From Xestospongia bergquistia (Eukaryota; Porifera; Demospongiae; Haplosclerida; Petrosiidae), in assembly GCA_963965975.1 (NCBI GenBank), contig OZ014424.1, positions 5,042,380 to 5,106,379 of the forward strand: 64,000 bases of DNA, read 5' to 3'. Below, in pieces: positions 1 to 64,000 of this stretch. The translations under genes were made by a program, and so were the position numbers. Below the pieces are notes generated by a model. That model did not search any database. It was not told the DNA's origin and worked only from the letters and a program-made list of their open reading frames with translations. Numbering within the stretch: the first letter of the stretch is position 1; every line of letters starts with the position of its first letter.

Positions 1-483
1 ATGGTAATCTCTTCCAAATTTGGACTGCTCTTAATACAATATGATAACACTCTGATGTCTAATGAGCTTATGAAGAAGCATTTGACTTTAATATGGCCAC
101 TGTGAGTATTTGAAATATATTTAGAAATAGCTATCCAATTCAAACCAGGAAGAGAGACAGAAATGGTTGATGGTGACTATTATTATAGATTGAATATTAC
201 TTGCTCTAATTCAGAGTAGTAATGTGCTGTACTTATGGTAGTAGTCTCTTGACAGTCCTGTAAAGAAAAAGATGGAGTCTAAGTCCAGTTTTCTGCAGAA
301 ACTTTCTAATCTGACAACTGCAAACACTTCCACGTATTGCTTGGTGTAAGGTTGGGCTGTCTCAAAAAACAGGACTCGCCCTCGAGTGTTAAACTCTCCG
401 CTCTTTTCCTCTTTGACTCTGTGCAATATATATGGGTGTGGAGTGGGCAAGATGATTCATATCACACGAGGTGAAGGAGCCAT
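1..483 (-). CDS. Unknown protein, N-terminal part (cut by window start)
   Basis: I do not recognise this gene. On the minus strand a start at 481-483 gives MAPSP. It can splice over a roughly 50-nt intron to an exon at about 231-422, with residues such as GEFNTRGRVLFFETAQPYTK and VEVFAVVRLESF, and then to an exon at about 1-109 containing GHIKVKCFF. The joins use GT...AG sites and keep the frame open, and the last exon runs off the window. The predicted product is a basic, mixed hydrophobic protein with no motif I can name. Its start faces VAP across a gap holding two E-boxes, so the two probably share a promoter. Exon edges are uncertain, and the first intron in particular has alternative acceptors. 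Confidence 0.4.
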
Positions 484-560
484 TTTGATATCACGTGAAA
501 ATCACGTGTTACTGAAAGCACCTGCTCACCCCTTCTTGAGTTTTCCTTTTGAATTCTTCC
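484..560. promoter_or_regulatory. Probable divergent promoter with two CACGTG E-boxes
   Basis: CACGTG occurs at 492-497 and again at 503-508, one helical turn apart. The pair lies between the start of the unknown minus-strand gene and a likely VAP 5' UTR exon, which ends at a good donor near 577. bHLH-type factors (USF/MYC families) bind this hexamer. Its role here is inferred from position. Confidence 0.45.
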
Positions 561-756
561 TTCTGGCCTTCTTCCAGGTAAGATAAATTTGCTAAGAACT
601 CTGTTAACTAAGCTTACAGACGTTCATATTAATAGTATTTTATTTGTTCTGCATGATTGACTCTGCAACTTATCTTACCCTTTTATTGCAGAATTTTCTC
701 TCAAATTGACTTGATTCTGTTGTGTGTAAACGTGTTAAAGAGATAACTTCTGAAAG

Positions 757-3700
757 ATGACCACTAAATCACCTCAAATATTAGAACTTGTTCCACCTAT
801 CGAACTAACATTTAAAGGTGAACTTAACTGTAATAATCACAGTTAATTAGCAGTACAGTAGACAATTACTGCAGTAAATTATACTATAACAATGAGGGAA
901 CATTGTTTAATCATTGTGTTTAGTATAATATTACATGTGTACATGATAGTCCTGTGCATCATATCTCTGTCATTGAATTTTACCACAGCCATGACTAACT
1001 CTTCATGTTAAACCACGAATCCACTCTAAAAATTTAAGATAAATTATATGTTCAGAACCTCTATGTTGAGGACACTGCATGCACTCACCCTCTCCAGAAT
1101 ATATTGTATTCCTATACTAATACTTGGGTACATTACTTAACCTCAACACTGAGAGTACATCTCTATACTGAGGATATGACCTAACTATTAGTATTACAGC
1201 TGTAGTGTTTGTCTCTCTTCTAACGTGTCAAGAGTTAGATGATTGACTGTCATTGGGTGATTAATAATTGTCCCTATTAAAATAAACAAGCAAGATGAAT
1301 GTACATAGTCTTAGCTATTATTATATTGCTAGGATAGTAGAATAGATAGGTTTTATTTCAGGATAAGCATTGGAATTGTATTTTAATGAACAACAAGTTA
1401 GTGTACATTGTCATTATGATGTCACGGTTACCATACCAGAGAGAGAGAAAGAGAGAGAGAGAAACCTTGTTCATAGTATATATTATTCCATTAATAATTT
1501 CAATGTTGTTTTTACGACATTAGATAATAATTCATAATTTTAATACAAAATTACAATTTTATTTAACATAGAAATGATGATGAATCTATTGTATATTGTC
1601 TATTAATTATTATTCCTATACACTTTGTTCATATAAATTAAATAAAATTAAATATTAAATGTGTTAATGTGTTGATTAGGATCTAACAATAAGACAAGTT
1701 TGCTTTCTACCATTATTCTATTATTAACAACTTAATGTGTTAATTACACACCGTTGTTGCTATAAGGAAGTCCCTCTAGTTAATTATTATTAAAAGTAAT
1801 GACGCTGACATTCCTATGTACACAGCATTGTTGCTATGAGGGAGTCCCTCTGTTTAATTATTATTAAAAGTAATGACGCTGACATTCCTATGTACAGAAA
1901 TTATATAATAACTTTAATTTTCTGACAAATTAAAGGGTTACCTTCTATTTTGTGATTTTTAGGTCCATTCACAGAGGTCGTAACAACTAAACTTACACTT
2001 CGTAACCCGTCGAATGAAAGGGTGGGGTTTAAAGTGAAGACAACAGCTCCTAAACAATATTGTGTCAGACCTAATAGTGGAGTCATTGCACCTCATGGAG
2101 AACAAGAAGTATCAGGTAACAAGGATGCCCCTGCAATTAATATCAATTACAAGGCAGTTTAGTACAAGTGTTTGAAATCTCAAATGTTATGCTTCTAAAA
2201 TCACAAATTCAATAATGGAGAAAGCATTCTAGCTAAAAAACCACTCGTTTTGATAAAATGAGAGTCTATCAAATTGTGTTCCTATTACATTCCCTTTTTC
2301 TAATTTTGAGAATGGTATGAATGAAATGTATTGAGTTACATATGTAGGGGGTGTGTCATTACTATAGGTAGTATGGCCTATACTATATCTGCTAATACCT
2401 AAGTGATGCTATAGGCACCTAGTAACTTAAATACATTACATTGTAATAATTACCTTAGATTAAATTCCTGTTCTTCTATATAGCCACATCATCTTGTATG
2501 TGTGACTTGTGTTTATAATATTATAGTACAGTATCTAATTATTCGTCACTGATGTGTTAGGAGAACAGTATTAATAGTAGTAATTTGATATGTGTGGTTA
2601 TAACTAAGTTATTGTAGAGAGTGGTTGCATAGTATTATATGGAGAGGTCTTTGATGTATTGTAATCATTGAGAAAATAAAATTACATTAGTACTTCAGTG
2701 ACTATAGTGGCACCTTGGAACACTTGTTGCTAGTCCTATACTAATACTTTAGTGTATTATACAACCTCTATATTGAGGACACTTGTTCTAGTCCCATACT
2801 AATACTTTAGTGTATTATACAACCTCTATATTGAGGACACTTGTTCTAGTCCCATACTAATACTTTAGTGTATTATACAACCTCTATATTGAGGACACTT
2901 GTTCCAATCCCATACTAATACTTTAGTTTATTATACAACCTCTATATTGAGGACACTTGTTCTAGTCCCATACTAATACTTTAGTGTATTATACAACCTC
3001 TATATTGAGGACACTTGTTCTAGTCCCATACTAATACTTTAGTGTATTATACAACCTCTATATTGAGGACACTTGTTCTAGTCCCATACTAATACTTTAG
3101 TTTATTATACAACCTCTATATTGAGGACACTTGTTCTAGTCCTATACTAATACTTTGGTGTATTATACAACCTCTATATTGAGGACACTTGTTCTAATCC
3201 CACACTAATACTTTAGTGTATTATACAACCTCTATATTGAAGACACTTGTTCTAGTCCCATACTAATACTTTAGTTTATTATACAACCTCTATATTGAGG
3301 ACACTTGTTCTAGTCCTATACTAATACTTTGGTGTATTATACAACCTCTATATTGAGGACACTTGTTCTAATCCCACACTAATACTTTAGTGTATTATAC
3401 AACCTCTATATTGAGGACACCTCTATGCTAAGGACAGTTTCTAAAGTCACCTCAGACATTATGTAGAGAGAATTGAGCTAGGAATTATCCTTGTCCATTG
3501 TAGATCAGACTTTGTACCTTTATTTTAGTTGGAAGGAATGTCAATTGCTCTCTCCTAAGTACATGTACTTATAATACATGCACAATGAATATTTATACAC
3601 TTTGTCATTAATGAATCACTAAGGAATACTTAATTACTATAAACAAGTTACTTAAGTTGCCTTACTTCTTATACACAGTTATGTTACAGCCAATGGATGA

Positions 3701-4146
3701 AGTGGCTGTAGCAGAACGTACCAAACACAAGTTTATGGTCCAGTCAATGTGTGTTGATGATGGTTTTAATGCTGACGATTTAGATGTTGCTGTAAGAGAC
3801 TCCATCTATTAGCTGTGACCTTATTTAAATGTTTTTATTGTTTTGATAGATGAAAAATGCTGATAAAAAGAAACTCATGGATTCTAAATTGAAATGTTTG
3901 TTTCTTGATGCTGAAGCTTCAACATCAGAACCAGTAAATGCCTGTGTTGTAATTTATATAAAATATATACACACTCTCTTCCCCTAGACAACAGCTGTTA
4001 AGTCAGAGTCTCCAAATACTAGTGATGAGAAACCGAATATGTTTACACCAGCTAGAACTTTACCAAATGCAGAAGAAACATCAGTTAGACCATCACCAGA
4101 GGTAGCTATTATATGTAATGAGCTAGTTTGATAGACTATATGCCAA

Positions 4147-4233
<87 letters not shown>

Positions 4234-4958
4234 AAGAGAGAGAGAGGAAGAGAGTGTGTATTTGAGGTTAAAATCCATTGCTATTGTAGGAGCCTCTACC
4301 TACCTCTCAACCAACAGCTGGGTCTACACCTGCACACACAACCACTGGACAGGTGCATATAATATATGAAATGTTTAATGTGGTCATTTTTATCTACTAC
4401 TTTCTTCCTCTCTCCCATCATCATTCCTTTCTATGTTCCCCTCTCTCCCTAATATCCTTCCTCTTTATGTTTCCCTCCCTCATATTCATTCTCCTTTCTC
4501 TCAATCTTCCTCTTTCCTGATTATATAGATTAATACAGAGTCTGATCAACTACAATCTGTATGTTATAAAGACATACCATACCTGTAATATTACTCATAC
4601 TATTACTGTAGGAAATGAGAGTGCTTAGAGACAAAGCCAAGAAATTAGCAGAAGAAAACAAAATATTAAAAGTAAACCAACTCTCTGCATGTTTTCAAAT
4701 TAAGTGTAATAATAATTTATAACTTGAGGGTGGGGTGCTGTTGCCATTGACAACCAGTCTAGCTGTTGATTTCTTTTGTTTCCTTGCTAGACTGAAACAG
4801 ATCGTTTGAGGCAACAATATTTAGCGCAGTCCACATCAGTGAAGGCACCTTTGAAATCACCTCAAAATAAGAATGAATCATCTCTAAATTTAATAGCTAT
4901 GCTATTAATTTTAGTTGCCCTTGTCATGGGCTATTTCGTAGGAACATATACATCTTAA
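757..4958 (+). CDS. VAP: VAMP-associated protein (VAP-A/B type, MSP domain, tail-anchored)
   Basis: This is an ER membrane adaptor that binds FFAT motifs at membrane contact sites. Coding starts at 757 ([14 protein letters not shown]). Exon 2 (1963-2115) holds the MSP-domain core, with the hallmark run [14 protein letters not shown] followed by PHGEQEV. Exon 3 (from 3679) continues VMLQPMDE and KHKFMVQSM, which match VAPA/VAPB closely. Later exons give a Ser/Thr-rich linker, a short coiled coil ([15 protein letters not shown]) and a C-terminal hydrophobic anchor ([18 protein letters not shown]) ending at 4958, the usual VAP order. An untranslated first exon likely ends near 577, with its acceptor near 691. 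Intron 2 is enlarged by a 58-bp minisatellite, and a later intron carries a (TG)n(AG)n tract. Family assignment is firm; the small middle exons are less sure. Confidence 0.9.
2712..3424 (+). repeat. 58-bp minisatellite array (about 12 copies) in VAP intron
   Basis: Tandem copies share a consensus starting TTGTTCTAGTCCCATACTAA and ending in CCTCTATATTGAGGACAC, with few substitutions. Each unit contains an imperfect palindrome (CCTC-N6-GAGG). A degenerate single copy lies near 1060-1175. The same unit forms a second array in the ENTR1-like gene at 13.9-14.9 kb. Confidence 0.95.
4151..4252 (+). repeat. Composite (TG)n(AG)n microsatellite in VAP intron
   Basis: A TG dinucleotide run passes directly into an AG/GGAG run inside an intron of VAP. 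Open frames across it encode only repeat residues (CVCV, ERER) and are not genes. Confidence 0.95.
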
Positions 4959-5350
4959 CAACTGGTATAACAATTGGCTGTTGATATTGTTATTATTATT
5001 ATTATTGTTATTGTTAGTTTAAAATCCTGCCTTTGTCTGCAGGACTCACATACTAGCCATTTTATTAAAAAAAACGTTTCATTTTTCCACCTTTTTGTTG
5101 TTACTTCAAGTGATTGTCTTGGTAACAATTTTTTTTCTCTTTTTTGATTAGAATATATTATACGTTATTACAACTATTGTTACAATGATGTGGTAATATC
5201 TGTACATGTATTTATCAAATTAATATATTCTATAATAATGTGTACAAATTGAAGTGTTATAGAGAAATTGATATCTCTAATGAGTTTGTTAATGATTATA
5301 ATAATTATAGGGGCTTATTTAATTACAATTAGGGATCTATGATACAGTTG
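4959..5350. other. Convergent 3' intergenic region
   Basis: This AT-rich gap lies between the VAP stop and the stop of the AT-hook gene, which converge on it. It has T-rich and TTA-rich runs. I see no gene in it. Both 3' UTRs and polyadenylation sites should lie here. Confidence 0.6.
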
Positions 5351-5835
5351 TTATTGGTTTGATGTTTCTTTGTTTGCGTTTATCATTTTCCAAAGTCCAT
5401 TTTGTATTGCCAATTTTCTATTTAGACCAACTAATACTAGAGAATAGAATTCTCCTCTCTCTTCAAACATTTTTGTCACCTGGTCTTGTCGGTCTTTCTC
5501 TCTCTCTTGTAACTCAGCCCTTTAATAAAAATATAAAACGTCTCTCCCTCTCTCTCACACATACTCACTTGCTGGGTCTTCCTCGACCACGTGGATGATG
5601 TAACCGAGGAGGGGGAAGGGTTACTGTTATAGCGACACCATTGTTCCTTCCTCTCAAATTACAACTTGATGTTGTTAGGTTGTTGTCTTGGACTGTATGA
5701 TTTGAGGAGCGACTATCTTTTGATGATGTCTCCTCACTTGCTGAACTCTAATGGATGAATAGATAGATAAATGGATGAAAGATTATTAGATGACTAAATG
5801 TATGGATCTACTTTATCTGAAGATGGACTGCTCAT
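5351..5835 (-). CDS. Small AT-hook protein, about 123 aa
   Basis: I found three minus-strand exons by splice sites: 5812-5835 (MSSPSSDK), 5569-5747 and 5351-5519. Their lengths sum to 372 nt, an exact multiple of three that includes the stop. The product is Ser/Asn-rich at the N-terminus, then has an AT-hook-like PRGRGRPSK near residues 62-70. A charged helix follows (AELQEREKDRQDQ), and the C-terminus is more hydrophobic (FYSLVLVGLNRKLA). AT-hooks bind the minor groove of AT-rich DNA, so a chromatin role is plausible but inferred. I recognise no family beyond the hook. The gene starts 71 bp from the PDI start on the other strand, with CACGCC boxes between them. Confidence 0.6.
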
Positions 5836-5906
5836 TTTTCAAAACATTGAGACCACGCCTATTAAGTGACACGCCCCTAAAGCACATGCTTCGTGACCTT
5901 TTCAGA
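5836..5906. promoter_or_regulatory. Bidirectional promoter with two CACGCC boxes
   Basis: The 71-bp gap between divergent start codons contains CCACGCC at 5853-5859 and CACGCCCC at 5870-5877. These resemble KLF/SP-family sites. The same box recurs near other gene starts in this window. Confidence 0.45.
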
Positions 5907-7145
5907 ATGGATATCTTCAAATGTTCTTTTGTATTTATTGTATTAATAACTCTCTCTCAGTCTGTAGTGATTGATTTAAATAATGATAACTTTGATCAAG
6001 TGAGTCTTTTATCATTTATTGACGTAATTTTACTACATTATTAATGTAATTAATTAACTATTAATTGTTTTTTTTGTTACAGTATGTTGACGGATCAAAA
6101 GCTGCATTTGTAGAATTTTACGCTCCATGTAAGTTAGTTAACAGTAATTAACACATCTGATAGTAATTAGCATATATATATACACTTTAGAATCTCATTC
6201 CACCTCATACCAATGTCCCAAGGAGTCTGGGTATGAGACTTAACAATATGAAGCTATGCCTATAGTAGGGTATCAACACTAGTTTAGGTTTTAGGGGGTG
6301 GGGTTATGGAAGGATACTAATTATAATATTATAATATACAAACCAGGTGGATAACCACACCCGTAATTACGTTAAAACTATGTCTTTATAGGGTGTGGTC
6401 ACTGCAAGCGTCTCGCCCCTGCTTATGAGGAAGTTGGAAAGACATTTGATAATTCTGATGATGTAATAATTGCTAAAGTTGATGCTGATGCCGACAGAAC
6501 TCTCGGAGGACGATTTGGTGTGCAAGGTTTTCCCACGCTTAAGTTTTTTCCTAAAGGATCAACCACACCAGAAGAGTGAGTCATAAAACTTTTAATTTTG
6601 GTGTCATCTCTTAACAGTTATAGTGGCGGACGTTCAGCAGAAGAGATTATAGCTTTTATCAATGAAAAAACTGGTAACTAGTGAACTTTAAACTTTCTAG
6701 TATGATCTTTTACGTCATTAGGTTCTCGAGGTCGTGTCAAAAAGGATGCCAGTAATGTTGTCGACTTAAATCCTAGTAACTTTGACAGTATCGTCATGGA
6801 TACAAACAAAGATGTCTTAGTTGAGTTTTATGCTCCTTGTAAGTGATGGATAAGGATATGCTAATCATGTCATGTGACTGTCATGTGATCCTCTTGTCTG
6901 ATAATTTAGGGTGTGGTCATTGCAAGGCCTTGATTCCTACTTATGAGGAGGTAGCTACGACTTTTAAGAATGATGAAAATGTGAGTCATTAATGTTGAGT
7001 TTAGGATTATTAATACAATAGACTATTGTTAACTCTAATTAATTAATTATCATTGTTCTCATCCCTTTAGTGTGTGGTAGCTAAAATTGATGCTGACAGT
7101 AGCAGAGACATTGCTTCTAAGTAAGTTAGTAACTTTTCATTGTCA

Positions 7146-7176
<31 letters not shown>

Positions 7177-8273
7177 AGGTATGGTGTAAGTGGTTACCCA
7201 ACCATCAAGTTCTTTTCTAAAGACAAGAAAGAACCAGAAGATGTAAGAAATACAAGTTATTTTTTAAAATGTGTTTCAATTTTTGTAGTACTCTGCTCCT
7301 AGAGGTACTCAAGATTTTATTGATTATTTGAACGAAAAATGTGGAACACATCGTGTCAAAGGTGGTAGTCTTAATGCTGATGTAAGCAATATTATAATAA
7401 CCTAATATACTAACAATACACTAACAGTATACTAATAATATACTAAAAATATACTATAGGCTGGTGTTATTAAAGAATTGGATGATTTGGTGAAAAAGTT
7501 CATGCAAGAAAGTGACTCTCGTGATGCTATTCTCTCTGAAACTGATGCTAAGGCTAAAACACTCGATAATCCTAAGTAAGAAGGAGAGAGGGAGGGCTTT
7601 AACTAAGTCTCGATGAACTACTGACTAATATTCCTATGAGAGTAGTTATTCCCCTCTATGACTTAATACATATTACAACTCATAACAAACTTACCACCAT
7701 AATATGCAATGACATAGTCTCTAATATGACATCATTGAAGAAATATAGATTTCATCATTAGTTGTACAAATAAACGGAATTAAAGTTGTTTTGTCTTCCA
7801 TAACTTGTTTGTACATTAATAGAACATTTCTAACTAGAGCAGTATCTCGTCTAAAAAAATTACATTAAAATTTGTATATATATTCTTTACAATATATTAT
7901 AGCATTGGATTTAGAGCTAGTATCATATTGACTACCAAAATGGTAGTTTTATTTGATAGCAGCTGTCACTTAGCTCTCCTCTACATAACACACTCTCTCT
8001 TTCTCTTAGTGCTGAGTACTATGTCAAAGTGATGAATAAAGTCAAAGAGAAAGGAGATGATTATATTCAATCGGAGAGTGATCGTCTTGGGCGCATGATG
8101 AGTTAGTTACAAATCCTTTAACTTACTCTGTCCATTTTTGTCATGCCATTCATCTATTATCTCTTTTCATGTGTCCATTTTGTCTTATCATCTTTCCAGA
8201 GGGTGGGATCAATCCAAAGAAAGTTGATGAATTTACTAAAAGAAAAAATGTCCTCAAGAAATTTGAACTGTAG
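5907..8273 (+). CDS. Protein disulfide isomerase with two thioredoxin domains and an ERp29-like tail
   Basis: This ER oxidoreductase forms and rearranges disulfides. The start at 5907 gives a signal peptide ([16 protein letters not shown]). Two thioredoxin domains follow, each with an active site APWCGHCK, in the exons starting near 6392 and 6911, and each with the cis-proline region ([16 protein letters not shown]). The C-terminal third ([13 protein letters not shown] through [13 protein letters not shown]) is helical and fits the ERp29 C-terminal (D) domain. The order a-a-D is known from Dictyostelium PDI and plant PDIL2-type enzymes, and differs from vertebrate PDIA6. The protein ends KFEL, a variant of the KDEL retrieval signal. 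Exons are bounded by good GT/AG sites. One acceptor at about 7178 uses a CT microsatellite as its pyrimidine tract. Confidence 0.85.
6184..6242. repeat. Degenerate copy of the GTCTCATACCCAGA snapback element
   Basis: This sits in the PDI intron. AATCTCATTCCACCTCATAC on the left pairs imperfectly with TCTGGGTATGAGACTTA on the right. It is related to the hairpins at 10159 and 62917. Confidence 0.55.
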
Positions 8274-8946
8274 CAAATATGATGTTCTGAGAGGATGGCC
8301 CTGCTGTCTTCTGCTATTAATATTATGTTATTAATTTTAATAGTTTTAATCAAGATAGATTTTTTGTTAGTGAATTCATAATTTGAAATTTTTTGCTGTT
8401 TTACTAAAATTTAATTCTCACACATATTGTTGGGAAAAGACTCTATAACTTCTGACATTAACTGGGACAATTTGGAAGAAAGAATGATACATCAGATCAG
8501 CAATATTATCAGGTTGTATATTTTAGGAAATGATTGCTTAATTATAAGTAGTTATAAAAGGATATTTTGCTTCAACATATATTATTTGATAATAATGACA
8601 TCATCATTACATGACATGTAGATTGCTGTTAGATAACATTTTAGTTTTTTAGAAACAAATGAGCCTTAATGAGGAATCATTGTGGCAGCTGTCAAACAGT
8701 TTGGACAGAAAAGTGTACATGTCATTTAAAAAGTAGAAACAAATGTTCAGCTCTAGAGACATAACTGTAGCTAAATACAACAATTGACAGACATTAGACA
8801 GACAATAGATATGATATATGAGTTACAAATGAGTCTTTGGGAGTAAGTTACAACAGGAAGAGTCTACATTAGTACCAAGGATAGGCAGAGTAGGGTCTGT
8901 AGAGAAAGTGTAGAAATAAGAATTAAGAACTAAAAGTGAAATTGTG
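8274..8946. other. Intergenic region between convergent genes
   Basis: This AT-rich sequence lies between the PDI stop and the stop of the unknown minus-strand gene. I found no coding frame with splice support and no strong repeat in it. Confidence 0.5.
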
Positions 8947-10662
8947 TTACTTCCTGTCATAATACACATTTCCAAAAATATGGACTAACTGTTATCTTAC
9001 CTGGAAGTGGCTCTATATCTGCTACTGTATGTGGAATGAGAGAGAGAGAGAGAAAGAGGTAATAATATATACTAATACAATGAACTAAGAATACTTACTA
9101 CATGGTCGCTGGTATAGGTTTAGTTGCAGTCTGTGGACGATTTTGTCTCCTATCTTGTCTAGGATTCTTCACTGTCAAAGCATGCTATATTAATATATAT
9201 CATTATAATATGCTCAGTCTTAAGTCATCCATCTAGATCTGTCCATCAAATTATCATTTATTTGCCTCTAATCTATTCATTAGTTAGTCATCTATGTCTA
9301 TCATTACCTGCCAAGAAGCAGTTATTTCTGGATGTTTCCTTCTCATGAACAGTCCAGAGAATTGGGTCGGCTTTTGAGTATCTAATAAAATTAGAAGAAT
9401 TAATTAATGCTAAAGTTCCTCGTAAAATATAAGGATAATTAACTCAATTATACTAGGAGTTATCCCTTACCGTCTATACTTGATGATGTGTGTTGATTTT
9501 TAGTCTGTTTTAGTAGATTTACTATTTTGTTCCATTCATCAATATGGCAGCTGTAGTATTAGTACATCAGTACATGTGTTTAATATAGTACCGCCATGTG
9601 GTGGGTGTGGCTTACCTTTTAGATAATGGCTGATACTGAACAACTCTTGTTTTAGTGTCATTATCAGTAACAGTCTGGATGGATGGATGGTTGGGTCAAT
9701 GGATGGATGAATAGATGGATGAATAGATGAATTAATGATAAATTGATGGATGGATGGATGGTTGTCCATGAGATAATATTTTGTTTATATTTGTGAATAA
9801 AATTAGTCAATGAATTGTAAATAATACAAACAATTGTTAATAATATTCATTGACATAGCAGAGTTTATAATGAATTTATTAAAACATTCCATATAAGATT
9901 ACTATATATACAAACCAGCTGATGCTATGGTATATAATAATAGTGTACATTGTTAATAGTGGAACTTTAAATTACAATGATTAATGATTTAATAGTTCTT
10001 TTTATAATATATATAGGAGTGTCATTTGTTATTAAGATATTATTTTAAATAATGTAAACATGTAGTTATCTCTCTCTTTTCAAATTTTGACTACAACGTT
10101 ATTACATCAATATTATTCGAAAATAACAATTGTTTCATTTTATTAGCAGTTGCTAATGTAGTCTCATACCCAGATCTACAACATTGTAGGTTTGGGTATG
10201 AGACTATTGCTAGTCATGAGCAGTCTGACAGAAAGTATACACTTTGCTTTGTATAAACTTTCCCACCCCCTAAATATTAAACATTAATAATCTAAGGACT
10301 TCCTTCTGAAGGATATCGGACGACAGGCTATATTATATTACTTGAATTGTACCACGTACCTGACAATGAACAATGGGTTTTCGGACATGTAGCATAGTAC
10401 GTGCTTTGATAAATTGATCTGTAAATAATTTAGATACAGGAAAGACAATGAAATAATAATAAGAAAGTTAGTTAAATTATTAATAGATCACAATTGACGT
10501 GGAGAACTAGTCACCTCTGGAGCAAAGTGTTGTATGACGAGAATGTTCTGTAGACAATCGATGTATATTGGTATCCATATCCATCCTTCGCAAAGTGGGA
10601 AGCTGAGGGTGGTATATCTGGTGCTTCACACCGGCTAATTGTCTGCTAGCAGGTCTCTCCAT
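8947..10662 (-). CDS. Unrecognised eight-exon protein, 172 aa
   Basis: I assembled eight minus-strand exons: 10515-10662, 10360-10418, 9616-9674, 9471-9550, 9308-9381, 9099-9166, 9001-9024 and 8947-8953. Their lengths sum to 519 nt, which keeps one open frame to a TAA. The product begins MERPASRQLAGVKHQIYHPQ, is basic (ALKLR-type composition, many Arg/Gln), and includes FSGLFMRRKHPEITASWQ and a Pro/Arg-rich C-terminus (RQNRPQTATKPIPA). It has no signal peptide, membrane segment or domain that I recognise. The final exon carries only seven coding bases. The first ATG sits directly after an acceptor, so a further 5' exon is likely. That every junction keeps frame supports a real gene, but its function is unknown. 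Confidence 0.6.
9676..9768 (-). repeat. ATCC/GGAT tetranucleotide tract in intron
   Basis: This imperfect GGATGGATGAATAGATG tract lies in the intron upstream of exon 3 of the unknown gene. Similar tracts recur in introns across the window. Confidence 0.85.
10159..10206. repeat. Snapback hairpin (TAGTCTCATACCCAGA family)
   Basis: TAGTCTCATACCCAGATCTA is followed by an inverted arm ending TTTGGGTATGAGACTA, giving a nearly perfect hairpin of about 48 nt. It lies in an intron of the unknown minus-strand gene. A second good copy is in UBE2T at 62917 and a decayed one is in the PDI intron. Confidence 0.8.
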
Positions 10663-11963
10663 CTGTAAGAAATTTTCTTTGCACTTCGAGTGTAAACACC
10701 CACGCAACTAATTAATCAAGGTACCTACAATTAACGTTGCCTGATAAGTTCTATTTGAATTACAATAAGTAAACATTACTAGATACCTCAATATTCTTGT
10801 TGTTTATAGTTTATATATCAATTCACTGAACATTTACATGGCAATACCATCCACACTATAACTGTATTTGTTCACTAAACAAACTCTTCCTGTGTATTTT
10901 GCCTTATCTCACACACACCTAACTATGAACTATTAAACCAATTTCTCAATAGGATTGTTACTGGTTGTAAACATTACCATCTTTATCCAATGTACGACAT
11001 CTCTTAATGTACCACAGCAATTGTATCTTACAGAGAGCTCGTGTCTACATGTAAGTAAATAAACGAAAGTGTTCGCTTTGCGCCTGGTAAAAACAAGTGA
11101 CATTTCTCTGTTTTTCACAGATACTACCGGTAGAAGTTGTCATGGTATCTTATAGAGGTTTGTGAAAAGTAATGGTGACTATTGGTGACAGTGTACACAA
11201 GATTTGCTTGCAACACATACTGTGCGTTCATCTGGTATATATTGTTGTAGCATACTGGTATGTACAAATTAACTATAGCAATATTGCTGCTAATACATCT
11301 CTATATTAAAAAAACACTTATTATATTATACTTTAGTGTGTGTGTGTGCAGACTTTGTATTTTGGCTGTACATGTTTAATCATCACCATGGATACATGCA
11401 TTGGTGAATCAATTGACTAATTAATACTTAATTTATTATATCATCTTTCTTTCTAAAAAATAGCCATTTAAATTAAATATAATTATTAAATACATACATG
11501 CTTACAACACATCAAATAGCAACTTAAAAAAAGTCCATGGGATTTATAGGGAAATAATAGGGGGACTTTTTTACTAAAGGGGTATTCACCAATTGTACCC
11601 TACAAATTAGATATTGCGGTAACATAAACGACATCCTGTATATGTATATTAAATGTGGACTGCTATGATAACTATAGTACTTGCAGTTTGTGTACCAGGA
11701 AAGTGTGAGGTATGTCAATATAATTTGCATAGCTTATATTATGCTCCTTTCCAAAACTATATTCACTTTGTTCCTGTTCTGACCTCCCTCGGAGATGGGA
11801 GATCCTGGGACAGTTGAATAAGCAGTTAATTTGGGCCAGAGTTGCAAAGACATTGTCTATTGTGTAAGTGTATATTGCAGTGTATTGAATTATATCTTTT
11901 TTAGGGATAATATATTAGAACTAAGTGGAAATGGGATTATCTTGCACAGATTCATCAGCATAC
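10663..11963. other. Intergenic region, possible 5' exon(s) and promoters
   Basis: This is the longest gap in the first half of the window. A 61-codon minus-strand frame at 10933-11118 is the only sizeable ORF; it has no recognisable motif. A GT-rich run lies near 11336. An upstream exon of the minus-strand gene may lie near 10680-10760. I see no other supported gene. Confidence 0.45.
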
Positions 11964-11970
11964 TATAAAA
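11964..11970 (+). promoter_or_regulatory. TATA box for the helical secreted protein gene
   Basis: TATAAAA lies 86 bp upstream of the start codon at 12056. This is a plausible distance for a TATA-driven, inducible promoter with a short 5' UTR. Most other promoters in the window show no clear TATA box. Confidence 0.5.
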
Positions 11971-12055
11971 GATTACTGCTTCTTGGTTCAGAATCACAAC
12001 AACTTAAAGTGAAGTAATTATCAAGTTAACCAAACGAACCGATCTATAACTAGTA

Positions 12056-13068
12056 ATGGAATATACCTTCTTTGTTGTGGCCATCTTGTGCTTCAACTAC
12101 TCTATAGCCAGTCCAATTTTTATCATTCCACTCGACCCTGTTAGTATTGTTGATCCAGAGCCATCACTGTTAACATTCAATGAAGCCCTTCAGCTCTATG
12201 ACAAAGTTGTTCATGCTAGAGATTCTTGTCTGAATGTTAAAGATAGAATAGTGAGTGTATGCAAATATTATTGCACAGCTAGTAATATTGTGATTTTTTT
12301 CATGATGCAGTTGACCCTAAGATTTGGCGGCAATATTACACCAAGGTTTCCACTTGTTAATTGTGTGTTGAAACCTCATTACAATTGTAAAATTAATGTA
12401 AGTAGAATTTTTTTCTTATTCTTGTTAATAATGTTACAAACAGTAATGGATTGTTGATGTAATTTGAAATCCTTAGTTTGTATTTCTATTACGCAAACTA
12501 TTCATTATCTGTGTCATGCTATAAACATGTCTATTTTGCAGGAACTTACTTCTGCTTTGCAGCATCTTCGTAAAGATCTAGATCATCTTCAGGAGATGTG
12601 GCCAGTATTGTTAAATGTTATCAATTATGAGAACAGTATTAATAACAGTGACATTTTATTGCTATTATATTTTAATTCTTGTAAAGAGAAGGTAAAAGTT
12701 GTAATCAACTCTCTTCAAAATACAGTAAGTGATAACTGTACACTTTCTCCTATATTATCTCACATCTGCAGTTTAGTGATTCATCTGGTGATGATGCATC
12801 TGGTCTTATTGCACCTGGACAATATGACTTTGTAAGTTTCTTGTACTTAAAAAATTAACATTAACAGTACATGTACCATTTTGTACTCTGTGGCTTAAGT
12901 TGAAACTCTCTCTCTCTCTCCCTCCCTCCATAGACCAAACCTGCACGTTGTTCCAATTGCACATCATTCTCTGATCAATATTATAACATGTATGAGTTAC
13001 ATGAGCTCCTTCAGTTCACACTAGATAATGTGTATTGTATTAAGGAGACACTAAACCCTAATCATTAA
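12056..13068 (+). CDS. Secreted four-helix protein, cytokine-like (219 aa)
   Basis: Five exons (12056-12250, 12311-12397, 12542-12724, 12772-12831, 12934-13068) join with every intron in phase 0. A signal peptide (FFVVAILCFNYSIASP) is followed by four predicted amphipathic helices: A about 40-65 (FNEALQLYDKVVHARDSC); B about 95-123 (LTSALQHLRKDLDHLQEMW); C about 129-154 (SDILLLLYFNSCKEKVKVVI); D about 187-213 (YELHELLQFTLDNVYC). A long A-B loop (exon 2) and C-D loop (exon 4) separate them, and Cys residues sit in helices and loops. Putative N-glycosylation sites are NIT, NVS-like and NCT. Exon-to-helix layout and phase-0 introns are typical of class I/II helical cytokine genes. I see no diagnostic cytokine motif, so the assignment rests on architecture and could be another small helical secreted family. 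Confidence 0.7.
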
Positions 13069-13258
13069 AAACTAGCTAACTAAATATCCAAACTAAAATA
13101 ATGTTAATTTTTTTTCATTTTTTGATTAATTTTGTAAAAATAATTATAATACAATTATTGATAACTTTTAATAATGTAATAACTTTTAATAATGTAATAA
13201 CTTGCAAAAATTATGAAACATACAAAAATTAGTTATAATAAAAAAAGAACTTCCTCTT

Positions 13259-13366
13259 TTAATGTCTTACTTCATAAATACTGTCAATATTTTCTAAAAG
13301 TTCTGATACTATCTTCAATGATTCTACTCCCTGACATAATTCTCTAAAAAGTTGAGAATTAATTAC

Positions 13367-13426
<60 letters not shown>

Positions 13427-15909
13427 ATCTCTCTTTCTCTCTCTAGATCTACTAACTTAATCTGTAAGTCTGCTCTTTGTGCTGCAGTTCGAAGTTGCTG
13501 TGAAGCATAGTTAGCTTTCTCTCTAACACCTGTCACAAGATCTTCATAGCTTTTATGAATAGCTTGAGGATTAGCTTTAGCTAATTGCATCTATGAGCAG
13601 ATAAATGAATGAACAGATGGATAGATGAAAGGTACTTGTTATTTAACAATTCTTCAGAAGTTGTTAACAATTTTTTTTAATAATAATAATTGTTTTCAAA
13701 ATTCACAACGTAATATATCGTAAACTGATGAGTTATCATCACCTTAATTATTTTCAAGAACTAAACCAATTTGATCAACACCTTTACCAATGGGAAAACA
13801 ATGTGTCATAACATGGTCATGCATTGAAAACCTCTGTCTTACTTTTTATTAAAAACAAACAATGAAACTTCTCTATAATGAGGGCTTATGTAAACTTGAA
13901 AATTGTCCTTAGCATAGAGGTGTCCTCAATATAGAGGTTGTATAATACACTAAAGTAGTAGTATGGGACTAGAACAAGTGTCCTCAATATAGAGGTTGTA
14001 TAATACACTAAAGTATTAGTATGGGACTAGAACAAGTGTCCTCAATTATAGAGGTTGTATAATACACTAAAGTATTAGTATGGGACTAGAACAAGTGTCC
14101 TCAATATAGAGGTTGTATAATACACTAAAGTATTAGTATGGGACTAGAACAAGTGTCCTCAATTATAGAGGTTGTATAATACACTAAAGTATTAGTATGG
14201 GACTAGAACAAGTGTCCTCAATATAGAGGTTGTATAATACACTAAAGTATTAGTATGGGACTAGAACAAGTGTCCTCAATATAGAGGTTGTATAATACAC
14301 TAAAGTATTAGTATGGGACTAGAACAAGTGTCCTCAATATAGAGGTTGTATAATACACTAAAGTATTAGTATGGGACTAGAACAAGTGTCCTCAATATAG
14401 AGGTTGTATAATACACTAAAGTATTAGTATGGGACTAGAACAAGTGTCCTCAATATAGAGGTTGTATAATACACTAAAGTATTAGTATGGGACTAGAACA
14501 AGTGTCCTCAATTATAGAGGTTGTATAATACACTAAAGTATTAGTATGGGACTAGAACAAGTGTCCTCAATATAGAGGTTGTATAATACACTAAAGTATT
14601 AGTATGGGACTAGAACAAGTGTCCTCAATATAGAGGTTGTATAATACACTAAAGTATTAGTATGGGACTAGAACAAGTGTCCTCAATATAGAGGTTGTAT
14701 AATACACTAAAGTATTAGTATGGGACTAGAACAAGTGTCCTCAATATAGAGGTTGTATAATACACTAAAGTATTAGTATGGGACTAGAACAAGTGTCCTC
14801 AATATAGAGGTTGTATAATACACTAAAGTATTAGTATGGGACTTGAACAAGTGTCCTCAATTATAGAGAGTTTAAGCTTTTAATCAAATTTAATACTTGT
14901 TCAATTTCAACGAATGGTTTTCTTTTTTAAAAACTACCTCAATACACTATTAGATATGTGTCTCACACTTAAGTCATCTAACCTGCAAAGTTTGTATCTC
15001 TGATTTTAATTTTGCAATGGTTGTTTCAGCAGCTGCTGCTCTTTGCTATAAGAATATTAAAGTTAATACATTTTATATTGTACTGACTGTTGCTGTTTCT
15101 AAGTTCTTCTCTACTTTTTGCACTAAATTTTCTAAAGCTTTTGTCTCCTTGTCTTCCTTTTCTTTTAAAACTTTCATCTCTTCCTTTAGCAAACTGGATC
15201 TATTAGTGATAATGACAGACAGACAGACAGACCAATGGAAAATAAACAATTGTTTTGGGTAAGTGATATTAACATACTTGTTCCTTTCTATTTTTAACTC
15301 TTCTTCATAATTGCTTAATTTTTTTTTTAACATTTCATTTTCTGTCTTTACCTATTACAATGTATCCATTCATCCATCAATCCATCAATTCGTCCATCAA
15401 TCCATCCATTCATCCATCAATTCATCCATTCGTCCATCAATCCATCCATTCGTCCATCAATTCATTTATCAATCCACCTTCTTCAATTCACTCAACAGCT
15501 GGTGTTGTGATTCATCAGGTGCCAATACTGCAACATTTGGAAATGGATTCATTTCAAAGGGACTGCCTTCTTCATCACTTTCATCACTATTTTTAATTTC
15601 CACTGTGGGTTCAGTCAAGGGGTCTGATATTAATATGGGAACAGGTTGGGGTAGACCCCCTTTTAAGGGGTCCGATAACTCATTGTCACTGTCACTAGAA
15701 AATAAGTCTTGAGTTATAGGGTCTGATACAGGAAGTGATTGTGGAAGTTGTGGTAGAGGGTCTAGTAATGTTGGTGGTGGTAAGGGGACATTCTCCCCCT
15801 CGTCACTACTAAATGAGCTGTTAGAATCTTTATGATGGCTATGTTCTTGTTGAGTCTTTGATTTTGTCTTCACAAAATTTTTAAACGAGAAAGGATTATC
15901 TAAAGACAT
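13259..15909 (-). CDS. ENTR1: ENTR1/SDCCAG3-like endosomal trafficking protein
   Basis: Exon 1 (15478-15909) begins MSLDNPFSFKNFVK, the N-terminal NPFSF motif of the ENTR1/SDCCAG3 family, followed by an acidic, proline-rich disordered stretch. Later exons near 15282-15354, 15080-15205, 14984-15047, 13462-13590 and 13259-13345 encode a long coiled coil (ENEMLKKKLSNYEEELKIE; ETKALENLVQKVEKNLE; RAAAAETTIAKLKSEIQ). The conserved C-terminal region includes ELCQGVESLKIVSELLENID and the protein ends VRH. ENTR1 acts with retromer and PTPN13 in endosomal sorting and ciliogenesis. One intron carries the second 58-bp minisatellite array, another a CT tract, another an ATCC tract. The last acceptor could lie at a few nearby AGs. 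The family call rests on remembered motifs and is moderately strong. Confidence 0.7.
13369..13445 (-). repeat. (CT)n/(AG)n microsatellite in ENTR1-like intron
   Basis: This is a long CT run on the plus strand, which reads as AG in the sense of the host gene. It lies just upstream of the terminal exon. Confidence 0.95.
13914..14868 (-). repeat. 58-bp minisatellite array (about 16 copies) in ENTR1-like intron
   Basis: The tandem unit GTCCTCAATATAGAGGTTGT continues through TATTAGTATGGGACTAGAAC. It is the reverse complement of the VAP intron array. Copies are nearly identical; a few have one extra T in the palindromic part. Relative to the host gene's sense strand the orientation is the same as in VAP. 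Confidence 0.95.
15363..15477 (+). repeat. ATCC/ATTC tetranucleotide tract
   Basis: Imperfect CATCCATTCATCCATCAATC repeats fill the first intron of the ENTR1-like gene. Plus-strand frames across it are repeat artefacts. Confidence 0.9.
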
Positions 15910-15949
15910 GTTAAACCTCTTATAAAAAGAACACTCTGACTAAAGATAT

Positions 15950-16018
15950 ACTTGACACTTGTTCTAGTCCCATACTAGTACTCTAGTGTGCTATTCAACA
16001 TGTCCTCTGCATTGAGGA
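15950..16018 (+). repeat. Solo degenerate copy of the 58-bp unit
   Basis: ACTTGTTCTAGTCCCATACT continues to a diverged CCTCTGCATTGAGGACAGC. The copy lies just upstream of the ENTR1-like start and shows that the unit is dispersed as well as tandem. Confidence 0.8.
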
Positions 16019-16292
16019 CAGCACAGCTTCCTCATTGCAGAATAAGTATGCAAGGGAAATTGTCATGGTACACCAAATACTAGCTATGTGTACATGTACA
16101 TGTCTATTAGTACTTAATAATTACATGTACATATGTAATGTGGTAATGAGATTGTAAACACATTTAAGAGAGTTGGGTGAGTATACCCATTACAACAATC
16201 TAGTGTATATGTACATGTATCTACACATTCCATTATCCATTTAATCATGTGACCTATCCTATGATATACATATTATAGTTACGTAGAGAGCT

Positions 16293-16487
16293 TCAATCAC
16301 CTCCTGAGGCTACCTCTGGGAATGGAGTAGTGTCGCTATCAGTAACAGATTTTCCAGCTTTACTGGTGGTACTTTTCTTTTTCTTAGGGCCATCTTTTTT
16401 CTTGCTGTCATCTTTTCCATGTTCTCTTTTGCTCACAAACGCTTTAAATGAGAAAGGATTGACACTCTCTTCATTCTCATCAGCCAT
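16293..16487 (-). CDS. Short NPFSF-motif protein, 64 aa
   Basis: The start at 16485-16487 gives MADENEESVNPFSFKAFVS, then a Lys-rich stretch (KKKDGPKKKKSTTSK) and an acidic end, with a stop at 16293. The NPFSFKxFV motif is shared with the adjacent ENTR1-like gene, so this looks like a duplicated first exon that became its own gene, or an alternative first exon of that gene. An ATTAAA polyadenylation-like hexamer lies about 50 nt past the stop, which favours a separate transcript. A donor inside the last codons (GAG/GTAGCC) would allow splicing to 15.9 kb in frame. The start faces AGXT2 only 49 bp away. Confidence 0.5.
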   Translation of the reverse strand: MADENEESVNPFSFKAFVSKREHGKDDSKKKDGPKKKKSTTSKAGKSVTDSDTTPFPEVASGGD

Positions 16488-16536
16488 TTTGCAGACAGCC
16501 ACACCTCTAAGTAGGGGTGGCTCAAGCATCTCCAGC
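16488..16536. promoter_or_regulatory. 49-bp bidirectional promoter
   Basis: This is the shortest divergent gap in the window. It contains CCACACCTC and GGGGTGGCTC, which are CACCC/KLF-like boxes on opposite strands. 5' UTRs must overlap the neighbouring first exon or be extremely short. Confidence 0.4.
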
Positions 16537-19417
16537 ATGGCAATCAAAGGTCTACTGTCTTCCTTCTCAAAAACAAAGGGACGCATTTTCAAATGGAATA
16601 GCATCATAGCATGTAGCAAATGGTCTTCCACAACTCCAGTGGGTAAGCCGTTAACTCTTAAATACACTTAAAAATTATACTGTTTGCTAGTCTCACCATC
16701 TGCACTGGAGAATGACATCTCTCTCCCTTCCATGCCTCATTGCGACTTTATACCTAAACAATACACAGTAAGGAAATATAAAAAATCTATTTAACACCAA
16801 AAGTAAATCCATTTAGTACCAACCATTGATCCATTGTTCAACCTTCTATTATGTATTCATCCATCAGTACATCCATGTTATTGTCCATTATTTTATTTAT
16901 CTATCCATTCAATTAATTTATCATTTTATTTATCCATCAATACAGGGTCGGTCTTATGACGATACTCTTGCTATTAGGAAAAAGCACCTCACTCCAGCTT
17001 TATTAACATATTATACTAAACCAGTTCTTATACATCAAGTAATTCTAAATATAGTAACCTTGATGATGTAATAATAGCATCAATTAAGCTAAATATAGTA
17101 TCTTTAATGTATATACTCATAATAGGGTTATAAACAATGGCTCTTTGATCATACTGGTAAACGATATCTTGATTTGTTTGCTGGAATTGTGACTGTTAGC
17201 GTGGGACATTGTCACCCGTTAGTAATGAATGAATGGATGGATGGATAACAGATTGATGTGTATAAAGATAGATGAATGACAGACAGACAGATGGACAGAT
17301 AGTCTATACAGATAAATGAATGACAGACAGACGACAGACTAATGAACAGAGATATTTCATACTTATAATTTTTAACTCTTTTTAAAGTAAGCTGGTGGAA
17401 GTAGCCCAGAGACAATTAGAGACATTATGGCACACCACTAATATATATCTCCATCCCACAATACATGAATTTGCTGAACAGCTCACATCAAAATTACCCG
17501 GAGATCTTAAGGTACTCAATACTAAGTCTCATACCTATACTGCTCTCCTCATACCCATACTAGGTTGTTTATTTCACTAACAGTGGATCTGAGGCTAATG
17601 ATTTAGCTGTTATTATGGCCAAATTACATACTGGTGCTCATGATATTGTAACGCTAAGGTCAGTATAGCCTCTTTATCAATCTATCATTTCATTCATCCA
17701 TCCATTTAATCTACTGTTGAATCTGTCTATTCATCTATCCATCATCCATCTCTAATTTGCACAAGCCATCCATCATTTGGTTGAATAATCTTTTATAGAA
17801 ATAGTTATCATGGAGGTTCTCCATTTGCTATGGAGATGACAAATATTGGTACATGGAAGTATCCATTACATCGTCACCTCGGTATCCATGCTGTGAGTTA
17901 AACCACTCATTGGCATTACCACTATCAACATCAGTAAATTATGATATAGAGTATCAACCCAGATGTCTTTCGTGGCCCTTGGGGGGGAGCCAATTGTCGA
18001 GACAGTATTGCTCAGACTCAGCGTCCTTGCAATTGTGCTAAAGGTATCCTATTTATAGTCTTGAATTGTCGGCACATACTTATATTGTCTATCTAGGTCA
18101 ATGTGAAGCATCTTTGATGTATGCTGACCAGCTAGAAGATCTTTTGAAACATTGTTGTCCAAAGAAAGTGGCAGGATTCTTAGCTGAAACAATACAGGTA
18201 TTATAATATATTATCGTATGTGCTACATGCAACCTAACTGTTGCTTAATAATAGTCCTCCATTTTTTACAGGGAGTAGGTGGAGCTGTTCATTTACCTAA
18301 AGGATTTTTGAAGCGAGCTTATGAACTTATCAGAGAGAGAGGCGGAGTGTGTATCTCTGATGAGGTAGGATCTCATAGTGTCAGTGGATTTTATTTTCTT
18401 ACCTTGACTACATTAATGTTGTTGTTTGAAATTGATGCAATAATGGAAACAATTGATAATTTAGTTACTTTTTGTACTAGGTTCAATGTGGTTTTGGTAG
18501 ACTAGGTACACATTATTGGGGATTTGAAACACAAGATGTTGTACCAGATATAGGTCTGTTCATTTATCAGTCTGTCCATCCATCCATTTGTCTATCTATT
18601 GTTTATTTTGCTTATTTAACTCACTTTCTTCTTCTCATTTTTTAATTTTTTTCTCTTTTTTTCTTTCTTTCTTGCAGTGACAATGGCTAAAGGTATTGGT
18701 AATGGTTTTCCTATGGCTGCTGTGGTTACTACCCCCGGTAATCAATAGATTGACAATTGACTTTATTAACTAATAATTATTATAGCTATTGCTCAGAGTA
18801 TGACTCAAGCATTGCATTTTAATACATTTGGCGGTAATCCTATGGCTTGTGCAATTGGTTCAGCTGTATTAGATGTAAGTAATAATTAATATAATTCATT
18901 ATATTTAATTTTAATAATTATTATAATTAGATTATTGATGAAGAGAAACTGCAGGCAAATTGTAATCATGTTGGTACTTTGCTCCTTAGTGAATTGATGA
19001 AGTTACGAGATGAGTTTGAAGTTGTTGGTGATATCCGAGGAAAAGGACTAATGATCGGACTGGAGTTAGTAAAGAACAAGGTCGGAAATGACCGTCATCC
19101 TTCCATTTCTAACTATCTATCCATTCATTTGTCCATTCATTTGTACATCCTTTATCTCTATACAGGAAACTAAAGAACCTCTTCCAGCTGCTGAAGTAAC
19201 AGAGATATGGGAGAACTGCAAGAACCATGGTGTTCTTATTGGTAAAGGTGGACTTTATGGCACTGTATGTTAGATCTTTATCAATAAAGTACCTAATACT
19301 GGTATATTTCATTCCTAGACTTTGCGTATTAAACCTCCAATGTGTGTCACTGAGGAAGATGTTTGTTTTGCTGTAGGAGTTTTGAGAGCTGTCTTGAAAG
19401 AATACTCCAGCAAATAA
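16537..19417 (+). CDS. AGXT2: Alanine-glyoxylate aminotransferase 2, mitochondrial
   Basis: This PLP enzyme transfers amino groups from alanine (or dimethylarginine, beta-aminoisobutyrate) to glyoxylate in mitochondria. Exon 1 (16537-16642) encodes a Ser/Lys/Arg-rich presequence ([20 protein letters not shown]). Exon 2 (16691-16767) has [12 protein letters not shown], the conserved start of the mature AGXT2 region. Further exons give [31 protein letters not shown] (PLP phosphate binding), [16 protein letters not shown] and [15 protein letters not shown] with the Schiff-base lysine. [15 protein letters not shown] follows, and the end is [15 protein letters not shown]. About fifteen small exons, all open, cover the full fold type I enzyme. 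Introns carry ATCC repeats. Family call is firm. Confidence 0.92.
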
Positions 19418-20227
19418 TCATGATACATAGTTTGCTGTAGTGGTCATGATCTATTGTAATAATTCTGAAAGAGGTTAAATAAATTTTCAACATGACCACC
19501 CCAATCAACATTTATTTTCATAGTGTGTCAATTATTATTATTAAATTATTAATTTAAAATTATAATGCAGCTGTTCTGCAATATTAGCATATGTTATAAT
19601 ATTGTCTATTGATGAATTGCATGTTAAAATTAATATTAGATCAATTCATCTTTCAGCTGGAAAATTCTTTAAGAGAGTGGTCAATTGGATTGTTTTAAAG
19701 TTCATAACACTTTGCTAAGTATTAAATGACACACAAGGAATTGTTATGAATAGTTTGAATTGAATATCATTTTACATTGAAGAGGGGTGGAGTATAACAA
19801 AATGATGAATCTTTAAAGGTGAGTCTAAAACCAATCTTATATAAAACTAATGACTTGAAATTAAATGAAAACAATTGTCTCTTATAAACTATATAATATA
19901 GACTGTAATTAACAGCTGTACAGTTTGAATACATATTACTAATGTTGTTTACCAATGTTTCTTTGTTTCCATGACAACTGAACAATGTTACTTTTAATAA
20001 TTATAAGTTGTTATAAATCTTAATTCTTATATTGTAATAGATTGAGTCATCATTAATCCACAACTATGCTATCCTGTTGTAATAATTATTGATTTGATTT
20101 TATCAGTATCTTTCTTCTTTACTTACAGATTTACAGCCCCCAATTATAGTCATCCAATTTTTTGATATACCTCTTAATATAACTACTTCAGTATCATTTA
20201 AATATGTTTGTATACAACAACAGAAAA
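19418..20227. other. Intergenic, AT-rich
   Basis: This is AT-rich sequence after AGXT2. An AATAAA-like site near 19479 (TTAAATAAATTT) is a likely AGXT2 polyadenylation signal. A frame beginning after an acceptor-like TTACAG near 20130 is open to about 20318 but has no recognised motif. Confidence 0.4.
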
Positions 20228-20566
20228 ATGTTTTCACGATTTCTATGGCCACATGCAGCTGGAAATTACCTCGTATTTTGTTGGGTTTTCTTCCTTTCTT
20301 TGATACAAAGAACTGAAGAAGATGAGACACCCTCTGTCAATAGCACTACTAGCAGCATTACTCATGGTACTAGTCCTCAGCTTATAGCAGCTGTTCTTGT
20401 TCCAGGAGTTTTAATAATAATATTGTTAATAATTATTATTATAGTGTTGATGATAATTCTTGTCAAGTTGTGTCAAAGACAATATGAACATACACAAATT
20501 GTTCCCACGTCTAAACACACAAGTCCTGAGTTCATTGAAGTAACAACTGTTATTAGTGAAAATTAA
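20228..20566 (+). CDS. Small type I membrane protein, 112 aa
   Basis: I do not recognise a family. The start at 20228 (MFSRFLWPHAAG) gives a signal-peptide-like hydrophobic segment (YLVFCWVFFLSLI), then a short acidic Ser/Thr-rich ectodomain with NST and NTT-like glycosylation potential. A long transmembrane segment follows (LIAAVLVPGVLIIILLIIII and onward), then KLCQRQYEHTQIVPTSKHTS. The cytoplasmic tail has one tyrosine and a Thr/Glu-rich end (EFIEVTTVISEN). This single-exon frame may instead be the terminal exon of a longer receptor whose upstream exons I could not join. Its position next to the EGF gene cluster, which also contains type I proteins, is suggestive only. Confidence 0.45.
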   Translation: MFSRFLWPHAAGNYLVFCWVFFLSLIQRTEEDETPSVNSTTSSITHGTSPQLIAAVLVPGVLIIILLIIIIIVLMIILVKLCQRQYEHTQIVPTSKHTSPEFIEVTTVISEN

Positions 20567-21069
20567 TTATTTAAATTATATTTATACTCTTCAGTTTTAC
20601 AGCTGGCAATACATGTCACTGTGACATACATGTGTATATGTTTATTTATTGTATCATCAGTTACTATGACAACAATAGATGACCACACCTTCACTTGATC
20701 ATTGAGATGATATGCATAATATAGTAATAATGTCCAATACCAATAACTAATGTACTTTTCTAGTACTATAACTAACATTGTCAACAAAGCTATCCATGGT
20801 GGTGTGGTTTTGACATTAAATATTCAAAAAAACTGTTTCCAAAATGTAACAATAATAGATTAAATAACAAAGTAATAGATAAAAACTATAATAAAGTTTA
20901 TTTCTGATAATATAACTTATACAAGAATGCAAAAATATTGCTGGGTAATGAAGCTAATATTATGCATACATAATTCACATCTAAATATATTACTGTTTAA
21001 AAAAGTCTATAATTTTATAACTATTAATAAATGCTAGTTTATTAATTATATTCTCTAAATGTGTTGTCA
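20567..21069. other. Convergent intergenic region
   Basis: This AT-rich region lies between the small membrane protein and the stop of the first EGF gene. I see no gene or marked repeat in it. Confidence 0.5.
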
Positions 21070-24000
21070 TCAAGATCCACAGGTGCCTGCATAAGCTGTA
21101 GCATAATCACAGCAAGGTCCATCATGTAGTTTCTAGAGAAATAAGAATAATATTATTTTACTTTCTATCTATCTATTTAAGTACTTCAATGTGATTTGAG
21201 TCAATGAATGGATGATTATGTGAACAGATGGATGGATGGATAGAGGAATGGATAGATGGATGAATTGATGGACAGATGGATGAATGGACACATACAAGTC
21301 ATGACTAAAACTCACTGTAACTTCGACACAGTTTCTTTGACAAGCATTGTGGTAAGTGTTACCATCAAGTCCACATTCAAGGGCCTGGTCATTTGTGCAA
21401 TTACAAGGAGTGGTACATTTCCCATAAATAGGAAAAGATCTCGTTTGAGATTGTAGGGGTAATAGTTTAGCCACTGAGGTAGTGTATTGAGGGACACACT
21501 CATCTGGACTTTGACACCTATTACAGATGAAAGAGAAAAGAGATTAATATTGTAATACTGTGTGTGTGTGTGTGTGTGTGCGTGTGTGTATGATATAATA
21601 TTAATAATAAAGATATCATGAATACTAAAATTAATAGTTAAATTATTCTCTTGTAAAGAATATGAGACACAACTTATTAACACTTAGAGGAGAAGCAGAA
21701 TAAGGAGTCATTAATTTATTAATGTATTCTATAGCATTTATCAATAAATTAATTACAAAATTCACATATAAAGTTAATGTCATTAAAAGTTGTATTTATT
21801 ATATAGAGTAGTACTGTACCTGAAATCATGTTTTGTTCCTGCTATGCAGTCTTCTCCAGTTGCACGATAGACAGAACAGTAACGAATAGTTTTAACTTCT
21901 AAAGTAATTGTTTGGTCCCCATCAAAAGCATCTTCATGGAGCTTTTCAATTTGATCTGGTTGAAGAGGAGCAGTACTCATAAAGAGATTGCGAATCGTGC
22001 CTTTAAATCTGAAATGTTGAGTAGTTGGTCTTCCTCCAACATAGAGAATGTTATACTGAAAAGAAAGAGATTCAATTATCTATATGTAATGCAATTCATC
22101 CATCTATTTGTCCATTTATCCATTCATCTGTCCATCTATTCATTCATCTGTCCATTTATCCATTAATCATAATATGTACACAATACATAACACCCTCAAA
22201 CATAAAGTCGTTTGGTGTTATCACTTGCACTCCCAAGGCCCACATTACCCAATGGGACTGATTTTGGGGAGACACATATAATAATGAGATTCATAACAAT
22301 ACATTTGTACTTTAATAGTATATTGGATTTCAACATGACTATATTCACAATATAAAATAACGGTAAACAACCCTCAAAGTCTAACTAAAAAGCATCTGTT
22401 TGACATGTGTAGTCATGTTTCTCAGCCCTCCAAGTAGTAAAAAATATTCATAAATATTTTATAGTGTAAAAAATCAATTATTTTATTACCATCTGTCAAA
22501 TATGGCACTAATAGTTACAAGGAAAGAAACATACTTCTATTTCACAATTATTTAATCTTTTTATAGAAGACTAATATTAATCTAGTTGATCATTTTCCCA
22601 TCAAACTATCCATGTACTTACTTACCCCTGGTCTAAATGCAGGCACTTTTGGTAGAGGACTCTGTTGAGCAGCAACCACACCATCAATATATAAGATAGC
22701 ACGATTAGCAGCGCTATCAATAACAGCTGCAATAGAGTGATATTTGCCATCGGCAACAGAGACGTCATAAAAAAAGATAATATCTCTATAACCTTCACCA
22801 TCCTCATCTGAGCCATATATAAACCAGGCAGTTCTCTTTGTACTTCGGAGGTACAACCCAAAGTCTCTCATTTTGTCATTGATTCCTTTACCGATAACAT
22901 AACCATCATTACCAGCTGTTTGGTTAACAACTGCAAAGATAGTGAGGTCAGAAGCTATGTTAGGGTGATCTGCTCCTTTGATTGTCGATATTTGTTCTCC
23001 GTTAAAATATAAGGGATTGTTTTGAAGGAACATGTTCTCACCGGGAAGAGCATCTGCTGGATTTTGGAAATAGTTTCCATTATCTTCTGGTAGAGTTGTG
23101 TTACCACAGAAATAGTTTGGCTCACAGTCTGAATCAGAAGTACAATCTATGATAGAGAGACAGTGGAATAAATGAATGAATTGATGGATGAATGGATGGA
23201 TAGATGGATGGATGGATGGATGGATGGATGGATGAATGGATGGATGAAGGGGATAGATGGATGAGTCATTTTACTTAATGGTTTTGGTTGACAAGTATAT
23301 TGATAGGAGATATCAGGAATACAACGAGTGTAAGGATGACATCTAAATGAAAATGAAAAATAAATTAATGAATAATTAATTAACTGACTTGTTTTGTGAC
23401 GATTGGCAGAGAGTAGAGGGTGCAACAGTAGGAGCGGGACAGGAATCCCCACTTTGAAGATATGGAACACATTGACCAACTGGTTTAACCAAAGAATAAA
23501 AGTCATTATGTAATGTTTGTACAAATGTAGCATCAATGAGCTCCTCAAAGAAGATCACCTGATATATTGTGCCGATAAATCGGAAGGAACGAGGTAGTCT
23601 AGCGCCAACAAAAAGAGAAGCTTTGGTTGAGGTAGTGATCTACAGAGGAACAAGAAAGATAAAACATTGATAACATCATGCCATGATAATTTGATAGGTC
23701 ACAACATGTGTCACTACTTGTTGATTTTAGTTAAATGTAACTTGAGCTGTCTATTATATTAATGTTCTTATGTGAGAACATACACTCTAAGGGGTGTGTC
23801 TCTCACCAAAAGAGGTGAAACTTCAAACAAATTACATTTCAAAATACAGCAATGGATTTTTCAAGTATAAACATCAACTAACTGACTATTACTATACAGT
23901 TACTTTTAAAATACTGTCTTAACACTATGACAATGGTTACTTTGATTAACTAACCCCATATGAAAAGTCTGGATTTTGCAAAGACTTGATTCCATTAGCG

Positions 24001-27000
24001 ACAAGTGAACCATCAAAATAAAAGTTGGCAAATAATGTAGTTGTATCCACAGTAACAGCTAAAGAATGATTTTGGTTGTCGTTCCAAACGGCATTGATAA
24101 TAAAGTTTCTCTGAGTACCTGACGCATCTGTGTAGTAAAACCAAATATTAGAACCATTGTTATCCAAGTAGACTGCAAAATTACGAGAACTGCCAGAGGT
24201 GCCATAAAAGAGAAGGTAACCACGGTTACCCACTGTTTGATTGAAGACAGCAAACATAGAGAACTTAGTGCCAAAAGATGGATACTTGTTGCTTCTTATA
24301 CTTACATACGAAATACCTTTAAGATGTATAGCCTCACTTAGAAGAGCATTGTGAGATGGGTAACTGTCAGAACTACAAGCATACTGGCAGAAGGTGAAAT
24401 TTGAACAGTCAGAATCCTTGGAACAGTTACTGGAGATCATTGATTCACAATCTGTACCAGTAAAATTGTCGGTACAGTTGCAGATATATGTGTTATTGTT
24501 GGCAATGCAATTACCATAGTTTTGGCAAGGATTGGGGTTACATGGCTCATATGTCTCACATGTGTCACCTGAGTAGTGATCAGGGCAGTTGCAGGTGAAG
24601 CTTAATCCGGTGCCCTCCACACAAGTACCTCCATTCAAGCAAGGTTCATCAGGACACACGTTAATATCAGTAGCACAAGTTTGACCTGTAAAACCAGTAT
24701 GACAGGCACATGTAATTATATTATTTACCACTGAGCAGTTGCCATTACCATTACAAGAATTTGAGAGACAAACGACATTCTCACAGGTGTCTCCATCATA
24801 CCCCAGAGGACAAGCACACATTCGATTGTTACCAACGACACTGCAGTTACCACCATTTAAACAGTAATCTGGTAGACATAGTGTAATGCTGCAGGTACTT
24901 CCTGTATAACCACTCAAACAGGTGCAAGTGAAGTTAAGTCCTGGACCTTCATAGCATGTTCCACCATTCCGGCAGGTGTCTGAGTCACACACGTTTTCAT
25001 CTACTTCACATGTGTCTCCGATGTAACCAGGTAAGCAGTCACATTCAGGTACATTTAAGGTGGGCTCAATCTGACATGTACCATTATTGCAGTAATCATC
25101 TGGACAAAATGGTGATTCACATCTCTGACCAGTATAGGTTTGAGGACATTGACATCTTATATCAATTCCAATACCTTCGATACAAGTACCATTGTTCTCA
25201 CAATAAGTTGGTGTACAAAACTCTAAATCAATTTCACACCGATCACCACTGAATCCTTGAAGACAGCTACAAGAGACACCAGTTCCAACTCCCTCAATAC
25301 AAGTACCATTATTCATACAATGAGTATCATTACAAAAGCTATCATCAATACTGCAATTGAAACCACTAAATCCAGGATAACAATTACAAGAATATGCTAA
25401 ACCAATGCCCTCAACACAGTCACCATTTACACATTTTGTTGGATCTACATTGCAGACATCAACATCCATTTGACACTGATCACCAGAGAACCCATCTTGA
25501 CAATCACATGTATAGTTAAGACCTGGTCCCTCGTTACATGTTCCACCATTATTACAAGTATTTAAGTCACACACTTCTTCATCTACTTCACATCTGCCTC
25601 CTGTGTAGCCAGTTATGCAATTACATCGAGTTACATTCAAAATGGGATCAATGTAACATGTACCATTGTTGCAGTAATCATCAGGACAAAAGGCTGATTC
25701 ACATCTCTCACCAGTATAGGTTTGAGGACATTCACATCTTACTAAGTCTCCAATATCATCCACACAAATACCATTGTTTTCACAATAAGTTAGAGTACAA
25801 TATGTTTCATCAATTTCACACCGAACACCACTGAATCCTTGAAGACATTCACAAGAGATATTGGTTCCAACACCCTCAACACAAGTACCACCATTCATAC
25901 AGTATGTAGCATTACAAAAGTCATCATCAACACTACAATTAAAGCTGCTAAATCCAGGATAACAATTACAAGTATATGCTAAACCAACACCTTCTATGCA
26001 AGCTCCGTTAACACATTTCATTGGTGGATCATCACAAACATCGAGATCTGTTTCACACATGGGTCCAGTAAAACCAGGCAAGCATTTACATATGGTTCCA
26101 CTACCACCTACTAACTCCATACAAGTGCCACCATTTTGACACATGTTATAAATACAATATATGATCTCTGTTTCACATTGAGTACCAGCAAAATCTACAG
26201 TGCAGTTACAATAGACGTCAGTACCATAACCCTCAAGACAAGTACCATTGTTGAGACAGTATGTACTATTACAGAAGTTGTCAATATCAATCTCACAATT
26301 GTCACCAGTGAAACCTGGAGCACAATTACAAGTATAAGCAAGACCAACTCCATCATTACAAATACCACCATGTTGACATGGAGCAGCTAGTACACAGACA
26401 TCAACGTCAACTGAACAATTAGTACCAGTATATCCAGGAGCACACTGACAAGAATATGCCAGTCCCACTCCATCAGTGCAAGTACCACCATTTTGACATG
26501 GAGTTTCAGTTAAGCATACACTAATATCATCAGTACAGTTATCACCAGAAAAGCCTTGAGCACAATTGCAAGTATAGGCAAGACCATCTCCATCAATACA
26601 AGTACCACCATTTTGACAGAGATCACCACCGTCCAATTCACAGACATCAATGTCAACAGAACAATTGGTACCAGTATATCCAGGGGCACACTGACAAGAA
26701 TATCCCAGCCCCACTCCATCAGTGCAAGTACCACCATTTTGACATGGACTTTCTCTTAAGCAAACATCAATATCCCTATCACATAGAGTACCCTCATAAC
26801 CTGGATAACATTTACAAGTAAATGAGTTAACTCCATCAACACAGGAACCATTCAAACAAGGGTCTGGATCACAGTTATCAATGGTAACGTTACACAGCAT
26901 ACCAGTTTTGTCCGGAGCACACACACAAGAGAATGTTCCATTAAGATCAAGACAGGTTGCATCAGCTGCACAAGGTATATCTGCACAATCATTAATTCTT

Positions 27001-28621
27001 GTTTGACACTCATTGCCAGTATAATCAAGTGGGCATTCACAGTAGTACCCATTCAACAAATCATGACATATAGCACCATTTTGACAAGGATCTGGTATAC
27101 ATTCATTGATATCAATAGTACAATTGGGACCAGTATATCCATTGATACAATCACAAACATATCCAACTGCTACTTCATTAACACAGGTACCATTGACACA
27201 AGGGTTATTATATAGAATGCAGAAATCAATTTCTTGCTCACAATCAGTACCGGTATAACCAAAGGGACAATTACATATGTAAACATTGATCCCATCAGTA
27301 CAGGTTCCATTTTGCCGACAGGGGTTAGGATCACAGTCATTGATGTCAGTAGAGCATTGGTCTCCCGTGTAACCAGGACGACATCGACAGGAATATGTGT
27401 TATTGCCATCTTGACATAATATAGATCCTGAAGGATCACATGGATTTGAAGTACAAGAGTCTATTTCTTGGGTGCAGTTTTTACCAGTCCAGTCAGGAAA
27501 ACAGTTACAAGTATAGTCGTTTACTTCATCTGTACAAAATCCATTAACACATGGATCAGGATTGCAGTCATTAATATTGATCATACAGTCATTTCCAGTA
27601 TATCCAGGATTACATTCACAGTAGTAACTATTGAGTTGATCTACACATGTACCATTTCCGCAATCAACATTGGCACAATTATCGATGTTAACAGAACAAT
27701 CTTGTCCAGTGAATCCTGTAGTACAATTACACACGTAAATGGTAGGAGATATCTTTGTACAAGTGCCATCATTTTGACAAGGACTAGCATCACATGGATT
27801 TAGTTCAATATCACAGAGAGTTCCAGTATATCCGTCAGCACAAGTACAAGTAAAGTTCCCACCACTAGAAGTACATGTACTGTTGTTGTTACATGGAGAA
27901 CTGTCACATGGATCAACCACTAAAGTATAAATTTATTAGAATTAAAATATTGAGTACATTTGTCTTACCTTTAACAATAGATACTGACACACTAGTAGTG
28001 ATTATGAAAGTATTAAGCCTTGCATGCAAATTTGAAGTGTAGTGTTCACCAGCTCTAAGGCCATCATCACTACCAGGATGAGTACCACTGACAAGAGTTG
28101 TAATATAAGTAGTTACAGTATTTTTAGGTCCAAATATTGTGTCTTGTTCAGTGTTACTATTATCAGACTGAAATGGAAATTGGACATCTGAAACCATGAA
28201 GAAAAAGTTTGGCCCTGAATTTAATGCATTTTCTTCAATAAAGACTTTTACTCCAAACAGGAATGTTCCTAGTGGTAGTTCATCAAACTCAGTATACAAA
28301 GTACGTGAATACTCTGTTTGGTTAAATCTGATTGTATATCCAGAACCCACTATATAAATAAACAAAGATATTATAAATGAAATATTCAACCTAACATATA
28401 TCTCAAAGCTACCTACATGATAAACAAGTTCCATTGGCTACATCAAGATAGCTCTCACCAGGACATTCTACAAAGATAAATATAATAAGTTTAGTAAGAA
28501 TCTCCCTATATGCATGTATAATTGTTAGTTCTTGCTGGTACTAACCCTGTGCTTTTGTGACTGCAAGTACATGAAAACAGTAAAATAAGATCACGATGAT
28601 ATTCATTGTTCTCCACCCCAT
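21070..28621 (-). CDS. Large secreted EGF-repeat protein with two LamG-like domains and a Kazal domain
   Basis: The start at 28619-28621 gives a signal peptide ([20 protein letters not shown]), then a short Cys exon ([15 protein letters not shown]). A beta-rich N-terminal domain follows (28.0-28.35 kb; [18 protein letters not shown]). A giant exon (about 23950-27920) encodes roughly thirty EGF-like repeats, many calcium-binding (DIDVC, DINDC), with O-glucose-type CDSSPC and O-fucose-type CQNGGTC motifs. Its end begins a LamG/pentraxin-like domain ([19 protein letters not shown]) completed by the next exon ([17 protein letters not shown]). A Cys-rich linker leads to a second such domain ([19 protein letters not shown]). 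The last two exons form a Kazal domain ([17 protein letters not shown]). No transmembrane segment is seen, so it is probably an extracellular matrix or secreted protein. The neighbours at 29.7 and 32.6 kb are paralogues. Confidence 0.85.
21187..21291 (-). repeat. ATCC/GGAT tetranucleotide tract in EGF gene 1 intron
   Basis: Imperfect GGATGGATGGATAGAGGAAT repeats lie between the two Kazal exons. Similar tracts occur at about 22090-22165 and 23165-23265 in other introns of the same gene. Confidence 0.85.
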
Positions 28622-29735
28622 GTTTGTGATCTGCACAGAAAAGGAAAGCCAATGTATCTTAAATGAAGAACTGCTTCTGTGCTACTGAATTCAGTTACTA
28701 AAGAAATGTTACTTAGTATTTCTTATATGCAAATTAACTTTAAAAATGATTTATATTATTTATATATATGTAGTTGAGAGAACATTATTTTCAAGAATCT
28801 GTAATGTGTATCTAAAGCCATTTTCGATCATTAAAATCAACGATAGTATGTATGTATGTTTGTTAAGTGATACGAACATAACAACTTACAATGTATTACA
28901 GATGATGGGGCGTGGTTGAAAAATGCAGATTATAATGGTTGGTGAACTAAACTTTAGTTCCTCAATAACCCGCTCTTGGAGACGTCTAAAAAGACAGTTA
29001 GAAATATTCTTGTTCTTGTAATACTGAAGATGTCGCACAATCTTGATTTGGCGCAACTTTTCGGTATAAAAATGGGCGTAGCGCCGCAACAGTAAACAAT
29101 ATTCATTAATAGTTAATAAATAACGTTATGTTCATAATATAAAATATAAATCATAAGCAAAATCGCTATACTTTCTTTATTAACTATTCAATTGGTTAAT
29201 CATCTGTAATGTCTATTAGTCTTGATTGGTCTAACAATTTACCATTTATTTAATTAACCAATAATTCTATTGTCTTATTCAGCAACAGTAACATGACTAA
29301 AAAGAAATTGGTACTGTTCTCTCTAGCAAAACCTATAAATAGTAACACGAATGTAATAATCATTTCTATTTATAGTAACATGTTTCAGAAGCAACCTTAT
29401 AATTTTTATAAGTATTATAAATAATAACACAGTGTACTGTACATATATGGTGTAAAATTTTTATTATTATTGAGAACAAAGTAGAAAATAAATTTTCAAT
29501 TCTTTGATCAATCTATTTCTCATATTCCTCTGGTCTAGATAATATTTGCTTGTGATTTACTGATTCTATTATCTGACAAATTCATATGTTTTAATCCAAG
29601 TATATAGTCCAAGTATAATAAATACTCAATGTTATAATATATATATAATATTATAATTATAATAAATACTAATATAGAACATATAATCGTCTGGTTTACA
29701 CTTGTTAGTAGAAAGAAATAAACACATAATAATAC
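28622..29735. other. Upstream region of EGF gene 1
   Basis: AT-rich sequence. GGGGCGTGG at 28907-28915 matches the box found nearer the starts of EGF genes 2 and 3. I found no supported coding exon. A 67-codon minus-strand frame at 28886-29089 has no motif. Confidence 0.45.
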
Positions 29736-31829
29736 TTAATAATCAAATTCATCTAAATGTAAGCTTTTGTCATCTAGTGGTTGAGTAGTGGGTGGAGTTT
29801 GGTTTCTTCTCTGTCTTCCATTTTTAATGATAAGACATGTACGAACAATAAATGTTGTAATGATAGCAGTCAGTAGTAGAACAATGATGACGAGTATGAT
29901 AACTAGTATAGCTTCTAAAATTATAAAAAGTTATTATAATTCAATTAAAACTAGTTATTCTAAATTACCTGCTAAACAACTAATGCCATTACAGAAAGTG
30001 CTACTAGTAACTTCACAATTGATACCAGAGAAACCTGAAATACATTCACAATATACAGAACCACTTTTATCAATACAAGTACCACCATTTTGACATAGAT
30101 CAGCCTGACAGTCACATGTATAGTTAAGACCTGGTCCCTCGTTACATGTTCCTCTACCATTACAGGTATCTATATCACACACATCTATATCTACTTCACA
30201 TCTCTCCCCTGTATAGCCAGTTTTGCAATTACATTGAGTTACATTTAAGATGACATCAATTTGACATGTTCCATTGTTGCAGTAATCATCAGGACAAAAG
30301 GCTGATTCACACCTCTGACCAGTATAGGTTTGAGGACATTGACATGTTACTAGGTTTCCGATACCATCCTCACAAGTACCATTGTTCTCACAGTAAGTTG
30401 ATGTACAATATATCAAGTCATTTTCACACCGATCACCACTAAAACCTCGAAGACAGCTGCAAGAGACATCAGTTCCAACTCCCTCAATACATGTACCATT
30501 ATTCATACAGTAGGTAGCATTACAGAAGCTATCATCAATACTGCAATCAAAGCCACTAAATCCAGAAGAACAATTACAAGAATAATCAGTTCCAACACCC
30601 TCAACACAAGTACCATTATTCTTACAGTATGTAACATTACAGAAGTCACCATCAATACTGCAATTAAAGCCACTAAATCCAGGATAACAATTACAAGAAT
30701 ATGCTAAACCAATACCCTCAACACAGCTACCATTTACACATTTTGTTGGACCTACATTGCAGACATCAACGTCTATTTGACATTGATCACCAGAGAACCC
30801 ATCTTGACAATTACATGTATAGTTAAGACCTGGTCCCTCGTCACATGTTCCTCTTCCATTACATGTATCTGAAGCACACACATTTATATCTACTTCACAT
30901 CTGTCTCCCATGTATCCAGATAGACAGTTGCATGAGATATTCGTTCCAACACCCTCAAGACAAGTACCACCATTCATACAGTAGGTAGCATTACAGAAGT
31001 CATCATCAATACTGCAATTGAAGCCACTAAATCCAGAAGAACAGTTACATGTATAAGCAGCTAAACCAACACCAGTGTCTTCAATGCAGTCACCATTTAT
31101 GCATTTTGGCTGACCATCATCACAAACATCAATGTCATATTGACATCGATCACCTGAAGACCCATACTGACAATCACATATATAGTTAAGACCTGGTCCC
31201 TCGTTACATGTTCCTCTACCATTACAGGTATCTATATCACACACATCTATATCTACTTCACATCTGTCTCCAGTATAGCCAGTTATGCAATTACATTTTG
31301 TTACACTTCCAATATAACATGTACCTCCATTGTTGCAGTAATCATCTGGACAAAATGGTGATTCACATCTCTGACCAGTATAGGTTTGAGGACATTGACA
31401 TGTTATATTAATTCCAATACCTTCAATACAAGTACCATTGTTCTCACAGTAAGTTGGTGTACAAAATTCTATATCATTTTCACACTGATCACCATTGAAT
31501 CCTTGAAGACAGTTACAAGAGACATCAGTTCCAACACCCTCAACACAAGTACCACCATTCATACAGTAGGTAGCATTACAGAAGCTGTCATCAATACTGC
31601 AATTTAAGCCACTAAATCCAGGATAACAATTACATGTGTAGTTACTTCCACTGCCTTCAATGCAAACTCCATTGAGACATTTTGTTGGTGGGTCATCACA
31701 CACAGTAAGGTCTATTTTTCATAAAATAATTCACTGTACACATTAACTTGACTTACTTTGTGCACTTATGAGTAATTGAAACATAAGAAAACACAAAATA
31801 ACAACAAAATTTGTTGTTCTCCGCTTCAT
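29736..31829 (-). CDS. EGF-repeat type I membrane protein (paralogue 2)
   Basis: The start at 31827-31829 gives a signal peptide (RRTTNFVVILCFLMFQLLIS) split by a phase-1 intron after SAQ. The main exon (about 29970-31714) encodes roughly sixteen EGF-like repeats (for example [20 protein letters not shown] and [13 protein letters not shown]). The last exon begins in phase 1 with a transmembrane helix (AILVIILVIIVLLLTAIITT). A short tail (RTCLIIKNGRQRRNQ, ending LDEFDY) follows. It is a cell-surface protein with an adhesive or receptor-like ectodomain; the ligand is unknown. Repeats are very close in sequence to those of genes 1 and 3, suggesting recent duplication or gene conversion. GGGCGTGGCTCAT lies 36 bp upstream of the start. 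Confidence 0.85.
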
Positions 31830-32534
31830 TTTGTTAAGAAACAGCTACAGTATTTACTAATATAGGGCGTGGCTCATAGTACTATATCAGCGATAAAGCT
31901 ACCTGAACTTGAAGATATCTGATATCTATTCTTGAATGAGAGATATCACGTACAATCTTGTTATATATATAGACTTACTATCGTGTTTCTCTTTAAAAGT
32001 AAAAGATCATACAACAACACTGTTGTACAAGCTATTAAAATAATAAATAAATTCATAATAACTGTGAATTGAGTATTAATAGCAATGTAAACAAGAGTGC
32101 CATATATGGGCTAAGTGTCTTATTAGAACACTATACAACATAAATTGAAATAAATAGACTGGAATAATGATGACTTGTTACTTGATATTCTATAACTCAG
32201 CTGACATATATATATATTTACTTTTTCTCTATTTACTTTATATCAACATGTAGATATGTGTTGTATCAATGACAATAACTGAAGTTATTAGATTTTTTAT
32301 AATGGAACAATGTATATGTTTTTCTAAACTTGTTCTAAGGAAATAAAATATCATGTTATATATATATATATACACATGAATCCTGCAGCATAATGATACC
32401 TTTTTATTTTTGTAAGTAAAAAACTGAGAGATATTATTATTATTAGAAATAGCTAATAATTTTAATCTTAGGACAATTTAGGTCAACTATTCTACATGCC
32501 TAAATATATACATGTGGTTAAAATTGAATTTAAT

Positions 32535-32573
<39 letters not shown>

Positions 32574-32599
32574 GGTGTACAGTATAATGTATCTATTGA
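31830..32599. other. Intergenic with conserved promoter box and (TA)n run
   Basis: The box GGGCGTGGCTCAT (31865-31877) belongs to EGF gene 2. The remainder is AT-rich with TA dinucleotide runs near 32355-32372 and 32537-32568. No gene is seen. Confidence 0.6.
31865..31877 (-). promoter_or_regulatory. Promoter box shared with EGF gene 3
   Basis: GGGCGTGGCTCAT (plus-strand reading) is identical to 34416-34428, upstream of the paralogue. Flanks also match loosely (TTACTAAT before; ATGAGAGAT farther out). KLF/SP-like core. Confidence 0.55.
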
Positions 32600-34370
32600 T
32601 TAAATGGTTGAAATTTTTGCTTCATCTTTATTATTCAATTCCTTTGCAGGTGCAATCTTTTTTTTTCTTTTAAGAAGTTTAATACAAACCACTACCAGTA
32701 TTATTATACTGATAATCACCATGACAAACACGATAGGTACTGCAATAACCACTAAAATAATATAATTATTATTTAATAATTATATTATCCTTAATTACCT
32801 GCTATACATGTCTTGTTACAAGAAGTGCTCCTGTTAACTTCCACATCACACCTGTCTCCTGTGTGGCTAGTTATGCAATTACATCGAGTTACATTCAAAA
32901 TGGGATCAATGTAACATGTACCATTGTTGCAGTAATTGTCAGGACAAAAGGCTGATTCACATCTCTGACCAGTATAGGTTTGAGGACATTCACATCTTAC
33001 TAGGTCTCCAATACCATCCACACAAATACCATTGTTTTCACAATAAGTTAGAGTACAATATGTTGTATCATTTTCACACTGATCACCACTGAATCCTTGA
33101 AGACAGCTGCAAGAGACATCAGTTCCAACTCCCTCAACACAAGTACCATTATTCATACAGTATGTAACATTACAGAAGTCATCATCAGTACTGCAATTAA
33201 AGCCACTAAATCCAAAAGAACAATTACAAGAATAATCAGTTCCAACACCCTCAACACAAGTACCATTATTCATACAGTATGTATCATTACAGAAGTCATC
33301 ATCAATACTGCAATTAAAGCCACTAAATCCAGAAGAACAATTACAAGAATAATTTAAACCGATTCCCTCAACACAGTTACCATTTACACATTTTGGTGGA
33401 TCTACATTGCAGACATCAACATCTATTTGACACTGATCACCAGAGAACCCATCTTGACAATTACATGTATAGTTAAGACCTGGTCCCTCGTTACATGTTC
33501 CTCTACCATTACATGTATACATGTCACTGTCACACTCTCCTTCACATTTATATCCAATATAGTCAGGTAGACAATTGCAAGAGATGTTATTTTCGACACA
33601 CTCACTATTATTTGTTTTATAACAATATGTGGTGTTACAAAAATTATCAATACTACAGTTAAATCCAGGATGACAATTACAAGAATAAGCTAAACCAATG
33701 CCTTCAACACAGTCACCATTTATGCATTTAGGTAGACTTACATTACAAACATCAACATCTATTTGACAATGATCACCAGAGAACCCATCTTGACAATCGC
33801 ATGTATAGTGAAGACCTGGTCCCTCGTTACATGTTCCTCCATTATTACAGGTATCTTTATCACATACTTTTACATCATTGTTACATTTGTTTCCCATGTA
33901 ACCAGGTAAACAGATGCATACTGCTGCATTGTCATCAATTTGACATGTACCTCCATTGTTGCAGTAATCATCTGGACAAAAGGCTGATTCACATCTCTGA
34001 CCAGTATAGATTTCAGGACATTGACATGTTATATTAGCTCCAATACCTTCAATACAAGTACCATTGTTCATGCAATAATTTGGAACACAATAGCATAAAT
34101 CAATTTGACACCAATCACCACTGAATCCTGGGAGACAGCTGCAAGAGCTATTAATTCCAACTCCTATACATGTACCGCCATTCATACAACAATGGGTAGC
34201 ATTGCAGAAGTTGCAGGAGTTATCGTTACCATTAATACTACAGTTGAGATCTGTATTTTTTAAAATAGGATCATTGTAGCATATATACTTGACCTACTTT
34301 GTGAATTTATGAGTAGTTGAAATAGTAAGTAAACTAAAATCACAAGAATGTTTCTTGTTCTCCACCTCAT
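32600..34370 (-). CDS. EGF-repeat type I membrane protein (paralogue 3)
   Basis: The start at 34368-34370 gives a signal peptide (RNILVILVYLLFQLLINSQ) split after the codon for Gln in the same phase as in paralogue 2. The main exon (about 32805-34252) encodes roughly thirteen EGF-like repeats, opening NLNCSINGNDNSCNFC. One segment in the middle is irregular (NTTYCYKTNNSECVENN), with shortened repeats. The last exon encodes a transmembrane helix (VVIAVPIVFVMVIISIIILV) and a short basic tail (KLLKRKKKIAPAKE) unrelated to that of paralogue 2. So the ectodomain is shared while the tail differs. Calcium-binding-type spacers (DIDVC) and [13 protein letters not shown] blocks are nearly identical to the neighbours. 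Confidence 0.85.
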
Positions 34371-35029
34371 TTTGCTGTGAACAACTGTAATGGTGTTGTA
34401 CTTACTAATTTAATAGGGCGTGGCTCATAATATTACTATCTAGCTACAGTTACTTAGTGAGGTACCTTAGATCTGTTTGAACTGAAGAATGAGAGATTTT
34501 AAACGTCGGTATTCCTGTTTTAATATTCTGCAAAGTTTCCTTCAAAAGTACGTATGAGCACGTATAGAGCTGAAACAAACTGCTGTCAAGTAAGCAAACT
34601 TGCTATCAACATGAATTAATTAATATAATTCACAGCTTTTATGAATATGATTCGTTGTTATAATTGTTGAACTATAACTATAAGTACATATCTATATAGA
34701 ATAGTTACCAAAACATACTACAACAAACATTGAAATAATCAGACTACAGGTCTATATATGTTTTAGAGCTTAGACATATAGATATAATACTATGTGACAA
34801 GGTACAGACTACTTATAAGATCAATAAGTAAATAAAGTCTATATATAATATATAAAGTACAAGGAAATATGTGTTTATGAAAGCTAGCGCTACAGACAGC
34901 ATGGTTTGCTTTCAGACGTCAACCAGAGGTGGATCAGTTATGCCAGTATTATTAATACTGTATTACAGTAGGTGAAAGCTTTAATACAAAGCAATATCCA
35001 TTTTTGTTGAAATTGTTCTAATAAAAATA
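34371..35029. other. Intergenic between EGF gene 3 and SPIRE
   Basis: It holds the conserved promoter box at 34416-34428 (46 bp upstream of EGF gene 3) and AT-rich sequence. No gene seen. Confidence 0.55.
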
Positions 35030-38000
35030 TCATGTATTTTGACATTGCATGAATTCAACACAGTGATGACATATACAAAGGTTATCAGTGGAGGGAAGAT
35101 CTGGATAGAGCCTGGTAATAACAGTCTGTAAAGAAGAAACAAATGTATACATTATTCTTTGTGTATTTCACCATAACAATTATTTACTTATTTAAAATAG
35201 TATGAATCTTGTAATAGCTATAGATGTACCTTTTTAATGTCCTTACAACAGCATTGTATACACATGTGTCTGAAAGAATAAAAAGAGAAATTATTAAGAG
35301 CAAGTATTTAAATATTATCAATGTTGACTCTGTCTATAAAAATAGAACACTTACTGATGACATATAAAACAAGCATGTGGTTTTCTAAAGAACCCAAATG
35401 ACTTCTTTTGACAAGAAAAACAAATCTAGAGAGGATATTAAAACACTCTTAAATAGTTGATGTCTGACTTTTCTATCTTTTAAACTTTTATAGATTTTCT
35501 GATTTTTGAGCTGCATATTATGTAAATCAGCTTTAGCTAATGTAGATCGAATACTGATCACTTCAGACAATGGCTGAACCTGTTTTGAACAAGAATATAG
35601 AGACAGCATATGGTAAGTATTAATATGAGAGAAATCTATTTATCAAACTTACATAGCTACTGTTGTTTCTCAAATTCAGTGGTTGATCTTCCTCACCAAA
35701 AGAACTGGAACTGAGCGAGTCATCATCTTTATCATCTAGACATGTCTTCACTTTGAACTCTTGACACCATGTTATCTCATTTTCAGTTCTGATATCAGAC
35801 CCTTTACGAAATCGGCGATTACAATGGGTCCAGGCACTGTTGTTGTATTTTGTGTAAGTTGGTTTTCCTCTTCTCAATGTTCCCATTTTCCCTTTAAAAG
35901 AAAGTGTCACAGGTATACTCAATGATGAATTTGAAAGAGATTCCAACTGTGATCTACTACAATCATATTTATCATCCTGTTTTACTGGATTAGAAACTGG
36001 TTTAGCTTGATTATAAATACAATCACTGGTAAAAGGATTACTTGTAAGAACAAGAGACTAATAAACAAAATAATAAATAAATAAACAACAATTATTAATA
36101 TTATTTACTTTTTCAATGTTGATTTCCATGAAGGATGACTCTAGCTCTAATATACCATCACAACTTTGACTAATAGTTAACATTGGAGGCAAACTCTCTT
36201 CAATATCAATTAAAGAAATGAGAGATTTGTTTTTATTGTAATCTTGTTTTTCTTCACAGACTGTGCTTAAGTCAGAATATGACTTAAAAGGACGAAGTAC
36301 ATTAACATTAGCTGGAAAGATGGGAGAAAGAAAAATGAAGGTGTCCTCCTCTTGTTTATTGATTTACCAGGAGAATCTCTACGTATTTTCCTAAGTGTGT
36401 GAGGAGTTTTGATCTCTTCCATCAATGATTCCATGGGAGTCATTGAACGTGGTAAACTCTGGCACTTTGATTTTCTCTCTGATACCTAGCAGTGGTAACT
36501 GATATGATTGTATCATTGTTTGATAATAGTTCACTCACTGGTTTTAAATATGGCCGAGCACGAATTTGTTGCATTATAGAATCATGAGGATCATCAATCT
36601 AATAGAGAGAGACATGTATATTATTAGAACTTCATTATCAAGTTCTGGTATTGTAATACCTCTTTAGTTGGTACTTCTTCATTTGATGGCTACAATAAAA
36701 GAACAAAGTATTGTGATATTATGATCTTTAGAATAATGTATACTCACACATGAGATTGATTTGAGAGTGCTTTTATCAAAATTGGCAATGCTCATCAGCA
36801 AAATTTCAAACTCTGACATTTCCACTTTATCTTTCAATATTTGTTCTTTATCACTCACCTTTTACAAGTTTAAAACTTAAAAGTACAATAATATATTCAT
36901 CCTTACATGATGTAGTTTAATGTTCTTTTCACTGACATCCTTCATTACATCTAACCACTGACTATTCTAAATAAGAGAATATATTATAATAATAAATTAT
37001 TTTATTCAGAGATAATAACAGATATTTAAGTTTATTACACTTACTCTTTTTTGGATGGCATTCTCAGGATCTTGATCCTTCCATTTCTAAAGAGATATAT
37101 CTTTTATAATTAACTGTTATGATTATTTTTCACTGTTACTCTAATTGTGTTTATAATCTTGATGGCATCTTCCACTAGAGTTTTACATAATAGCTGATAA
37201 TGTGACGAGACTTTCTCCTCTAATTGAGACTCACAAATCTATAAAATTAATAATAATAATATAATAATAATAATAATAAGACATCAATCAATTATACAAT
37301 TTGATTGCATTATCTATTATTTAACCTTTATAACATCAAAGAGATCAGTTAAAGACCCAATAGATAAAGAGCTAGAATTCTGAGGAAATGTCAATGCTGG
37401 ACTGTCAGCTCTCATACTCTCAGTATCTGAGTCTGGGTCTTCAAGATCGGGAATGGACCCACCAAGTGAACACATATCTCTGCTGCCATCATCTCTAGTT
37501 AAACTATCAATTAAATTTTCTAATGGATGTGAAAGAATTCGTTCTTTATCATCTTCAAGGCCATAATCTAATAGATTGAATAACAGAAGTCCCAAATCAT
37601 AGAAGATCTAAAATTAAAGATGTTATACATGAGACACACTAATACCAGACCAGCATCAATCACCTGTTTAATAGTCTTCTTTTCTGAGGATTTAATATTC
37701 GAATTCCCTGCAAGAATACACGTCACAAATTAGTAAGGTTTTATTATTATTTATGATATTGTTTAACATGTTGTTTTACTAAGTGGGTGATGGTGAAATG
37801 TCTTATTTGTTTCTATTAACAGTTAGTCTTAACAACCATATAAGCTGATATGTGAGAAGTACTGATAATTAATTAGCACACAAATGTGTCACTAATTTAT
37901 TTTACTGCTCAACTTCCTTTTTTAATTTTGTAGGTTTTCATCTTGTGAACAACAATAATTTAAAGTAATGAAGTCTATTAATAAATTTTATGCTTTTTTG

Positions 38001-38501
38001 TTAATTTTTAGAACACATTTCAACACTTATATTTCATTTCTAGAACACAACATTGACAAATATCAGTATTAGAATATCTTTCTTTCTTTACTACTCTACT
38101 GTTTAATCTGGAGACAATTACATATACATATTACAATACATAGGGGAAATTAAGTATAAAGAGACATATGATATAATATAAGTAGATACTAAAATAATAT
38201 GATAATGAATGTGAAATAGTAATAATTGAGCGTATCCTTGATTCTTACCTGCAATAAGTCTCACATCACCATCTAATGTCACCATTACACTTTGAAGTCC
38301 TATTCTAGCCATAGAAAATAAGATAGTTTCGTCAAGTTGAAGGAGGCTGCAACATGTCTGATGACATACAGCCCAAGTCTGTTCTTCAGTTAATGGGCAA
38401 TTTATTCTACGCAATATTCTTTCTAAATTCAATCCAGTAGCTCTCTCAGGATTGCCTGTTTCGCTGACAGGACCGGAAAGAACTCTGTATTGCGAAGACA
38501 T
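35030..38501 (-). CDS. SPIRE: Spire-type actin nucleator
   Basis: Spire nucleates actin filaments with formins on vesicles. The first exon (start 38499-38501) and the next two encode a KIND domain (LNLERILRRINCPLTEEQTW; AVCHQTCCSLLQL; IFYDLGLLLFNLLDYGLED). Short exons follow, with WH2-like actin-binding motifs: DSIMQQIRARPYLKP near 36540-36600 and ESLMEEIKTPHTLRKI near 36380-36450. I see only these two clearly, against four in vertebrate Spire. The C-terminal half has a Spire box (PLSEVISIRSTLAKADLHNM) and a modified FYVE zinc finger (ICFSCQKKSFGFFRKPHACF; later Cys pairs in HVCIQCCC and LCICHHCVEF). It ends at 35030. About fifteen exons; some middle exons were not fully joined. The start faces ETNK 65 bp away. 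Confidence 0.85.
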
Positions 38502-38566
38502 TTTTAGAAATGCGACGATTAAAAAAGTCGCGTACGTTTTATACGCATAAGGGGCGGTGCTTAAAA
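38502..38566. promoter_or_regulatory. 65-bp bidirectional SPIRE/ETNK promoter
   Basis: This is the gap between divergent start codons. It contains GGGGCGGTG at 38551-38559, a GC-box-like site close to the recurring KLF/SP-type boxes of the window. Confidence 0.45.
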
Positions 38567-39737
38567 ATGGCGTTTGAAGAGAGGAAAGTAGGTAATTTAA
38601 AATGGAATTATCTACCATTGGAACTCCAAAGCACCACAAGCATCGAGTTATTTATAGAGAATCTAATGCCACACATTAAGCCGAATTGGAAGAAAGAGAA
38701 CATTAAACCACTCTACTGTAATGATGGCTTAGGTACCAGTAATGATATTGTTGGTGTTTATGAAGAGGGTACTGACATATACAAGGATGGCAACGTAGTA
38801 CTAGTGAGGACTAACGGCAAAATGACCCATCTTTTTGTTGACCGAGAAATGGAAATAGTTGCCCTGTTACTACTTCATCAAATTGGGGAAAATCCACCAA
38901 TATATTGTCAATTACAGAATGGATTATGCTATGGTTATGCACCAGGAAGACCTGCTCGATGGGAGGACTTAGCTAATGCCAAATTTCTTCACAGCATAGC
39001 TGTCTCAATGACACACCTTCATAATGTGACATTACCTGAAAATTATCGTCATAACCCAGTCATCTTTCACTTCTATGACCAGTGGTTGAGCATAATTCCG
39101 ATGACTTTCACTGACAAAGATATCGATGCAAAATTTAAGTCAACATTTGGCTCAATAGATGCTTTGCGAAAAGAATCAGAGGATATGAAATCCCTCTTGA
39201 TGACGTTTCAATCAGCATTTGTACTTTGTCATAATGACCTCCAATATGGTAATTTAATCTATAGTGAGGCCACAGGGAAAGTAACATTTATTGATTATGA
39301 GTACTGTGGATTGAATTATGTGGCTTGTGAGCTAGGAGACTTCTTTGGTGAGTTTGCTGGTCTAGATATGCCAGACTATTCATACTATCCTGATGAGATG
39401 GTACAGAAGAAGTTTATTAGAATGTATTTAGAAGAGAGAGCAAAATTGACAGGTTTGGTTTATTGATCCATTTGTTCGTACATCTGAGTATCTATCCATC
39501 CATTTGCCCTTCATGATATTCCTTGTTTCTTCATCAGGTTGTATAGTGACTGATAATGAAGTTCACGAGCTTTACCGGGAGGCCAATAAAGGTTGTCTTA
39601 TTATGCACTTGTTATGGACAATCTGGGCTCTTATGCAAACTCACCTAACTAGTTTGTCAGGTTTCAATTACCTGGAATATGCTAAAACAAGGTATAGCCA
39701 TTACATATCAATGAAGGAACAATTTATGTCATTATAA
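38567..39737 (+). CDS. ETNK1: Ethanolamine kinase
   Basis: This enzyme phosphorylates ethanolamine in the first step of the CDP-ethanolamine (Kennedy) pathway, in the cytosol. Two exons (38567-39452, 39538-39737) give 361 aa. Conserved features include the ATP-binding N-lobe (NDIVGVYEEGTDIYKDGNVV; LVRTNGKMT), the Brenner-type catalytic loop CHNDLQYGNLIY and the choline/ethanolamine kinase motif FIDYEYCGLNYVACELGDFF. The C-terminal exon (YREANKGCLIMHLLW) is also typical. Ethanolamine rather than choline specificity is inferred from overall resemblance to ETNK1/2. An upstream in-frame ATG at 38510 would overlap the SPIRE first exon and is unlikely. Confidence 0.92.
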
Positions 39738-39795
39738 AATTTTGCATCAATATTTGATTTTTGCTAATTATCAATAAATGAATAAATGAATAATT

Positions 39796-42028
39796 TTATT
39801 TTAATTTCAAATTTAGACATGCGTTTTGAGCAGCACTCTGTTCAGCTGATTTCTTTGTAGTACATTCATTCCCTTTTATAAGATGTCTTTGTCCTTTATC
39901 TGTTGTGTAGCTAACAGTACTAACAAAACCACCATTAGGTAAAGACTGTGTCTCATATTCGGGTAACGATAGCCTCAATTTTTGCAAGTGTTCTTGCAGC
40001 TTGTTTTTATAAGATGTAGCATCTGTACTGCTGATAACTGGGCCTGTCCCTAAGTGGGAAAGTAATTGCTGATATGATTACTACACTATAACAGCTATAC
40101 TATGATATATAGGTCAAGATACAGTTGATTGACTTACCTGGTATTGGAGTTGTTTTTATACTAACTGCTGATGTAGGTGTGTTTGCTAGCAAACTTAGAC
40201 TTCTCATTGCTTCACCTGCTGCTAAATTTTGAGCCCTTTTCTTATTTTTATCAGGTGTTGAGCGATATTTTTGACCATTGAACTCAACAACTCCAACATA
40301 ACCCACACATTCAGTTGGATATTCTGCATCATATGCTGGCATTGGAAGCTTTGATTTTTGAGCATATTCATTTAGTAACTGTTTGTAATTGAGTTCAGGC
40401 TGTGGACTAGATTGAGAACTGGGTATTTGAGATGACATATCATTAACTACAGCAGGTAATGATGTTTGTTGTTTATATGATGCAGGTAGATGAGAGGATG
40501 ACACAGTTAATGGAGGAGTATTAGTATGAGTAGATGATGGCTTGCTTAATGGAGGAGGATTACCATGTACATGAGTAGATGACCTATTCAATGGAGGAGG
40601 ATTAGCATGAGTAGAAGATGGCCTATTCAATGGAGGAGAATTAGCATAAGTAGAAGATGGCCTATTTAATAGAGGAGTATTAGCATGAGTAGAAGATGGC
40701 CTATTTAATGGAGGAGAATTAGCATGAGTAGAAGATGGCCTATTCAATGGAGGAGCATTAGCATGAGTAGAAGATGGTCTGCTTAATGGAGGAGCACTAT
40801 TAATGGAGATAATTCCTTGTCCTGATGGTCTTCCAGTAGTAGCCCTTTGACTAGAGTTAGTACTGGTAGTGGACACCTGGTAGTAAGTACTGGTAGCTGA
40901 CACCTTGTTACCAGCTGGTCCAGATTGTTGAGTGTTTTCAGGAAGAGAAATGTTTTGTGTAAAAGCAGCTGGAGGTATTAATTCAGGATGATGGACATGA
41001 GCTTGTCCTGGAGTGTGGACTGATGTCTTTCCTGTAGTTTGTCTGGTGAGTATTTCTTGTGAAAAACCAGGAGGAGGCTTTATATCATGAGTCACAACTT
41101 GAGGTCCTACAAATGTACCAGCAGTATTAGTTTCAGTAGTTAATGGAGCTGGCATTCTGGAAAGATTTGTATACTGAGGATAAAGGGCTGGAGTGACCAT
41201 TTTATTTGGCATCATAGCAATTCCTGATGGAGTGGTCACTAGAGGTATTCGAGTATGGGCTGGAAGAAAACCAGCTTGTACTGGTTGCATGAAATGAGGA
41301 TGTAGTACAGGTCGGTAGGTAAGTACCTGATGTTGTGGAGTTAGTATAAACGCTTGACCTGGATATCTTAGCTGTTGTTGTTGTTGCCAGACCTGTGGCT
41401 GTAAATGATTTAGAATATTCAATTCTTTAATTGCAATACAGTTTACAGAGTGTTTTGCATCTTCAAACTTTGAAAAAACATCATTAGTAGTGAATACTTT
41501 GTCACCTATATTAACAGAACCAGTGTACTTGTTTTGGCCTAAGTCTTTAATTTTATGTTTTGGTTCAGGCAGTCCCATCACTTGACAATAATTTGACAAA
41601 AGACTGGAATAGTATACGTGTTCTGGATTTTCTGATGAAGTAAGAACTGCAGTATAGGGTATTCCGTTTTGCCGGAAATCATCAAATTTATTTTGCACAG
41701 GTGAGGAAGATACTTGACCAGATCTTGGATCTATTGAATCAGGAGTACTAGAAGTATTAGTAGAGATGATAGGGGATTCTGTTGGTACTTTTTTCAATTC
41801 TCCTTTTATCGTATGGGTGGGGTCAAGTGTCAATGTTTCTAGTGCAATTGTCGCTACATCGTTTTCAGCCGCTTTTTTCGTGGGGTGAGATTCCTTGGAC
41901 GTAAAGGACCGATCACCACATGTCAATACACTTACAAAGCCGTCTTTAGTTATAGTTGTCTGGTACCCGTTCACTGGAATCTTGTTACTCTGACAATAGT
42001 CGTTCAACTCTGTTTTCTTGAAGGCCAT
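39796..42028 (-). CDS. Protein with four double-stranded RNA-binding domains, 714 aa
   Basis: Two exons (40138-42028, 39796-40049) sum to 715 codons including the stop. dsRBD-like units: 1 at about 3-65 (KTELNDYCQSNKIPVNGYQT); 2 at about 142-205 (YSSLLSNYCQVMGLPEPKH); 3 at about 545-612 (NYKQLLNEYAQKSKLPMP); 4 near the end (YKNKLQEHLQKLRLSLPEYE, then KKSAEQSAAQNACLNL). Helix-2 KKxAE/Q-type residues that contact RNA are kept in units 1, 3 and 4; unit 2 looks degenerate (FEDAKHSVNCIAIKEL). The linker is Pro/Gln/Ser/Thr-rich and has about seven copies of a 13-residue repeat (NAPPLNRPSSTHA). No RNase III or kinase domain is present. It may be a Dicer/Drosha partner or dsRNA sensor adaptor; this is inference. 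It ends 58 bp from the ETNK stop. Confidence 0.85.
40530..40795 (-). repeat. Coding 39-bp minisatellite (13-aa repeat) in the dsRBD gene
   Basis: About seven in-frame copies of a 39-bp unit encode PPLNRPSSTHAN-like repeats, with one copy shortened and one altered (THVHG). Confidence 0.9.
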
Positions 42029-42143
42029 ACTGATGACGTCATATTTACATAATTTTGCACGACTGTCCGCAAAAAAATTAATTTGACTTTAAAAATTAAT
42101 TTCACGTGTGTGGTTTTCATCTGGGATATCTTTGGGAGAGGAT
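42029..42143. promoter_or_regulatory. 115-bp bidirectional dsRBD/ESRP promoter
   Basis: The divergent gap holds CACGTG at 42103-42108, 36 bp from the ESRP start. Position suggests a shared promoter. Confidence 0.45.
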
Positions 42144-45100
42144 AATGGCTAAACGTCCTTACGAAAAACTAGTACTATTCGGTGTAAGCACATGTGGTTT
42201 GGGAGGTAATGATCTTGGTGGAGACGAGAAAGAAATATGTCTTCTTTCGTGGCAAGTCATTGATACCACTAAAATACAGGTGTGACATTAATTAGAATGT
42301 ACATGTTCTCTAACAGGAAAGACTTCCATGCCACATGACATAACATTGTATAAACACAAGTAGTAAAAAAGTTTAATTTGGTTTGAAACAGTCTCATTAG
42401 GGTTAAAATATCATGACTAAGACCACACCCATAATGTTTTACGTACATTTTTATATTCGGAAGTAATTTGTAATAGAATTATTATGGAAGCTCTAATTAT
42501 AGATGATCTTTGCGTATTTTTTCTAGCCTGAAACACAAGTAGAACTTTGCTATGTACGACCTGACATCATACCAGATGAACCCACCACGCCACTGGGTAT
42601 TTCTATAGCAGATTTCTCTCAAGCTCCTTCACTGACAGAAGGACTTGAGAAGGTAAGTTCCTTACATAGCCAATACTATGTCCAATAGACCATATTACCA
42701 CATTAGTACTTTTGAAATTAAATGTCTATTATTACTTTTTACATGATACATATATTTCAGGGATTCATACAGGGGGGGAGGAAACCTGGGATTTCCCCCC
42801 CCCCCCCTGTATGAATCCCTTTAGAATTTCTTTAGAATGACCAAATAATTTGGTCATTCTAAAGAAACACAGGTTTGAAGTTTAGCTAATTTTTATAACT
42901 TCCTTGCTTTTCTGTCCTTATCTTGTAGTTCCAGACTGCCATGTCAAGTTACTCTGATAAGAATTACTGTATTGTCACCAATGGCTCTCACCCACTTCGT
43001 CAAGCTCTGTTCCCAGAGATAATGAAGAAAATGCTCTCAGTTCCGCAGTTTATGTATCAGTATTTTGATGTATTGAAGGAGATTTATAAGAAAACTAATT
43101 TTGAGTTTCAGCCTCAAAATCTTTTTGATTTATGTGAATGTATCCTAATATTAGTACTACATCCATTCCATTCATCCATTTATCCATTCCATTCATCCAT
43201 TCCATTCATCCATTCCATTCATTCATCCATTCCATTCATCCATTCCATTCATTCATTCATCCATTCAATTCATTCATCCATTCCATTCATTCATTCATCC
43301 ATTCCATTCATTCATCCATTTATCCATTCCATTCATTCATTTATCCATTCCTTTTCATCCATTCCATTCAACCATTTATCCATTCCATTCATCCATTTAT
43401 CCATTCCATTCATCCATTCCATTCATTCATTCATCCATTCCATTCATTCATCCATTTATCCATTCCATTATTCATTTATCCATTCCTGTCATCCATTCCA
43501 TTCATTCATTTATCCATTCCATTCATCCATTCCTTTCATCCATTTATCCATTCCTTTCATTCATTTATCCATTTGTCTAGTACTTTTTCTTGACAGTATT
43601 ATCAGATCTTGGTATTGATACTCCATCTAGTAATCTCTATGGTCAAGAAGAGATTAATGTTTTAGCTAATGTAGTACAGAAGATGTTATCACAAGGTATT
43701 CTATAATAATGTACATTGTAAAACCTGTAAAACCTGTTTAGGAAACGTGTTTGAGTCACCAGAGATGATACAGCAACACTATCAACATTCCAATCAAGTG
43801 AAGTAAGTATTTGGTAAGTTTTTTATTTTTGTTAACTCTCTCTGTCGTTTTAGTTCTGGTGATGTATGTAAAGGTTGTGTTGTTAGATTGAGGGGACTCC
43901 TCTTTTCTGCTGATCACAAAGATGTTGCTGGATTTCTCTCTGGACTTAATATTATCCCGTGAGTACCCACACAATCTCTCTCCCCTTCACATGCATACAT
44001 GCACTCTCTCTCTCTCTGTGTAGTGGTGGGTTAGTGTTCAATATTAATCAGTTTGGACGTCGCACTGGTGAGGCTATTGTAGTAATTGAGAATGAGGAAC
44101 AAACTTTGTTAGCATTGCAAAGAGATCGTCATTATATGCAGCAGAGATATATTGAGGTAAGAGGGTATGCCCCATTTCTTTTGAAGACTAATTATTAATT
44201 TTCCAGGTATATGAAGCTACTCCTGAAGAATTTATGGAGTTATCAGATTGTGAGATATTTTATCATGTTTACATGTTTTAATGTTTACATGTTTTAATGT
44301 TTTCACGTTTTAATGTTTTAATGTTTACATGTTTTAATGTTTTCACGTTTTAATGTTTACATGTTTTAATGTTTTCACGTTTTAATGTTTTCATGTTTAC
44401 ATGTTTTCATGTTTTAATGTTTCTTGTAGCTGGTAATGATGTAAGTGATGGTGTAGCTTTTGTGGTACGTATGCAAGGATTGCCTTACAGAGCTACAGAA
44501 AGTGATATTGTGAGTGTTTATAATTACCTAGGATAGCTACCATTAGTAAACTCTAGACTAGTAAACATCAGTACTTACCACAGTGACCTAGGATAGCTAC
44601 CATTAGTAAGCTCTAGATAGTAAACATCAGTACTTACCACTGTGACCTATGATAGCTACCATTAACTATTAGTAAGCTGTAGTGTCATTTTTGTTTTCTC
44701 CTCAAACAGGTAGATTTCTTTGGTCCTGAAGCTAAATTAAAGAATGGAGAGGGTGGAGTCTTAATAGTCAGATATCCTGATGGCAAAGCATCAGGAGATG
44801 CTTTCTCTTTATTTTCATCAGATGAAGACATGCAACAAGCATTAAAGAAACACAAACACGATATGATGGGACGTTATATTGAGCTGTTTACTAGTTCCCT
44901 GAAAGAGTTCCTAGTGGTCAGTTGAAGTAGCCAATAATGGTCCCTATTACTATGCATATATTTGAGCCTCTTTTAATGACAGCTTAATATAACATTTATA
45001 CAGTAACAATAAGTGTATTATAATAGAGTGGTATATAGGACAAATAAAAGTTGAAGTTACTCTTCTTGTACTGAAGATCACTTTTCTAAGGGCCTCATAA

Positions 45101-46479
45101 CAATAGGACAATGTACTTATATTATCCTATTTTAAACTGTTATTAATACTGAGGTGTCATTATAGGAAAGAGTTCTTTAAATGTATTTCTGTTGTAGGTG
45201 TTGAACAAATCAGGGACACCAGAACAGTTGGAACAGTTTTCTTTTCTGAACCCAAACACTTCATCAGCTACCAGTGTCATTGCTGCTAAGAGAGGATCAG
45301 AAAGGAACTGTGTCAAATTGAGGGGCTTGCCATGGGAGGCTACTCCTGAAGATGTTATTGAATTCTTTGGAGACTTGAATAAAAACATTGAACAACATGG
45401 CGTCCACATGGTCCTCAATGCACAAGTAAGTGAATGTCTTCTGTAGGACCAGAATATATCTATTGTTTTGGGAATTTCTTTTAGAATCGTCCTACAGGAG
45501 ATTGTTATGTTCAGATGACATCAGTGGACTCCGCCTCCAAAGCTGCTGATCGTTTACATAGGAGAAATTTAGGTAGAAGATATATTGAAGTATTTCAGGT
45601 CAGTATGTCTGACTATAATATTAATAAACTAATTAATAATTATTAATTAATGTACAAACTTATTGTAGATTGTTTTCTAGTTCCGTTTTATTTTAATTTA
45701 GTGTTCTGGTAATGAAGTGACTTATGCTCTTATGGATTCTGCTGGGGGTCGTTCTGGAGGTACAAACCCTTATCATTCTGGTGGAGGAAAGAGAAGAAGA
45801 TCTAGTGGAGCTACAATTAAAGCAAGAGGACTTCCCTACAGTACTAATGAATATGATCTGGTTGACTTCTTTGTTGATTTTCATGTAAGTTGTATATAAT
45901 CTATCACTACTATCCTAGAATTTTAAGAGCTCACTATTAGTAACTATCAGTACTTACCACAATGACCTAGGATAGCTACCATTAGTAAGCTCTAGACTAG
46001 TGAACATCAGTACTTACTACAGTGACCTAGGATAGCTACCATTAGTAAGCTCTAGACTAGTGAACATCAGTACTTACTACAGTGACCTAGGATAGCTACC
46101 ATTAGTATGCTCTAGACTAGTGAACATCAGTACTTACCACAGTGACCTAGGATAGCTACCATTAGTAAGCTCTAGACTAGTGAACATCAGTACTTACCAC
46201 AGTGACCTAGGATAGCTACCATTAGTAAGCTCTAGACTAGTGAACATCAGTACTTACCACAGTGATCTAGGATCACTAGTCTAGATCATTAGGTCACTGT
46301 ACTGTTGTTATTTTTTATAGATTGATGAAAGTGATGTTGAAATCATTTATAATCAGTCAGGAAAATCAACTGGTGTAGCATACATTGTCTTTCCCACTCA
46401 AACAGACGCTCGACGTGCTGTCCGTGACTTAAACCACAAGTACATTGGTCGTCGTTACATTGAGCTGTCGTTAGTGTAA
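42144..46479 (+). CDS. ESRP: Epithelial splicing regulatory protein (ESRP/Fusilli)
   Basis: This RNA-binding regulator of alternative splicing, with epithelial targets in vertebrates, starts MAKRPYEKLVLFGVSTC then GGDEKEICLLSWQVID, matching the ESRP N-terminus and its DnaQ exonuclease-like domain (NYCIVTNGSHPLRQALFPEI). Three quasi-RRMs follow: about 44019-44900 (VVRMQGLPYRATESDIVDFF), 45198-45600 (CVKLRGLPWEATPEDVIEFF), and 45700-46479 (IKARGLPYSTNEYDLVDFF). Each has an ESRP-type end (GRRYIEVFQ, GRRYIELSLV). An upstream RRM-like section (VRLRGLLFSADHKDVAGFL) may be the first of these units. About thirteen exons. Introns carry an ATTC tract, a twin hairpin and two related 60-bp minisatellites. 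Family call is firm. Confidence 0.92.
42759..42867. repeat. Twin perfect hairpins in ESRP intron
   Basis: Arms AGGGATTCATACAGGGGGG (42759-42777) and CCCCCCTGTATGAATCCCT (42802-42820) form one hairpin. Arms TTTCTTTAGAATGACCAAA (42827-42845) and its exact complement (42849-42867) form a second with a 3-nt loop. Only six bases separate the two. Confidence 0.9.
43155..43580 (+). repeat. ATTC/ATCC repeat tract in ESRP intron
   Basis: Over 400 bp of CCATTCATTCATCCATTCC-type repeats follow the donor near 43139. Frames through it (Ser/Ile/His/Pro) are intronic artefacts. Confidence 0.92.
44265..44425 (+). repeat. ATGTTTTAATGTTTACATGT repeat in ESRP intron
   Basis: Short tandem units of ATGTTTTA/ATGTTTAC/TTTTCACG fill a small intron and vary among copies. 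Confidence 0.85.
44526..44690 (+). repeat. 60-bp minisatellite, block 1, in ESRP intron
   Basis: Just over two and a half copies of a unit containing CTAGGATAGCTACCATTAGT and CATCAGTACTTACCACAGTG. The same unit forms block 2 in a later intron of the same gene. Confidence 0.9.
45920..46290 (+). repeat. 60-bp minisatellite, block 2, in ESRP intron
   Basis: About six copies at an exact 60-bp period, nearly identical to block 1. The array ends in a short inverted repeat of its own core (GATCTAGGATC, CTAGATCATTAGG). Confidence 0.92.
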
Positions 46480-46853
46480 TTATATTTATAATCTTGAAAA
46501 AAGATATAAATATTTTGAGAGAAATAATTTTTTTTCAGATATTATTATAGATTATTCTATTTAAATGGTGGTAGGGACGAGGTTTTTTGACAGAATCAAA
46601 TATTATGTTCATTTTTCATCTGTTTCTTTTCTATCATTGCATTTACTGTTTAATAAATAAATAACACCTTTACAACAAACTATTTCATATCTATAATAAC
46701 TAACTATAATACATCACACATTATCAGTTGTACTAAAGGGTAGTTTCCTTTAATTTGGACATGTCTATTTAAACAATTTATTATTTTCTTATGTTACTAT
46801 ATTGAGGTGTGGTCAAAATGTAGTAACACTTTTCTTGTCTCCTTTAGTTGTTA
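46480..46853. other. Convergent intergenic region
   Basis: AT-rich 3' flank of ESRP and FARS2. TTTAATAAATAAATAA near 46650 contains polyadenylation-like hexamers. No gene seen. Confidence 0.6.
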
Positions 46854-48158
46854 TTATCTTAATTCAACATTTAGTTTGTTGCTTATGTCTCTTCTAAGCT
46901 TCTCCTGCAAATTATTAATCTCTTCGTTGGTCACTGAACGATCCATTGAACGATATGTAATTCGATAGCAATGACTGACTTCCTGAGAAGACGAGAAGGA
47001 ATCAATTAATTCAACTTTTTCAACGAGATCACCTCCAACACTTCTCACAACTTCATAGAAATCATTAGTATTAAAGTCGTCCCTTATCCAAAATGATACA
47101 TCTTTACAACAAGGTGGAAACTTGCTGAAAGGTTTGAATTTTATGTCTGTATCTATGTCAAGAGTGACATTTTTAAATTGCTCTAAAAATCTTGGGTCTT
47201 CACTCCACAAAAGTCTAATATCTGGTATATCAAACATTAACATGGACAATCGATCGAGACCCAACCCAAAAGCCCAGCCCACTTTATTACTAGCCCCAGC
47301 TTTGTCCAGAATACCCTGTCGCATTATTCCAGATCCAAGTACTTCTAGCCACTCCCCCTGAAATTTGATCTCTAACTCATAGGATGGGTGTGTAAAGGGA
47401 AAATAACAAGGTAGCCATCTTGTTTCTGTATCATGACCAAAAAGATCTTTGACCACACCTTCTAAAGTTCCTTTTAAATTTAACTCTAGCATTTTTGCAG
47501 CATCAATTGTATGTTCAGCCTGCTTTTCATCTGTCTCAATTCTATCCTCAGGATGCTCCTCAAGTACTTCTAAAGTATCATCTTGTGCAGTGTGAAAGAG
47601 ATCTTGTTTAGTAAATACACGTACTCCTTCCATTTGATGGAATACTGGATAGTGACTAGAATCGATTTCATCTCGTCGGTAAACATCACCCGTGACCAAG
47701 AACTGATCAAAACCCATTTTTACAAAATCTCTTTGATGCGCTGATGTATGTGCTCGAAGTACATAATCACTATTGATGTAATAATTGTCATTTTTACTTC
47801 GGGAGATATGATCTTTCGGAATCAAAAGAGAGTCGAAATTTTGTTCTGTAGTTACAATAGGTGGAGTATCTTGAATATGTACATATAGAGAATTACCAAC
47901 ACGTTTAGTGTACGTTTTATAAAAATGTTGTACGACTCGTTCTTTAATAATGCTCACAGGATGATGTGGAATTCTATGGAGATTGCGACCAACTCGACTT
48001 AGTATGGTGGGTGTGATGTTAGTCATATGATCACGCACGTACTCTTTATCTAAAACTCTGACTGTTTTCTCAGAGAGAGCATGTCCAGAAGACAGCCATC
48101 TAAGTCTCAGTACAGATCTATAAAGAGTAGAAGCATTGTGAACATTTCTTGTAGCCAT
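46854..48158 (-). CDS. FARS2: Mitochondrial phenylalanine-tRNA ligase
   Basis: Charges mitochondrial tRNA-Phe. A single exon of 434 aa. The chosen start (48156-48158) gives MATRNVHNASTLYRSVLRLR, a typical presequence. An in-frame ATG 45 bp upstream would put an E-box and a CACGCCC box inside the coding region, so the shorter form is preferred. Class II features: motif 2 (GDVYRRDEIDSSHYPVFHQ), phenylalanine-pocket region (CYFPFTHPSYELEI), motif 3 (GWAFGLGLDRLSMLMF) and the C-terminal FDX-ACB anticodon-binding domain (FSKFPPCCKDVSFWI). Length and order match human FARS2. The lack of introns is notable next to intron-rich neighbours. Confidence 0.95.
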   Translation of the reverse strand: MATRNVHNASTLYRSVLRLRWLSSGHALSEKTVRVLDKEYVRDHMTNITPTILSRVGRNLHRIPHHPVSIIKERVVQHFYKTYTKRVGNSLYVHIQDTPPIVTTEQNFDSLLIPKDHISRSKNDNYYINSDYVLRAHTSAHQRDFVKMGFDQFLVTGDVYRRDEIDSSHYPVFHQMEGVRVFTKQDLFHTAQDDTLEVLEEHPEDRIETDEKQAEHTIDAAKMLELNLKGTLEGVVKDLFGHDTETRWLPCYFPFTHPSYELEIKFQGEWLEVLGSGIMRQGILDKAGASNKVGWAFGLGLDRLSMLMFDIPDIRLLWSEDPRFLEQFKNVTLDIDTDIKFKPFSKFPPCCKDVSFWIRDDFNTNDFYEVVRSVGGDLVEKVELIDSFSSSQEVSHCYRITYRSMDRSVTNEEINNLQEKLRRDISNKLNVELR

Positions 48159-48742
48159 TTTACACCACGTGGGTGACACGCCCTTCCATTTGAGCATGCG
48201 CATTTGTTGTTGCCTTCTGGATCTTTACTTTCACTGTTTAAGTTCTTTTTTACAGGTGAACAGCTAAAGCAAACGTATTTGGTTTCCTGCAAGTGAAGTT
48301 TAGAAGACTGTGGTAAGAATGGTTCCAATGAATTATTATTGTAACTGGTATTGCTGTATGTACTGCCATTCCTGAATATATTGTAGTCAAACATTGCCAC
48401 TGTGGCATTTCTGCTTAAACTGGTTGTAATATGGTGTCTTTTTATATATGGTTAGTAATGGTATAATGGATAGAATGGAAGTTGGTATCTGGTTTGGCTT
48501 TTAGGCAAATCTTTGATTAATCACCTTGTCTTGTTGCTAGGCAACACAAAAAGGGAAAGTGGGTGTATTCAGGCTTTGTGACTAGGCAATTACCCGCTTT
48601 CTTTAGGCATGTGTATGGCCATTCCTTACCTTTAAATATTACTTAACCATTATTGTTATGTACTTATAATTTGATCTTGTTGTAAACTATCTGGTATTTC
48701 TAGTTGCTGTTTTTATATATATACGGAGGAAGATCATTCAAC
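48159..48742. promoter_or_regulatory. Divergent FARS2/RBM12-like intergenic region
   Basis: Near FARS2 it has CACGTG (48166-48171) and CACGCCC (48177-48183). Near the RBM12-like start a TTTTTATATATATACGG element may act as a TATA box. A minus-strand frame at 48200-48400 is open but motifless. A 5' UTR exon of either gene may lie here. Confidence 0.45.
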
Positions 48743-50080
48743 ATGGCTGTTGCAATTGGAGTACTACTTAGAGGACTCCCTTTTAATGTCCGCTTGGATG
48801 ACATTTCACAATTTTTCAGTACCCTTAACATTGCTAAAAACAGAATTGACATGATGTACATGTACGATGGAAAGTTTTCTGGATTAGCCTTTGTGCAATT
48901 GCGTAACAAGGATGAAGTAAAGGTAGCACTTTTAATGGACCGGAATCATATTGGTGATCGTTATATTGATGTCATGGAAGTCAGCGAACAGAAATTGGAT
49001 CAAATCAGAAAGGCTGCTATGAGTGGCATAAGACGATTGGAATTACATCGAATGTGTAGTAGTGATGTGGGAGGACAACAGAATCAGGACAACGGAGGAC
49101 ATCGTAGTCGGGGTGGTGGGGGTGGCAGTGGTGCCCGTCAACGGTCTCGGTCTCCACTCATGAGAAACCCACGTACTCGCTTTGCATATGTAACTGGGTT
49201 TCCTCAGAATACCTTATATAAAGGTGTCCGGTCATTCTTTGATGGCTGTATCATAGGTGTTGGGTGTGTTCATTTGTTTCGTGGAGAAAATGATAAATTC
49301 CGTGGTGATGGTTACATTGAGTTTGCTAGTTCTGAGGAACTAAAAAAAGCTTTGAAACGGAACGGAGATCGTTATCAAGGTAGTCATATGATAACAATAG
49401 AACCTTGTTCAGAGGAAGAAGTGTTGGACATGAAACCATACATGATGGAAAAGGCACGCCCATCACGTGGTAGAGGTGGAGGACCACCTCATTTTGAAGA
49501 AGGTTATGGTGGATACAGAGATAGGGAGGATTATGGTGGATATCGGTATGAATCAGTTGGCAGTTACCGTGGCAACAATCGAAGCAGGGAAGGATCAAGC
49601 AGTCATGCTCGTTACGATAGTTTTTCTCATGATAGGTGGACTGGTTATCGTGACGGTGAGAGGGAACATCCCCCTAATGATCTGCCAAGACAAATGGTAT
49701 ATGAATCTCCTTATGTAGAAGGAACCCGAGGAACCAGACGTGGGAGTGACCTTAAAAGAGACTTTGAAGAAAGCTACACTACTGAGCGATATTCTTCTGC
49801 CCATCCTGGTCATAGTGGTATATCAGTTAGCAGTGGGCGAGAGAAGAAAACCGTACGAATGCATGGATTACCTCCAACAGCTACCATTTCTGATATTGTG
49901 TCTTTTTTCAAGAACTATGGTGTTGAGTATGAGAGTGTCAGGGTCCAATGCTTTGACGATGGTACCCCTAATGGTAAAGCCTTTGTAACCTTCCCTTCTG
50001 AGCGCATAGCACATGCTGCTCTCCACGACATGAACCGACGTCTTCTTAAAAACAATTACATAGAACTTAGTCCTGTTTAA
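48743..50080 (+). CDS. RBM12-like RNA-binding protein with three RRMs, 445 aa
   Basis: A single exon. The start at 48743 (MAVAIGVLLRGLPFNVRLDD) mirrors the MAVVIRL start of RBM12/RBM12B, whose coding regions are also in one exon. RRM1 about 1-75 (RGLPFNVRLDDISQFFSTL). An Arg/Gly/Ser linker (RSRGGGGGSGARQRSRS). RRM2 about 150-225 (FAYVTGFPQNTLYKGVRSFF). A Gly/Tyr/Arg-rich segment (GYGGYRDREDYGGYRYES). RRM3 at the C-terminus (VRMHGLPPTATISDIVSFF; ENDING NNYIELSPV). RRMs are of the hnRNP F/H/ESRP quasi type. A role in nuclear RNA processing is inferred. It lies near ESRP but on the far side of FARS2, and is not a simple copy of it. Confidence 0.85.
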   Translation: MAVAIGVLLRGLPFNVRLDDISQFFSTLNIAKNRIDMMYMYDGKFSGLAFVQLRNKDEVKVALLMDRNHIGDRYIDVMEVSEQKLDQIRKAAMSGIRRLELHRMCSSDVGGQQNQDNGGHRSRGGGGGSGARQRSRSPLMRNPRTRFAYVTGFPQNTLYKGVRSFFDGCIIGVGCVHLFRGENDKFRGDGYIEFASSEELKKALKRNGDRYQGSHMITIEPCSEEEVLDMKPYMMEKARPSRGRGGGPPHFEEGYGGYRDREDYGGYRYESVGSYRGNNRSREGSSSHARYDSFSHDRWTGYRDGEREHPPNDLPRQMVYESPYVEGTRGTRRGSDLKRDFEESYTTERYSSAHPGHSGISVSSGREKKTVRMHGLPPTATISDIVSFFKNYGVEYESVRVQCFDDGTPNGKAFVTFPSERIAHAALHDMNRRLLKNNYIELSPV

Positions 50081-50152
50081 CAACAAACTTGGGAGTGTGT
50101 TGTAACAAGTCAATAATGTAATATGCTTATCTATTTTTGTTGTCTGAAGGTA

Positions 50153-50154
<2 letters not shown>

Positions 50155-50183
<29 letters not shown>
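50155..50183 (+). repeat. (CT)n microsatellite in 3' flank
   Basis: A CT run about 75 bp after the RBM12-like stop. Confidence 0.9.
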
Positions 50184-50184
<1 letters not shown>

Positions 50185-50323
50185 AAAAAAAGAAAGGAAT
50201 TTGGCATTGTTAGAATATGTGTGGTTTAAATCAATATAATTATGGTATATATAAAAAACATAACTAAGTGACCGGGTTACCAATAATTATAATCTAGTTA
50301 TTATTTTCAGAGGGTAGTGGGTC

Positions 50324-51723
50324 TCATGGCTGTGAAGTGAGGGAGGGTTCTGAACCTGTTCTATGGATGGGGGTATTAGATGGCAATGGTTCATTTAGTA
50401 CACCTCCTCTTTTACGTTGTTGAAGCCCATTTTGAAATGACTAGACAATTCATAATTGTTTAAAGGATGTAACAAGTATAGATCGTTGTGGTTTATTTCT
50501 CTTACTTCAATTGCCTCATCTTCATTAATACTCTCCAAATGCTGATAAGCTACTGTAAACAATTCTAATGCCTTTGCATGGAAGACCATTTCAATATGAA
50601 TATATTCTCCTAATATTTCCTATAATTAGAACACAACAGTGTTACAATAGTTATTATTATTAATAGTCAAAAATATTGGATTGATTTGCTACCTTAAGGT
50701 CGTGGACCCGTTTCCTCTCAAACCCGTGCATGTAATCCTCTAATGATTTTGATGATTGTAGTCGTTGGAATTTGGCTTTTTGTAAAGTTGTTTCTAACTA
50801 AATTGAAAAGATGAGAAAATATTTTATGGTATGTTTTGATAGACTGGGTTTAAAAGCAAGAATGTGATTACAAATACCTGCGTCTGAAGAAATACTATTA
50901 AGGCATACAACAGTTATTAAAGTAGAGATATTGTGTGTTAACAATTTATTGTCAGAGGTGTTAGTATGTATGTGTGGATACAATTCGTTTCCTATTGGAC
51001 GGCTCACGAATACGCATTCTGTCTAGATTTCTCTGCTGGTTAACAACTTTAACTCTGTCTGTGTGGCACGCTCTCAATTCTTCCTATAAAATAGACCAAG
51101 GATATGTTCTCGTTAGTAAGCTTAAAAGTGGGGGTAGGTACGTAGGGTGCGTATACTATTGTTCTCTGTTACCTTAGCTTTTCGACAGACATTATCGTAT
51201 TCCAATAATGGCTTTACAACTTTAGCTTCAAGTCTGTCCAACTATATGTGATAACAATTACATGTATGTATGTACGTGGTGTGTACCTCTGTTTGTCTGT
51301 AGTCCTCTAAACCCCCAAAGCAATCTGATAGTCCATCTAGAGCTGTTTTGAGTGACCCTGTCTCACCAGCTGACATATCCTAAAGAGAATCTTTGTCAAT
51401 GAAGGTACAAGTGGTATCCAAGCTTATTAAACTTTGTGTAGGAAATTGTCATGATTGGTGTATAAATTATTAGAAAACTCTAGAACTAACTTGAATCAGT
51501 TTTGCTAACTTATCTCCTTTGTCTCTCATAAGAGCAGTTTTTCTAGCTACACCTCCCATACACATTGACAGTCCCGAGAAGTTTCTTTCAACATGACTAA
51601 TTCTGTCTTCGTGGTATTTCTCCTCAGCAACGTACCTTCAAGTAAAAATAAACGATACGAAGAACATCTTTTTACTTACTCTACTTTAAGTTCTTCTGCA
51701 GACGGCTCTGTTTGACTTGCCAT
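50324..51723 (-). CDS. CIBAR1: CIBAR/FAM92 BAR-domain protein
   Basis: FAM92/CIBAR proteins bind CBY1 at the ciliary base and shape membranes through a BAR domain. The start at 51721-51723 gives MASQTEPSAEELKVE. Exons then encode AEEKYHEDRISHVERNFSGL, KTALMRDKGDKLAKLIQ, DCFGGLEDYRQTELDRL, a charged exon (EELRACHTDRVKVVNQQRNL), LETTLQKAKFQRLQ, DYMHGFERKRVHDLKEILGE and MVFHAKALELFTVAYQHLE. The last matches the hallmark FAM92 segment. A 6-nt microexon at 50878-50883 (Thr-Gln) restores the family's I-[ST]-Q step. The final exon (SFQNGLQQRKRGG) is a Ser/Pro tail. All joins are phase-consistent. The start faces PGLS 101 bp away. Confidence 0.88.
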
Positions 51724-51824
51724 AATCGGTTTTGTTTGTTTATTATTTTAAATCCTCAAGTAATTGAAGGGTTAAAAAAAGGCTCTCTAATTTTAACCCT
51801 TTATTTACTTAGCCCTGCAAAACT
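51724..51824. promoter_or_regulatory. 101-bp bidirectional CIBAR/PGLS promoter
   Basis: A short AT-rich divergent gap with AACCCTT repeats in both orientations (GAAGGGTTAAAAA; TTAACCCTTTA). No E-box or CACGCCC box is seen. Confidence 0.4.
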
Positions 51825-52559
51825 ATGGCAGCTCCTCAATTACATATACATGCATCAGGAGATGAAGTGCAGACGAAAGTTTGCGACATGATAGCTGAAA
51901 TTGCTAAAAAGTCTGTTGAAGATCGTGGATTCTTTTCTGTGGGGCTTTCAGGGGGTAGTGTTTCAAAGTATGTCTCTCAAGGATTCCGAACTCGTGGAGA
52001 TGTTGATTGGCATAATTGGCGGATTTTCTTTTGTGATGAGCGACATGTACCGTTCAGTAGTGAAGACAGTACATATGCATTCTTTAAACAAGAGCTGTTT
52101 GATCATATCTCATTACCAGCTGAGAATGTATTTGCTATTGATCCTTCGTTGGATGTGAGTGGAGCAGCTGAAGACTACATCCTAAAAATCAAACAAGTCC
52201 ATCCCACAAACTCATTCCCATCATTTGATTTATTGATACTGGGAATGGGACCAGATGGACATACTTGCTCTTTATTTCCTGGTCATCCTGGTCTCCAGGA
52301 AACGGAGAAACTGGTCATACCCATCACAGACAGTCCAAAACCACCTTCATCACGTATAACATTGACAATTCCTGTACTAAACCAAGCAAGAAATATTTTT
52401 GTGGTTGCAACAGGGTCTAGTAAAGTAGATGCTGTCAAAGGGTGCTTGGAACCCTCAGAAGGACAAGACCCTCTGCCAGCAGGTCTTGTTAGACCAGTCA
52501 AGGGAGAACTACACTGGTTTATGGATACTGGAGCTGCTGCAAAACTTAATAATAAATAA
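51825..52559 (+). CDS. PGLS: 6-phosphogluconolactonase
   Basis: Hydrolyses 6-phosphogluconolactone in the oxidative pentose phosphate pathway, in the cytosol. Single exon, 244 aa, the usual size. Motifs: VGLSGGSVSKYVSQG near 38-52, NWRIFFCDERHVPFSSEDS near 64-82 and LGMGPDGHTCSLFPGHP near 138-154 (phosphate/catalytic loop with the conserved Asp-Gly-His). The C-terminal GELHWFMDTGAA is also conserved. The stop lies 137 bp from the HEATR3 stop on the other strand, with CCACGCC just after it. Confidence 0.95.
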   Translation: MAAPQLHIHASGDEVQTKVCDMIAEIAKKSVEDRGFFSVGLSGGSVSKYVSQGFRTRGDVDWHNWRIFFCDERHVPFSSEDSTYAFFKQELFDHISLPAENVFAIDPSLDVSGAAEDYILKIKQVHPTNSFPSFDLLILGMGPDGHTCSLFPGHPGLQETEKLVIPITDSPKPPSSRITLTIPVLNQARNIFVVATGSSKVDAVKGCLEPSEGQDPLPAGLVRPVKGELHWFMDTGAAAKLNNK

Positions 52560-52696
52560 CTGACCACGCCTTTATAATATATAGTGCATATGATCGATGG
52601 ATCATTAAACAAGTTTAATAGTTTTAAAATTTCAATTTTTAAAAATTTCAATTTTTAAAACAATATTAATCAAATAGAGCTGCTGTTGTGATGATG

Positions 52697-55600
52697 TCAT
52701 TTTTGATTTTTCAAGTACTCTATAAATAGAGGTAGGTTAGTTTGTACTGTATCAACAAGGACACTATATTTCTCCAGGTGCTGTTGTTCTTTTTGTAGCT
52801 ATAATAAAAGAACACACACACACATACACATCTCCAGATACATATGTGTAACTACAGATAATTAATTGTGAGTCTAAACTAATTACAGTTACAGAAAAGA
52901 CAGTTACTTTGTCTATTAAACACAACTTGACATATATATTTAACCCTTTAAATTTGTATATAAAGGGTTAAATATGTAACTAGTCTTCTTATCATTTGGT
53001 ATCATTAGTTGTGTGTTACTCACTTGTGTTCTTAGGATTTTGTTGGCAGTTTGTAAAAGAGTTAACAGATCAATTGTTATTAGTTCAGGAGGACAATTAT
53101 CATCACCAAGAATGTCAAACATAGCATCTAGAGCGTGACAACAAACAATTAGAGAAGTGTCTTTTGCTACTGTGTTCTTTAAACACGAAATGATAGGCTG
53201 CAGGAAGGAAGGGAGAGGGAGAGATACTAATAGTAATTTGTAGTCATCCAAATACCTCTAATAATATAAATTGTTCTGGTTGAGAGGTTATTAAACTTGT
53301 CTTTCCAATAGCTCCGATAACAGCCACAACACAAGCTCTTAATGTAGGAGAGATAGTATTATCTTTTAGTTGGAAAAAAATGGCGAGCTGTTCGCCAGTT
53401 GCCAGCTAGATAAACAAGACACATACTACATGTAAATTGAATATAACAATATATTACAATATGGTTTCTTAATATTATGTTATTGATATTATTTAGACTT
53501 ACAATAATGTTAGCTTCTTGACATTTTCTAGAGAGAGTCACAATTGTATTGAGACAAGCTTCCATCATATCACAACTGTCTTCATTTATACCTTCAAGAG
53601 ATTACAACATAACACATACTTCCTTGATTGCCAACCTTCTTGACTAAGTGATGCTATCTGACACAGTGTTGACCAAAGAGCAGCCACACCCTCCTCTCCC
53701 CAGCACTCTAGTGGTAAAACAGTTACTAGATTCATAGTTGCTATAACAGCTCTTTCTTGTACTGCAGGAATTCTAGAGATATTGTAATTTTGTCTTCAAA
53801 CAGTTGGCAGCCTTACTTTTTATAAAGGTTTAAACCTACATTACCAACTGTTAATATATTATAGTCATTTTGGTTGAACTGACACCATCTCAAGATCTAC
53901 CATATAGAGAAGGAAAGAGAGTAGACAATTAGAGTATAAATGCTTAACATACCTTTCTGTGAAGCTGTATTTCAGTTATGACTGATACAACAGTTGCTAT
54001 GATTTGGTGAGAGTCTTCTACAGCCATAATATCTTCCTCTTCTAATCCAGTCCGCCTCTCATCACAATCCTTGTCTGATAAAGATAATGTACATAAAATG
54101 CATATCGAGGGTACATCCTACCATCGTCCCCCTTCTCCTCCTTATAACACAAATTGGCAACTAATTCTAGAGCAGTTTGTATACTTTGAAGGAAGGCTTC
54201 ACCTTGATCTAAAATCTGAGCCATTTTATCAAATGAACTATAAAATTGACAAGCATACTGCAGCATTAGAAGATGTTGAGTCAGGAGAATCAAGTCTCAA
54301 AGATTCCATTAAAGAGTCAAAGTTTATATCAATAATGTCTACCAAGACAGTGGCCATTTGTTGAGTAAGTTGAGATTGGAGACCAAAGTCAGTGATCTCT
54401 GACAAAAGATTCAGTATAATACCTATACAAGAGAGAGAGAGAGAGAGAGAGAGAGAATAAATTCACCAAAAACTAATGCTGTTTCTTAGCAACAATATAG
54501 ATAGCACTAAAATTATCTGCTCCACCTGCAACAGATACTCTGGCTAAGATATGATATTGGTCTTCTACAGAAAGACTCAAGAAACTTGTAAGAGTTGTGA
54601 CAGTCTCGGGTAAAGATTGAAGTAGGACTTGACAACACTTTTTATCTTCAGTTAACGTAATCATACATTGAGCTATATAAATGAAGAATATTCAATATTG
54701 GTATTTTGAATATTATTTTCAGTAGTAGCTCTAAGTATTACCTGCAAGAGCTCTGTGTTTAGTTGGAAATACAAAACTAGTGATATATTGCATTAACAGG
54801 AGAAGGAATTCTGGTTGAAAGATAACTTCCATTAATTTAGGACTGTCATTAGCCTCACTGGAAAGTACAAAGAATAAAAAAGTAACTTGTTAAAGAATGA
54901 CATTCCTTCTCACCTGATAGTTATTAGTAAGTACAAACATTGTTCTGTGGTACTGAATAAGTTTTCAGATGTGAGATCTTCTGAAGGTTGAAGAGTACCA
55001 GAAGAGAACTGTACAGCCAATTCATGAGACTGTACAGGAATAAGAAAATAATTAATTGTCATATGATTATTGCTCATGATAATGGATCATATTGAAGACT
55101 GTTTATTCATCTACTTCAAATACTCGCATACAAAAATACAACACAATTTGGATACAATACAATTTATTAGCACATCAAAACATGAAACATGGTGTCATAT
55201 GCAAAGAAGTAACTATTGGTTGCTATAGTAACCTGTTTCAAAGCAGCTGCTATACGTTCAAGTGTATTACTGGTAACTATTTGCTCAATGACATCATCCC
55301 CAAAACTTAGACTTAGATTTCTGAAATGAAATAGCATTAAAAATTAAGACACAATAAATGGTATTATCATTATAGCTAACCTAAGAACTCCAAAGGCAGC
55401 TTCTCTGATAATCCAGAGAGGATCGTTTACAATTAAATTAGATAGATTTTCAAGGAGTCCATTAGATAACAGTTGTTGTAGGGGAAATTCCTCCAGTGCG
55501 TCCTCCCGGATGACTATGTTTGCCAGTGAATGACACGCCCACTGTCGTTCAGCAGGATTCTCACATTTCAACTAGTAACAAAAATTAGAATTTAAATAAT

Positions 55601-56023
55601 AACAATAATTGGTCAACAAGATCCATGTTGCATGTGTGGGACGAGTCAAAAATGAAAAGCTCCACCCACCTAGTCTTACCAATGACAGTATTACAATCTA
55701 TCACAAAAACACATCAGGCATTGCCTATAGCTCTGATAGAAAGTCTATACTTTACTGCATATAGTTAATTTTAAGAGGTGGATTAATATGCAATAAAGTA
55801 TGGAGAGTTTCTGCTGGACTTATATATATAGGAACTGCCAATTATAAAATGTGTCCACTATTAATTTAATACATTCATTAATTGATCATACTTTTTCCAA
55901 CATAGAATTGCAGTGATGACGTTTTGTTGACATTGGTACTGTGCTATCATTTGGGTCAGTTCTAGAGAATTGAGAACGTCGTCGTTTTCTAGAAGCCTTT
56001 CGGTTCCTTCTGTGTTTTCCCAT
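52697..56023 (-). CDS. HEATR3: HEAT repeat protein HEATR3/SYO1
   Basis: SYO1/HEATR3 co-imports ribosomal proteins uL18 and uL5 for 5S RNP assembly. The start at 56021-56023 gives a very basic N-terminus (MGKHRRNRKASRKRRRSQFS), then an Armadillo/HEAT start (ERQWACHSLANIVIREDALE; WIIREAAFGVLRLAI) as in HEATR3. About fourteen small exons continue with helical repeat sequence (for example LELVANLCYKEEKGDD near 54.1-54.2 kb, KAACQHDLDAMFDILGD-like region near 53.0-53.2 kb). The last exon (LQKEQQHLEKYSVLVDTVQT, ending YLKNQK) resembles the family C-terminus. An E-box CACGTG lies at 56030-56035, just upstream of the start. I did not join every middle exon. Confidence 0.82.
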
Positions 56024-56118
56024 CACTACCACGTGGTTACAACTAACTAGAAGGTGTGGCTATAGTTAGAATTAATTTTATTATTATTATTAATATTTCC
56101 ATGATTCTTGGTTTAATA

Positions 56119-56544
56119 TTAAGATTGTTTGTTAGTTAAACGTCTCTCTACATCTTGTGATAGTGCTCTTAATGTTTCCTCAGACACAAAGAACTCTCCA
56201 TTGTCTAATAGCATCTCTTCTCCACGTGGTGAATTGTGTATATCAGTTCTAAATACAACTGGTTTGATATCAACCATATCTTTGACATGTCTCAATTGTC
56301 CATTAACTGAAGGCGTGCTCTTACAGATAACAATTTGATTTCTCTTTTTCAGACCAAGGGCTTCTAGTGTTCTTCTTGTCCACCATGGCCTGCCAATAGG
56401 ACTACGTCGAAGAGTGACTGCAAAAAGTTTGGGAACAGCCTCAGATGCCATGAGGGTAGGGGGTATACGGAGTAACAATTGATTTGTTTGTCCGTTGCAT
56501 TTCTGTACAAATTTCAGAATGTTTCCGTATACTTCCGTAAACAT
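56119..56544 (-). CDS. MRPL30: Mitochondrial ribosomal protein uL30m
   Basis: Component of the mitochondrial large ribosomal subunit. Single exon, 141 aa. The L30 core is seen as LFAVTLRRSPIGRPWWTRRT and LEALGLKKRNQIVICKSTPS, then GQLRHVKDMVDIKPV. A C-terminal extension (EEMLLDNGEFFVSEETLRAL) is typical of the mitochondrial form. The N-terminus (MFTEVYGNILKFVQKCNGQT) could be part of a targeting peptide, with an alternative start inside. It faces E2F across 73 bp. Confidence 0.88.
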   Translation of the reverse strand: MFTEVYGNILKFVQKCNGQTNQLLLRIPPTLMASEAVPKLFAVTLRRSPIGRPWWTRRTLEALGLKKRNQIVICKSTPSVNGQLRHVKDMVDIKPVVFRTDIHNSPRGEEMLLDNGEFFVSEETLRALSQDVERRLTNKQS

Positions 56545-56617
56545 ATTAGCGCTTTTATTAGAGACGTCATAATTAATTTGAAAAACTTGGGATACACTCT
56601 AATGTCATTCCTAAAAT
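56545..56617. promoter_or_regulatory. 73-bp bidirectional MRPL30/E2F promoter with an upstream ATG
   Basis: The divergent gap. An out-of-frame ATG at 56602-56604 opens an 11-codon frame that overlaps the E2F start and stops at about 56637. If present in the mRNA it could reduce E2F translation. Confidence 0.35.
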
Positions 56618-58372
56618 ATGTCGGACTCAGAGGATAGAACGTCACCACCCCCTGTTTCAGGAAGACACGAAAAGTCGTTGGGCCTACTCACATCAAAGTT
56701 TGTGGAGTTATTACAATCATCTGAAGGTGGCATCCTTGATTTAAAGAAGGTGACTAAAATGGACGCCCCATGTTAATAAGGGGATTGATAGTGACTTGAC
56801 CATTCAGTTACTGTGAATATAAAATATTTACAATTAATTTAATACCTTTTTTATTATTAGGCTGTTGATCTCCTTGAAGTCAAACAGAAAAGAAGAATAT
56901 ATGATATTACTAACGTTCTTGAAGGAATTGGCCTAATTGAAAAAGAATCCAAGAACAGTATAAAATGGAAGTAAGTCGTTATAGTAATTAGTTGTATATA
57001 TAAAGGAGTAGGATTCCTTGTTTTTGTGGGCGGTGCCTGGCCACCAATACCATACCCTTTTGAAACTGAGTCAACAAAGAATGTGGACACTTGTGTCTAT
57101 CACATCAAAATTATGTAATGTTTCTGATAAAAAGCTTAACTCTTAGTAAGATTGTGACAAATAGAGTTTGTTCTACTAACTTGTACGTGTTTGATCAGAT
57201 TCTCTATTTAATGCTCTTTTAATTCATACAGAGGTGCCACTGACTTTGGCGATACTTTAGACATGCAGATGGAAGTAGAACGTTTAAAAGAGAAGAGAGA
57301 CAAGTTGGCTAGTTGTGAACATGATCTTGATCAACAGTGTACTAAAATAAGACAGTGTTTACATAACATTGTAGATGATCCTGGAAACAATAAATATCCT
57401 TATAACTATAATACATAAAGAACAAGTGTCATTTTTAAGTTTAAAGGATGTATGATTTATTTCCTTAACAATCTTTTCACTTTAGCATTTGTTAGTTATG
57501 AAGATATCAGAAATATACCTTCCTTTAAGAGTAAGTTGCTATAAAATGGATGGATTTCGATATTTTTTTCTTATTAATAGAGAAAACAGTGCTGGCTATT
57601 CAAGCTCCAGCTGACACCGAAATATCTGTAGATAATCCTGATATGGTAGGTTTAAAGGATGGATCAAGTATTTCTGAATAACGTAATATTATACTCACTA
57701 TTAGGGTATCAGTGGCCTTTGTTGTCTTCATTTAAGAAGTCTGTCTGGTCCCATTAATGTACTTGTAATAGGAGGGGAAGAAGAAAAGACGGAAGATCAA
57801 ACAAAACTTGGCAAAAAGAGAACACATTCTGAAACTTCACCTTCCAAAATCCCTCGAATTACCCACTCTGAGTCATCTGAAACTTCATCTCATACCAATT
57901 CTACTGAGTTACCAATAATAACATCATCTGTTCCAACTGATCCCTCTCTCAACAAGTCACTTACAGCCAACAATACAGTAGCAAAAGAACCTGTTGAAAT
58001 CCCTACCTCAATACCTGGAGTATTACTATTACCTACGGCATCATCTGAGAAAGACAATGACGTGATGGATTCATCATCTAATGAATACCCAAATAAGGAA
58101 GTTATCCAAGAACTTATACAATCGCACAGTAAGATCTATTATTTTTGTGATATATAGCAGGATATTGTATTCTATTTAAACAAACAATGCATTGTTGTTT
58201 ACAGAACTAGTGGTGAAAGAGTTTTTCTTTTTTAGGTAATGCTCCAGTGTTGTGTCTTTCTCCGGCTCCCACGGACAATGATTTTTTGTTTCATTTAGAC
58301 GAGAGAGAAGGCATTCTTGATCTGTACGATGTCCATCAATCTTCTACAGTTACTGCTTCTTCATCCTCTTGA
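56618..58372 (+). CDS. E2F4: E2F transcription factor, E2F4/5-like
   Basis: Cell-cycle transcription factor acting with DP and pocket proteins. The start at 56618 ([20 protein letters not shown]) leads straight into the winged-helix domain ([45 protein letters not shown]). A leucine zipper follows ([20 protein letters not shown]), then the marked box ([35 protein letters not shown]). A Ser/Thr/Pro-rich linker precedes the C-terminal pocket-protein motif (DDEN-like [18 protein letters not shown]), whose DExEGxxDLxDV pattern matches E2F4/5. The very short N-terminus and lack of a cyclin-binding region also fit E2F4/5. Seven or eight exons. Confidence 0.9.
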
Positions 58373-58508
58373 ATAAAATTATTTTCATTCTTTTTTCAAA
58401 TGTCTTTTTTTGATTCTACAAATTTTACTCAATTTTGTCATTTTCTTTCATTTTCACATCACGTTTTTTCGGTTTTATAGTAATTATGTAACCACGCCCA
58501 TTTCCATC

Positions 58509-59644
58509 ATGGCTATGAAGGCGAGAAGAAGAAAGACCAGATTACACATATCAGCTCCTAAACCAGCCGACAAAGAGCAGGATCATGGCGTTCACATGGA
58601 CTGGGTATGTTACTTACATTTTTAGCGATACAAATGCGATCTATTATATCTATCTAGTGCAATAGTGTGAAATCATTAGAATCTGTTATGCCTCTTCCAA
58701 GCGATTTTTTAAACAAGTTACCGTTTGTAAGTCTTAAAAAAGAGACTACTAAAGACAAGGTTACGATGGTAGAGAGTGTAAGTGGTGGCAATGATCAGAG
58801 TCAGCTATCAGAAAGGGAAATAATGAAGAAAAAGGATCGACGGAAATTAAGACATGATCATTGGATGCAGAGTGAGAATTTTTAATACTTTATAGAGCAG
58901 TATAAATGTTCTCTTACTCACAGAAATAGAGGCTTGTCGTATGGTTAGAGAAGCAGAAAAAGCAGCAGAGAAAAGGAAAAAAACTGTTATAGTTGGTGAC
59001 TTGAATCCATTACTGTTAGCTCTGAATGAAATTGAAAGGAGTACTATGGAAGAGCAGTCAATGGATAAACAGTTAAGTCAAATAAGTTGCTACTAATAGA
59101 ACTATGACATTGCTGTTCACTAATAGTGGGCTAGCTATACTATGACATTGCTGTTCACTAATAGTAGGCTAGCTATACTATGACATTGCTGTTCACTAAT
59201 AGTAGGCTAGCTATACTATGACATTGCTGTTCACTAATAGTAGGCTAGCTATACTATGACATTGCTGTTCACTAATAGTAGGCTAGCTATACTATGACAT
59301 TGCTGTTCACTAATAGTAGGCTAGCTATACTATGACATTGCTGTTCACTAATAGTAGGCTAGCTATACTAGGATACTGTGAATGTTTGATAGTTCTATTT
59401 TTTCAATGTTATTCTACTTTTTACTAGTTTAAAAAGAAAAAGGAAAAAGAATCAACCTAAACCTTATATCACTTCAAAACGTACAATGTGAGTATATTGT
59501 ATCCTTCTCTTAATACCAAGATATTTCAGATATGGTGAAACAAAACATTTCAAGGAGGTATTAGTTCATCCAGCGTTTCAAGCTGATCCACTAGGAGCTA
59601 TTACTGAACACATTAGAAATGTCACAGCCTTAAACATAGTGTAA
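58509..59644 (+). CDS. SLX9: Ribosome biogenesis protein SLX9/FAM207A
   Basis: SLX9 acts in 40S pre-ribosome assembly and export in the nucleolus. The start at 58509 gives a basic N-terminus (MAMKARRRKTRLHISAPKPA). Later exons give KDRRKLRHDHWMQK, KTVIVGDLNPLLLALNEIE and HFKEVLVHPAFQADPLGAIT, in the same order as the conserved blocks of FAM207A (VVVGDLHPL and FQELLASPAY type). It ends NVTALNIV at 59644. Five exons; the penultimate intron holds a 38-bp minisatellite. CCACGCCC lies at 58492-58499, 10 bp upstream of the start. Confidence 0.85.
59100..59372 (+). repeat. 38-bp minisatellite (about 7 copies) in SLX9 intron
   Basis: The unit ACTATGACATTGCTGTTCAC continues TAATAGTAGGCTAGCTAT. Copies are essentially identical except in the first, which has GGG for AGG. 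Confidence 0.95.
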
Positions 59645-59863
59645 TTGTCCATTATAAGAATTATTCTTTAAATTTTAAAATGTTGTTTGTCTCATACCTT
59701 CAGCAAACAAATTACAATATTGATCTAATAATGTGAATATATATAATTCTAACATTAATAATAATTTATAATTATAATATTTTATTATTAAAATTTTCAT
59801 GTATAAGATGAAATAGAATTACTATTAATAATCATGTTCTTATTTATAAAAAGTAATATCTAA

Positions 59864-60661
59864 TTAACGCCCCACTTGTCCTAAGGCTTGATCAGTCTTT
59901 GGATCAGCAGTAAGAGCTTGAACAGCAACAATGAGCTCATTAATTTTTGTCTGTAGTTCTCTAAGTTCTTTAATATGTAATAATCTTAGAACCTTTGCAG
60001 CTTCAGCAAGGACTGGATCATCCAACTCAAAACCACATTCTTTTGGAGTAACAATAAAATGTTTTGACGTTTTTTCAATGTCTACTTTTGCTGCCGAGTC
60101 TTCATCAAGAGTTTTCAATGCTTCTTCATTGAGTTTCTCTTCAATAACCAATCTACAAGCAGACAAAATAACAGCTGGATCAGGATGCTTAGTAACCTGG
60201 AGAATTCTAGCTAATGCTTCAACACCTTTTTTAAATATTGCATCAAAAGGATCAATATTTAAAGAAGCAGTACCGGTCACTGGTAGGTGATTAGTTTGAG
60301 CCCCGCCCACTTTCAGTCCTCGTTGAAGTTCTGGATTACTATCAACCTTCTCACTGTATTCATATCTTAAAGCTATACTTAAAAGCCAGTCAATAGTTGC
60401 ATATAAAGATTGGACAGGATCGTATGGACATTGCAAAGCAGCGGTATAATTCTTAAATGCCGTCATCCAGTTGTCTCCAGTGTCATTGCGTAACGGTCCC
60501 CTATCTTCAATCTTGTAATGTCTTATTTTCAAATCCTCTAGCCAAATTACAAGGAGTTTTAGATCGTTAGGGTTGTCAATGTCAATATTTGCAGATGAGT
60601 GGTAATCTAGAGCTTGAAGCTTGCGTTGAAAAGGGTTGGAGTAACGCGCAGGTTGACTCAT
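59864..60661 (-). CDS. RTRAF: RNA transcription, translation and transport factor RTRAF (hCLE)
   Basis: RTRAF (C14orf166/hCLE) binds RNA polymerase II and is part of the tRNA-ligase and RNA-transport complexes. Single exon, 265 aa from the ATG at 60659-60661 (MSQPARYSNPFQRKLQALDY). Conserved blocks: LVIWLEDLKIRHYKIEDRGP, YATIDWLLSIALRYEYS, FKKGVEALARILQV and LRLLHIKELRELQTKINELI. The C-terminal TADPKTDQALGQVGR matches the human IADPKTDHRLGKVGR end. CACGTG lies at 60674-60679, 12 bp upstream. The start faces POLR2C across 69 bp. Confidence 0.95.
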   Translation of the reverse strand: MSQPARYSNPFQRKLQALDYHSSANIDIDNPNDLKLLVIWLEDLKIRHYKIEDRGPLRNDTGDNWMTAFKNYTAALQCPYDPVQSLYATIDWLLSIALRYEYSEKVDSNPELQRGLKVGGAQTNHLPVTGTASLNIDPFDAIFKKGVEALARILQVTKHPDPAVILSACRLVIEEKLNEEALKTLDEDSAAKVDIEKTSKHFIVTPKECGFELDDPVLAEAAKVLRLLHIKELRELQTKINELIVAVQALTADPKTDQALGQVGR

Positions 60662-60730
60662 TTTGATAACTGACACGTGTAATTTTAATTGAGGGTGGAG
60701 ACTGGGTGGAGCTAGAGTTCTCTTGGGATC
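60662..60730. promoter_or_regulatory. 69-bp bidirectional RTRAF/POLR2C promoter
   Basis: It contains CACGTG at 60674-60679 and a GGGTGGAG repeat (60690-60712). It links a polymerase II subunit with a polymerase II-associated factor. Confidence 0.5.
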
Positions 60731-62401
<1,671 letters not shown>

Positions 62402-62526
62402 ATTAATTGACCACACCTTCAATAATAATAATAATTATTATTAATCAATTATTGAATATCAACAAATTTTATTTTATTGCGGGAAATTTAAACTAATTCC
62501 TTTCTAATAATTATTTCTAAAGGAAT

Positions 62527-63275
<749 letters not shown>

Positions 63276-63378
63276 TGACAGTACCGTATTAAAATGTACT
63301 CTATATTGTAGTTATGTAGGACAATTAATAATTACATCATAAACTAGTTTATTAACCATTAAATATAATCAGGGGTTG

Positions 63379-64000
63379 ATGGGTGTGACCATTTGTATGG
63401 AGGAAGATAAGACAACTCAGGTTTGTATAAAGTGTAGGTCCTCGTGATGCTGTGATGTAATTTTTATTATAATGTTCAGTTAGAAGAACTAGAATCTCTT
63501 GAAGCAATTTATGGTAGTGACTTTAATCTTTTAAATGATTCAACTTGTATAATCAACATTCAACCAAGTCTCACTGAATATGGAACTATGGAAATTAAAG
63601 TTGGTATTGTTATATATATTAGTGAGTGCTGTATTATGTACAGGTAATACTGCCTGCAGACTATCCAAGTTGTTCACCACCTGTATTTGAAATAAGGTAG
63701 TGTTTTTTTGTGTCTGTTGCAGTGAAATGATGACAATTGTACATAGGAGATCAGAGTTAAGTGACAAAGAAAAGCAAGAAATTGCTATTCATGTGAATGA
63801 ACTGTTCAAGTAAGTTGACAAATCTTCTCATTATTTTATTTATTATTGTTACATTTAAAATTATACTGGGTAACAAATTTTAGTGAATAAATTATTATTG
63901 TCAAAACTAGTACATCAAAAATAATTACTACCATTGTTTGTTTATAGTATTGGTGACGTTGTTATTTATCAATCTGTTGAATGGATTAGAGAGTATATTA
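63379..64000 (+). CDS. RWD-domain protein, IMPACT/RWDD-like (cut by window end)
   Basis: The start at 63379 (MGVTICMEEDKTTQ) or in-frame 63397 leads to LEELESLEAIYGSDFNLLN, TEYGTMEIKVILPADYPSCS and PPVFEIRRSELSDKEKQE. The exon reaching the window end reads NIGDVVIYQSVEWIREYI. The EAIYG start and the YPxxxPP step are hallmarks of the RWD fold, found in IMPACT, GCN2, RNF14/25 and RWDD proteins. The last segment is closest in my memory to IMPACT (YIH1), a GCN2 inhibitor. The rest of the gene lies outside, so the family cannot be fixed. Confidence 0.7.

Follow-up and report, generated by a model that had tools for sequence, protein, structure and literature searches.

A five-exon sponge gene for a predicted secreted, helix-rich protein with an interleukin-4-like exon plan: a candidate helical signal

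A gene of five exons on the plus strand (positions 12056-13068) was revealed to encode a protein of 219 amino acids, which is predicted to be secreted and rich in helices, and whose exon plan resembles that of interleukin-4 (IL-4). The window, which is the whole stretch of 64 kb that was analysed (G000:C14:5042380-5106379), belongs to a genome of 146.46 Mb in 21 contigs. The candidate gene is real, and it is unusual. The preliminary description of this DNA read the gene product as a helical cytokine, and this reading is supported in part. The secretion, the richness in helices, the loop pattern and the IL-4-like plan with phase-0 introns agree with it, while sequence comparison, which has little power here, shows no kinship, with 12 cytokines scoring no higher than shuffles and controls. 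The cytokine reading is plausible and unproven, and is considered a fair hypothesis.

The five exons, the four phase-0 introns and the length of 219 amino acids given in the preliminary description were confirmed with the joined reading frame and with a chain finder. All introns are of the GT-AG type; the donor is GTGAGT once and GTAAGT three times, the acceptors are AG, and the length of each exon is divisible by 3. Exon 1 (12056-12250) encodes, based on the joined frame and AlphaFold2, the signal peptide (approximately residues 1-18), an N-terminal proline-rich stretch and the putative helix A. Intron 1 (12251-12310; 60 nt), placed by both the joined frame and the chain finder, is itself in frame and stop-free, and therefore its retention would extend the protein to 239 amino acids, with 20 residues added at the border between helix A and the AB loop. 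The remaining boundaries follow from the joined frame. Exon 2 (12311-12397) encodes the AB loop, including cysteines 83 and 91 and an N-glycosylation motif at residue 73, and is followed by intron 2 (12398-12541; 144 nt). Exon 3 (12542-12724), folded alone with AlphaFold2, is predicted to form helix B (residues 96-123) and helix C (residues 129-153) with a turn of five residues between them. After intron 3 (12725-12771; 47 nt), exon 4 (12772-12831) encodes the first part of the CD loop in 20 amino acids. Intron 4 (12832-12933; 102 nt) lies within the CD loop, and it is extra in comparison with IL-4 as outlined in an excerpt of PMC4905449. The rest of the CD loop, a candidate helix D (approximately residues 186-213) suggested by helix propensity, and the stop codon are encoded by exon 5 (12934-13068).

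The chain finder accepted chains with at least four introns of 40-160 nt, GTRAGT donors, pyrimidine-rich acceptors and a product of at least 200 amino acids. It was run on both strands of 314 kb, composed of 200 kb upstream, the 64-kb window and 50 kb downstream. One chain was returned, which was the candidate gene with identical coordinates, and none was returned from 300 dinucleotide shuffles of the window. The criteria were fixed after the gene model was already known, and therefore the result argues against a chance assembly, not for neutral criteria. With laxer settings (three introns, 150 amino acids), the finder retained intron 1 in the candidate (239 amino acids), and also reported a partly wrong chain in a neighbouring gene for a protein disulfide isomerase (PDI). 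The PDI gene (window 5908-8273, +) encodes 351 amino acids with two WCGHC thioredoxin motifs and contains 11 introns of 42-434 nt, whose phases are 0,1,2,1,1,0,2,0,0,2,1. Phase-0 introns thus account for 4 of its 11 introns, against all four in the candidate gene. With the PDI gene as a yardstick, four phase-0 introns out of four have a chance probability of approximately 0.017, a rough value for a candidate picked among others. That all four introns lie outside the assigned helices has a chance probability of approximately 0.048, which is likewise rough for a candidate so picked and depends on the helix assignment.

Codon usage was scored with a table from six open reading frames of the window. 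The frame of the gene model was the best of the six frames, and its score was matched or beaten by 46% of 3000 random stop-free pieces; the codon usage of the candidate gene is neutral. A wrong gene model, with exons that line up by chance or with some other junctions, for instance with intron 1 kept, is very improbable. Such an error would be compatible with a codon usage that cannot tell the gene from random stop-free pieces, with the open and in-frame intron 1 that the laxer finder prefers to keep, and with the PDI gene model that was wrong in part, but it is contradicted by the four strong donors, the single consistent phase and the lack of any such chain in the 300 shuffles.

A TATA box upstream of the gene had been proposed, and a motif scan indeed located a putative box, TATAAAAG, at 11964-11971 (+), starting 92 nt before the start codon. 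This octamer occurs in eight copies in the window, four per strand. A TATA promoter would give inducible expression. In the 800 bp upstream of the candidate gene, STAT, IRF and AP-1 motifs are absent, and there is just one NF-kB-like motif. Downstream, a possible poly(A) signal AATAAA was located with the motif scan at 13237-13242 (+), and a second hexamer of poly(A) type is present at approximately 13064. A tandem array of 58-bp repeats, from window position 13872 to beyond 14800, lies immediately 3' of the candidate gene.

With 219 amino acids including a signal peptide, the protein is within the size class of soluble secreted class I cytokines (approximately 130-220 amino acids). Residues 3-13 are hydrophobic, the signal-type N-terminus reaches through residue 18, no membrane segment is seen later, and AlphaFold2 predicts a helix at residues 2-18, all of which are in line with the signal peptide proposed earlier. 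Beyond the signal peptide, there are seven cysteines and three N-glycosylation motifs. AlphaFold2 was run on single exons (1 and 3), and this cutting of the protein biases the predicted helix ends close to introns. For exon 1, helices at residues 2-18 and 41-64 were predicted with low confidence (mean pLDDT 56.5), and for exon 3, folded with no alignment, a hairpin of residues 96-123 and 129-153 was predicted (pLDDT 82.1, pTM 0.53). The predicted helices of the two exons correspond to A, B, C and the signal segment, with none further. The helical hairpin of B and C is thus predicted with moderate confidence and helix A with low confidence, and helix D is suggested by its propensity. When compared with shuffles, the helix propensity gave p values of 0.018 for A, 0.14 for B, 0.051 for C and 0.077 for D, and four long runs free of proline and glycine were rare (p = 0.011). 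In hydrophobic moment, helix B stands out (p = 0.003), while the p values for A, C and D are 0.12, 0.26 and 0.36; of the four amphipathic helices claimed at first, B is therefore clearly amphipathic, and the moments of the other three are not unusual.

The proposed helices are 24-28 residues long, and they would be connected by a long AB loop, a BC turn of five residues and a long CD loop, so the long first and third loops recognized previously remain as a long-short-long pattern. Judged from the loop lengths, this pattern would fit an up-up-down-down bundle, because overhand loops are long, and an up-down-up-down bundle would have short loops. We infer a four-helix bundle. A Foldseek search with the exon 3 hairpin returned generic hairpin matches only (best E 1.6).

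A Pfam search with the 219 amino acids returned nothing near the cut-off, the best match being LysC (E 0.16; 12.4 bits against a cut-off of 27), and a sequence search of PDB showed no match at E up to 10. In an alignment test, 12 human helical cytokine sequences were compared with shuffles and with unrelated helical controls. The best of the 12 against 1000 shuffles was IL-10 (p = 0.083), and the calmodulin control was better (p = 0.039). IFN-alpha2 gave a p value of 0.42, and CNTF, CLCF1, LIF, IL-6 and G-CSF gave values from 0.21 to 0.94 in a comparison that is low-powered here, because human CNTF, used as a power control against PDB (E up to 10), finds two CNTF entries and misses every other cytokine. 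A short motif in helix D resembling CNTF, noticed by eye, was rejected, with CNTF at p = 0.21 and calmodulin scoring better. The PF01110 profile had no match in the genome, and its controls were also silent. By this low-powered method, the sequence gives no signal of a link between the candidate and any cytokine.

The search for paralogues in the same genome (E up to 10) returned the candidate locus only, with two first-look candidates. With tblastn, the best non-self match in the 200 kb upstream and the window had an E value of 0.052 and internal stops, and the best match in the 50 kb downstream had an E value of 1.5. Using exon 3 as a query, 120 pattern stretches from non-animal genome contigs and 29 from viral contigs were obtained, and none was confirmed.

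The genome search also brought up one stop-free open frame of 41,554 amino acids on another contig (G000:C13, approximately 5979636, minus strand). A 1-kb sample of it contains no N and has one minus-strand frame open throughout, and it resembles bacterial Ig-like (Big_5) repeats slightly below the Pfam cut-off. If real, this frame would, to our knowledge, rank with the largest reading frames known in a single exon.

Regarding signalling partners, STAT is present in the genome as indicated by profile search, and the canonical STAT N-terminal exon was recognized by eye. The JAK-specific profile PF17887 had two weak matches genome-wide (E 0.31 and 0.75), the first of which lies inside a Big_5-like repeat protein. 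The other JAK-specific profile, PF18377, had no match genome-wide, and the controls were silent too. The human JAK2 kinase domain as a query gave 129 matches in the genome, and the best one, which was the one inspected, is a Src kinase by eye. No JAK was identified among the PF17887, PF18377 and best JAK2-kinase matches. Class I cytokine receptors carry two Fn3-type domains and a WSXWS motif; for the class I receptor profile PF09240, neither the genome nor the controls gave a match. PF09294 had 50 matches, many of them in Fn3 arrays; three matches at two places (C13:549 kb and C2:5.616 Mb) were rejected as cytokine receptors by eye, the places corresponding to an Ig/Fn3 receptor phosphatase and a membrane protein with one Fn3. 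The genome is that of an animal, as seen from EGF arrays with teneurin-type EGF matches, from STAT and, by eye, from the Ig/Fn3 receptor phosphatase and the Src kinase, and its size and compactness would suit a sponge. Dense clusters of tyrosine-kinase-like domain matches are seen at C6:1621386-1696870, C11:5918060-6074274 and C5:1160235-1483605; they resemble tandem gene arrays, and those of C6 and C11 are mostly on a single strand.

From the sponge Halichondria panicea, nearly 200 putative cytokine receptors were reported, mainly with tyrosine kinase, Ig and Fn3 domains, and a Porifera-specific receptor superfamily was suggested (PMC8242945, in the part available). According to an extract of PMC13203501, IL6 is found only in vertebrates and IL6R first in molluscs, while JAK and STAT are present in Porifera. 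The receptor CRLF3 was not found in Porifera, as stated in a portion of PMC6797617.

The protein would be a soluble secreted molecule of approximately 200 amino acids with four long helices, and with long AB and CD loops on either side of a BC turn of five residues. Its likeliest mode of action would be that of a diffusible helical signal, which some cells release and which a surface receptor on other cells binds. An Fn3-type chain feeding STAT could be this receptor. The vertebrate helical cytokines CSF-1 and SCF signal via receptor tyrosine kinases; tyrosine-kinase receptors are therefore a reasonable receptor class, and one of the many present in such genomes may serve instead.

A function as a helical signalling protein is possible, somewhat short of probable. 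It is favoured by the clean gene model, the hydrophobic N-terminus, the hairpin, the proline- and glycine-free runs, the IL-4-like plan and the presence of STAT. It is weakened because no sequence comparison ties the protein to cytokines, clear amphipathicity is limited to helix B, the fold matches are generic, and no paralogue, JAK or receptor was identified, and further because inducible motifs are nearly absent upstream, the codon usage is neutral, and IL6 is vertebrate-only in the excerpted text of PMC13203501. The same features might belong to a secreted helical bundle with no signalling role, such as a carrier, defence or matrix protein that is specific to its lineage and became cytokine-like by convergence. 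This convergent bundle, named as the alternative in the preliminary description, is about as likely as the cytokine reading. Helical hairpins are common, and the lack of a cytokine sequence link, a paralogue and an identified receptor partner speaks for it, but by itself it gives no reason to expect phase-0 introns bordering the loops in an IL-4-like plan. That the protein belongs to a known non-cytokine secreted family, from which it has strongly diverged, is distinctly unlikely. The searches used a single sequence without orthologues, and such a membership would be missed because a single sequence has little reach; against it, the best Pfam match, LysC, stays at 12.4 bits with a cut-off of 27 (E 0.16).

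No earlier report of a sponge helical cytokine was recognized in the open literature, a scope that is distinct from subscription papers and preprints, and the words cytokine, interleukin, secreted and immune are absent from a paper that annotates a sponge proteome by structure (PMC10176882). In sponges, parts of the machinery are present and a helical ligand is not known, as far as the excerpts of PMC13203501 and PMC6797617 describe. A sponge helical cytokine, if true, would fill this gap and open the origin of the signalling class to testing, and it is natural to consider a secreted helical protein as a candidate ligand for sponge receptors. Common descent with class I cytokines, with the phase-0 exon plan retained, is a subset of the helical-signal reading and is unlikely. 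If it holds, helical cytokine signalling would be as old as animals, the host lineage having diverged before a nervous system arose. The STAT already present may then have been coupled to an ancestral receptor of the sponge-type Fn3 or tyrosine-kinase class. If the protein is unrelated, its fold and its exon plan would still be a useful example of convergence at both levels.

The helices proposed for the candidate, of 24-28 residues, are of the length seen in long-chain cytokines, and the IL-6/CNTF family shares with the candidate the size of approximately 200 amino acids. Class II cytokines (IL-10 and interferons) have six helices, whereas four long helices are proposed for the candidate. The number of phase-0 introns, four, is common to the candidate and the teleost type I interferon genes, as given in a part of PMC4929537. 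Among invertebrates, Unpaired (Upd) ligands of insects act via a cytokine receptor and JAK-STAT (extract of PMC13203501). The GH-like type I helical cytokine of amphioxus is secreted, 208 amino acids long and of low identity to the vertebrate ones, and unlike the candidate so far, it is known to have residues like those of growth hormone and a partner that resembles a receptor (excerpt of PMC9010856). Among the short-chain class I cytokines of the IL-4/IL-13 type, human IL-4 is encoded as signal and helix A, AB loop, helices B and C, and helix D, with phase-0 introns (PMC4905449, in part). The candidate shows signal and helix A, AB loop, helices B and C, CD loop, and CD loop with helix D, which corresponds to this plan exon by exon, apart from an additional phase-0 intron within the CD loop. 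Its exon 3 is 183 nt long, against 126-177 nt in tetrapod IL-4 in the same excerpt, its proposed helices and CD loop are longer, and sequence similarity to IL-4 is absent (p = 0.86). As an analogy, the exon plan represents the one strong formal parallel between the candidate and cytokines.
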